Origin: a virus
IMG/VR virus record: IMGVR_UViG_3300040807_001229
Coordinates: 1 to 34,843 of that record
DNA: 34,843 nt
Reading direction: 5' to 3' (one strand)
Positions 1-34,843 of this stretch are shown here, one piece after another; position 1 is the first letter of the stretch; the number at the start of each line of letters is the position of its first letter. The notes below the pieces were generated by a model. That model was not told the origin of the DNA. It worked only from the letters and a program-made list of their open reading frames with translations, and made no database searches. Made by a program: the position numbers and the translations under genes.

Positions 1-1394
1 GCAGGATCCATCTTACCTAGATTGTCATCTAGTAGTTTCTCAAGTTCACCGAGAATGTCATTATGTTGGCCTAGTTTCATTTCAAGTTCCTCTAATCTAG
101 GGTCGTCAACTCGTACCACTTTACGTTCGACGTTTTTGCCTCTGTCCTGTCTCCACCATGATATAGTCATTGTACCAGCAAGAACTAAACATACAGCAAG
201 TGGATCAAAAACTGCTACTATTATAATTATCACCCAACGCACCGCTTCTTCTAATAATGTCTTATCTGCTGCGCCATAGATAAGTTCTGCGATGTATTTT
301 ACTGGGCCTACTTCTGCTTCAAACTGTCTGTACTTTTTCTCAAATACAAACTTCTCTTCTCGTAGCTGATCAATAACTGGCTGTTCAGCTTCTATTAGTT
401 TCTCAATATCAGCAATACGTGTGTCTACACCTTTATTAGCATTGCCTGCTTCAAGTGTGTAACGTGCAATATTGTCGTTAGCACTCTTTACTGTTGGTTC
501 AACGCTCTTGCGAATAGTGGCAATACGTGCTTCAACTTCTTTAATACTAGCTGCTAGACGACCGTTGATTGCACGAATCTCTGCCTGCACTCTACTAGCA
601 ATGGTTAGTTCATTTGCTTTGGCTTGGTCAATGTCAGCCTGTAGTTTATCACGCTCTGGCTTTTGTCTAGCTCTTAGTTCAGCACCCTTAGCAACGTTGT
701 CTGTTGAACTGCTAAACAATCCACTTGACCCTGTAGTACCCTGCTTGGTGTATGCTTCTACATCATTGTCTAGTCTTGTAAGTTCGTCCTGTGCTACTTT
801 AATACTAGCCTCTGCACGTTTCTGTGCATCAACTAGGCGCTTTTCCTGCTGACCAATCTCTGTTTGTGCTTGGCTGCGTAGCCCAGGTATCTTAGCGTTC
901 TCAGCATCTATCTGTGGTTGTAGTCTAGCATTAGCATCCTTAATACGCTGTTGCTCTCGGGTAATGAGACTGTCGATTCGACCACCAGTTTCGCCCTTGT
1001 TTAAATCCTGTATGTTTTCTTGCCAGCGTTTGATTTTGGCTTCTGACCTAGCCATCTTTTCGTCAATAGCTTCTGCAAGTGCAATCTGTTCTGCGCCTAC
1101 ACTAGCCTGTTCAATATGACTCTTACTTAGGAAACCAAACACACCCATGCTTGTAATAAACATAAGCACTATAACCGCCCCGGTTAAGTAGGCACGTATA
1201 ATCTTAGGCGCACGATTCCAGTTCTGATGTAGCCATACAGTTGTTAGGATCTTACCAACTTCTAGTACACTGCCCATTAGAACAATAGGCACAAAGGCTG
1301 CTGCAAAGATAGCAGTTAAACCAATAATACTATAGTACGCCGCAATGCCAGATATACAAAGGGCAACTAATAATGTAAGGATACCTAGAAACAT
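1..1394 (-). CDS. Membrane-anchored coiled-coil protein, partial (C-terminus beyond the window)
   Basis: An open frame runs from an ATG at 1394 to the window edge, 464 codons without a stop, so the C-terminus is missing. The N-terminal 95 residues hold hydrophobic segments (start MFLGILTLLVALCISG, then further segments near residues 25-45 and 70-90). A long charged region rich in Ala, Glu, Gln, Lys and Arg follows at about 95-370 and looks like coiled coil. Another hydrophobic segment (VRWVIIIIVAVFDPLAVCLVLAG) lies near residue 390, followed by a charged tail. The layout suggests a protein anchored at both ends with a long helical domain between. Proteins of this design occur in T4-like marine phages, usually as virion or membrane proteins of unknown role. 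An (A)TAAATA element lies just upstream. Function is unknown; the gene itself is well supported. Confidence 0.85.
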   Translation of the reverse strand, partial: MFLGILTLLVALCISGIAAYYSIIGLTAIFAAAFVPIVLMGSVLEVGKILTTVWLHQNWNRAPKIIRAYLTGAVIVLMFITSMGVFGFLSKSHIEQASVGAEQIALAEAIDEKMARSEAKIKRWQENIQDLNKGETGGRIDSLITREQQRIKDANARLQPQIDAENAKIPGLRSQAQTEIGQQEKRLVDAQKRAEASIKVAQDELTRLDNDVEAYTKQGTTGSSGLFSSSTDNVAKGAELRARQKPERDKLQADIDQAKANELTIASRVQAEIRAINGRLAASIKEVEARIATIRKSVEPTVKSANDNIARYTLEAGNANKGVDTRIADIEKLIEAEQPVIDQLREEKFVFEKKYRQFEAEVGPVKYIAELIYGAADKTLLEEAVRWVIIIIVAVFDPLAVCLVLAGTMTISWWRQDRGKNVERKVVRVDDPRLEELEMKLGQHNDILGELEKLLDDNLGKMDP

Positions 1395-1429
1395 CTGTGT
1401 ATTATACTACCTTTTTACTCTAACGTCTA

Positions 1430-1436
1430 TATTTAA
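1430..1436 (-). promoter_or_regulatory. Candidate T4-like late promoter (TTAAATA)
   Basis: The minus strand reads TTAAATATAG about 36 bases before the ATG at 1394. It matches the TAAATA core of the T4 late promoter and overlaps the stop codon of the preceding gene. It is a weaker match than the ATAAATA copies elsewhere. Confidence 0.3.
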
Positions 1437-2833
1437 CGCTGTTCAATCCAAGTGAATGATGCCAGTGCGTCTTTACCCGTGCCGTTTGAAGCACACAGGA
1501 TGGTGAATACATCGCTGACTGTACCAAGCGAAGATCGACCTATCTGATATGCTGTATCTCGATCTAATCGAACACCTGCGCCACCACCACCAGTAATGAT
1601 AAATCCACTATCAAGACTTTCACCATGATTGGCAACTGTGATATTAGCTGGAGTAATATATGTCTGATATTGTGTAAACGCATCTGGATCCGGAACATCT
1701 AGCCAAGGTTGCGGTCCTGACGCTCCTGCTGTGACTTCAGCAGGTATTGTGGGATTACGCACTAGTTTATAAAAGACGTTGGTGTTGTCAATGGTAGCAA
1801 CCTGGAAGAAGGTTGGAAGAACGATTCCGTTCAGTGCTGTTGACTTTAATCTGATACTTAAAACTGGATACCAATTGTCTGAACTTCCTGCGTTGGTCAA
1901 GGCACTTGACATCCGTGTACCATAAAAAGGTGCGCTGATGTTTTGTGCAATACCAAGTTTACCCACTGTGCCTTCTGAGATCACACTATTGGATCCTTGA
2001 AGCATTGTGAATGGTCCACCTGCTACTGTAGTCAGTGCTTCTATTTCCATTCTAACTGGAAGAAAAGGAGTCTTTGCCCAAGGATCGGTATATCTGTTGG
2101 CAGTTCGGTGTCGATGCACAACACGAGTTGCACCATCAATTACAAAACCAAACTTAACTTCACCTGCGCCATACCATTCATATTCAAAGCTGACTAACTG
2201 TAGCTTGGTTGCGTCTGCGGTGAGACCACTTGCTGTAGTGCCGTCAAGTTTGTCGCCATTCCAAGCACTTCTTGGAGTTACAATGTCAGCGCCGCCGTTT
2301 GATACTGTGCAGTTATAAACTGGAGCACCATCTACCCACACTCCACTGTCTTCAAACCAAAAGCCATCGCCATTTTGATCGAACATTCCCCATCTTTTGC
2401 GAATACCTTCTACAGGAGCTCCAATTGTGATAGCAAAACTCACTGTGCTGGTTCTTCCTGGAACATATCTTTGTACGAGAAGAGTTTGTCTAATAACTTT
2501 ATCGCCACTGTCTCCAGCGATGCTCAACTGTACTTGACTGCTGGCTGGTACATGAGTTGCGCTGCCAGTGCCTGTTACATCAGTCTCCCATACGTCAGTT
2601 TCGGTACCAAATTGGAATGTGTTAAAGAACACAGTTTCATAAGGACTTACTTTTTGTCTACCTTTGGAAGTTAGTCCGCCTTCGTCGCCTGGACCAGTGG
2701 AGTTTTTAATACGCATAACAGGTTGCCCTGATGGATTATATTCCATGGCTTTATGCAGGTTAAGTAGGTTTGTTTCCTGTGGATGTTCGTATTGTGTGGT
2801 GTTGTCTCTACTAGTGTCTGAACGATCAACCAT
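1433..2833 (-). CDS. Probable virion structural protein
   Basis: This is a 466-residue protein with no membrane segment or signal peptide. It is rich in Thr, Gly, Val and aromatic residues, with a beta-type pattern in the middle (for example SFEYEWYGAGEVKFGFVIDG) and a phrase WGMFDQNGDGFWFEDSGVWV that resembles the core of phage capsid-surface or tail-adhesion beta-sandwich proteins. It starts at an ATG four bases after the stop of the upstream gene, without a clear Shine-Dalgarno sequence, so translation may be coupled. Virion-type neighbours support a structural role. No catalytic motif was recognised and the exact virion position is unknown. Confidence 0.7.
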   Translation of the reverse strand: MVDRSDTSRDNTTQYEHPQETNLLNLHKAMEYNPSGQPVMRIKNSTGPGDEGGLTSKGRQKVSPYETVFFNTFQFGTETDVWETDVTGTGSATHVPASSQVQLSIAGDSGDKVIRQTLLVQRYVPGRTSTVSFAITIGAPVEGIRKRWGMFDQNGDGFWFEDSGVWVDGAPVYNCTVSNGGADIVTPRSAWNGDKLDGTTASGLTADATKLQLVSFEYEWYGAGEVKFGFVIDGATRVVHRHRTANRYTDPWAKTPFLPVRMEIEALTTVAGGPFTMLQGSNSVISEGTVGKLGIAQNISAPFYGTRMSSALTNAGSSDNWYPVLSIRLKSTALNGIVLPTFFQVATIDNTNVFYKLVRNPTIPAEVTAGASGPQPWLDVPDPDAFTQYQTYITPANITVANHGESLDSGFIITGGGGAGVRLDRDTAYQIGRSSLGTVSDVFTILCASNGTGKDALASFTWIEQR

Positions 2834-2836
2834 GGT

Positions 2837-3289
2837 TTATGTCCAAGGGCGACCTTGAGTAAGATTGCCTCCGTCGCCTGTGTTGTCTGTTACAGTGTCA
2901 CCTACGTAGCGTGTGGGTAATATTGTTACATCATATGTATTAAGTGTTCTGCTATATGGCTGTCCAACTGCTTGACGCTTTGCCTGTGCAATGTCTAGTG
3001 TCATTTCTTGACTTGCTTGTTTAGTAGCCTGATTGCGGTCTGCTGCTACTGTAATCACATCGCCTGCTTCAATGCCTGCATTGACTAGTGTAGTACTAGC
3101 ATCGTCCGTGCTGTCTTTTACAAGTCCATTTTTGTGAATGCTTACTCGTCCATAATATGAACTTGTTAGACCTTCGTCACTAATAATAGCAGTACGAAGT
3201 TGTGCCATTGTTTGTCCGTCGTCGATTGTAAGGGAATTGTGTAGTCCTGTTAGACCTTTGTATGTAATGTTAATGTTGGCCACGGTCAT
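2837..3289 (-). CDS. Small conserved phage protein, possible ubiquitin-like fold
   Basis: The product is up to 150 residues. Residues 4-80 alternate like a beta-grasp fold and contain a phrase on controlling an index range (DDGQTMAQLRTAIISDEGL) followed by IEAGDVITVAADRNQATKQ. A Lys/Gln-rich helix and a loose C-terminal tail follow. The first ATG is at 3289, but a GTG at 3283 has a GGAG seven bases upstream and would give MANINITYKG, so GTG is the likelier start. The first codons overlap the upstream gene. It probably forms a unit with the structural gene downstream. Function unknown. Confidence 0.65.
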   Translation of the reverse strand: MTVANINITYKGLTGLHNSLTIDDGQTMAQLRTAIISDEGLTSSYYGRVSIHKNGLVKDSTDDASTTLVNAGIEAGDVITVAADRNQATKQASQEMTLDIAQAKRQAVGQPYSRTLNTYDVTILPTRYVGDTVTDNTGDGGNLTQGRPWT

Positions 3290-3563
3290 GCTCCAACTGT
3301 GTTAGGTAATGATACAGGCTTGGTGAATCTGTGCGCAAATCAGCAGCATGTTTGGGGCCATTTACCCCGCCGCCTGCATGAGTTGTTACGCTTTCAATAT
3401 CTGCGTATTGCTCGTTAGGTGCGTTAGCTGGTTCGCACTCACTGCGATCATCGTCAGTTAAATCTTCAATCTGACGGAAATGATTATCGTCAACAGGCTC
3501 ATTAACCTGTTGATATTCGTCAATTACACCCAATAGGCGTTTAATAAGTTCACTAGTATCCAT
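3270..3563 (-). CDS. Small acidic phage protein of unknown function
   Basis: This 97-residue acidic protein has an amphipathic N-terminus (MDTSELIKRLLGVIDEYQQ), an Asp/Glu-rich centre and a C-terminal segment resembling a helix (LYHYLTQLEHDRGQH). It starts at an ATG about five bases after an ATAAATA element that overlaps the stop of the dCMP-deaminase gene. Its 3' end overlaps the next gene by 20 bases. No domain was recognised. Confidence 0.6.
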   Translation of the reverse strand: MDTSELIKRLLGVIDEYQQVNEPVDDNHFRQIEDLTDDDRSECEPANAPNEQYADIESVTTHAGGGVNGPKHAADLRTDSPSLYHYLTQLEHDRGQH

Positions 3564-3567
3564 ACTG

Positions 3568-3574
3568 TATTTAT
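3568..3574 (-). promoter_or_regulatory. Candidate T4-like late promoter (ATAAATA)
   Basis: The minus strand reads ACAATAAATACAG directly before the ATG at 3563. If used, transcription would start at or just before the ATG, giving almost no leader. The TAA inside it is also the stop codon of the deaminase gene, so chance is possible. Confidence 0.35.
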
Positions 3575-4017
3575 TGTAGGACAGCGAACTCCTCAGGGTT
3601 ATCTGTGGTGTAAACTACACGCTTAAAGTCAAACTCAGCAATAGCCCGCATACAGCCCTTGCAGGGCTTTGCCATACCGTTCACCCATTCACGCTTGTCG
3701 TTATCAGGGTGTTTGATTCTATAGACATACAGAGTCGCTTTACGCAAATCATCCTTATCCAAATGGTTAAGGCTGTTGGCAATAGCGTTTACTTCGGCAT
3801 GCAAAAAGATTGCTTCTTTATTCTTACCATACTGTCTTGCGAGAGGATGACTTTTGTACTGGTTTCGTCCTGTACTAATAATTCTATTCTTAATTACGAC
3901 GCAGGCGGCTAGTTTTGCACGACTAGCGCCTTCATTGTCAATAGCCTGTCTACGCAGGAAGTCCATTACTCTATAATCACGACGCCCCAAGGGCGGCGGC
4001 GGCGGTACGTCATCCAT
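3571..4017 (-). CDS. Zinc-dependent deoxycytidylate/cytidine deaminase-family protein
   Basis: The 148-residue product has the zinc-deaminase signature: HAEVNAI (His73, Glu75) and PCKGC (Cys119, Cys122). In this family His and the two Cys bind zinc and the Glu shuttles protons while a cytosine base is converted to uracil. In T4-like phages the usual member is dCMP deaminase, which makes dUMP for thymidylate synthesis, so it fits the ribonucleotide reductase genes elsewhere in the window. The chosen ATG at 4017 overlaps the upstream stop as ATGGATGA. An in-frame start at 4077 would lie inside the upstream gene and adds an unconserved-looking tail. Substrate (dCMP or another cytosine compound) cannot be fixed from sequence alone. 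Confidence 0.85.
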   Translation of the reverse strand: MDDVPPPPPLGRRDYRVMDFLRRQAIDNEGASRAKLAACVVIKNRIISTGRNQYKSHPLARQYGKNKEAIFLHAEVNAIANSLNHLDKDDLRKATLYVYRIKHPDNDKREWVNGMAKPCKGCMRAIAEFDFKRVVYTTDNPEEFAVLQ

Positions 4018-4198
4018 TCTTCTTGCCCCGCTTGAGCTTGTTAGTATGGGCATCAAAAAGGTTACCTTCACTATCAACCTTGTAGAGCTTGCCGTCTACA
4101 TTAGTGTAGCCAACAGCAACCTTCTCAGGGTTAATAGTACGATTTAGAAAGTTTGGAATTGCGAGGAGTTCGTCCTCGACTGTCATCTTCTTAGCCAT
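4010..4198 (-). CDS. Small basic phage protein of unknown function
   Basis: This 62-residue protein starts MAKKMTVEDELLAIPNFLNR and ends in a lysine-rich tail (KLKRGKKNG). The middle (YTNVDGKLYKVDSEGNLFD) looks like a small beta hairpin. The start at 4198 forms TAATG with the stop of the gene before it, which is more credible than a longer start at 4279. It sits in a chain of coupled short genes from 5131 to 3571. No family was recognised. Confidence 0.65.
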   Translation of the reverse strand: MAKKMTVEDELLAIPNFLNRTINPEKVAVGYTNVDGKLYKVDSEGNLFDAHTNKLKRGKKNG

Positions 4199-4533
4199 TA
4201 GACCTTGTTCCTTCGATAATCTTCCAAAATATCTTCGACGAGGTAAGGAGCATCTGCGGCAAAGCCGCCAACATGCCAACGGAAAGTTCCAGTACGAGCA
4301 GTCAGTGGACTACCCTCCTTCCAATCGTAAAGGGTTACTGTGTAGTCATCATAACAATCAAGCACAGGATTGTACACTGTAATCTCACCACGAAACTCGT
4401 TAAAAACCTTGTCACTAGGACCGAGGTTCTCACCAAACACTGCTTCAAGTTCTGCATAGGTTGCCATAACATAACCCTGCAGGCTTGTACCTACAGCATC
4501 TACAGTGTCACCGCTGTCAAATATTCCAATCAT
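4198..4533 (-). CDS. Conserved phage protein with LQGY / WHVGG motifs
   Basis: The 111-residue product has a pattern I associate with a widespread family of small phage proteins: GTSLQGYVMATYAELEAVFG near residues 14-33, a DKV segment, then TVTLYDWKEGS and RWHVGGF. Its role in phages is unknown. The ATG at 4533 has AAAGGAG eight bases upstream and overlaps the preceding stop as TAATG. A TTG start eight codons upstream is less likely. Confidence 0.7.
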   Translation of the reverse strand: MIGIFDSGDTVDAVGTSLQGYVMATYAELEAVFGENLGPSDKVFNEFRGEITVYNPVLDCYDDYTVTLYDWKEGSPLTARTGTFRWHVGGFAADAPYLVEDILEDYRRNKV

Positions 4534-4709
4534 TACGCATACTCCTTTACATTCCAAACCATACCATCACGCATTGCACTTGCAGTAAGAAAAACCTCAT
4601 GCCCGTTCATGCCCTCAAAGACAAGATTGATCTTGTCGCCACTGCGTTCAACTCGCTTCAATCCAACAAGTTCCTCAACAACACAACCGCCCATATCAAC
4701 TTCAATCAT
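4533..4709 (-). CDS. Short conserved-looking protein, 58 residues
   Basis: A short open frame fills the gap between two genes. It starts MIEVDMGGCVVEELVGLKRV and ends WNVKEYA. The ATG at 4709 overlaps the preceding stop (ATGA), and its TAA overlaps the following ATG (TAATG). This coupling on both sides, and a balanced composition, support a real gene. Function unknown. Confidence 0.65.
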   Translation of the reverse strand: MIEVDMGGCVVEELVGLKRVERSGDKINLVFEGMNGHEVFLTASAMRDGMVWNVKEYA

Positions 4710-5131
4710 TTCCAGTTCTCCTCATTACGGGGATCATTATCCCAACTAACAAACTGTTTAAACTCAGCCTCGCGGCTGTAGGGCAGACCTAGGCTATAGC
4801 AAATATAGCCAGCGTCATATTCCTTGTCCAGCCCTTCCGCCTGGAGGATCCAACGAATAGCCTCCTCACGGCTTTCAGCACCCATCTTAATGCTCTCAAC
4901 AATGCGACCTTCGAACTTGGCTTCAGCAGCCAGTTCCGCAATCTTCTCCTCCTCTTCACGGCGGCACATCTCACGACAGAGACCATCCCAGATAGCCTGC
5001 TTTTTGTCGTCATCGGACTGGGTCCAACCCTCGTAAAAGGCTTCGAGAGGACGGAAACCAAGAGCATCTTTGTGGAGGTCGGAGATCAGTTCGTTGCTAA
5101 AGGTGTACATCGTGTTTCTTTCGTTTCTCAT
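4706..5131 (-). CDS. Acidic helical phage protein of unknown function
   Basis: This 141-residue, mostly helical and acidic protein has a Glu-rich stretch (MCRREEEEKIAELAAEAKFEG) and the phrase DAGYICYSLGLPYSREAEF near the C-terminus. The first ATG (5131) has AGGA very close; a second ATG at 5110 would give MYTFSNELISDLHKDALGF and may be the real start. It is the first gene after a strong extended -10 promoter and a terminator, so it leads a transcription unit running to the deaminase gene. No domain recognised. Confidence 0.7.
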   Translation of the reverse strand: MRNERNTMYTFSNELISDLHKDALGFRPLEAFYEGWTQSDDDKKQAIWDGLCREMCRREEEEKIAELAAEAKFEGRIVESIKMGAESREEAIRWILQAEGLDKEYDAGYICYSLGLPYSREAEFKQFVSWDNDPRNEENWK

Positions 5132-5144
5132 TTCCTACATATAC

Positions 5145-5172
5145 ATATTAGCACACGTAGGGTTTACGTCAA
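5145..5172 (-). promoter_or_regulatory. Sigma-70-type extended -10 promoter
   Basis: The minus strand has TTGACG (5172-5167), a 16-base spacer ending in TGC, and TAATAT (5150-5145). It sits between a terminator and the gene starting at 5131. Three other promoters in the window share the same layout. Confidence 0.8.
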
Positions 5173-5184
5173 CCATTTTATGTG

Positions 5185-5212
5185 AAAAAAGCTCACTTAG
5201 GTGAGCTTTTTT
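5185..5212. terminator. Rho-independent terminator, symmetrical
   Basis: A 12-base inverted repeat (AAAAAAGCTCAC / GTGAGCTTTTTT) with a TTAG loop. The A and T tracts allow function in both directions. On the minus strand it ends the unit of the gene at 5301-5522, just before the next promoter. Confidence 0.85.
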
Positions 5213-5213
5213 C

Positions 5214-5300
5214 TGTAGTGTAAATGCTATTTTTGCCCGCTCTGTGACACTTTTGGGAGCCGTTCCCTTGACCCTATATCACGGCAGTCAGCTGGCATAG
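5214..5300 (-). other. Intergenic trailer with a 23-codon ORF and small hairpin
   Basis: This stretch between a stop codon and the terminator is more GC-rich than its surroundings. An ATG at 5298 opens 23 codons (MPADCRDIGSRERLPKVSQS...) to a TAG at 5227, with no clear ribosome binding site. It also contains GGGAACGGCTCCC, a short stem-loop. It could be a micro-ORF, a small RNA or an untranslated trailer; evidence is weak. Confidence 0.25.
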
Positions 5301-5522
5301 CTACCTTATTACTTCAAAGTCAGGATCGTCTTTCAACGAAATCCAACGATTGTCGCCCGTTGGACTAAAAACCATCGCAAAAGGACCTAGTACACCAGTA
5401 TGCTTTGTGGTTTGGATACTGTCACGAATCTCGCTAACCCAGAATTCTGTACCAAACTGCTGGATACGATTCTTACCGTGTTTGCTCTTACCTTTGAGCG
5501 TAATCTTATCGCCTACTTGCAT
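5301..5522 (-). CDS. Small beta-type phage protein of unknown function
   Basis: The 73-residue product starts MQVGDKITLKGKSKHGKNRI, which resembles a small beta-barrel, and continues to a phrase PTGDNRWISLKDDPDFEV. AAAGGAG lies upstream of the ATG at 5522, and an extended -10 promoter lies about 25 bases before the start. A terminator about 90 bases past its stop makes it a single-gene unit. Function unknown. Confidence 0.75.
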   Translation of the reverse strand: MQVGDKITLKGKSKHGKNRIQQFGTEFWVSEIRDSIQTTKHTGVLGPFAMVFSPTGDNRWISLKDDPDFEVIR

Positions 5523-5545
5523 ATGTCTGCTCCTTTGTTATGTAC

Positions 5546-5573
5546 ATATTAGCAGGTATTAGCAATACGTCAA
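5546..5573 (-). promoter_or_regulatory. Sigma-70-type extended -10 promoter
   Basis: The minus strand has TTGACG (5573-5568), a 16-base spacer ending in TGC, and TAATAT (5551-5546). The expected start near 5539 leaves a leader containing AAAGGAG before the ATG at 5522. Confidence 0.8.
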
Positions 5574-5578
5574 CCGTT

Positions 5579-5998
5579 TTAGTTACCTTTTCCTGCTTGA
5601 TATGCTTCACGCTCCAACTGTTGCTGAATTTCAGCATTACGTTGTGCTACACCGCGTTGACAGCTAGCATAAGCACCTTCGTTGCCAATGTAACGGCTAC
5701 AGGCGTCTGCAGGGTAATTTTTATATTGTGGATGCATAGGAACAGGCTGTGGCTGTTGTACGATAACCTGAGGAGTCTGCTGCTGCTTATCCATGTTTTG
5801 TCCAACACTACTCCCAACAATAGTTCCAATAATAGCGCCGCCAATGGTAGCCGCAGTATTACCAGATCCACCACCGATTGTGTTACCAAGAATGCCGCCG
5901 GCTACACCGCCTACTACTGCACCACCCTGTTGATTTGTTACGCTGTTACAAGCAGTTAGACTTAGAGCAACTGCACCCGCGATAATAATAGACTTCAT
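5579..5998 (-). CDS. Glycine-zipper lipoprotein (17 kDa surface-antigen type)
   Basis: The 139-residue product has a lipoprotein signal peptide (MKSIIIAGAVALSLTAC), with lipobox LTAC placing the lipidated Cys at residue 17. A glycine-zipper segment follows (GGAVVGGVAGGILGNTIGGG and AATIGGAIIGTIVGSSVG), as in the Rickettsia 17 kDa antigen / glycine zipper 2TM family. A Pro/Gln-rich linker and a C-terminal domain with two Cys complete it. It should be lipidated and sent to the host envelope. In a phage it might alter the outer membrane, exclude other phages or help lysis; these are inferences. The ATG has AGGAG upstream and an ATAAATA element about 20 bases before it. Confidence 0.85.
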   Translation of the reverse strand: MKSIIIAGAVALSLTACNSVTNQQGGAVVGGVAGGILGNTIGGGSGNTAATIGGAIIGTIVGSSVGQNMDKQQQTPQVIVQQPQPVPMHPQYKNYPADACSRYIGNEGAYASCQRGVAQRNAEIQQQLEREAYQAGKGN

Positions 5999-6015
5999 AA
6001 CTTTTCTCCTATAGC

Positions 6016-6297
6016 CTATTTATTTGAACGTAGATGCTTCACCGCACCTTTTACACGTTCTGGAAAATCCCTAGTGAGCAGGGTTCCTGCTTCTAGGTCT
6101 TCAGTTGTGATTAGATCCTTGTGCCAGTGATCTATATCGTCCCAACACTCTAGCATACGTTTGGCTAGACCATCAAACAATGCATCACTCAATATGGGAT
6201 CGTCCTGTTCGTAGTATGAATATGCTGCCATGAGATACCAGGGAACCATCATATTTGGGTTCTCAATAGCATCTATACACTGCTGATCATATAACAT
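6016..6297 (-). CDS. Small phage protein with a DDPILSDALFD motif
   Basis: This 93-residue protein contains MAAYSYYEQDDPILSDALFD near residues 22-41. That resembles the YYxxDDPxxSDxxYD helix of the N-terminal Ia domain of NAD-dependent DNA ligase (LigA), but there is no adenylation domain. The rest (WDDIDHWHKDLITTEDLEAG) looks helical. Such stand-alone proteins are common in T4-like marine phages; their function is unknown. The ATG at 6297 overlaps the upstream gene by 11 bases; alternative starts at 6309 (ATG) and 6315 (GTG) cannot be excluded. Confidence 0.7.
   Translation of the reverse strand: MLYDQQCIDAIENPNMMVPWYLMAAYSYYEQDDPILSDALFDGLAKRMLECWDDIDHWHKDLITTEDLEAGTLLTRDFPERVKGAVKHLRSNK
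6017..6023 (-). promoter_or_regulatory. Candidate T4-like late promoter (ATAAATA)
   Basis: The minus strand reads CAAATAAATAGGCTATAGGAG before the lipoprotein ATG at 5998. The distance allows a short leader with the AGGAG ribosome site. It overlaps the end of the upstream gene. Confidence 0.5.
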
Positions 6298-6520
6298 ATT
6301 CAGGCACATCCTCACACGTAAAGGTATCTGCTACACTCTTAACGTGCTTGCATTTACCGTGAAAACCAAACCCAGGACAGGAGCAGTCAAACCCGTGTGG
6401 GTGTAACTCTACATCGTATGAGTTACCCTTGCTACCTGTGATAGGCCAAATTGTACCTAGCATGAAATGATCTTCTGTGTTCATTTCTGCAGGCTTGAAG
6501 TATCGTGCTTTGTATTTCAT
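6287..6520 (-). CDS. SWIM zinc-finger protein
   Basis: The 77-residue product has a SWIM zinc-finger pattern, CSCPGFGFHGKCKH at residues 46-59, with CxC and CxH as zinc ligands. SWIM fingers bind DNA or protein partners. Here the domain stands almost alone after a short beta-rich N-terminus. The ATG lies right where the upstream extended -10 promoter should start transcription (about 6520), so the mRNA may be leaderless. It could be a small early regulator or a host-interaction factor; that is inference. Confidence 0.75.
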   Translation of the reverse strand: MKYKARYFKPAEMNTEDHFMLGTIWPITGSKGNSYDVELHPHGFDCSCPGFGFHGKCKHVKSVADTFTCEDVPEYVI

Positions 6521-6526
6521 ATGCTA

Positions 6527-6554
6527 ATAATAGCACGGACTACAGGTTAGTCAA
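6527..6554 (-). promoter_or_regulatory. Sigma-70-type extended -10 promoter
   Basis: The minus strand has TTGACT (6554-6549), a 16-base spacer ending in TGC, and TATTAT (6532-6527). The -35 box lies inside the last codons of the upstream gene. The predicted start falls on the ATG at 6520. Confidence 0.75.
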
Positions 6555-6831
6555 CCATTCTTTCGTTATATTGTGTAACAAAAATATGCTTACCTACTTC
6601 ATACAACCCAACTGCTCCTAGCCAATCTGCACTACTTACATGAATACAAGCATCGCCGTCTGCATCAACGCTAGTAGCAACTAGTTCAGTAATATCTCCA
6701 GATCGTGCACGTTCGAGCATCTCTTCTAGTACTTCAATAACACTAGCACGGTTACGTTCATCCGGTGATAGTTCTTCTTCTTTACTTACAACGTTTAGGT
6801 GAACAACGTTGTCATCATCGTTGTCATTCAT
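6547..6831 (-). CDS. Small acidic phage protein of unknown function
   Basis: The 94-residue product begins with an Asp/Asn-rich tail (MNDNDDDNVVHLNVV), then a helix (SVIEVLEEMLERARSGD) and a beta-type half (ELVATSVDADGDACIHVSSA). The layout resembles small phage and prophage proteins of unknown function. Its ATG overlaps the 2OG-oxygenase stop (ATGA), so the two are co-translated. Its last codons contain the -35 box of the next promoter. Confidence 0.65.
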   Translation of the reverse strand: MNDNDDDNVVHLNVVSKEEELSPDERNRASVIEVLEEMLERARSGDITELVATSVDADGDACIHVSSADWLGAVGLYEVGKHIFVTQYNERMVD

Positions 6832-7589
6832 GTGTTTTCTCCAAGCGGGCTAGGTCCATCGGTTTCCTTTTGATAGAACCAACCTGTTAATGTATAGCGG
6901 GGATGATCCGCCGCATAGCTGACAGGACTAATAAAGTGCTTGTTTATCCTATCTTTAATTGTAGCACTAACATCCATTAATAGCAAGCGATTACCAAAAG
7001 GTTCTACACTTGTTTTAATAGTGTGCTCATCGTCGTTCATTATACATAGTTGTCCGCCCCAATGCGTTTCCCATGTATCATTTAGGTAGAATATATATGC
7101 CATCCATCGTCTAGGATCATGGTGTGCCTTTAGCCAACTTGTGTGATCATATGCACTGTATGTGGGCTGATGTGTGTACATATTCGTAAAACTACTAACA
7201 TACTCTGCTACATCCATAAAACTAGTATCAGGCTTACCTAACTGGTAATCTTCTACACAAACTCTTGTGAACTCTGTAGTTAGTGGATGGTCTATAAAAA
7301 CACAATCCTCATCTTTAAGAATCCATTTAGCCATATGCCAGTAGCCAAAAGTACCTTGTGCGCCATGTTTGTATTCATCACGCAGAGCCGCTTCATCTAT
7401 ATTAGCAAGTTTTTCAGGTGATATCTTTTGGTGGCTAGTGTGTATGCATCCCCAACGTCCATAGTCGATCTGTTTAACAGCATCATAGATTTCTGTTATA
7501 TACTCGTCTTGGAGTACATTGTCTATAATGCAGAATCTATTCTCTGCAAAATCCTTCCGTGCTTGATCTAGATTATCAGTATTAAACAC
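6828..7589 (-). CDS. 2-oxoglutarate/Fe(II)-dependent oxygenase
   Basis: The 253-residue product has features of the prolyl-4-hydroxylase-like branch of the 2OG-Fe(II) oxygenases. These are HHD at residues 156-158 (HxD), a beta strand MAYIFYLND, a GGQL turn, a second His at 218 and Arg231 in RYTLTGWFY for 2-oxoglutarate. Such enzymes hydroxylate proteins, nucleic acids or small molecules. T4-like marine phages often carry them, mostly without known substrates. It starts at a GTG that overlaps the endolysin stop as TAGTG, so translation is coupled. The likely substrate is unknown. Confidence 0.85.
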   Translation of the reverse strand: MFNTDNLDQARKDFAENRFCIIDNVLQDEYITEIYDAVKQIDYGRWGCIHTSHQKISPEKLANIDEAALRDEYKHGAQGTFGYWHMAKWILKDEDCVFIDHPLTTEFTRVCVEDYQLGKPDTSFMDVAEYVSSFTNMYTHQPTYSAYDHTSWLKAHHDPRRWMAYIFYLNDTWETHWGGQLCIMNDDEHTIKTSVEPFGNRLLLMDVSATIKDRINKHFISPVSYAADHPRYTLTGWFYQKETDGPSPLGENT

Positions 7590-8305
7590 TAGTTCTCTCT
7601 GTAAAAAATATGGTCGTCAATCTTAGTTATCAGACGCATACTTTTACGCCAATGAGGACTGACATAATCTGCATGGTAATGTGTAGCACCTTCTACCATG
7701 CCGTTCCATTTGTCAAACGCTAAGATCTGATATGCTACATCTTCAGCAAGTTTCCAACTAACACTTTGCTTGTTAGCAGGAGGATCTGTCTTGCCGTCAC
7801 AATACCAACTAAACTGGCATTTGTGGCGAACAGGATAATATTCTCTTTTATTATCGTCCACATCCTTACCACGAGTTTTCCAACTCTCACGATGTGGTCC
7901 TTCGTAGATAACTTCACAAGGGCTACCAGGATAGCGCCTATCCTTTACACGGTTAATAACCACACGACCAACAGCAATCATACCAGCAACGCTTTGATTA
8001 CTTGCTTCGCGGTACATGTTAAGTGCCATGCAGTATTGTTCTTCTTTGTCTATTTTAACATTAGTTGGCTGTTTTGGTAGATAGACAATACGTGTTTTAG
8101 TGGTAGGAACTTCTTTAATTACTACCTTTTCAACTACAGTGGGTACTTCTACCTCCTTGACCACAACCTTGTCTATAGGTACAAGTTTTTCAACTGTCTT
8201 TTCAACTTCAACAACTTGAATCTCTGTGCGTGGTTCACCGCCGTAGTAGTATGACACTACGCCAGCCATAAATCCAATAATCAACAACCCAGCTCTAGGT
8301 CCCAT
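7589..8305 (-). CDS. Endolysin, SleB-type cell wall hydrolase with N-terminal anchor
   Basis: The C-terminal half of this 238-residue protein matches SleB-type cell wall hydrolases (Hydrolase_2): YCMALNMYREASNQSVAG, with a likely catalytic Glu about residue 100, then VGRVVINRV, CQFSWYCDG and ATHYHADYVSPHW. These act on peptidoglycan glycan strands. An N-terminal hydrophobic segment (AGLLIIGFMAGVVSYYYG) and a Val/Glu/Lys stalk (residues 27-75) suggest a signal-anchor endolysin tethered to the inner membrane. The ATG at 8305 has GGAGG six bases upstream; the ATG at 8317 contains that ribosome site in its codons, so 8305 is preferred. Confidence 0.85.
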   Translation of the reverse strand: MGPRAGLLIIGFMAGVVSYYYGGEPRTEIQVVEVEKTVEKLVPIDKVVVKEVEVPTVVEKVVIKEVPTTKTRIVYLPKQPTNVKIDKEEQYCMALNMYREASNQSVAGMIAVGRVVINRVKDRRYPGSPCEVIYEGPHRESWKTRGKDVDDNKREYYPVRHKCQFSWYCDGKTDPPANKQSVSWKLAEDVAYQILAFDKWNGMVEGATHYHADYVSPHWRKSMRLITKIDDHIFYREN

Positions 8306-8335
8306 TGGAACCTCCATACTAGTTAACTTTATACT

Positions 8336-8363
8336 ATAATAACATGAGTTGCGTGGTTGTCAA
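8336..8363 (-). promoter_or_regulatory. Sigma-70-type extended -10 promoter
   Basis: The minus strand has TTGACA (8363-8358), a 16-base spacer ending in TGT, and TATTAT (8341-8336). TTGA includes the stop codon of the holin-like gene. It would drive endolysin and oxygenase. Confidence 0.8.
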
Positions 8364-8713
8364 CCGTTAATCAGTTTATCGTACTCTGCTTTCTTGAATA
8401 CTTTTTCAAATAAGATTGCCAAAACCATAGCACCTACGCCTGTTACTAAGTGTTCTGCTGGGAAGTGGTCTGAGTGTATTATTGCGTCAGCTATTGCTGT
8501 AAATGCACCAGTTAGAAATATTCCTAGCCATTTGTTGTTCAAAGGAAGGAAACTTGCGGCAAGCATCGCAAGACCTGTTAGGATACCTGTTTTGCTTGCC
8601 GTGATTGCGTGATCCAAAGTAAGAGCAGACAAGTCAGCTTGTACCATACAGACCATACAAGCGGTCCAGGCTTCGCCAAACTTTTCTGCAACTACTTTAA
8701 GTCTTTCTATCAT
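8360..8713 (-). CDS. Holin candidate, small multi-pass membrane protein
   Basis: This 117-residue protein has about three hydrophobic segments: residues 42-56 (TGILTGLAMLAASFLPL), 62-79 (LGIFLTGAFTAIADAII) and 91-106 (TGVGAMVLAILFEKVF). A charged N-terminus and a short charged tail frame them. The size, topology and position directly upstream of the endolysin fit a phage holin. It starts with ATGA overlap with the nuclease gene. Holins vary greatly in sequence, so the call is by context and topology. Confidence 0.65.
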   Translation of the reverse strand: MIERLKVVAEKFGEAWTACMVCMVQADLSALTLDHAITASKTGILTGLAMLAASFLPLNNKWLGIFLTGAFTAIADAIIHSDHFPAEHLVTGVGAMVLAILFEKVFKKAEYDKLING

Positions 8714-9177
8714 TTGCCTTCCATTAGTGCCACTGCTTCGTCGTATTCTGCTTGATCTACGATGCCTTCACGTAGCAGTTTTTGTCTGTTAACCATATGC
8801 TTGCCTTGAATTTCTTCTTTGCTTCCACCAAAGTATGCTACGCAATGTCCTTCTGCAATCATTACCTCTGTAACCATGCGACCATCCTCTGCAACAAAGT
8901 CACCTAAGATACGACCAAACTTGCCTTTCATATCCTCGCCATCTTTGTTTACTTGTGTCTTAAGGATTGCTTGTTTTCCTAACAAGGATTTTAGCCTAGC
9001 CTTAGCAGCAAGTCCAAACTTTTTTTCTACTTTGTCGCTTGTGCGGGATTCTGGTGTGTCGATGCCCATAATACGGACACGTTCGTCTTTTAGCCATACG
9101 CCAAAGCCTAAGTCGATGTCAACATCTACAGTGTCTCCATCTACAACTTTGACGACATTTACTCGATATTCATACAT
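8710..9177 (-). CDS. Staphylococcal-nuclease-like (SNase) nuclease
   Basis: The 155-residue protein begins like SNase: VVKVVDGDTVDVDIDLGFG at residues 8-26, VRIMGIDTPES with Arg35, Asp40, Thr41 and Glu43, and GKFGRILGDF with Arg89. These match the calcium-binding and catalytic residues of staphylococcal nuclease (there Arg35, Asp40, Thr41, Glu43, Arg87), which cuts DNA and RNA. There is no secretion signal. Related small nucleases are common in marine T4-like phages and may degrade host DNA. GAGGAG precedes the ATG, and an ATAAATA element lies about 25 bases upstream. Confidence 0.9.
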   Translation of the reverse strand: MYEYRVNVVKVVDGDTVDVDIDLGFGVWLKDERVRIMGIDTPESRTSDKVEKKFGLAAKARLKSLLGKQAILKTQVNKDGEDMKGKFGRILGDFVAEDGRMVTEVMIAEGHCVAYFGGSKEEIQGKHMVNRQKLLREGIVDQAEYDEAVALMEGK

Positions 9178-9199
9178 AATCGATACTCCTCTTCAGGAA

Positions 9200-9206
9200 T
9201 ATTTAT
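9200..9206 (-). promoter_or_regulatory. Candidate T4-like late promoter (ATAAATA)
   Basis: The minus strand reads TCGATAAATATTCC, about 25 bases before the nuclease ATG, with GAGGAG between. It is in the gap after the small basic gene. Confidence 0.5.
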
Positions 9207-9209
9207 CGA

Positions 9210-9371
9210 TTACCTAGTTCTACCTTGTCCGCGATACTTTTTGAAACTTGCACGTACACGTTTGTTTTTAGGTTTGGACATTTTACTCTGTCCGATGCTT
9301 GTACGCTTTTTTGTACCCTGCCTGTTGAGTGTAAGTTTAGTGTTACCACTAGTTGCTTTTCTTAATGCCAT
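9210..9371 (-). CDS. Short very basic protein, 53 residues
   Basis: An ATG at 9371 with a strong AAAGGAGG upstream opens a 53-codon frame. The product starts MALRKATSGNTKLTLNRQG and ends FKKYRGQGRTR, with Lys and Arg making up about a third of it and no acidic residues. Small polycationic proteins like this may bind nucleic acid, for example DNA in the capsid. It is not homologous to anything I recognise. The strong ribosome site and upstream ATAAATA element support a real gene. Confidence 0.75.
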   Translation of the reverse strand: MALRKATSGNTKLTLNRQGTKKRTSIGQSKMSKPKNKRVRASFKKYRGQGRTR

Positions 9372-9395
9372 AGTCGATCCTCCTTTAGGACAGAC

Positions 9396-9402
9396 TATTT
9401 AT
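9396..9402 (-). promoter_or_regulatory. Candidate T4-like late promoter (ATAAATA)
   Basis: The minus strand reads GTAATAAATAGTCTG, about 25 bases before the ATG at 9371, leaving a leader with AAAGGAGG. It overlaps the stop of the upstream gene. Confidence 0.55.
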
Positions 9403-9602
9403 TACTTACTGTGTGGAGGCATCCTTGATTCAACAAACCATACATGTTCACGACGAACTGGATGATACTTACGCATACGTAACTTCTTACCTTCACGTAG
9501 CTGGCTTACTGTCTTTGGATGAACAAAATGAAACGTAGCATTGCTGCGCTGTTCATCCTCCGGAATCATCCAGACTTTATTATTATTGTTTTTCTTTGCC
9601 AC
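9402..9602 (-). CDS. Small phage protein of unknown function
   Basis: A 66-residue product starting at GTG 9602 (MAKKNNNNKVWMIPEDE...) and ending ESRMPPHSK. The GTG overlaps the upstream stop as TAGTG, which fits the coupling seen across the window better than the TTG start at 9641. It is basic and contains two similar HP dipeptide turns (FVHPKTV, KYHPVRR). No domain recognised. Confidence 0.55.
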   Translation of the reverse strand: MAKKNNNNKVWMIPEDEQRSNATFHFVHPKTVSQLREGKKLRMRKYHPVRREHVWFVESRMPPHSK

Positions 9603-9877
9603 TAGCCAGAACTCTTCATAGTATATTTGCCAGTCTTCCAAACTTCACTGGCTGGTACACGGATAAAACGCTTGTTGGTTTCGTTCTTATTTGGATTTTC
9701 AATAGTAAGCATTACACGCTTGCCTTTTAGAAAAGCATTTCTTTGATTAATTGCACGTTCAACTGAACGGTTCTTAACGTAGTCTTTACGGCATGCCTTC
9801 TTTAACCAACGTGACACATTGTTATGCTCGCCTTTTGAAGTATAGTGCTTACCGCTGCTCTTCTTGCCTTTTGCCAT
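9602..9877 (-). CDS. Small basic phage protein of unknown function
   Basis: The 91-residue Lys/Arg-rich protein starts MAKGKKSSGKHYTSKGEHNN and contains a helix (WLKKACRKDYVKNRSVERAI) and a beta-type segment (RVMLTIENPNKNETNKRFI). AAAGGAAAA precedes its ATG, which overlaps the lipoprotein gene by 29 bases. A nucleic-acid-binding or virion role is possible but not shown. Confidence 0.65.
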   Translation of the reverse strand: MAKGKKSSGKHYTSKGEHNNVSRWLKKACRKDYVKNRSVERAINQRNAFLKGKRVMLTIENPNKNETNKRFIRVPASEVWKTGKYTMKSSG

Positions 9878-10124
9878 TAGTTTGATTTTCCTTTTCTAAA
9901 AGTTCTTTGCATACGTTTTCGTTAACTTTGAAAACATTTTTAAGTGTGCAATCTTTGCCTGTGATATCACTAACAACCTTGTCAGCAATACCTTTTCCTG
10001 TTTCTGCTTCAACTATACCGTCTGCTGCCCAGCTTCCTACAGTTCCAAGTAATTCTACGGCAGTAATACTAGCACAGCCTGGAGGTATTGTTAATAACAA
10101 CATCAACATTATAACTTTTTTCAT
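9849..10124 (-). CDS. Small lipoprotein
   Basis: The 91-residue protein starts MKKVIMLMLLLTIPPGCAS, a lipoprotein signal peptide with the lipidated Cys at 17. The mature part contains GSWAADGIVEAETGKGIADK and ends in a charged tail, with two more Cys (KDCTLKN, ENVCKEL). The motif pair TGKDC...VC resembles small lipoproteins of alphaproteobacteria. Placed in the lysis and late region, it could be an outer-membrane spanin-like partner, but the usual overlapping spanin gene is absent. Function uncertain. Confidence 0.7.
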   Translation of the reverse strand: MKKVIMLMLLLTIPPGCASITAVELLGTVGSWAADGIVEAETGKGIADKVVSDITGKDCTLKNVFKVNENVCKELLEKENQTNGKRQEEQR

Positions 10125-10153
10125 CGACTGTGTCTACTTTCTTGCTCCTCAAC

Positions 10154-10160
10154 TATTTAT
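10154..10160 (-). promoter_or_regulatory. Candidate T4-like late promoter (ATAAATA)
   Basis: The minus strand reads AAAATAAATAGTTGAGGAGC, about 30 bases before the lipoprotein ATG. It lies directly after the tmRNA terminator, where a new promoter would be needed. Confidence 0.55.
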
Positions 10161-10167
10161 TTTTAGC

Positions 10168-10193
10168 AAAAAAAATGCAACCATTTCTGTTGC
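10168..10193 (-). terminator. Rho-independent terminator of the tmRNA gene
   Basis: On the minus strand GCAAC (10193-10189) pairs with GTTGC (10181-10177) across AGAAATG, and a run of eight T follows. It lies directly after the last tmRNA pseudoknot-like hairpin. Confidence 0.75.
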
Positions 10194-10349
10194 TAGGTAG
10201 GTTGCCCACCCCATGAGATTATGCTGCTAGAGCAAAATCCTCAGATGCTACATTATCGTTAGCATTTATTGTTTTTTGCTGATTTACGGTCTCGCCTACC
10301 GGTAACTCCACTTCGCTATACAACGCCAATCGATACCTAGTTCGCCCCC
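10194..10349 (-). ncRNA. ssrA: tmRNA coding piece (tRNA-like 5' half and tag)
   Basis: It starts with the acceptor-stem strand GGGGGCG at 10349, then AACTAGGTATCGATTGGC, the D-region part of the tRNA-like domain. Upstream of the resume codon is an A-rich stretch (AGCAAAAAACAATAAAT), as in other tmRNAs. It ends with the hairpin 10210-10196 before the terminator. The 3' end is an estimate. Confidence 0.85.
10219..10263 (-). other. tmRNA proteolysis tag reading frame
   Basis: The frame starts at the resume codon GCT (10263) and encodes ANDNVASEDFALAA, followed by TAA. The ANDN start matches tags of alphaproteobacteria and the ALAA end is the type recognised by ClpXP and ClpAP proteases. Confidence 0.92.
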
Positions 10350-10480
10350 CTCAGAAACACACGAATAAGTAATGGCCCAAATCTATAACTTTTATAAGGA
10401 TTTCCACTATTTAATTTAAATTCGCCCCATTGAAAAGGAGTTCCTTTAAACCAACTAATCCAATGCCAATCCCAATTCAT
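10337..10480 (-). CDS. 47-codon ORF inside the intervening segment of the permuted tmRNA
   Basis: An ATG at 10480, with GAGG five bases upstream, opens a 47-codon frame covering almost the whole segment between the tmRNA pieces. It stops at a TAG (10339-10337) inside the mature coding piece. The product starts MNWDWHWISWFKGTPFQWGE and has five Trp and many aromatic and Gly residues, unlike random translation of this AT-rich DNA; it ends LLIRVFLRGAN. No family was recognised. If translated, ribosomes would read through the acceptor-stem strand of the precursor, so translation and tmRNA maturation could affect each other. Alternatively the frame is open by chance. Confidence 0.5.
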   Translation of the reverse strand: MNWDWHWISWFKGTPFQWGEFKLNSGNPYKSYRFGPLLIRVFLRGAN

Positions 10481-10498
10481 TATATCCTCATGTGTTTA

Positions 10499-10572
10499 TG
10501 GTGGAGGCGCCGGGATTCGCACCCGGGTCTTGTTCGCCTTTTGCTTGGCTTCAACGTTACAATACTATTTAA
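10499..10572 (-). ncRNA. ssrA: tmRNA acceptor piece (T-arm and CCA end)
   Basis: The 3' end is an encoded ACCA at 10502-10499. Upstream are the 7-base acceptor strand and a perfect 5-bp T-stem. The T-loop reads TGCGAAT, with G where the usual T55 sits. The 5' end near 10570 is estimated from the candidate promoter. Confidence 0.85.
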
Positions 10573-10595
10573 CTATATTTTAGGAGATTTGTCAA
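10567..10595 (-). promoter_or_regulatory. Candidate sigma-70 promoter of the tmRNA
   Basis: The minus strand has a perfect -35 TTGACA (10595-10590), then a weak -10 TTAAAT (10572-10567) at 17 bases. It overlaps the end of the upstream small gene. The -10 match is only four of six. Confidence 0.45.
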
Positions 10596-10596
10596 C

Positions 10597-10746
10597 TTAT
10601 TCTTTATCGTGATCACAAAGCATTTGGGTTGCTTTGTCTGTCCAAATGTCCGGAAAAATACCATGGACAACAAGGACAAAGGCTATACAAAATGCTCTAC
10701 GCATATGGGCGAAATATGTATAGCCCGTTTCTTTCAAATGTTTCAT
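10597..10746 (-). CDS. DUF6356-like small membrane-associated protein, 49 residues
   Basis: A short frame starts at an ATG (10746) three bases past the stop of the large structural gene. The product begins MKHLKETGYTYFAHMRRAFC, continues with a hydrophobic stretch (IAFVLVVHGIFPDIW) and ends in a polar tail. The pattern HLKET..YF.HMRRA...HGIFP resembles the small family DUF6356, found in phages and Proteobacteria, as recalled. Function unknown. Its 3' codons carry the -35 box of the tmRNA promoter, so it was missed by a size cut-off, not by lack of signal. Confidence 0.75.
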   Translation of the reverse strand: MKHLKETGYTYFAHMRRAFCIAFVLVVHGIFPDIWTDKATQMLCDHDKE

Positions 10747-10748
10747 AC

Positions 10749-12542
10749 TTAAATTAATTCAAATTCCTCTAGATTTTCTGAACGCCAACGAATATTGTAT
10801 GTATCTGCGGCGTTTCTGTTTTTGTTTTCTGCTGTAAATGCACGCCAGTATTCTCCAAACTTGTCGCCATTTTGAACAGCTTGGTCTTGCATACCTTCTA
10901 CAATCTGTATAATATCTGAACGAGCCGATCTAGATTGGTGATTGGTAACAAAGTGATAGGCGTTTTCTTTTGCTTCGTCGCGAAGATCTAGTCTGAGGTC
11001 TGTCCTGCCTGCAAACTGTTGTTCATCATAAACTTGCTTTAGTATTGGAGTATAAGCTGCACTAGCTACAGCTGACTCTGTTGGATATGCACTAGCTATT
11101 GCTGCTATCGCACTATTGATTTGATCTTGTTTGTTTTGAACAAAACTATCCAAATCTGTATGCGTTGAGCTATCTTCTGGATCTTGATGCTCTGTACTTG
11201 CCCCAAAATCACCAGGCACATCTAAGTAATCGCCGTTAATGGCATTGGCGATCTGTCCGTAGAGAACGTTTACATCATCAAAAGCACCTTGTGCACTAAG
11301 ATTGTTTATAGCCTCTTCGTAATCTATAGCCTGTTGTCTGATACCAATACCGCCTAGTGTTCCCATCATGTCGCTTGATAAGATCGCCCCATTAGGACCG
11401 CTTCCTCCGAGGAAATCACTTGTTAGATTTGAAAGTGCAGTTGGATCGATAGTATCAGACGTGTTAATAATATTTGGAATGTCTACTGTGTTGAGACTAG
11501 TTAATAGTCCTCCAAGCTGTCCTGTATTTGAAATACTACCAAGCTCTACACTCTGTAAATGCTCGCCTAGTTGTTGGAAGTTATCAAATGGAATACTATC
11601 AAAACTAGCAGGCATAACTTTCGCCATATCTGTAAAGTCTGCTAAACTTTCCATTCCTTTAATGCTACTTCCTAGCATAGTTTGAGCATTGGCAATCATC
11701 TGTGGGTTTTGAATCATTCCTAGTGCATCTGTAAGTTCTGCATTAAATATAGGATTGCTAAGACTACTAATAGGTACGTCGCCAAGTCCAACTTCTTGTA
11801 GTGCATTACCTAAACCGCTAATCTCTAAGCCACCTGCTGAATTGATTTGTTGAATTAATTGTCCTGGATTGCCAAATTCTGTTAAGTTACCTACATTAAA
11901 TGCTGTTCCAAGACTGCCGAGTTCGCCTGCAAAATTTGGAATATCACCTACTACATTTGTAAGACTGCTCATACCGTTGGTCAACATACCTTGAACATCT
12001 CCAATGCTAGCGCCTAAGAAGTTTCCAAAGTCTCCTGTTGCGCCCCCAATTGGTAATGTTTTTGTGATACTGCTTACTGCTTGTCCAAACTGTTGTCCAA
12101 CTACACCTTTTAGTGTTCCTGCAACGCTTTGACTTACGTTGCTAAATGCTTCAACTCCGTTGAATGTTTGAAATGCTTGAATTGGCCCTGTGCCCATCAA
12201 ATTAGCTGCGTGAGAACCTAACCCTCCGGTTAATGTACTGCCAATGCTACTAAAGCTGCCGCCGGCGGCATTACTGAGAGCCCCTGACAGTGTGCCAGCG
12301 CCAAAATTACTAACGCCAGCTACTGAACTGAGATTACCTAAAACTCCATTTACTTCGGCAGCTGGATTAAGACTAGTCACTGCCTTCATGCTGCTGAGTG
12401 CGCTTAGTCCAGGTGCTGCACTAGCCAAACCACCAATTCTACTAGCGATGGCACCGCCCATATTGGCTAAGCCAGCGCCAGCTACTGCGCCGCCTAGTGC
12501 ACTCATGCCTAAATTACTTGCAACCGCAGCTATACAAACCAT
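10749..12542 (-). CDS. Large Ala/Gly/Ser-rich virion protein
   Basis: This 597-residue protein is low in complexity for its first 400 residues, with many Gly, Ser, Ala, Asn and Leu in irregular repeats (FSNVSQSV, LGSLGTAFNVGNL, ISNTGQLGGLLTS). The C-terminal 150 residues are charged and look like a folded domain (LRLDLRDEAKENAYHFVTNHQ, QDQAVQNGDKFGEYWRAF). It stands next to a PAAR gene, as similar proteins do in T4-like marine phages, and is likely part of the baseplate or spike region. The repetitive part may form an elongated or membrane-interacting fold. Structural role inferred from context. Confidence 0.75.
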   Translation of the reverse strand: MVCIAAVASNLGMSALGGAVAGAGLANMGGAIASRIGGLASAAPGLSALSSMKAVTSLNPAAEVNGVLGNLSSVAGVSNFGAGTLSGALSNAAGGSFSSIGSTLTGGLGSHAANLMGTGPIQAFQTFNGVEAFSNVSQSVAGTLKGVVGQQFGQAVSSITKTLPIGGATGDFGNFLGASIGDVQGMLTNGMSSLTNVVGDIPNFAGELGSLGTAFNVGNLTEFGNPGQLIQQINSAGGLEISGLGNALQEVGLGDVPISSLSNPIFNAELTDALGMIQNPQMIANAQTMLGSSIKGMESLADFTDMAKVMPASFDSIPFDNFQQLGEHLQSVELGSISNTGQLGGLLTSLNTVDIPNIINTSDTIDPTALSNLTSDFLGGSGPNGAILSSDMMGTLGGIGIRQQAIDYEEAINNLSAQGAFDDVNVLYGQIANAINGDYLDVPGDFGASTEHQDPEDSSTHTDLDSFVQNKQDQINSAIAAIASAYPTESAVASAAYTPILKQVYDEQQFAGRTDLRLDLRDEAKENAYHFVTNHQSRSARSDIIQIVEGMQDQAVQNGDKFGEYWRAFTAENKNRNAADTYNIRWRSENLEEFELI

Positions 12543-12551
12543 TCTACTCTC

Positions 12552-12836
12552 CTATGCAGCCGTACAGTTTGGAGAGCCTGTAGCTCTTGGATGACCGCAG
12601 GTATCAACATCTCCGATACGTAATGTTGGTATTCCGTTCATCGTAACCAATCTACTACCTGGATAAGCGGCTGTTGCACTACAATGAATAGGGGGTTTTG
12701 GACAAGGTTTATGAGGTGTAACTCTACTACCTTGTCTTGCTACTAATCTTCCATTAACAGTGATATTAGGATGGCCTTGTACTGCTACGCCGCCTGCACT
12801 ATTAATATCACCTACTCTTACTACCGGTCTTCCCAT
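12552..12836 (-). CDS. PAAR-domain spike-tip protein
   Basis: The 94-residue protein is a PAAR domain: GRPVVRVGDINSAGGVAVQG, then VNGRLVARQGSRVTPH and NGIPTLRIGDVDTCGHP. It contains conserved His and Cys (His22, His42, Cys52, Cys80, His82) that bind a metal at the tip in this family. PAAR proteins sharpen the spike of contractile tails and T6SS, and pierce the cell envelope. It fits the adjacent virion protein. The start is ATG at 12836, right after an ATAAATA element. Confidence 0.9.
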   Translation of the reverse strand: MGRPVVRVGDINSAGGVAVQGHPNITVNGRLVARQGSRVTPHKPCPKPPIHCSATAAYPGSRLVTMNGIPTLRIGDVDTCGHPRATGSPNCTAA

Positions 12837-12840
12837 AAAA

Positions 12841-13074
12841 CTATTTATCGGTACTATTATATGGTAGTATAATATAATCTTCCATTACTTCATTTACCAT
12901 AGCACGAGCAATAAGTTCAGGATCATTACCAGTGGTGATGTATATGCTTTTGCCTATACGTACATCTTCGACACAATCAAAGCCGAGGCCTCGTAAAGCT
13001 CGTGTTGTTGCTTTGCCAGCATTGTCAAGAATGCCACGCTTTAGCATTATTCTTATTTCATAGTGAGAGGCCAT
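12841..13074 (-). CDS. purS: PurS-like subunit of FGAM synthase
   Basis: The 77-residue product matches PurS: YEIRIMLKRGILDNAGKATT, RALRGLGFDCVEDVRIGKSI and a C-terminal half ending with an EDYIILP-type helix. In bacteria PurS holds together PurL and PurQ in the formylglycinamidine ribonucleotide synthase complex of purine synthesis. No PurL or PurQ gene is in the window. A phage PurS could therefore act on the host enzyme and boost purine supply, in step with the RNR genes upstream. The start overlaps the glutaredoxin gene by 17 bases. Family call is fairly firm; the function in infection is inferred. Confidence 0.85.
   Translation of the reverse strand: MASHYEIRIMLKRGILDNAGKATTRALRGLGFDCVEDVRIGKSIYITTGNDPELIARAMVNEVMEDYIILPYNSTDK
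12842..12848 (-). promoter_or_regulatory. Candidate T4-like late promoter (ATAAATA)
   Basis: The minus strand reads CCGATAAATAGTTTTATGGG. Only five bases separate it from the PAAR ATG, so any transcript would be leaderless. It also holds the PurS stop codon, which lowers confidence. Confidence 0.3.
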
Positions 13075-13330
13075 CTAGTCCTAGCTCTCCCATACGTTCA
13101 CGTAGTTCTTGTTCGGTCAGACTAGTAAGTGCATCAGCGCCGCCTGCAATAAACAGTTTACCATCTTTATAAATTTGTGGTGCTGTTCTATGACCTTCAG
13201 CAACCATATATTCACGTGCACTGCTGTCGTGATCAATATTGATTTCCTCAAAAGGAATATCATATTTTTTTAGGTATGCTTTTGCCATATTGCAATAGCC
13301 ACACCAGTCTTTTGTATATACTGTTAGCAT
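13058..13330 (-). CDS. Glutaredoxin
   Basis: This 90-residue thioredoxin-fold protein has the glutaredoxin active site CGYC at residues 10-13 (VYTKDWCGYCNMAKAYL), a TAPQIYKDG cis-Pro motif and GGADALT near the end. It would reduce the class Ia ribonucleotide reductase encoded just upstream. The ATG at 13330 directly follows the upstream stop (TAAAATG) with AGGA before it; a start 14 codons earlier would lie inside the previous gene and lacks support. Also overlaps the PurS start. Confidence 0.9.
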   Translation of the reverse strand: MLTVYTKDWCGYCNMAKAYLKKYDIPFEEINIDHDSSAREYMVAEGHRTAPQIYKDGKLFIAGGADALTSLTEQELRERMGELGLDGLSL

Positions 13331-13331
13331 T

Positions 13332-13772
13332 TTATTTTTTCCTAAAGTTTTTATAATAACCTTGCTCTTCAAGTGACTTTCTTGCTTGCTCTAGTTCCTG
13401 TCGTGGTTGTATAAAAGTTATTGCATATTTTCCTTGCTTGTCTTTTTCTTTATCTTCAGGATGATCCCACATTAATATATAGTCATCATTGCTTGCAGCA
13501 ATGCACATTTCGTCTAGCTTTTTACCTGAGAATAGTTTAGGATCTGTAGCCACTATTACAACATCACAGTTTTCTGGCCAATCCTTCATACTAGTTTCAA
13601 CAACAGTTTTGATATAACTATCTACGTCACTGTCAACTTCAATTACCTTTGCTCTGTTACTTAACCAAACCTGTTTAGCGTAAGGGCAAGGTGGTAAGCT
13701 ATTAAATGCCTGATTTGGTACACTAAGATAATTAAGTATCCAATCCTCTATTTGTTTAGAGGCTGAGTCCAC
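13332..13772 (-). CDS. Unknown protein of the RNR operon
   Basis: The 146-residue product starts at GTG 13772, inside the end of nrdB. The N-terminal part has WILNYLSVPNQAFNSLPPCP, a CPYAK motif, then DVVIVATDPKLFSGKKLDEM and TFIQPRQELEQARKSLEEQG. It looks like an alpha/beta protein. Position between NrdB and glutaredoxin suggests a role in RNR activity or redox transfer, but no domain is known to me. GAGG lies upstream of the start. The overlap with nrdB supports co-translation. Confidence 0.7.
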   Translation of the reverse strand: MDSASKQIEDWILNYLSVPNQAFNSLPPCPYAKQVWLSNRAKVIEVDSDVDSYIKTVVETSMKDWPENCDVVIVATDPKLFSGKKLDEMCIAASNDDYILMWDHPEDKEKDKQGKYAITFIQPRQELEQARKSLEEQGYYKNFRKK

Positions 13773-14928
13773 TGAACGTATCCTCTTCTACGTCTTGCTT
13801 GGTGCCACCAATAATGTAGCTTGAGATTTCGGTTTCTTGTGGTGCTACCTGTACTTCTGCGCCACTGATCCACTTCTGTGTCCAAGGCAGTGGACTTGCT
13901 GCTGGCACTGTGAACGGACTCTTAATACCAATAGCAATCATACGCTTGTTAGCGATCCATTCAATGTACTGACTTAGTAGTTGTGCATTAAGACCAATCA
14001 TACTACCGTCTTTGAATAAGAACTCTGCCCAACGTTTTTCCTGCTCAACTGCACTTACAAACATCTGCGTACATTCGTCTAGTGTTTCGTTTGCAATCTT
14101 TGCAAAGTCCTTGTCCTCTTTGGGTAGTAGTTTTAGTAACTGTTGTGTACTTCCCAAGTGTACATTCTCATCACGAGCAATAAACTTAATAATCTTAGCA
14201 TTGCCTTCCATCTTCTTAAGTTCTGCAAATGCCCATGAGCAAGCAAAACTCACATAGAATCGAACACCTTCGAGAATGTTTACACTCATAAGTGTAAGCC
14301 ATAACTTCTTCTTTAGCTCGTATAAATCTACATTGATCTCTGTTGCAACGTTGCTGAAGTTGCCGTTGACCTTTGATGTATCGTGTTCCTTGCCGCTTAC
14401 TACGAGATGCTTGCCTACACCAAGTAAATTATACCAACCGGCCATACGTACAAGATCATCATAGTGCTTGGTAATATCATCTGCACAGTCAACAATCTCC
14501 TGAATGTCTAACAGTTCGTCAAATACTTTGCTTGGATCTGCATATACATTACGAATAATGTGTGTGTAACTACGGCTATGAATAGTTTCACTGAATGCCC
14601 AAGTTTCAATCCAAGTCTCTAGTTCTGGTAAACTTACTAGTGGCAAAAAGGCTAGGTTAGGGCTACGACCTTGTACACTATCTAACAGAATCTGACGCTT
14701 GAGGTTGCTAGTAAAGATATGCTTTTCGTGGTCTGTAAGTTCTTTAAAGTCCTTAGCATCACGTAGGATATCCACCTCCTCAGGTCTCCAAAAGAAACCA
14801 AGTTGCTTGTCAGTGAGCTTGTCAAACGCACGATACTTGACATCGTCGTAACGCTGTACACCTACATCTCCGTCAAGGAAACTTTTTCTATTCTTATGAT
14901 CTCTGTTCTCTGTGTCTAATACTGCCAT
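13756..14928 (-). CDS. nrdB: Ribonucleotide reductase class Ia, small subunit
   Basis: The 390-residue product is close in length to E. coli NrdB (376). It carries the di-iron and radical site: Asp83 (LLDSVQGRSP), Glu114, His117 and Tyr121 (AFSETIHSRSY), corresponding to E. coli Asp84, Glu115, His118 and Tyr122, plus later ligands near KIIKFIARDENVH. NrdB makes the tyrosyl radical that NrdA needs to convert ribonucleotide diphosphates to dNDPs. It follows nrdA by nine bases with GGGGAAG before its ATG. Its C-terminus (EEDTFSGLSL) is the type of tail that docks on NrdA. Confidence 0.97.
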   Translation of the reverse strand: MAVLDTENRDHKNRKSFLDGDVGVQRYDDVKYRAFDKLTDKQLGFFWRPEEVDILRDAKDFKELTDHEKHIFTSNLKRQILLDSVQGRSPNLAFLPLVSLPELETWIETWAFSETIHSRSYTHIIRNVYADPSKVFDELLDIQEIVDCADDITKHYDDLVRMAGWYNLLGVGKHLVVSGKEHDTSKVNGNFSNVATEINVDLYELKKKLWLTLMSVNILEGVRFYVSFACSWAFAELKKMEGNAKIIKFIARDENVHLGSTQQLLKLLPKEDKDFAKIANETLDECTQMFVSAVEQEKRWAEFLFKDGSMIGLNAQLLSQYIEWIANKRMIAIGIKSPFTVPAASPLPWTQKWISGAEVQVAPQETEISSYIIGGTKQDVEEDTFSGLSL

Positions 14929-14937
14929 AGTCTTCCC

Positions 14938-17226
14938 CTAGATTACACAACTCTCGCAATCTTCTTCCTCTACTACATCTGGTAGCTCGAGAATAATTTG
15001 CTCTTTTTCTCCTGCGTCATCACCTGCACCATCGTAGGTGTTGAAGTAGTACAACTGCTTGAGTCCATACTTGTAACACATAATAAGATGTTTAAGCATA
15101 GTACTCATTGGAATCTTTTCATCATCATAGAAGGTAGGATTATAGCTGGTATTAGCACTAATACCCTGATCAATGTACTTTTGCAGTACAGCCATAATCT
15201 TTAGATAACCTTCAGGTGACTCCTGATCCCATAGTAGTTCATATTTATTTTTTAAACGTGGATAACCGGGTACTACCTGCTTGAGTACGCCATCCTTGCT
15301 TTGCTTTACGCTTACATAGGCACGAGGTGGTTCAATACCGTTAGTGCTATTTGAAATCTGTGCACTTGTTTCTGCAGGCATAAGTGCCATTAGTGTGCTG
15401 TTGCGAATACCTGTGTCAGCTAATTGCTTTCGCAACCCCTTCCAATCCATGCGTTCCTTATGCTTTACAAGCTCGTCCATGTCTGTCTTGTAAGTTTGAT
15501 TAGGTGTGATACCATCACCATACTTTGTCTCATCTACACCAGGACATGCGCCCTGTTCAACTGCAAGATCAGCACTAGCCTTGATAAGATAGTAACTCCA
15601 TGCTTCTGCATATTCATCTACTAGCTCTAGGTTAGGATTAGTATAGTTTGTATCATTACGTGCTAGCCAATATGCTAGATTGATAATACCAATGCCTAAT
15701 GGACGACGTAGCATTGTAGCACGTTCTGCTGCCTTTACAGGATAGTTTTGATATGTTAGTAGTGCATCCAATCCACGTACTGCTAGTGTACAAGGCTTCT
15801 CAAATTCCTTAGTATCTCTAATAAGTCCCCAGTTGATTGCGCTTAGTGTGCATAGTGCAATTTCACCCTCTTCATCATTAAAGTCGTTAAGAGGTTTAGT
15901 GGGTAGATCAATTTCACAACACAAGTTGCTTTGCTTTACAGGCGCAACATCCGCTTTGAAACTACTGTGATCATTAGCATGATCCACATTCATTAGATAG
16001 ATACGACCAGTGTTCTTGCGTTCTTCCATAAACGCACTAAACAAGTCACTAGCCTTAACAGTCTTTTTACGCAAACGTGTGTTACGTTCTGCTGTTTCAT
16101 AAAGCTCTTTAAATTTATCCTGATCTGCGAAGAAAGCATCATACAATCCTGGGACATCACTTGGTGAGAATAGTGTGATGTTGCCACCAGTGATTAGACG
16201 CTCGTACATTAGTTTATTAAACTGCACACCATAGTCCATATGACGTACACGGTTGTCTTCTGTGCCTTTGTTGTTCTTTAGAACAAGTAGGTCTTCAACT
16301 TCTAAGTGCCAGATAGGATAGTATAGTGTGGCTGCGCCGTTACGCACGCCTCCTTGACTACAACTGCGTGTAGCACTTTGAAATAGTTTATAGAATGGAA
16401 TCACGCCTGTGTGGTAAGCATCACCCTTGCGAATAGGAGATCCAATAGCACGAATACTACCAGCGCCAATACCTATACCAGCCTTTTGGCTAACATACTT
16501 AACGATACTGCTAGCAGTAGCATTAATGCTATCCAAACTGTCGGCTGTTTCAATAAGGACACAACTGGAGAACTGTCTCTGTGGAGTACGTACCCCAGCC
16601 ATAACAGGAGTAGGGAGACTAATAAAATATGTACTGATAGCGTCATAATAATCCTTCACCCAACGTAGGCGATCTTCTGTGTACTTGCTGAACAATGTAG
16701 CAGCAATACACATGTATGCCATCTGTGGAGTTTCAAATACTTCACCAGTAACACGATTCTTTACGAGATACTTGCCGCGCCACTGTTCCATACCAGCGTA
16801 GGTTAGTGTCTCATCTCTGTCGTGTTTGATATAATCGTTAAGCTCGTTCCATTCCGCTTCTGTGTAGTCTTCAAGTAGCGCAGGATCGTAGAAGCCACTG
16901 TCTACGTTGCGCTGTATGAGCTTGTAAACGTGCCATGGGTCAAAGTCACCATACACAATTTTGCGTAGGTGATAGTTAATTAAACGCCCTGCTACGTATT
17001 GGTAACCGGGCGTTTCTTCGCTAATTAAATCTGCTGCTGCTTTGATTAGTGTTTCTTGGATATCGCTAGTTTTAATGCCTTCATAAAACTGTAGATGACT
17101 GCGGATCTCTACTTCACTTGCGCTAACACCTGTAATACCGTCGCATGCGTAAAACACGACTTTGTGTAGCTTGTCTAGTTCTAAGTTTTCTTTTTCACCG
17201 TTACGCTTTTGTACTTGAATTTCCAT
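14938..17226 (-). CDS. nrdA: Ribonucleotide reductase class Ia, large subunit
   Basis: The 762-residue protein is nearly the length of E. coli NrdA. It has an ATP-cone (residues 1-90), active-site Cys222 (FSSCVL), Asn434-Cys436-Glu438 (SNLCCE), Cys459 (IALCTLSA), the radical-transfer pair Tyr726-Tyr727 (KQLYYFNTYD) and C-terminal Cys757/Cys760 (CESC) that receive electrons from glutaredoxin. It reduces NDPs to dNDPs with NrdB, in the cytoplasm. AGGAA precedes the ATG, which overlaps the upstream gene by 26 bases. No intein or truncation is visible. Confidence 0.97.
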   Translation of the reverse strand: MEIQVQKRNGEKENLELDKLHKVVFYACDGITGVSASEVEIRSHLQFYEGIKTSDIQETLIKAAADLISEETPGYQYVAGRLINYHLRKIVYGDFDPWHVYKLIQRNVDSGFYDPALLEDYTEAEWNELNDYIKHDRDETLTYAGMEQWRGKYLVKNRVTGEVFETPQMAYMCIAATLFSKYTEDRLRWVKDYYDAISTYFISLPTPVMAGVRTPQRQFSSCVLIETADSLDSINATASSIVKYVSQKAGIGIGAGSIRAIGSPIRKGDAYHTGVIPFYKLFQSATRSCSQGGVRNGAATLYYPIWHLEVEDLLVLKNNKGTEDNRVRHMDYGVQFNKLMYERLITGGNITLFSPSDVPGLYDAFFADQDKFKELYETAERNTRLRKKTVKASDLFSAFMEERKNTGRIYLMNVDHANDHSSFKADVAPVKQSNLCCEIDLPTKPLNDFNDEEGEIALCTLSAINWGLIRDTKEFEKPCTLAVRGLDALLTYQNYPVKAAERATMLRRPLGIGIINLAYWLARNDTNYTNPNLELVDEYAEAWSYYLIKASADLAVEQGACPGVDETKYGDGITPNQTYKTDMDELVKHKERMDWKGLRKQLADTGIRNSTLMALMPAETSAQISNSTNGIEPPRAYVSVKQSKDGVLKQVVPGYPRLKNKYELLWDQESPEGYLKIMAVLQKYIDQGISANTSYNPTFYDDEKIPMSTMLKHLIMCYKYGLKQLYYFNTYDGAGDDAGEKEQIILELPDVVEEEDCESCVI

Positions 17227-17659
17227 TATTGATTAGTTCCTGTGCGTCTATCCTGTTTATTGTTTGGTATGCGTCTAATTGCAATGTGTTATTTACTCTG
17301 ACTTCCACATCCCAATTAAGCACATATTTTCCTTGCTCTATCCATACTAATGCCTCTTCACAGCTTTTTTCTCTGCTACGAACGCATAGAAACTCGACAC
17401 TTGGATTGTGCTTAGTAAGAGTTATAGTATATAGCATTCCGAGCCCGCGAGCAATATTATCATAGTGGTTTTCCACAAGTAATTGCCACGGATCAGGCCA
17501 CTGATCAGGCATGTCACAACAGTAGTATTGACTGCTTATAGGTGCACGCCACCAAAATTTATTTACTTCATGTACTGCTTGCTCAAAAGGCAAGCGGTCT
17601 AGGCGTTTTCTAAATGTAAACCAAATAGAAAGCCTATCTTGGATAGAGCTGTCCCACAT
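17201..17659 (-). CDS. Conserved phage protein of unknown function
   Basis: The 152-residue protein is rich in Trp and aromatic residues and starts MWDSSIQDRLSIWFTFRKRL. It contains WPDPWQLLVENHYDNIARGL followed by GMLYTITLTKH, a pattern I recall from T4-like marine phages. The 3' end overlaps the nrdA start. Its function is unknown; its position between the tail fibre and RNR gives no clear clue. Confidence 0.7.
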   Translation of the reverse strand: MWDSSIQDRLSIWFTFRKRLDRLPFEQAVHEVNKFWWRAPISSQYYCCDMPDQWPDPWQLLVENHYDNIARGLGMLYTITLTKHNPSVEFLCVRSREKSCEEALVWIEQGKYVLNWDVEVRVNNTLQLDAYQTINRIDAQELINNGNSSTKA

Positions 17660-17665
17660 GTTATG

Positions 17666-19246
17666 TTATGTGCTAAGTTTTCTTACTGATAGGTAAAGTG
17701 TACCTGTTGTTTGATTGTCTGTTGCATAACGCAACTTTGTAAAGCCCGAGTCGCTTTGTAGGTCAAATGTTACACCAACGTCGCCATTATTCTCTGTAAA
17801 GTCATCATCTAATACCTGTGCAGTGCCATCCTGTACAATACGTAGTTTGCCTTGACGGTACTTACTGTTACGGCTAATTAGATAATCGATTTCAACAGCA
17901 TATTCTGTACCGCTGTCCTCATCAAACTGTACACCAGTTGTCGTTGCAGTCACGTTGTTTGAAAGGCTTACATTACTGTTATAGGTTCTATTGTACGAAC
18001 CAATTTCAAGTGTAGTGCCGTAGGCAGCATTAGCATTTGTAAGTTGTATACGTTTAGTTGAACTTGTAACGTCACCATCGCCGCGATCAAAACTATCACC
18101 AAAACTATTACTGTTTACGCCTGCTGCAAAATCAATTACGTGTGTGCTTGCATTGCCTGAACCCAAACTATTGTTTGCTACATCCTTAAATAGATTATAC
18201 GCACTGGTAATGTTATCACCATTGTAAACATGAATGCCTCTATTGTAGATATCATCGAATAAACTACCTGTAATCTTTACACTCTTTGGTCCATTAATTG
18301 CTGGGGCAAGTCCCGTGACATTCTCGCCAATCTTTAGACCTTTGAAACAGTGTTCAAATCTACAACTGTCAAAGTGAACACTATTCATATCATGATCAAT
18401 ATTTACACCAAACACATGATTGCCAATGGTGCAGTTCTTAAAGTTAATATGTTTGGTTGTGTAACTTGCTGTACTTGTAATTTTTACTGCTGGATTTGAA
18501 TTGCCTACAGCACTTGGTGCACTGTTGCTTGGACCAATAATCTTACTGTTATTGATATAACAACTTTCTGCTTGGTCAATGTGTAGTACAGGAATATCTA
18601 CACCAGACTCCAGTGTCATGCCATCAATTACAATAAATTGTGGAGGTAAGCCTGTACCACTACCAACACTAGCGTCTACCTGTTGTTTACTGTCAGCAAA
18701 CTGTGCTACAGCATTTTCTGTTGCATCATTGCCGTAAATAATTGTACTGTCTGGGCCTTCACCTTTTAGGTATGCAAAACTTGGAATCTTTAACAGTCCA
18801 GTTACTAGATATTTGCCTGCGGGGAAGTAGAGCATTCTGCGTACACGAATAATTTGTTCACGTGCAAAGAGTTCATAAAGTGCTCTGTTAATAGCAGCGG
18901 TATCATCTGTTTCGCCGTCGCCTACTGCCCCAAAGTCTCTGATATTTGCAATATCATCTAATTTGTTCTGTAGTGTGCGAACAATAGGACTACTTGCGCT
19001 TGCACCTGTCTGTGCACTAAAACCAATTTGGCTGTCTTTATAAGTGTAGGTTTCACTTACTTCTAGAATGTTGCTACGATTAGTAAGGATTTCTAAGTTT
19101 TCTGTAGTTGGTGCATCTGAGCCACCATTACCAATATATACTCTGCGTGTATCAACAGCAAGACCAATCTCACCACGTGCAAGTTGTGGTAAGTTGTCGC
19201 TTGTACCGCTACGATGCTGAATTCTCGAGATTTGGACCACTGCCAC
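17666..19246 (-). CDS. Tail fibre / tailspike with pectate-lyase-type beta-helix
   Basis: The 526-residue product begins VVQISRIQHRSGTSDNLPQL, with a repeat-type phage tail start (ARGEIGLAVDTRRVYIGNGG) used to attach to the virion. From about residue 100, RDFGAVGDGETDDTAAINRA is the hallmark of the pectate-lyase/right-handed beta-helix tailspike family, and the following 300 residues have the short beta-strand and Asn-ladder pattern. The C-terminal 100 residues form a separate beta domain. It probably binds or cuts host surface polysaccharide. It starts at GTG with AGGAG nine bases upstream and an ATAAATA element about 30 bases upstream. Confidence 0.9.
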   Translation of the reverse strand: MAVVQISRIQHRSGTSDNLPQLARGEIGLAVDTRRVYIGNGGSDAPTTENLEILTNRSNILEVSETYTYKDSQIGFSAQTGASASSPIVRTLQNKLDDIANIRDFGAVGDGETDDTAAINRALYELFAREQIIRVRRMLYFPAGKYLVTGLLKIPSFAYLKGEGPDSTIIYGNDATENAVAQFADSKQQVDASVGSGTGLPPQFIVIDGMTLESGVDIPVLHIDQAESCYINNSKIIGPSNSAPSAVGNSNPAVKITSTASYTTKHINFKNCTIGNHVFGVNIDHDMNSVHFDSCRFEHCFKGLKIGENVTGLAPAINGPKSVKITGSLFDDIYNRGIHVYNGDNITSAYNLFKDVANNSLGSGNASTHVIDFAAGVNSNSFGDSFDRGDGDVTSSTKRIQLTNANAAYGTTLEIGSYNRTYNSNVSLSNNVTATTTGVQFDEDSGTEYAVEIDYLISRNSKYRQGKLRIVQDGTAQVLDDDFTENNGDVGVTFDLQSDSGFTKLRYATDNQTTGTLYLSVRKLST

Positions 19247-19274
19247 TGTAATAACTCCTAAAAGATAACAATAC

Positions 19275-19281
19275 TATTTAT
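19275..19281 (-). promoter_or_regulatory. Candidate T4-like late promoter (ATAAATA)
   Basis: The minus strand reads CTAATAAATAGTATTG, about 30 bases before the tail-fibre GTG, in the intergenic gap after the exonuclease gene. Its position outside coding sequence makes it one of the better copies. Confidence 0.6.
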
Positions 19282-19285
19282 TAGT

Positions 19286-19963
19286 TTAGGCGCCGTAGTA
19301 TTCACCAACCCTAGTCCACCATTGGCGACTGTATTCCTCAAAATCTTCGCCTTCAATCGTCCAGGTCTGATACTGGAAGTCCTTACTACACATAAGTATT
19401 ACACCCTGTTGAATGTCTGTGCCGTGCACTTCATTATGAGCTGCCGCATAAGCACAGAGCTGCATAAAGTAATCACCAATCCATTCTGTTTTCTTAGGCT
19501 TATTAGTTTGTTTGAAGTCAATAATCGCAGCCTTGCCATTGTACACACCCAAGCAGTCTGTAGTTCCTGCGTAAACCTGAGGGAAGTACAAGGGCACTTC
19601 TGTGCCCCAACATTCTTCCATTTTGTCCAAGCCTTGCTCAACAATAATATTAGCCATCTTATGACTCTGCTGACTGTAGGGGTTGCTACCAGGCTCGTCA
19701 ATGCGATCTTCTTTTACATACTGTTCAAGCCAAGCATGCATACGTGTACCTCTTCCTGCTGCTTCTTTTGTGATCTCAGCAGCCTTGGTTTCGCCTACAC
19801 GCTTTTTCCATTCACGTAGAGCTTTTTTTGCTTGTTCAGGTTTTGTTTTATCTAAAATAGTTGTAACACTAGGCACTGCGAGTCCGTCAGGCGTAGAGTA
19901 CATACGACGCCCGTCAACGCTTTTGCGCCTCAGACTGCCATAGTCATATCGTTCTGTAATCAT
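19286..19963 (-). CDS. PD-(D/E)XK exonuclease (MGME1-like)
   Basis: The 225-residue protein has the core of the PD-(D/E)XK nuclease fold. It shows GRGTRMHAWLE (His76), Glu122 in ECWGTEVPLYF, Asp136 in YAGTTDCLGV, and IIDFKQTNK with Asp149 and Lys151, then the helix motif YFMQLCAYAAAH. This pattern is shared with MGME1-like and RecB-like exonucleases, and marine T4-like phages carry such an enzyme. It may degrade host DNA or process phage DNA ends. No signal peptide. A gap of about 40 bases separates it from the upstream gene. Confidence 0.88.
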   Translation of the reverse strand: MITERYDYGSLRRKSVDGRRMYSTPDGLAVPSVTTILDKTKPEQAKKALREWKKRVGETKAAEITKEAAGRGTRMHAWLEQYVKEDRIDEPGSNPYSQQSHKMANIIVEQGLDKMEECWGTEVPLYFPQVYAGTTDCLGVYNGKAAIIDFKQTNKPKKTEWIGDYFMQLCAYAAAHNEVHGTDIQQGVILMCSKDFQYQTWTIEGEDFEEYSRQWWTRVGEYYGA

Positions 19964-20001
19964 GTATTAAGTATAACAATAAAAAGAAATTAGAGCAAGT
20001 A

Positions 20002-20448
20002 TTAATCGTTATAGTCAGGCATTGATTGATCTTTATCAATTTTAAAACCTAGGAATCTAGGTGCATTTTTATCTTGCACTCTAGCTTTCATCTTTGGATC
20101 CATTTTATTCATCATATCTTTATCTAAGGATGCCAATGGTTTCTGGCCTGGCAGATTTCCATATGCTTGTCCGGCTCTAGTCTTTTTATAGTCTGCCCAT
20201 GCTGCTCTAATTTGAGGAAGATTTTCAGGAGTAACACCTGGTTGCTTTAAGGCCTCCTGGTCACTCATGCCGGTATACTTGTCTGCTGCTTTATCAAACT
20301 TGTCAGTTATTTCGCCAGCCGCAGCGCCAATTTTATTTTTTTGCCATTGTGCTGCGATGTCAACTGTTTTATTTTCTATATCTTTTGGGTTTAGAGCAGG
20401 TGCTTCGCTAATAGCAGCTAGCTTAGTTAAAATGCCTCTCATATTCAT
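20002..20448 (-). CDS. Putative packaged internal protein, Lys-rich
   Basis: The 148-residue basic protein starts MNMRGILTKLAAISEAPALN. The N-terminal 15 residues end in ISE followed by Ala, matching the (L/I)xE-A site cut by the T4 prohead protease gp21 at capsid-targeting peptides. The rest is helical and Lys/Asp-rich (KKTRAGQAYGNLPGQKPLAS). Its function is unknown; packaging into the head is an inference. No domain recognised. Confidence 0.6.
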   Translation of the reverse strand: MNMRGILTKLAAISEAPALNPKDIENKTVDIAAQWQKNKIGAAAGEITDKFDKAADKYTGMSDQEALKQPGVTPENLPQIRAAWADYKKTRAGQAYGNLPGQKPLASLDKDMMNKMDPKMKARVQDKNAPRFLGFKIDKDQSMPDYND

Positions 20449-20457
20449 TATAAATCC

Positions 20458-20817
20458 TTACCAGGTTAGATACCAATAAAAATATGTTCCGCTTGAACTC
20501 TTACGTGCAATGGTATAGCCTTTGCTTTCAAAGTGTGCAATGACTTCGTTCATCTGTTCTGTTTTAACAGCGTCAGTGATTGTACCTTGCCATGCTTTGT
20601 AGTAGTTCTGACCATCTGTGTCATTATCGGTCATCGGACTACCAGTAATAGTAGTACCTTGGATTGTTACAGTTGAACTATCGCTCACAGTAGCAGCAAA
20701 CGCATTACTTGCAATAGCGTCTAGGATTGCAATTTCCATGATAGCAATTTGTTGTGCTATCGTATTATTGTTCTGTGCTCGCTCACGTGCTTGTGCACCT
20801 GTAGGTAGATATGCCAT
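20458..20817 (-). CDS. Small virion-type protein
   Basis: The 119-residue product starts with a hydrophilic helix (MAYLPTGAQARERAQNNNTI), followed by an Ala/Ile-rich helix (AIMEIAILDAIASNAFAA) and a beta-type half ending KSSSGTYFYWYLTW. The mix resembles small head or tail proteins of marine myoviruses. An ATAAATA element about 20 bases before its ATG, with GGAG between, supports late expression. Confidence 0.65.
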   Translation of the reverse strand: MAYLPTGAQARERAQNNNTIAQQIAIMEIAILDAIASNAFAATVSDSSTVTIQGTTITGSPMTDNDTDGQNYYKAWQGTITDAVKTEQMNEVIAHFESKGYTIARKSSSGTYFYWYLTW

Positions 20818-20834
20818 ACTTGTAACTCCAACAG

Positions 20835-20841
20835 TATTTAT
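20835..20841 (-). promoter_or_regulatory. Candidate T4-like late promoter (ATAAATA)
   Basis: The minus strand reads TTGCATAAATACTGTTGGAG, with the ATG at 20817 some 18 bases later. It overlaps the end of the PP-loop gene. Confidence 0.5.
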
Positions 20842-21986
20842 GCAAAATAATGTCTTTGGGCGCTTGCTTTTATAACGGACTTACTGGATGTGTCAAACCA
20901 ATCAAAGTGCGGATTTTTTTTTAATTTGTCGATATAACTCCATAAATGTTTTTCATATCTGTCTGCTTGCTCTAAATTACTATTAAAAAACCAGGCATCT
21001 CTTTCACTAAATGCAAGATATCCCATGCCTTCTCTAATTGGTTTACTTTTGCCGTGCACAAAAGTCTTATTATCCCAGAAAGGATACAGAATGCTTTTTA
21101 CTGCATCCATAGTAACATACATATTGAGAGTTTTATTATATCCATATGGGCTGTGGTCGCTCTGGTAAAAACTAGCATCATTGCAGGTTTCGCAAAATCT
21201 TTTAATAACATGGCTCTGCTTAATTACAATTTCTGGCATATCTGGAGACCAGTAAAACAACTCATCATACCAGCCATTTGTGTATTGCCGTTGCACTTCA
21301 GGACTCACACAGTTATCAAATATATCTAGGAACTGGAAGTACCAGCCATTGTTGTCCACTCCCAGTTGTGGCTTCTCACTTCCCCATATAAAACAAACTG
21401 TTTTGCCTTGATTAATAAGGTTTTGATAATCCTGTATAGTGCGGCGCCATCTGCCTTTTACAATATTATTAGGACTAAAACTATGGTTTGCACAATAAAA
21501 ATAATCTGTATTCACTTCCTCTACATAATTTATTGTGTCTGCACTCATGTCTATTTCTCTGAAAATAAAATCCATGCCTGAGTTTTGCATTGCTTTTATT
21601 GTAGGAAACACAACATTGTTAGGTTCGGAGTTGACAACATCTGTTCTATCTCCGGTTACCTCGTAATCGACAAAGCATGCAATCTCATCTATTTTACAAT
21701 CTGCTTGTGTCCATGCTTTAAGTAAATTACTACTGTCACTTCCTCCACTATAAAAAATTACACAGTAGTCATATTGATCTCTGATCTGTCTGGCTCTTTT
21801 TTTATATAAGTCCCACAAATCAATAGGAGGCTCTACACGCCAACTAGCGGTGTGAAATATCTCCTTGTTAAAATTCCATTCGGGAAAATTGCCAGTTCTA
21901 GCTTGCCATTCGATAGCTTCTAATTTACTATAAGTTTTAAGCTCTCCAACTGTATAGTAACCAAATTTATCAGCAGATAATATCAT
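20838..21986 (-). CDS. PP-loop (N-type) ATP pyrophosphatase-like enzyme
   Basis: The 382-residue protein carries the PP-loop signature SGGSDSS at residues 80-86, after a beta strand (YDYCVIFY). This motif binds ATP in enzymes that adenylate a substrate (NAD synthetase, GMP synthetase, asparagine synthetase, QueC, TilS and PAPS-reductase relatives). A Cys pair (FCETC) near residue 270 and several Asp/Asn loops follow, but no specific family pattern. Its ATG overlaps the permease stop (ATGA), and that gene is coupled to a substrate-binding protein. This suggests work on the imported compound. The substrate is unknown. Confidence 0.75.
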   Translation of the reverse strand: MILSADKFGYYTVGELKTYSKLEAIEWQARTGNFPEWNFNKEIFHTASWRVEPPIDLWDLYKKRARQIRDQYDYCVIFYSGGSDSSNLLKAWTQADCKIDEIACFVDYEVTGDRTDVVNSEPNNVVFPTIKAMQNSGMDFIFREIDMSADTINYVEEVNTDYFYCANHSFSPNNIVKGRWRRTIQDYQNLINQGKTVCFIWGSEKPQLGVDNNGWYFQFLDIFDNCVSPEVQRQYTNGWYDELFYWSPDMPEIVIKQSHVIKRFCETCNDASFYQSDHSPYGYNKTLNMYVTMDAVKSILYPFWDNKTFVHGKSKPIREGMGYLAFSERDAWFFNSNLEQADRYEKHLWSYIDKLKKNPHFDWFDTSSKSVIKASAQRHYFA

Positions 21987-22723
21987 CTATCATTACCTTC
22001 ACTTAGCGTACTCCAAAAACATAATGTTCGCCTAAGGTATTCTACACCCAAGTTAATACTTAATCCTATAATGCTTAACCAGATAATACCAGCAAACATT
22101 TCTGCAAATGCCATTTCGCCTCCTGTAAGAAATATCCAATGTCCTAGTCCATGCTTTGCGCCAAGCATTTCTGCTGCTACCAATAGAGTTAAGGCAAGGC
22201 TCCCGCTAGTTCTAAACCCTTGTATAATAGTAGGAAGGTTATAAGGAAGTATAATCTTACGTATAATCATATATGTGTTGCCACCACATGCCCTGCCAGC
22301 TTCTATGTAGGTTTTTGGTGTGCGTAATACGCTACCATATGCTGTAATGATACTTGGAAAAAATGCACCTATGAAGATAGTTGTAACTTTACTTACTTCT
22401 CCTAATCCAAGTAACACAACAAAAAGCGGAAGAAGTGCTATTTTTGGAATAGGAAATAAGCTACTTACTAGAGGCATTATAAGTTTACGTGCATGATAAT
22501 TCGTGCCCATAACAATCCCAATAGTTGAACCGATAAACATACCAATGGACCAGCCTACTGTAAGTCGCCATAGACTAGTCCAAAGGTTGAATAAAAAGTC
22601 AGGATTTACTAGTAACTCAAAGAAGGTTGTTATGATATCCCATAGTCCTGGAATATATCCTCCTTTGAGTACTAGTTCCCATAGCAGAATAACTGCGGAA
22701 ACAGTTATAGCTGTATGTTTCAT
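21983..22723 (-). CDS. ABC transporter permease, SsuC/TauC type
   Basis: The 246-residue protein has about six hydrophobic segments and the EAA loop of importer permeases: EAGRACGGNT through to LPYNLPTIIQG (residues 141-169), the docking site for the ATP-binding subunit. Pattern and length match the nitrate/taurine/sulfonate/thiamine-precursor (BPD_transp_1) permeases. The ATG overlaps the stop of the binding-protein gene as TAATG and its stop overlaps the PP-loop start. No ATPase subunit is in the window, so it would have to use a host ATPase or another phage gene. Phage ABC permeases are unusual. Confidence 0.9.
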   Translation of the reverse strand: MKHTAITVSAVILLWELVLKGGYIPGLWDIITTFFELLVNPDFLFNLWTSLWRLTVGWSIGMFIGSTIGIVMGTNYHARKLIMPLVSSLFPIPKIALLPLFVVLLGLGEVSKVTTIFIGAFFPSIITAYGSVLRTPKTYIEAGRACGGNTYMIIRKIILPYNLPTIIQGFRTSGSLALTLLVAAEMLGAKHGLGHWIFLTGGEMAFAEMFAGIIWLSIIGLSINLGVEYLRRTLCFWSTLSEGNDR

Positions 22724-23706
22724 TAATCTAGATCAAAATACTTTGAGTCTGAATGACGGTTTGGTAGATCTAGTTTTGTAACTAACAACGAAGTGTATTC
22801 ACTTAGACGTGGGCCAACGGCCTTTGCGTTACTAATACCGTTCTTCTGTACAAAAGGTGTATTAACTAGTTCGTTAATACCGTATTGTGCGCGGCGTAAT
22901 TCTAGTGCTCTCTTTGCATCAGTTGACACAATAGGTCCACTTAAAGTTGCTACGCTTGCTGCTGGATTCTTAACAAAGCCTGCAACTAGTTCACGTAGTA
23001 CTTCGCGAATTGCAACTACAGCCTTTGGATTTGCTGCTGCCCAATCGCTGTTAACTGTGATAACACGACTAACTGCTGTTGGAAACTTATCGCTCATCCT
23101 AATAATATTCAGCTTATCACGTGTCACGCCAACCTTTTCAAAGTTAAAAACATTGGTTGTAATAAAACCTTCTACTGCATCAACCTTACCAGTAGTAAGA
23201 CTGGGAACACGAGCACTAAAAGGCATGTTAACCATTTCCCACTTTGCAGTTGTTACGGCGGGTAGTACTTTATTTGTAACGCCTGTGATAAAGCCGCCCA
23301 ATGTTTTACCGTCTAGCTTATCAAAACTTGTAATACCTTTTTCTTTCAAGCTAAAAACAGCGTCTTGTGCTTTGTCATCTACAACAAAAATGGCTGTAAC
23401 TTTAGGGTCAGCAGACTTGCTATTAACAAGAACTAGACCGCTGTAGTCATGATAGCCAAGCTCTGCTTTGCCAGCGGAAAGTGCTAGTGCAGTTTTTACA
23501 CTGCCTGGGCCTTTGCCAATAAATTCTACGTCGACGCCTCGACGGGCAAATGCACCGTCTTTGATACCTTTAAGGATCCAACTATGTACACCAAGTGGAC
23601 CAATATCAATAACCAAACGTGCCTTTGTATTTTCTGCACTTGCAGGAATAATAGTAGTAAAGACTACAGCCACAGCAATAGCCATTCCGATAATAAACTT
23701 CTTCAT
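22723..23706 (-). CDS. Periplasmic substrate-binding protein (NMT1/SsuA-like)
   Basis: The 327-residue product has a Sec signal peptide (MKKFIIGMAIAVAVVFTTII, cleavage after ASA at residues 22-24). The mature part resembles the NMT1/THI5/SsuA binding proteins: KARLVIDIGPLGVHSWILKG, GVDVEFIGKGPGSVKTALAL, AGKAELGYHDYSGLVLVNSK and VDAVEGFITTNVFNFE. These bind sulfonates, taurine, nitrate or thiamine precursors for an ABC importer; the ligand cannot be told from sequence. AAGGAG precedes the ATG, and a leader of about 150 bases lies upstream. With the permease it forms an importer lacking an ATPase. Confidence 0.9.
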   Translation of the reverse strand: MKKFIIGMAIAVAVVFTTIIPASAENTKARLVIDIGPLGVHSWILKGIKDGAFARRGVDVEFIGKGPGSVKTALALSAGKAELGYHDYSGLVLVNSKSADPKVTAIFVVDDKAQDAVFSLKEKGITSFDKLDGKTLGGFITGVTNKVLPAVTTAKWEMVNMPFSARVPSLTTGKVDAVEGFITTNVFNFEKVGVTRDKLNIIRMSDKFPTAVSRVITVNSDWAAANPKAVVAIREVLRELVAGFVKNPAASVATLSGPIVSTDAKRALELRRAQYGINELVNTPFVQKNGISNAKAVGPRLSEYTSLLVTKLDLPNRHSDSKYFDLD

Positions 23707-23883
23707 AATAACTCCTTATAAGTTAAGTTTAGTTTTATATTTTAATGATTTTTTTGCTAATAGTCTATAACTATATACGGCGGGCGTTAGGAATAATCCA
23801 TAAACGACTTTTGTCGAAGCGTCCATATAAACCGGCGGCGTGTTGCCGCTGCATTTTTATTTATAATGTAGGTATATTATAAA
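23707..23883 (-). other. Long leader of the transporter operon with possible structured RNA
   Basis: No credible gene fills these 177 bases. Reading the minus strand from the ATAAATA element, there is a hairpin GCGGC-AACAC-GCCGC. Then TATATGG pairs with a later CCGTATA, enclosing the small hairpins CGAC-AAAA-GTCG and GGA-TTAT-TCC. The last 60 bases before the gene are AT-rich with AAGGAG. A 27-codon frame (MQRQHAAGLYGRFDKSRLWI...) also starts in this region, at 23854, without a ribosome site. The fold is by eye. It could be a riboswitch-like control element or chance pairing; I could not match it to a known riboswitch. Confidence 0.4.
23858..23864 (-). promoter_or_regulatory. Candidate T4-like late promoter (ATAAATA)
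   Basis: The minus strand reads ACATTATAAATAAAAATG, an almost exact T4-type element (TATAAATA). It would start transcripts near 23851 and give the transporter operon a 145-base leader. Confidence 0.65.
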
Positions 23884-24477
23884 TTACTTTTTACTTTTAT
23901 TGTGTTGACTCCAGGCGATTGCGTATGCCGCGCCTGGGTTGTCAGGAAATTTTTTCTTTAGAGCTTTGACTTGATCTTCTCTACCGGGAGGTGCTTTCTC
24001 TCCAACTTTCTTGTACATTTTCTTTTCGTCACTACTATGACCAAAAGTTGCGTGGACTAGTTTGTCCAACTCTCTATGGAACTCATCTTCTTCTTCTTCA
24101 GAAGCACCTTCGTCTTTAGCTTCGTTTTGACGTTTGTCTGTAGCACTCTTAGCCATCTGTGCTACTTTTTCTTCGGGAGGCACTTCGCCCTGTGGCTTCA
24201 TCTCTAAGCCTTCTTCGTCACCTACGAATACAATTTCCTTTTTGTTAAAGTCTTGTATTTGGCCTTGAAGTCTTGGCTCTGCTTCGTAGTAGGCTTTAAG
24301 ACCTTGGTAGTCAATATTGAGACCTGCATTCTTTAGCATGTTAATAAAACTATTCATGCTGGTCTTTGCATCGCCTTCACCTTCTGCTTCACTACGAAGT
24401 AGTTCAGCAACACTGATAATTGTGCTAACTGCATCCTGATCTTCTAGAAGTTTATGATAATGACGATAGGGTTGCAT
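23884..24477 (-). CDS. Conserved virion-associated protein with AYAIAW motif
   Basis: The 197-residue product starts MQPYRHYHKLLEDQDAVSTI, has an acidic stretch (EGASEEEEDEFHRELDKLVH) and ends KKKFPDNPGAAYAIAWSQHN, a C-terminal signature also present in several marine phage and bacterial proteins. Mostly helical. It overlaps the upstream gene as TAATG. Its role, perhaps in head assembly, is inferred from its neighbours. Confidence 0.65.
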   Translation of the reverse strand: MQPYRHYHKLLEDQDAVSTIISVAELLRSEAEGEGDAKTSMNSFINMLKNAGLNIDYQGLKAYYEAEPRLQGQIQDFNKKEIVFVGDEEGLEMKPQGEVPPEEKVAQMAKSATDKRQNEAKDEGASEEEEDEFHRELDKLVHATFGHSSDEKKMYKKVGEKAPPGREDQVKALKKKFPDNPGAAYAIAWSQHNKSKK

Positions 24478-25499
24478 TATCTACGTGCTCTACCTAGTGC
24501 TTCATCCCCGCCTTGTGCTGCATCTGCTGTAGCAATCTCATCACCTTCTTCTGCAGGCTCTTCGATGGGCTGTTCCATATCCATTTCCATGTCAGTGGTT
24601 GGTTCCATTGGCATTTCTTCAGGTGCTGGTTCTCCCATCATTGGTGCACTTTCACCTGTTAGCATACGTGCTGCTGCATCAGCGCCTGCACGTGCCTGTG
24701 TGACTGCATCAAGTGCTGCCTGCACTGCGCCATTGACTGCGGTGCTGTATTGTGATGCCATGTCAGCGCCCATTTGATCTGTAATAGTATCTGTAAGTGG
24801 AGGAACGTCTTCGTTCATGATCTCACCAAGGTCTTCTAGCATACCCTGGATACGATCAACAATACTCCTAGCTGCCATTACTACTTCTGCTGCTTCCATT
24901 TCGCCTTCAACAATAACACTCTCTTCAACAGTCTCAACTGACTCCATCTTGTTACCGGCTTCTAGTTCTTCTTCCCAATTATCAGCCATATATTCAGCAG
25001 CCTGCATACGATCTGCTACACTGAACATATTGCTCCATTTAATGTTTGGTGAACCATGCATCTTGGCATAACGCATTGCTGCATCGTCTGCCCAATACTT
25101 CCAAAGTTTAACAGCTAGGTCATGGTCATAAACGCCCTTGTCCCATTTCTTAGTAAGGTTCTTTTGAATTGGAACAGTACGCTGATTATATAAGTCGCCG
25201 TCGTTCTCACCAAACAGTACTAGCTCATGAGCTTCGTCACTCATACCATCATTGTATTCACGAATAAACTGATCTACAGTCTCAACTACTAGCTTTGCTT
25301 CATAGTAACGCTTATCGCTTACTACTTTGGCGCCTAGTGTCTCGTCTAACTTCTTTAGTTTATTTGTAAATGTTTCTTTAATCTGTTGTGCTTTTGGTAG
25401 GTCTAGAATCTTTAGGTCTACGCTATAACCAAAAGTTTTTGATGCAACCTCAGCAAGTTTCTTGCTGTTTGGTCTTGGTGCTAGTTCATCTAAATTCAT
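24477..25499 (-). CDS. Acidic virion-type protein, possible scaffold or core protein
   Basis: The 340-residue protein is helical and charged in its first 200 residues (MNLDELAPRPNSKKLAEVAS, WADDAAMRYAKMHGSPNIKW). The last 60 residues are Met/Glu/Pro-rich and repetitive (MEPTTDMEMDMEQPIEEPAE). Such acidic tails occur in phage scaffold or core proteins. An ATAAATA element lies about 25 bases before the ATG. Function is inferred only from composition and place. Confidence 0.6.
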   Translation of the reverse strand: MNLDELAPRPNSKKLAEVASKTFGYSVDLKILDLPKAQQIKETFTNKLKKLDETLGAKVVSDKRYYEAKLVVETVDQFIREYNDGMSDEAHELVLFGENDGDLYNQRTVPIQKNLTKKWDKGVYDHDLAVKLWKYWADDAAMRYAKMHGSPNIKWSNMFSVADRMQAAEYMADNWEEELEAGNKMESVETVEESVIVEGEMEAAEVVMAARSIVDRIQGMLEDLGEIMNEDVPPLTDTITDQMGADMASQYSTAVNGAVQAALDAVTQARAGADAAARMLTGESAPMMGEPAPEEMPMEPTTDMEMDMEQPIEEPAEEGDEIATADAAQGGDEALGRARR

Positions 25500-25523
25500 G
25501 GTGAGTTCCCTCTAATGTTATTG

Positions 25524-25530
25524 TATTTAT
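25524..25530 (-). promoter_or_regulatory. Candidate T4-like late promoter (ATAAATA)
   Basis: The minus strand reads TAGCATAAATACAATAAC, about 25 bases before the ATG at 25499. It overlaps the end of the upstream gene. Confidence 0.5.
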
Positions 25531-25937
25531 GCTATTTTAATTGATTTGAGCGTTTGGTTAAGTTCGTATTTTATACAATTCACTCTACAAATACTATCAC
25601 TGATCCTGTCCAAAAGATATTTTTTCTTAGGATTTTTCTTTACATAATGCTTGTACAAGTAGATATCTTCTGTAAATTTACTGATTTGTCTGTCCATTCG
25701 AGTTAACTGACTTGCTAGTATATGGTCGTTATTAACTAGTGCAATAGCATATGCTACCGCAGTCTTTTTAAGATTAAACTGTTTGTCTAGTATAACATAA
25801 ACGCCGTTATTATCAACCACACTGAACTGATTGATCTGTGTTACTTTACCGTTATCTGTTATTACTATACGAGGCTTGTGTTTTAGAACACTAGCAATAT
25901 TCTGCTTTAGCTTGTGGTTTGAAGATGATGCTATCAT
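25527..25937 (-). CDS. Small basic phage protein of unknown function
   Basis: The 136-residue protein has an N-terminal beta-type part (PRIVITDNGKVTQINQFSVV) and a helical Lys/Tyr-rich C-terminal half (YLYKHYVKKNPKKKYLLDRI). The ATG at 25937 has AGGA nine bases upstream; the next upstream possible start is GTG 25943. The first 47 bases overlap the previous gene in another frame. No domain recognised. Confidence 0.65.
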   Translation of the reverse strand: MIASSSNHKLKQNIASVLKHKPRIVITDNGKVTQINQFSVVDNNGVYVILDKQFNLKKTAVAYAIALVNNDHILASQLTRMDRQISKFTEDIYLYKHYVKKNPKKKYLLDRISDSICRVNCIKYELNQTLKSIKIA

Positions 25938-26112
25938 TGACACGTTTCCTAACTAGTAAGTTTCTTACTACTAGTTTGTTTGCAATCTCTTGTTCTCTTT
26001 CAGTTAGGCTACGTTTACTTACCTTGCCTTCACTGCGAATCTTGCGAAATAGATCCTGCTCTTCGTTAGTAATGAACGTTTGAATACCTGGGTTGAACTC
26101 TGCAAACTTCAT
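25891..26112 (-). CDS. Short phage protein of unknown function
   Basis: The 73-residue product starts MKFAEFNPGIQTFITNEEQD and continues with a helix (RSLTEREQEIANKLVVRNLL) that resembles a winged-helix-type segment, then RVNDSIIFKPQAKAEYC. GAGG lies five bases before the ATG at 26112, directly after the upstream stop. It could be a small DNA-binding protein, but the resemblance is weak. Confidence 0.6.
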   Translation of the reverse strand: MKFAEFNPGIQTFITNEEQDLFRKIRSEGKVSKRSLTEREQEIANKLVVRNLLVRKRVNDSIIFKPQAKAEYC

Positions 26113-26113
26113 G

Positions 26114-26386
26114 TTAGCCTCGCTCTGGAGTTCCAATTACTCTTGGCTGTCCTTGAATGTCTACCATACTACCAGGAGGCAAACTACGATCTTTTTCCAT
26201 CGGACTCTTGGGCTGTCTTAGCACAGGGCCTTGTGCTCCAAATTCTAATACCCAACCTGTTACATCAATCTTAATAGGCTGTTCGCCGCCTTGTGGTATA
26301 GCTGTAAGTACGTTACCTTCGTAGTTAACAACTTGAAAGGGTGCTTCATTTAATTGTATTGTTTTTACAAAGTCTAGAGCTTTCAT
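26114..26386 (-). CDS. Small virion protein with possible capsid-targeting leader
   Basis: The 90-residue product starts MKALDFVKTIQLNEAPFQVV. The first 14 residues end in LNE before Ala, like the T4 prohead protease site at capsid-targeting peptides. The rest is beta-type and Pro/Gln/Gly-rich (PRVIGTPERG). It overlaps the upstream basic gene by four bases (ATGA). Virion location is an inference. Confidence 0.6.
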   Translation of the reverse strand: MKALDFVKTIQLNEAPFQVVNYEGNVLTAIPQGGEQPIKIDVTGWVLEFGAQGPVLRQPKSPMEKDRSLPPGSMVDIQGQPRVIGTPERG

Positions 26387-26700
26387 CGGCTGGTCCTATT
26401 CAATGCTGCTACACGCTTACTTGCAGGGTTTACTCGTTTTGTGCGTTGTGCTTTTCGTGTCATACGCTTACCAAGTCTTGCTTTGGTAAGTTTCAGTTTG
26501 TTACGTTTTTTGATATCTGGTGCTGCAAAACACTGTGCAGGTTTACTTACAATACGACTTTTACGTTTACCACTGGTGCAGCGAAACTTACGGACTACTT
26601 TTCCCCCACGCTTGGCCCAAGCCATACCTTCTTCGAGATCAAACTCAATCTCGTCATACTGGGGAATAATGCTTTCGTTTGTAATATCTTTAAAACGCAT
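26383..26700 (-). CDS. Conserved basic phage protein
   Basis: The 105-residue protein has an acidic start (QYDEIEFDLEEGMAWAKRGG) followed by a very basic part (KFRCTSGKRKSRIVSKPAQC, KARLGKRMTRKAQRTKRVNP). This acidic-then-basic layout, with two Cys, matches a family conserved in T4-like marine phages, as I recall it. The basic tail suggests nucleic-acid binding. It overlaps the next gene (ATGA). Confidence 0.7.
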   Translation of the reverse strand: MRFKDITNESIIPQYDEIEFDLEEGMAWAKRGGKVVRKFRCTSGKRKSRIVSKPAQCFAAPDIKKRNKLKLTKARLGKRMTRKAQRTKRVNPASKRVAALNRTSR

Positions 26701-26704
26701 ATAG

Positions 26705-26711
26705 TATTTAG
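26705..26711 (-). promoter_or_regulatory. Possible late-promoter-like element (CTAAATA)
   Basis: The minus strand reads ACGCTAAATACTATATGCG, just before the ATG at 26700. It is close to the TAAATA core, but only four bases from the start codon, so any leader would be absent. Confidence 0.3.
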
Positions 26712-26719
26712 CGTTTTTA

Positions 26720-26980
26720 TTAGGCTAGACTTCTAAAGATGTAAATGACAAGAGCACCTACTGCTACAGTGAGTCCGCCAATTATGCCTGTTGACCAACT
26801 CATAATTTGACGGTTGCGACTTTGGTCCATCTTGGTAATAGTGTTGGAGATGTGATTGAGCGTCTTATCCTGCTTGTCAAGACGTTCACTCACCGCATCT
26901 AGTTTGTCGTGCAGTGCTTTATACCTTTCAGAGCACAACTCTACGTGTGCTTCTAAACTTTCTTTTTCAATGTCTGCCAT
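26720..26980 (-). CDS. Small C-tail-anchored coiled-coil protein (XhlA-like)
   Basis: The 86-residue product starts MADIEKESLEAHVELCSERY, has coiled-coil heptads (residues 20-58) and ends in one hydrophobic segment (IGGLTVAVGALVIYIFRS). This layout resembles XhlA-type phage lysis accessory proteins and other tail-anchored phage proteins. It would sit in the inner membrane with its coiled coil in the cytoplasm or periplasm. A role in lysis is possible, not shown. The ATG at 26980 is preferred over GTG at 26998. Confidence 0.6.
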   Translation of the reverse strand: MADIEKESLEAHVELCSERYKALHDKLDAVSERLDKQDKTLNHISNTITKMDQSRNRQIMSWSTGIIGGLTVAVGALVIYIFRSLA

Positions 26981-27022
26981 TGATCTCGTTCTCACCAACT
27001 CTTGGGCGATGCTTGAATGGAG

Positions 27023-27063
27023 TGCCTTGTGTATGCCTAATTTGTGCCTAAATTTGTGTGCCT
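27023..27063 (-). repeat. Cluster of four AGGCA boxes with about 11-base spacing
   Basis: On the minus strand AGGCA occurs at 27063, 27049, 27038 and 27027, spaced 14, 11 and 11 bases. The context TTAGGCACAAA is shared with the start of the polymerase gene. The intergenic stretch holds no gene. The spacing suits binding to one face of the helix. Confidence 0.5.
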
Positions 27064-27095
27064 ATAATAATCGAAGCATCTTATAATGTATTTAC

Positions 27096-27560
27096 CTATT
27101 TTACGTTTTCTTGTATTAATAGTATATTACGATCTTCTTGTCGCACACTGAATACAGCAGGGTCTAACACACAATTTTCATCTAGTCCACTAATAATAGG
27201 AATATCCTGTAGTACCTCTTCTAATAGACTTGCATCGCCGTGAGGACCACCTAATGTTTGTTCACGTTCAATTCCAAAACGCCAAGTCCACATTTTGAGA
27301 TCGCTTATCATCTCTTGTGTAAAGTCGTGTCTGTCTCCAAACGTAACACCAATATCTTTGAATCTACTATGCACCGCTGCAAATGTTCTTAGATTAGGAG
27401 GACCTAAACCCCATGGCTGAGTAAGCATACCTATGCATTGCTGTAGTGTTTCAAAGTTACGCTGTTGATTACGTGTCTTTCCTGAACCTCTGATATCGCC
27501 AGTTTCTGTTATATCAACTAGTGTAAGCGCATACCATGTTTCTTTATAACTATCAAGCAT
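27096..27560 (-). CDS. Conserved phage protein of unknown function
   Basis: The 154-residue protein starts MLDSYKETWYALTLVDITET and holds GDIRGSGKTRNQQRNFETLQ, a pattern I recall from marine phages. The rest is alpha/beta with Asp/Trp motifs (DLKMWTWRFGIEREQTLGGP). The ATG at 27560 overlaps the preceding gene by eight bases. The product appears to be a pair with the gene upstream, which has the same kind of Trp-rich composition. Function unknown. Confidence 0.7.
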   Translation of the reverse strand: MLDSYKETWYALTLVDITETGDIRGSGKTRNQQRNFETLQQCIGMLTQPWGLGPPNLRTFAAVHSRFKDIGVTFGDRHDFTQEMISDLKMWTWRFGIEREQTLGGPHGDASLLEEVLQDIPIISGLDENCVLDPAVFSVRQEDRNILLIQENVK

Positions 27561-27960
27561 GTAGAGGATCCTCATCTCTGAGCCAAGTACCAAGTTCAAC
27601 TAGTTGTGCTTGACCTTTACACTCTATACAATCAACACTATTATACGACATAAACTTAAGACATTGCAATCTGTTTGTGCCCATGTACACTCCCCAGATC
27701 ATATCATCTTCGTTTACTACTGGAGGATTTATATGAGGCCACATTTCATGTGCGCCTTTGCGTTTAAAGAAACTTGTGTTCCACCAGTCCAGTGAGCACT
27801 TGTAGTACAATAAAGGATACCACAAGCCATCATCCATTATACGAGGCAGGTCACGCCAATACCATCGGTTGTCCGCATGCCAACTCATTGGACTTAGTTT
27901 ATTGATATCCACTCTATGTATGCTAGAATGATCCTGCCACACGCTCGAACAATGCTTCAT
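27553..27960 (-). CDS. Trp-rich phage protein of unknown function
   Basis: The 135-residue product starts MKHCSSVWQDHSSIHRVDIN and has about ten Trp (WHADNRWYWRDLPRIMDDGL, CSLDWWNTSFFKRKG) and a C-terminal part with CIECKGQAQLVELGTWL. The ATG at 27960 follows the terminator of the gene upstream and has no strong ribosome site. Conserved-looking, but no domain was recognised. Confidence 0.65.
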   Translation of the reverse strand: MKHCSSVWQDHSSIHRVDINKLSPMSWHADNRWYWRDLPRIMDDGLWYPLLYYKCSLDWWNTSFFKRKGAHEMWPHINPPVVNEDDMIWGVYMGTNRLQCLKFMSYNSVDCIECKGQAQLVELGTWLRDEDPLHA

Positions 27961-27982
27961 AATAGTAATTATAAAGAATAAA

Positions 27983-28010
27983 AAAGGGCGATGTAAAAAC
28001 ACCGCCCTTT
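27983..28010 (-). terminator. Strong rho-independent terminator
   Basis: On the minus strand AAAGGGCGGTGT pairs with ACATCGCCCTTT (12 base pairs, one G-T wobble) around a TTTT loop, followed by TTTATTC. The wobble makes pairing complete only in minus-strand RNA. It ends the unit of the gene at 28032-28334. Confidence 0.9.
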
Positions 28011-28031
28011 GATAAAGTATAAGACTAAGTC

Positions 28032-28334
28032 TTAGATGTTTGTAAAGTATGCAACAACTGCTGCTGTTACGCCTGTTGAGCCTTCACCGAAGTTTGCACC
28101 TGCTTCTGGAGCAGGGCCTTCTGAAAGTACATGTACCACGTCTGAAGCACCAGCATTAAAGCCACCTGTTGTGTCGTCGCCAACACCGATAACTGTTGCT
28201 GTCTTCTGGATGAACTGGATAGCTGCATCGAGCTCGTCCTGTGTCATGTTGGTCTTTGAGAGACTTGTTAGGGCTACCTGACGGTCACCACTGTATGTTT
28301 GTGCGTTACGAACGCCTACACTTAGATCAGCCAT
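28032..28334 (-). CDS. Small virion-type protein
   Basis: This 100-residue product starts MADLSVGVRNAQTYSGDRQV and has Ala/Gly-rich helix and strand parts (DELDAAIQFIQKTATVIGVG, TGVTAAVVAYFTNI). It is followed by a strong terminator and preceded by a similar small gene, the layout of abundantly made virion proteins. AGGAAACAG lies upstream of the ATG. Location in the virion not known. Confidence 0.65.
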   Translation of the reverse strand: MADLSVGVRNAQTYSGDRQVALTSLSKTNMTQDELDAAIQFIQKTATVIGVGDDTTGGFNAGASDVVHVLSEGPAPEAGANFGEGSTGVTAAVVAYFTNI

Positions 28335-28356
28335 TTAACTGTTTCCTTTTCTGTTA

Positions 28357-28773
28357 TTATACTAGCTCGAAGCCAGGATCTGTTACATCGCTGGTTGAGC
28401 AGTCGAGGTTATTGGAACCAGCAGCACTTAGGGTGCGAACTGCTGTCTGTAGTGTTGATGCTGTATAAGCACCTGCTGGATAGATAGCAACTGAGATCTG
28501 ACCAGTTGTGTCACCCTCAACCTGATACATCTCAATATTGCCTAGTAGAGCAATGTGACGTAGAATTGCTTCTACACCTTCGCCTGCGTCTAGTTCGTTA
28601 CGTAGGTCTTCAACGTTACCTGAAACGTCCTTAACGATGATCTTGAAAAAGTCCATCTGTGGGCCATTTAGGATAACTGTTTCGTCTGCTGAAATAGCAC
28701 CGCTGCCTGTTGCGCTGCGGTCATTATGTACGACGCCAAATGCGGAGCCGTTTACGCGAGTAATCTCTGCCAT
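28357..28773 (-). CDS. Small virion-type protein
   Basis: The 138-residue product starts MAEITRVNGSAFGVVHNDRS, with beta-type segments and a phrase DFFKIIVKDVSGNVEDLRNE. The ATG at 28773 has GGAG upstream (GGAGAAAAAAAATG) and is preferred over 28791. The ATAAATA element about 45 bases upstream and the strong terminator after the next gene define a late unit of these two genes. Resembles small capsid-decoration or tail proteins of marine myoviruses. Confidence 0.65.
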   Translation of the reverse strand: MAEITRVNGSAFGVVHNDRSATGSGAISADETVILNGPQMDFFKIIVKDVSGNVEDLRNELDAGEGVEAILRHIALLGNIEMYQVEGDTTGQISVAIYPAGAYTASTLQTAVRTLSAAGSNNLDCSTSDVTDPGFELV

Positions 28774-28816
28774 TTTTTTTCTCCAATGCACGAAAAATCT
28801 AATACGTGCTTGCAGT

Positions 28817-28823
28817 TATTTAT
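28817..28823 (-). promoter_or_regulatory. Candidate T4-like late promoter (ATAAATA)
   Basis: The minus strand reads CTAGATAAATAACTGC, in the gap before the gene starting at 28773. It would drive two small virion genes ending at the terminator near 28000. Confidence 0.6.
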
Positions 28824-29498
28824 CTAGTTTAGGAAGTTTGATTGCCCTAATTTCCATCCACCATATGCGATTGCGGCGGTTTTAAGGGCTGTTTTAGCAA
28901 TGCTACCTTTAGGTTTACTAGGAATAGCACCTGCTGCTACGGCAGTTTTACTATAAGGTTTGAATACATCGCTACGGAATTGGCCATCGTGTCTAAAGGT
29001 ATTAATCATACGCTGTGTAACTACGGTTCTTTCGCCTGGTGTAGATTTTGCATAATCAGCCATTACACGTCTGGCACGGCCTAGTAATCCACCTTTGATA
29101 CCTAGATTCTTTTGCATTTGCATTAAGAAGGTTCTATCCTGCCCAGGTACATAGTTATTGTTAATAATGTTTCTAAGATAACGTTTGAAAGCAAGTTCAT
29201 CAAAACGTCCAGGTAATCCATCTACCTTACCGCTAAACTTGCTTGGATTGTTTACAATACTTGCTAGGTTGTGCAAGTCCGTAGCACCTGTGCGTACATT
29301 TGTAAAGTTCATATACTTTAAGGTTTCTTTTGCATACTTTTGTGCCCACGCAGGATTTTCAAAACGCATCTGCTGTAGTACTAGAAGATGCTCAAAAAAA
29401 GTCTCACTGATATTATCACCGCTACGCCCAATAGCGTCTCTGGGTGTTCTAATGTAACGTGCTTCAGTAAGCTCTTCTTTTAGAAAATCAAATGCCAT
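28824..29498 (-). CDS. Putative packaged virion protein
   Basis: The 224-residue product starts MAFDFLKEELTEARYIRTPR, with the first 12 residues ending in LTE before Ala, like the T4 capsid-targeting cleavage site. The middle is helical with FFEHLLVLQQMRFENPAWAQ, and the C-terminus is basic, Ala-rich and repetitive (PKGSIAKTALKTAAIAYG). It starts as TAATG after the gene upstream. Virion-interior location is inferred. Confidence 0.65.
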   Translation of the reverse strand: MAFDFLKEELTEARYIRTPRDAIGRSGDNISETFFEHLLVLQQMRFENPAWAQKYAKETLKYMNFTNVRTGATDLHNLASIVNNPSKFSGKVDGLPGRFDELAFKRYLRNIINNNYVPGQDRTFLMQMQKNLGIKGGLLGRARRVMADYAKSTPGERTVVTQRMINTFRHDGQFRSDVFKPYSKTAVAAGAIPSKPKGSIAKTALKTAAIAYGGWKLGQSNFLN

Positions 29499-30232
29499 TA
29501 GTCTGGAAACCTCATGTTTTGTAATCTTCTAAATTTTTCTGGTTGAGTAAGTTCACGTTTTTTTGGTGCTGCACTTGGTGATGCACTTGTTGCTGGTTTA
29601 GATGTATCAAACTCGCCTTTTTGATTACCGCCTGAGATCGCTTTAGCAATATCACTTCCAGTCTTGCCAATTGAGCGTACAGCCGCCCCGGTTCTTTCGC
29701 CTGCTTTACTAACTGGATCATCGGATACTGCAATATCAATTCCTGCTTCAATCCCTTTTCCGATTGCAGGACCATACACTGCACCAGCTGCCGCTCCTTT
29801 TGCTAGCTTGCGACCGGTCCATGATGGCTCGTTTGCTCTAGCCGTTTTAGTGGCTAATTTATCTTGAAGTTTATCAATCTTAGGTTGAATTTTAGCAGCT
29901 TTTGCATCTTTACCTTTACCTACAAGTTTTTCTTGTTTTTTTACATTTCGAGCAAGAGCGCCTGCTGCTCTACGTGCGCCTATTTTAGCTGCTGCTTTTC
30001 CTGCACTTCCTATTAAACCTACACCGGTTGCACCTAGGGCTGCGTCGGCACCAAGTTCTAGCCATGCGCTTTTTGGCCAGTTACGGGGATTCCAACCATA
30101 TTGATCAGCTAATGCTGCATAGCTTAATGCGCCGCCAGCAAGGGCGCCAACTGGCCCAATCTCATCAAGTTTAGTTCTATCTTCTGTTATCTGTTCACTT
30201 AGTGTTTTTTGTGTAAGTTCTGTAATTTTCAT
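29498..30232 (-). CDS. Putative packaged virion protein, Ala/Lys-rich
   Basis: The 244-residue product starts MKITELTQKTLSEQITEDRT, ending its first 13 residues in LSE, again a T4-type processing site. It then has hydrophobic Gly/Ala-rich segments (GPVGALAGGALSYAALADQY, GVGLIGSAGKAAAKIGARRA) and a basic linker. It follows the ligase-like gene by TAAGATG. The membrane-type segments may mark a DNA-ejection or core protein; this is inference. Confidence 0.6.
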   Translation of the reverse strand: MKITELTQKTLSEQITEDRTKLDEIGPVGALAGGALSYAALADQYGWNPRNWPKSAWLELGADAALGATGVGLIGSAGKAAAKIGARRAAGALARNVKKQEKLVGKGKDAKAAKIQPKIDKLQDKLATKTARANEPSWTGRKLAKGAAAGAVYGPAIGKGIEAGIDIAVSDDPVSKAGERTGAAVRSIGKTGSDIAKAISGGNQKGEFDTSKPATSASPSAAPKKRELTQPEKFRRLQNMRFPD

Positions 30233-30233
30233 C

Positions 30234-32324
30234 TTACCATTCCTTGGGTAGCATAAAGTTTGCACGATTAAACTCTAGTCTATCATTAAACTTAACTGCG
30301 CCCCCTTCGTGGCCAATAGCGACATATCCTTCTGGATTTGTAACTTGATATCCGTCAGGTGTTTTAAGGAATGTTCCAATTCCTTGTATTGTATTTAGTT
30401 TTGCAATGGTTTTCAACTTTACATCAATCAACTTGCTGTAAATGTCAAACATTGCATACAGCGTACCCACGTTGTCTTTAATAAACTGATTGGTTTGTTT
30501 TAGTTTTTCTAACTTTGCTTGGCCTGCTTTACCTTCGGGACCAGTTTTTAGTTTAGCAACTTCTTTATCAATGCGTTCCTTATAAAACACTAAGAAGTCT
30601 TGTACAAACGCTTTAGGATCACCAACTCCTTGATTGTCGCGAACACGTTGATTCATAAACATGTTAAACATGGGGCCTAGGTCCTGATCTGTTCTAAACT
30701 TATCAAAGTTTGCTTTATCTATTCCACTTAGCCTTTTGCTTATTGCTGTAAGGTCTCGTGCAAGATCAGCGTTCTCTTGGTCTGTTAGTGTAGCACTGCC
30801 TGTTACATCTGTGTAATAAGCATCCTCTACCCATACATCAGCGACATCATTTAGGCCGCTAATATCAGCGCCAAAACTAGCCTGCATCTCTGGAATACTT
30901 GCACCTTCATATGTTGTATGAAATACTATACCTAGTTTAGCTCTACTGATACGTTTTGCTAGATCGCTATCTGCGGCTACTGCATATGTAATAGTATTAG
31001 GACGGAAACTTAGATATCTTTCACCATCAATTTCAACTTCTTCTGGTGGACGCTCAGGAGAAAACAACAAGTCTCCTTGTAACACGTTTTTGATTCCTAG
31101 TTTTTTAAGATTTGCAAATGCATATCTTAGTATTCCATGTATTGGGTGGCCTTTGAAGTATTCATCGAGACTCTTTTTGTCTTTGACTAATTTGGGAGAC
31201 TTAGCAAATACATTCTTTGCACCAACGAAAAACTTACCATCTTCTGGATCAATGCCAGCAATAATAGCTGGTGCTCCGTCCCACTTGACTGTGACTTTTT
31301 GTTTGCCGCCGCCTTGTGCTAGCATGTCACGTACACCGTTTACATACTGTAGAGCACTTACTACGCCATCATAACCTTGATCTAGTACTAGATCTTCTAA
31401 GTGAGTCATATGTACGTTTTTGCCTTCTTTGCCTTCACTAATACTTTCTTGTGGACCACCTTTTTCTAAACTATCCACTCTCTTTTCCAAGTCATTTAAA
31501 CGTATGTCATCGCTGTCTAGTTCAATATCCTGTTCGTCGTTTTCTCTATCCAACCTATTAATGTTATTAATATTTGTCTGTTGACGAGCGGTATCTTGCT
31601 GCATCATTCTAATAACAGCACTCAGTCTATCTCTTTCCATTGGAAATCTAACCATTGCCTTACGAACAATAGGACGTAGGTCTGGACTGATATCATCTAG
31701 GTTTAAATCACTAGCTCTTATACTTTTTTGGTCTTTCTCTTGTGCTTCACTAAATCGATCATTAAAAACACGTTGTATTAGACTTCTAGTATCTGGTGCG
31801 GAAAAGTTTGCTGGAACCTTGCCTACCATCTTCTCATAATACTTTTTAGCAATTAGGTCAGTTAACCATTTTTCTATATTTTCTCTGCTAAGTTCGCCTG
31901 TATATGATGCATCAAAACTAGCGGGTGTAAAGAACGCATTGGCCCAATCAGTGAGTTCTGGACGAGGGTCTATACCTTGTTGCTCTGCCTTAGCAACCTC
32001 AAGTTCAACTTCTTTCATTGCGCCTTTGACCATTTTAGGCATACGCTGCTTTACTATCTTCTCATATTCGCGCATTGCTGTTTGTATCTGTTTACTACCA
32101 ATACCGGTTGTTTGTTGTGCTGGTGCTGGTTGTTCAGGCTGTGTGGGTTGCTCAGGTTGCGCCGGCTGTTGTGCTTGTGCTGGCTTACTAGAACCTGCTG
32201 GTACTCTTACCTTAGGCTTTTCCCAACCTAACTTTTTTGCTAATGCTGCGTAGTTTGGATTTTTAGGGCCAATACCACCAATGAGTTCGCCCCATTCTTC
32301 TTTAACTATATCACTCAGTTTCAT
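30234..32324 (-). CDS. Nucleotidyltransferase/ligase-like protein (DUF6267-like)
   Basis: The 696-residue protein has a Gln/Pro-rich linker (about 46-71), a helical middle region and a C-terminal 400-residue domain with motifs of the DNA/RNA ligase superfamily. These are VTVKWDGAPAII with the candidate adenylated Lys347 (KxDG), LQGDLLFSP near 418 (motif III type), PEGYV near 665 (motif IV, EGxx) and AVKFND at 677 (motif V). I recall related phage proteins as DUF6267. A possible protease site (ISE-G, residues 295-297) separates the N-terminal part from this domain. It may join or adenylate nucleic acid, perhaps carried in the virion. The ATG at 32324 overlaps the upstream gene. Confidence 0.7.
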   Translation of the reverse strand: MKLSDIVKEEWGELIGGIGPKNPNYAALAKKLGWEKPKVRVPAGSSKPAQAQQPAQPEQPTQPEQPAPAQQTTGIGSKQIQTAMREYEKIVKQRMPKMVKGAMKEVELEVAKAEQQGIDPRPELTDWANAFFTPASFDASYTGELSRENIEKWLTDLIAKKYYEKMVGKVPANFSAPDTRSLIQRVFNDRFSEAQEKDQKSIRASDLNLDDISPDLRPIVRKAMVRFPMERDRLSAVIRMMQQDTARQQTNINNINRLDRENDEQDIELDSDDIRLNDLEKRVDSLEKGGPQESISEGKEGKNVHMTHLEDLVLDQGYDGVVSALQYVNGVRDMLAQGGGKQKVTVKWDGAPAIIAGIDPEDGKFFVGAKNVFAKSPKLVKDKKSLDEYFKGHPIHGILRYAFANLKKLGIKNVLQGDLLFSPERPPEEVEIDGERYLSFRPNTITYAVAADSDLAKRISRAKLGIVFHTTYEGASIPEMQASFGADISGLNDVADVWVEDAYYTDVTGSATLTDQENADLARDLTAISKRLSGIDKANFDKFRTDQDLGPMFNMFMNQRVRDNQGVGDPKAFVQDFLVFYKERIDKEVAKLKTGPEGKAGQAKLEKLKQTNQFIKDNVGTLYAMFDIYSKLIDVKLKTIAKLNTIQGIGTFLKTPDGYQVTNPEGYVAIGHEGGAVKFNDRLEFNRANFMLPKEW

Positions 32325-32565
32325 TATCTCGAGCTCTTTTAATGCCTCTTCTGAAACGATTAACATCCTGATGACGGATACTATTAATTAACCTACGCTC
32401 AAGATCACCAGCAGTCTCACTATCATAGTGACGATGTAATTCTTCAAATAGATTAATAGCACTTTGGATAATGCTTTCACCTGTACGTTCTAGTACATGC
32501 TTACGGTCGTGTGAATAAGAAACACGATTTAATTCTTCTAGTAGGCTTCTAGTATTCTTTTTCAT
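32311..32565 (-). CDS. Small helical phage protein
   Basis: The 84-residue basic protein (MKKNTRSLLEELNRVSYSHD, SIIQSAINLFEELHRHYDSE, RFRRGIKRARDNETE) looks all-helical, with the RSLLEELN...AINL..DLE.RL..SI pattern common in T4-like marine phages, as I recall. Function unknown. It is the first gene after a divergent region and has both a sigma-70 and an ATAAATA element upstream. Confidence 0.7.
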   Translation of the reverse strand: MKKNTRSLLEELNRVSYSHDRKHVLERTGESIIQSAINLFEELHRHYDSETAGDLERRLINSIRHQDVNRFRRGIKRARDNETE

Positions 32566-32587
32566 AGTCGTTCCAGAGCTTTAGTTA

Positions 32588-32594
32588 TATTTAT
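32588..32594 (-). promoter_or_regulatory. Candidate T4-like late promoter (ATAAATA)
   Basis: The minus strand reads ACGATAAATATAAC, about 23 bases before the ATG at 32565, just after the sigma-70 -10 box. Confidence 0.55.
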
Positions 32595-32597
32595 CGT

Positions 32598-32626
32598 ATT
32601 ATACAATCAAAAAAACTTAATATCAA
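32598..32626 (-). promoter_or_regulatory. Sigma-70-type promoter
   Basis: The minus strand has TTGATA (32626-32621), a 17-base spacer and a perfect TATAAT (32603-32598). It would drive the operon leading from 32565 downward. It lacks the TGN extension seen in the four promoters at 5-8 kb. Confidence 0.75.
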
Positions 32627-32664
32627 GTTGCTAAAAACTAAATAAAACGTCATTTACTAATGAC

Positions 32665-32711
32665 TTAGGCACAAAAACGAAAACTTTTAGGCATTTAGGC
32701 TAACAGAGGCA
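32665..32711 (+). repeat. AGGC repeats before the polymerase gene
   Basis: TTAGGC occurs three times (32665, 32687, 32695) and AGGCA again at 32707, overlapping the ribosome site AGAGGC. The first copy reads TTAGGCACAAA, identical to a copy in the repeat near 27.05 kb. It may bind a regulator or a replication protein. Confidence 0.45.
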
Positions 32712-32713
32712 AC

Positions 32714-34414
32714 ATGAAATTACCAAAAGATGCGAAGGCTCAAATAGATAGGCTACTTGGCAGGTTCACAAGGCAAATACCAGAGGCTCCTGAGTACCAA
32801 GACAGACTCGTCGAAGAACTTGAGATTATACTCAAACTTCGCTTTACTGATTATTTCCTAACAATTTGCGACGTACTAGCTCTGACCGAGGACATTCCAC
32901 ATATGACTCGGGGTTCAGCAGGGTCTAGTCTTGTCTGTTATCTCCTAGGAATAACGGACGTTGATCCCATAAGGTGGCAGATACCTGTTGCCCGTTTCCT
33001 AAATCCTTTGAGGGATGATCTACCAGACGTAGACATAGACTTTCCGCATTGGCAACAGGCGACTGTGATGCAACGTATCTTCGCAAATTGGCCAGAACGT
33101 TCAGCAAGAATCAGTAACTATGTGCTATACAAGGAGCGCAGTGCACGTAGAGAAGCGGCACGCCGTCTAGGTGCGACTGGTAGACTTCCTCGTAATTTTC
33201 GTTATGAAGATTTAGACATAGACAAGGAAGAGGCCATGAGAATAGAACAAAAACTAATAGGCAAAAAACGCAGCATCAGCAAACACTGTGGTGGTGTTCT
33301 TGTATTTGACAGGAAACTACCCAAGAGTTTATTCAACAAAGACAATCAAATACTGTTAGACAAACGTGAAGTGGAAGACTTAGAACATCTTAAGATCGAC
33401 ATACTTGCTAACAGAGGACTAAGCCAACTTATTGAAATAGATCCTGATACACCACTAGAGACATATCCAGAAGAGGACTTTGAGACAAGTCAGTTGTTAT
33501 GCAGAGGCGATGTTATCGGTGTAACACAAGCAGAGTCTCCTGCAATGCGTAGACTGTTCCGTGCAATACAACCACAATCAAAAGCAGACTGTGTGTTTGC
33601 TACAGCACTAATACGTCCTGTTGCAACCACAGGCAGACAGAAAGCAAGTTTCTTCCAGGACTGGACAGAACAAAGACTAGAGGACACTATTGTATATGAG
33701 GATGATGCTATACGTAAGATTGCTCGACTCATAGGCTGCGACTTGTATGAAGCAGACATGTACAGACGTGCATTTGCTAAAAAGGATGAAGAACGTGTAA
33801 TGGAGTTTATGAGTCGCATGGGTGAACATGAGGACAAAGAATCTATTATACAAGAACTATATGGACTGGGTAACTTTGGGCTGTGCCGTGCTCATGCTGT
33901 AAACTTGGGCAGACTTATTTGGGCACTTGCGTATCAAAAGGCACACAACCCTATGAAGTTTTGGCAGGCTGCACTCAAGCACTGTCAAGGATCATACAAG
34001 CGTTGGGTACACAAGCAGGAAGCAAAAACAGCAGGCTGGGATCTACGTGATCTTGGATTTGAGAATGGTATATGTGAGTCGCCTGTTACACAATACAAAC
34101 GCAATGGCTATTGGACACAGCCGGAGTTTATGCCCAATATGTTTGTACAGGAAACCTATCTGGACCGTGTAAACTTTGCAGGGCTTGTAGCAAATGGGCG
34201 TGTATTCAAAGGTGCAGAGGGTAAGTATGTTACGTTTGTTACGCTAGGCGTGGGCAATAGTGATTACGTAGATGTAACTATCAAGAAACCCTTTGGCTAT
34301 AGAGATCACGATGTTATTGTGGGCAGTGGTAAGATACGTATGACCAATGGCACACGCTATATTGACTGTTGGGAAGCAAAGGGCTATAGACTAGACAAGT
34401 ACTTGTCCACATAA
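32714..34414 (+). CDS. C-family (DnaE-like) DNA polymerase alpha, small form without PHP domain
   Basis: This 566-residue protein matches the polymerase core of bacterial DNA polymerase III alpha. It has YFLTICDVLAL, then TRGSAGSSLVCYLLGITDVD and RFLNPLRDDLPDVDIDF. The catalytic pair is Asp107/Asp109 and a third, Asp229, is in HLKIDILANRGL, matching E. coli Asp401, Asp403 and Asp555. Also present are CGGVLVF, the fingers phrase GLCRAHAVNLGRL and an OB-type tail (GLVANGRVFKGAEGKYVTFV). The 270-residue N-terminal PHP proofreading/metal domain of DnaE is absent, and no exonuclease is attached. It is the only plus-strand gene. It could be a replicative or repair polymerase. Confidence 0.85.
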   Translation: MKLPKDAKAQIDRLLGRFTRQIPEAPEYQDRLVEELEIILKLRFTDYFLTICDVLALTEDIPHMTRGSAGSSLVCYLLGITDVDPIRWQIPVARFLNPLRDDLPDVDIDFPHWQQATVMQRIFANWPERSARISNYVLYKERSARREAARRLGATGRLPRNFRYEDLDIDKEEAMRIEQKLIGKKRSISKHCGGVLVFDRKLPKSLFNKDNQILLDKREVEDLEHLKIDILANRGLSQLIEIDPDTPLETYPEEDFETSQLLCRGDVIGVTQAESPAMRRLFRAIQPQSKADCVFATALIRPVATTGRQKASFFQDWTEQRLEDTIVYEDDAIRKIARLIGCDLYEADMYRRAFAKKDEERVMEFMSRMGEHEDKESIIQELYGLGNFGLCRAHAVNLGRLIWALAYQKAHNPMKFWQAALKHCQGSYKRWVHKQEAKTAGWDLRDLGFENGICESPVTQYKRNGYWTQPEFMPNMFVQETYLDRVNFAGLVANGRVFKGAEGKYVTFVTLGVGNSDYVDVTIKKPFGYRDHDVIVGSGKIRMTNGTRYIDCWEAKGYRLDKYLST

Positions 34415-34843
34415 TCTGCCAAATAATCTGCATAAGCAGCATGCCCTTTTTCATCAGGATGACCATGCCATCCATATTGATCATGATCCCAGGGTGTTAG
34501 ATTATTATCTTGCATTATTTGGTGCAAACTATTTTCAAACATGTTTATAAATCTAGGTCTGGACTGTATTTGTTCGTATATTTTATTAGCAAATACAAAA
34601 TCATTGTCAATGTCAAAGTTGAAACCTAAATTATGTATTATAAAATTTTTATTATTGTGGCTAAGATAATCATGTAGTTGAAGTAGATTAAACAGAACAT
34701 TTACTTCCATATACTGCCAGTGAAATAATTGTTGTGTTTCTCTAGTAGCATCATTGATTTGAAAACTTCTAATACTATCCTCTTCTGACCATCTGTTGTA
34801 TATATTGTCTGGATTATAGAAGTTGGGTACTTCGTCTGTAAAG
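34384..34843 (-). CDS. SGNH-hydrolase-like protein, partial (N-terminus beyond the window)
   Basis: The frame is open from the right window edge (first full codon at 34842) to a stop at 34384, 152 codons. It ends YGWHGHPDEKGHAAYADYLA, with DEKGH (Asp and His) like the final catalytic block of SGNH/GDSL esterases. The rest (NFIIHNLGFNFDIDNDFVF, RPRFINMFENSLHQIMQDNN) is compatible. The catalytic Ser block would lie outside. The last 31 bases overlap the polymerase gene on the other strand (tail to tail). Such enzymes in phages may trim sugars or lipids on the surface. Confidence 0.6.
   Translation of the reverse strand, partial: FTDEVPNFYNPDNIYNRWSEEDSIRSFQINDATRETQQLFHWQYMEVNVLFNLLQLHDYLSHNNKNFIIHNLGFNFDIDNDFVFANKIYEQIQSRPRFINMFENSLHQIMQDNNLTPWDHDQYGWHGHPDEKGHAAYADYLADYVDKYLSSL

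Follow-up and report, generated by a model that had tools for sequence, protein, structure and literature searches.

Comparative evidence for a small protein gene between the two pieces of a phage-borne permuted tmRNA

The sequence analysed here (the window) belongs to a marine phage and comprises 34,843 nt of the IMG/VR viral record IMGVR_UViG_3300040807_001229. Its minus strand carries a tmRNA gene of the permuted, two-piece type, in which the acceptor piece precedes the coding piece. This arrangement, the alphaproteobacterial type of the tmRNA and a covariance search as a check had all been put forward in a preliminary description. The search was run with Infernal and Rfam 15, and both relevant models scored above their gathering scores: RF04321 (tmRNA_permuted) at 10560-10219 (-), with 115.2 bits (gathering score 47, E 5e-22), and RF01849 (alpha_tmRNA) at 10599-10174 (-), with 91.5 bits (gathering score 50), the latter bearing out the alphaproteobacterial type. 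ARAGORN independently called a permuted tmRNA with the tag ANDNVASEDFALAA. The tmRNA is far above chance, and the interval originally proposed, 10194-10572, covers nearly the whole gene, the alpha model reaching to about 10174.

The acceptor piece (10499..10560, -) was delimited from the RF04321 and RF01849 alignments and from sequence. It contains the 5' half, the T-arm (10526-10510), the acceptor 3' strand (10509-10503), A10502 and CCA (10501-10499). The T-stem, CCGGG/CCCGG (10526-10522/10514-10510, -), encloses an unbroken T-loop, TGCGAAT, with no group I intron in it in the window sequence. The coding piece (10174..10349, -; Rfam and ARAGORN) begins with the acceptor 5' strand, GGGGGCG (10349-10343), and extends to where the alpha_tmRNA match ends; it includes the tag reading frame, ANDNVASEDFALAA followed by TAA (10219..10263, -; ARAGORN and sequence). 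As described before, CGCCTCC (10509-10503) and GGGGGCG pair in all seven positions, with G-U at the third. G3-U70 is the identity pair of alanyl-tRNA synthetase, so this wobble pair is expected and is no blemish. The 7-bp acceptor stem with G3-U70, A73, CCA and the T-arm are all present, with compensatory changes among relatives. The resume alanine codon, the small apolar C-terminus (the ALAA end) and the stop of the tag frame are also intact, as they are in relatives. Judged by this anatomy, the permuted tmRNA of the window is most likely functional.

The initial suggestion that ribosome rescue or tagging is retuned during infection was not borne out, as the tag is a normal ANDN...ALAA sequence and no SmpB gene was found in the window fragment. 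The same result for SmpB, together with the gain that phages could draw from altered rescue, would suit a decoy directed against host trans-translation, comparable to that reported for the tag-less tmRNA of phage DS6A (cited in PMC11915505). However, the tag frame, resume codon, ALAA end, G3-U70 pair and CCA are all intact in the window, as in its relatives, and we regard this role as highly improbable. A comparison of the tag with host ssrA genes had also been suggested. The tag resembles those of 28 alphaproteobacterial genes.

The two pieces are separated by an intervening sequence (IVS) of 149 nt (10350..10498, -), located between CCA and GGGGGCG and predicted to be cut out during maturation to the two-piece form. 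A Shine-Dalgarno sequence, GAGGA (10485..10489, -), is read 9 nt into the IVS and 4 nt 5' of an ATG; it is conserved in most aligned loci of what we call the W family. The ATG opens a nested W-family gene of 47 aa, MNWDWHWISWFKGTPFQWGEFKLNSGNPYKSYRFGPLLIRVFLRGAN (10337..10480, -), whose stop codon (TAG, 10339-10337) lies inside the coding piece, where it is the TAG of GGGGGCGAACTAG. This stop is about 12 nt past the expected RNase P site, which falls within the Arg44 codon. The 149-nt IVS with its 47-codon ORF was absent from the preliminary description and is the distinctive feature of the locus. The W protein has a conserved core of 42 residues; residues 3-42 are highly conserved, whereas the tail after RVF, set by the 5' end of the tmRNA, is variable. 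It had no match in Pfam or PHROGs, and tblastn against 50,697 phage records returned none that was credible. AlphaFold2 with 20 homologues gave a mean pLDDT of 64 and three low-confidence beta strands (16-24, 27-34 and 37-42), too weak for a fold search.

A promoter-like element (10566..10595, -) was read from the sequence as TTGACA (10595-10590), a 17-nt spacer and TTAAATA (10572-10566); a consensus scanner missed it because its second hexamer is TTAAAT. TTGACA followed after about 17 nt by a TATAAATA-like box just 5' of the RNA start is common to the window, its aligned relatives and phage Melnitz. At the other end, a hairpin resembling a terminator, GCAACAGAAATGGTTGC with a T run after it (10168..10193, -), overlaps the 3' end of the coding piece; two such hairpins were found against 1.0 expected in shuffles. 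The shared promoter-like element and the 3' hairpin suggest that the nested gene is expressed from the tmRNA's own transcription unit. Outside the tmRNA, a neighbouring DUF6356-like ORF of 49 aa (10597..10746, -; PF19883, 27.5 bits, cut-off 24.4) stops 2 nt 5' of the tmRNA promoter; it falls below a 60-aa ORF cut-off.

Relatives of W were sought in IMG/VR by DNA pattern and then by an alignment-based scan, which detected at least 62 viral loci. Estimates of pN/pS in the W frame were 0.19-0.21; among 24 distinct sequences the value was 0.21, versus 1.53 and 1.03 in the two shifted frames. Column shuffling, repeated 200 times, never gave an in-frame value as low, although the relatedness of the sequences means that columns and pairs do not count as fully independent observations. 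By this comparative evidence, the W ORF is a real gene under purifying selection. Conservation of the IVS for RNA structure instead of coding was considered and rejected for W, since variation is synonymous in one frame only, even though the IVS ends form a covarying helix.

A simple motif test placed the ORF inside a tmRNA IVS in at least 46 W relatives, which is most of them. It is also found intact without a surrounding tmRNA: free-standing in loci L229, L230 and L251, with IVS flanks in L235, and alone, 20 nt 5' of another tmRNA, in L277. The free-standing copies in L229 and L230 carry a GGGGGTCGAAC tail resembling a relic of the coding piece, which suggests that the free W gene escaped from a tmRNA. 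In L246, the W ORF and the acceptor piece are kept and the coding piece is degraded or lost; about 540 bp 3' of the W ORF lies an intact second permuted tmRNA that has the tag of the window and a short IVS lacking an ORF. The same tmRNA body therefore exists with and without the gene. In the L246 interval that spans both (1010-2140), the degraded tmRNA comes first, and the complete permuted tmRNA after it scores 104 bits with the beta_tmRNA model.

Nested ORFs are not confined to W. A scan of IMG/VR that was blind to ORFs, and required only the 5' part of the coding piece, retrieved at least 93 distinct viral tmRNAs, whose IVSs ranged from 8 to 499 nt. We counted ORFs of at least 22 codons preceded by a Shine-Dalgarno site (SD-ORFs), taking dinucleotide shuffles as the null. 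Among the matches listed with an IVS of at least 100 nt, 26 out of 34 held an SD-ORF, versus a mean of 3.8 (maximum 9) in shuffles. A second scan, for IVSs of 120-150 nt, yielded SD-ORFs in 33 of the 69 matches listed versus 3.3 expected. Covariance models confirmed the tmRNA around even the examples with the longest IVSs. The IVS ORFs belong to several unrelated families, and seven of these (W and six others) had pN/pS values of 0.03-0.48, the F family being the highest at 0.48. In locus L292, the 499-nt IVS contains a 120-aa ORF; its homologue in Melnitz (53% identity) is annotated as a gene of its own at another place in that genome. The tmRNA of Melnitz itself has a 142-nt IVS with an unannotated ORF, MFKWLSKTR...KIPKYLSG..., of a family that differs from W.

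The simplest alternative is that the window holds an ordinary phage permuted tmRNA and that the IVS ORF is a chance open frame in an AT-rich spacer. Phage two-piece tmRNAs are already known (PMC9004378), and chance alone would place such an ORF in about one long IVS in ten. The observed IVS ORFs nonetheless exceed this expectation some 7 to 10 times, and one IVS (L292) houses a known separate phage gene. In W, a pN/pS of 0.21 against shifted frames at 1.0 or above, and persistence of the ORF after loss of the tmRNA, likewise argue against chance, which we consider very unlikely.

Two further observations concern individual families. Loci L303, L310, L316 and L347 and their relatives (IVSs of 159-192 nt) encode the family MK(N/T)PLV..SKWMF(K/R)AYIVWSICAD..LLAG, a predicted small membrane peptide that recurs in many viral IVSs. 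For the IVS ORF of L348, a match to DUF2061 (19.6 bits) fell below the cut-off of 23.1 and was kept as a lead only.

The ends of the IVS can pair with each other. In the window, the 5' arm AAACACAT (10490..10497, -) pairs with 10362-10355, and the 3' arm GTGTGTTT (10355..10362, -) with 10497-10490, at a pair probability of 0.85-1.0 in the predicted fold. Across 173 viral IVSs, this 8-bp helix atop the acceptor stem had a mean of 7.86 of 8 pairs, versus 6.32 with shuffled partners. Covariation is extensive, as illustrated by the arm pairs TAAACACA/TGTGTTTA, TAATTACT/AGTAATTA, AAAGGAGA/TCTCTTTT and TAAGGACA/TGTCTTTA. Neither RF01849 nor RF04321 shows this helix in its consensus structure line. 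Modelled in this way, the closing helix would let the tmRNA fold whatever the content of the IVS. The predicted fold of the window also pairs the start codon and part of the Shine-Dalgarno sequence, so translation would need a co-transcriptional or unfolded state. In loci of the MK(N/T)PLV family, the helix would mask a Shine-Dalgarno-like site contained in the 5' arm AAAGGAGA itself.

The overlap of Shine-Dalgarno and helix would also suit a nested ORF that is mainly regulatory, either because translation over the RNase P site melts the acceptor stem and so delays maturation or because the product of a cleaved, nonstop ORF is tagged by the tmRNA itself in an ArfA-like loop. The position of the stop codon is divided in this respect: it is past the cleavage site in 50 of 87 SD-ORFs, mostly so in the W, F and MDEV families, but within the IVS in the remaining 37 of 87. 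Conservation of the amino acids, and retention of W without a tmRNA, imply that the product matters, and the W tail after RVF is variable. A mainly regulatory ORF is thus unlikely in our judgement. A related proposal, which we put forward tentatively and hold to be improbable as a whole, treats the tmRNA precursor as a dual RNA gene that contains its own feedback. The IVS would be a dedicated slot for interchangeable small effectors of the phage, acting on the ribosome or trans-translation in the course of infection. With the W and F frames spanning the RNase P site, translation and maturation would be mutually exclusive, or the protein made from the cleaved precursor would receive that tmRNA's tag.

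Identical IVS genes occur in phages that are otherwise unrelated and within divergent tmRNA shells. Among 15 distinct loci with a 149-nt IVS, the DNA of the W ORF averages 91% identity versus 61% for the coding pieces; random tmRNA pairs average 59%. Between L242 and L233, the whole IVS is 100% identical, but the T-stem differs, the coding pieces are 53% identical and the rest of the loci is unshared. When W loci flanked by 1 kb or more on both sides were compared in pairs (blastn, E 1e-5, contigs of 5-14 kb), 170 out of 231 pairs shared only a tmRNA/IVS patch of less than 450 bp. The boundaries of these patches lie at the conserved T-arm and acceptor in some cases and near the RNA ends in others. 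L276 and L266, which have unrelated flanks, share 387 bp at 99.2% identity, from near the promoter to near the 3' end of the tmRNA. For this pair, we considered and set aside that the entire tmRNA might be an autonomous mobile element, as homology-limited recombination explains the patch equally well. Exchange of this kind needs no more than homologous recombination at the conserved tRNA-like domain, and no recombinase is implied.

Cellular tmRNAs present a different picture. In a set of 142 alphaproteobacterial genomes, RF04321 matches spanned a median of 219 nt, and at least 300 nt in only 4 out of 130, versus 342 nt in the window. Cellular IVSs normally have about 30 nt; the measured alphaproteobacterial ones are mostly 5-76 nt long, and those of 105, 165 and 232 nt lack an SD-ORF. 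Inheritance of the ORF from a cellular tmRNA was rejected on these grounds. A SAR11-directed genome scan returned three loci, none of which was identified as SAR11. The sole SD-ORF among the 46 measured IVSs was in L216/L390, from a MAG labelled Euryarchaeota, on a contig that also encodes an endolysin and a DNA helicase loader. These neighbours indicate that the 'archaeal' tmRNA is located on a phage contig, and L216 is probably phage sequence misbinned in the Euryarchaeota MAG. The L216 tmRNA (PBDU01000009, 1426-1867) is permuted and has a 76-aa IVS ORF that belongs to the same family of 76-77-aa ORFs as that of L371.

Prophages commonly attach at tmRNA genes, and a contig of host or prophage DNA, in which the tmRNA is simply the host's gene, has to be weighed for the window as well. 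The tmRNA is, however, situated within a one-strand run of lytic T4-like phage genes, sister contigs have the same neighbours, and cellular IVSs are short; we consider a host origin extremely unlikely. That the tmRNA is phage-borne, as claimed at the outset, is also supported by neighbours that match phage endolysin, endonuclease, dCMP deaminase, ribonucleotide reductase small subunit, PAAR and tail families. For a 710-aa protein of the window, the closest isolates are marine T4-like phages (about 41% protein identity), with Melnitz among the best. The link to an alphaproteobacterial host drawn in the preliminary description is not supported. According to PMC9004378, Melnitz carries an alpha-type tmRNA yet infects OM43, which does not belong to the alphaproteobacteria, so the tmRNA type does not fix the host; moreover, tmRNA parts recombine between unrelated phages.

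Phage two-piece tmRNAs as such have been published: PMC9004378 counts 53 among 133 unique phage tmRNA structures, 50 of them aquatic or marine, and a 2025 tmRNA database holds 79 bacteriophage sequences (PMC11915505). The phage-borne two-piece tmRNA is therefore already known, and what appears to be new is the gene between the pieces. The open-access journal literature searched contained no report of a protein gene in a tmRNA IVS, and the available text of PMC9004378 reports none in the IVS of Melnitz. The Methylophilales phage Melnitz (MZ577097; PMC9004378) resembles the window in its phage-borne permuted alpha-type tmRNA, with the tag ANDNYVPVDYALAA, the TTGACA...TATAAATA promoter layout and an IVS ORF. 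It differs in the family of that ORF and in a glutamine riboswitch just 3' of the tmRNA (RF01739, 52.8 bits), none being found in the window at the gathering score; phage two-piece tmRNAs as a wider group are not defined by this riboswitch.

Cellular alphaproteobacterial permuted tmRNAs (RF01849/RF04321, Caulobacter type) share the gene order, the tRNA-like domain and ANDN...A(L/V)AA tags with the window, which scores 115 bits against about 110-166 for most of these cellular genes, but they have a short IVS without an SD-ORF. The group I intron form (PMC11915505) is alike in having a protein gene, there a homing endonuclease ORF, in a removed segment of the tmRNA gene. That ORF is part of a self-splicing intron in the T-loop, whereas the window's lies in the IVS, with no intron or endonuclease domain found. 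A permuted tmRNA from an archaeal MAG has a second gene nested in its IVS, a tRNA-Ala, which PMC11915505 calls unique; the genes described here encode proteins, recur and belong to several families.

We think it likely, from sequence comparison, that the window encodes a working phage tmRNA whose precursor is also an mRNA for an exchangeable small-protein cassette. Transcription would probably start at the tmRNA's own promoter and run to the 3' terminator. Cleavage by RNase P together with 3' processing would free both the acceptor and the coding piece, which would pair into a two-piece tmRNA that, with the SmpB of the host, rescues stalled ribosomes and adds the ANDNVASEDFALAA tag. The long IVS, closed by its own helix, would serve as mRNA for the 47-aa W protein, with the Shine-Dalgarno sequence just inside the helix, and W would probably be translated during transcription, before the 3' arm of the helix exists. 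The IVS would then act as a cassette slot whose ends are fixed by the tRNA-like domain and the helix, the gene inside being swapped or replaced by unrelated small genes.

Apart from the tag, tmRNA is treated as purely non-coding, and annotation pipelines leave the IVS blank. In many marine phages, the IVS instead appears to be a protein gene and a hot spot of gene exchange, and it thereby harbours a set of unannotated small phage proteins. Nested genes offer a direct route to asking why a phage retains its tmRNA, whether for ribosome rescue only or for carrying cargo as well. An RNA that is both translated and processed poses a conflict that can be tested. The results also call for caution in inferring phage hosts from tmRNA type, and they include one tmRNA from an 'archaeal' MAG that lies on a phage contig.

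Other genes of the window are as follows. At 21983-23706 (-), it encodes parts of a phage-borne ABC importer, namely an NMT1/THI5-like substrate-binding protein and a permease, which are likely auxiliary metabolic genes; a 382-aa gene without a Pfam match adjoins them. The genes for class Ia ribonucleotide reductase, NrdA and NrdB, lie at 13058-17226 (-) together with a glutaredoxin-like ORF and form a set that is ordinary for marine T4-like phages. The sole long plus-strand gene, at 32714-34414 (+), encodes a 566-aa protein with DNA polymerase III alpha domains (NTPase and finger).
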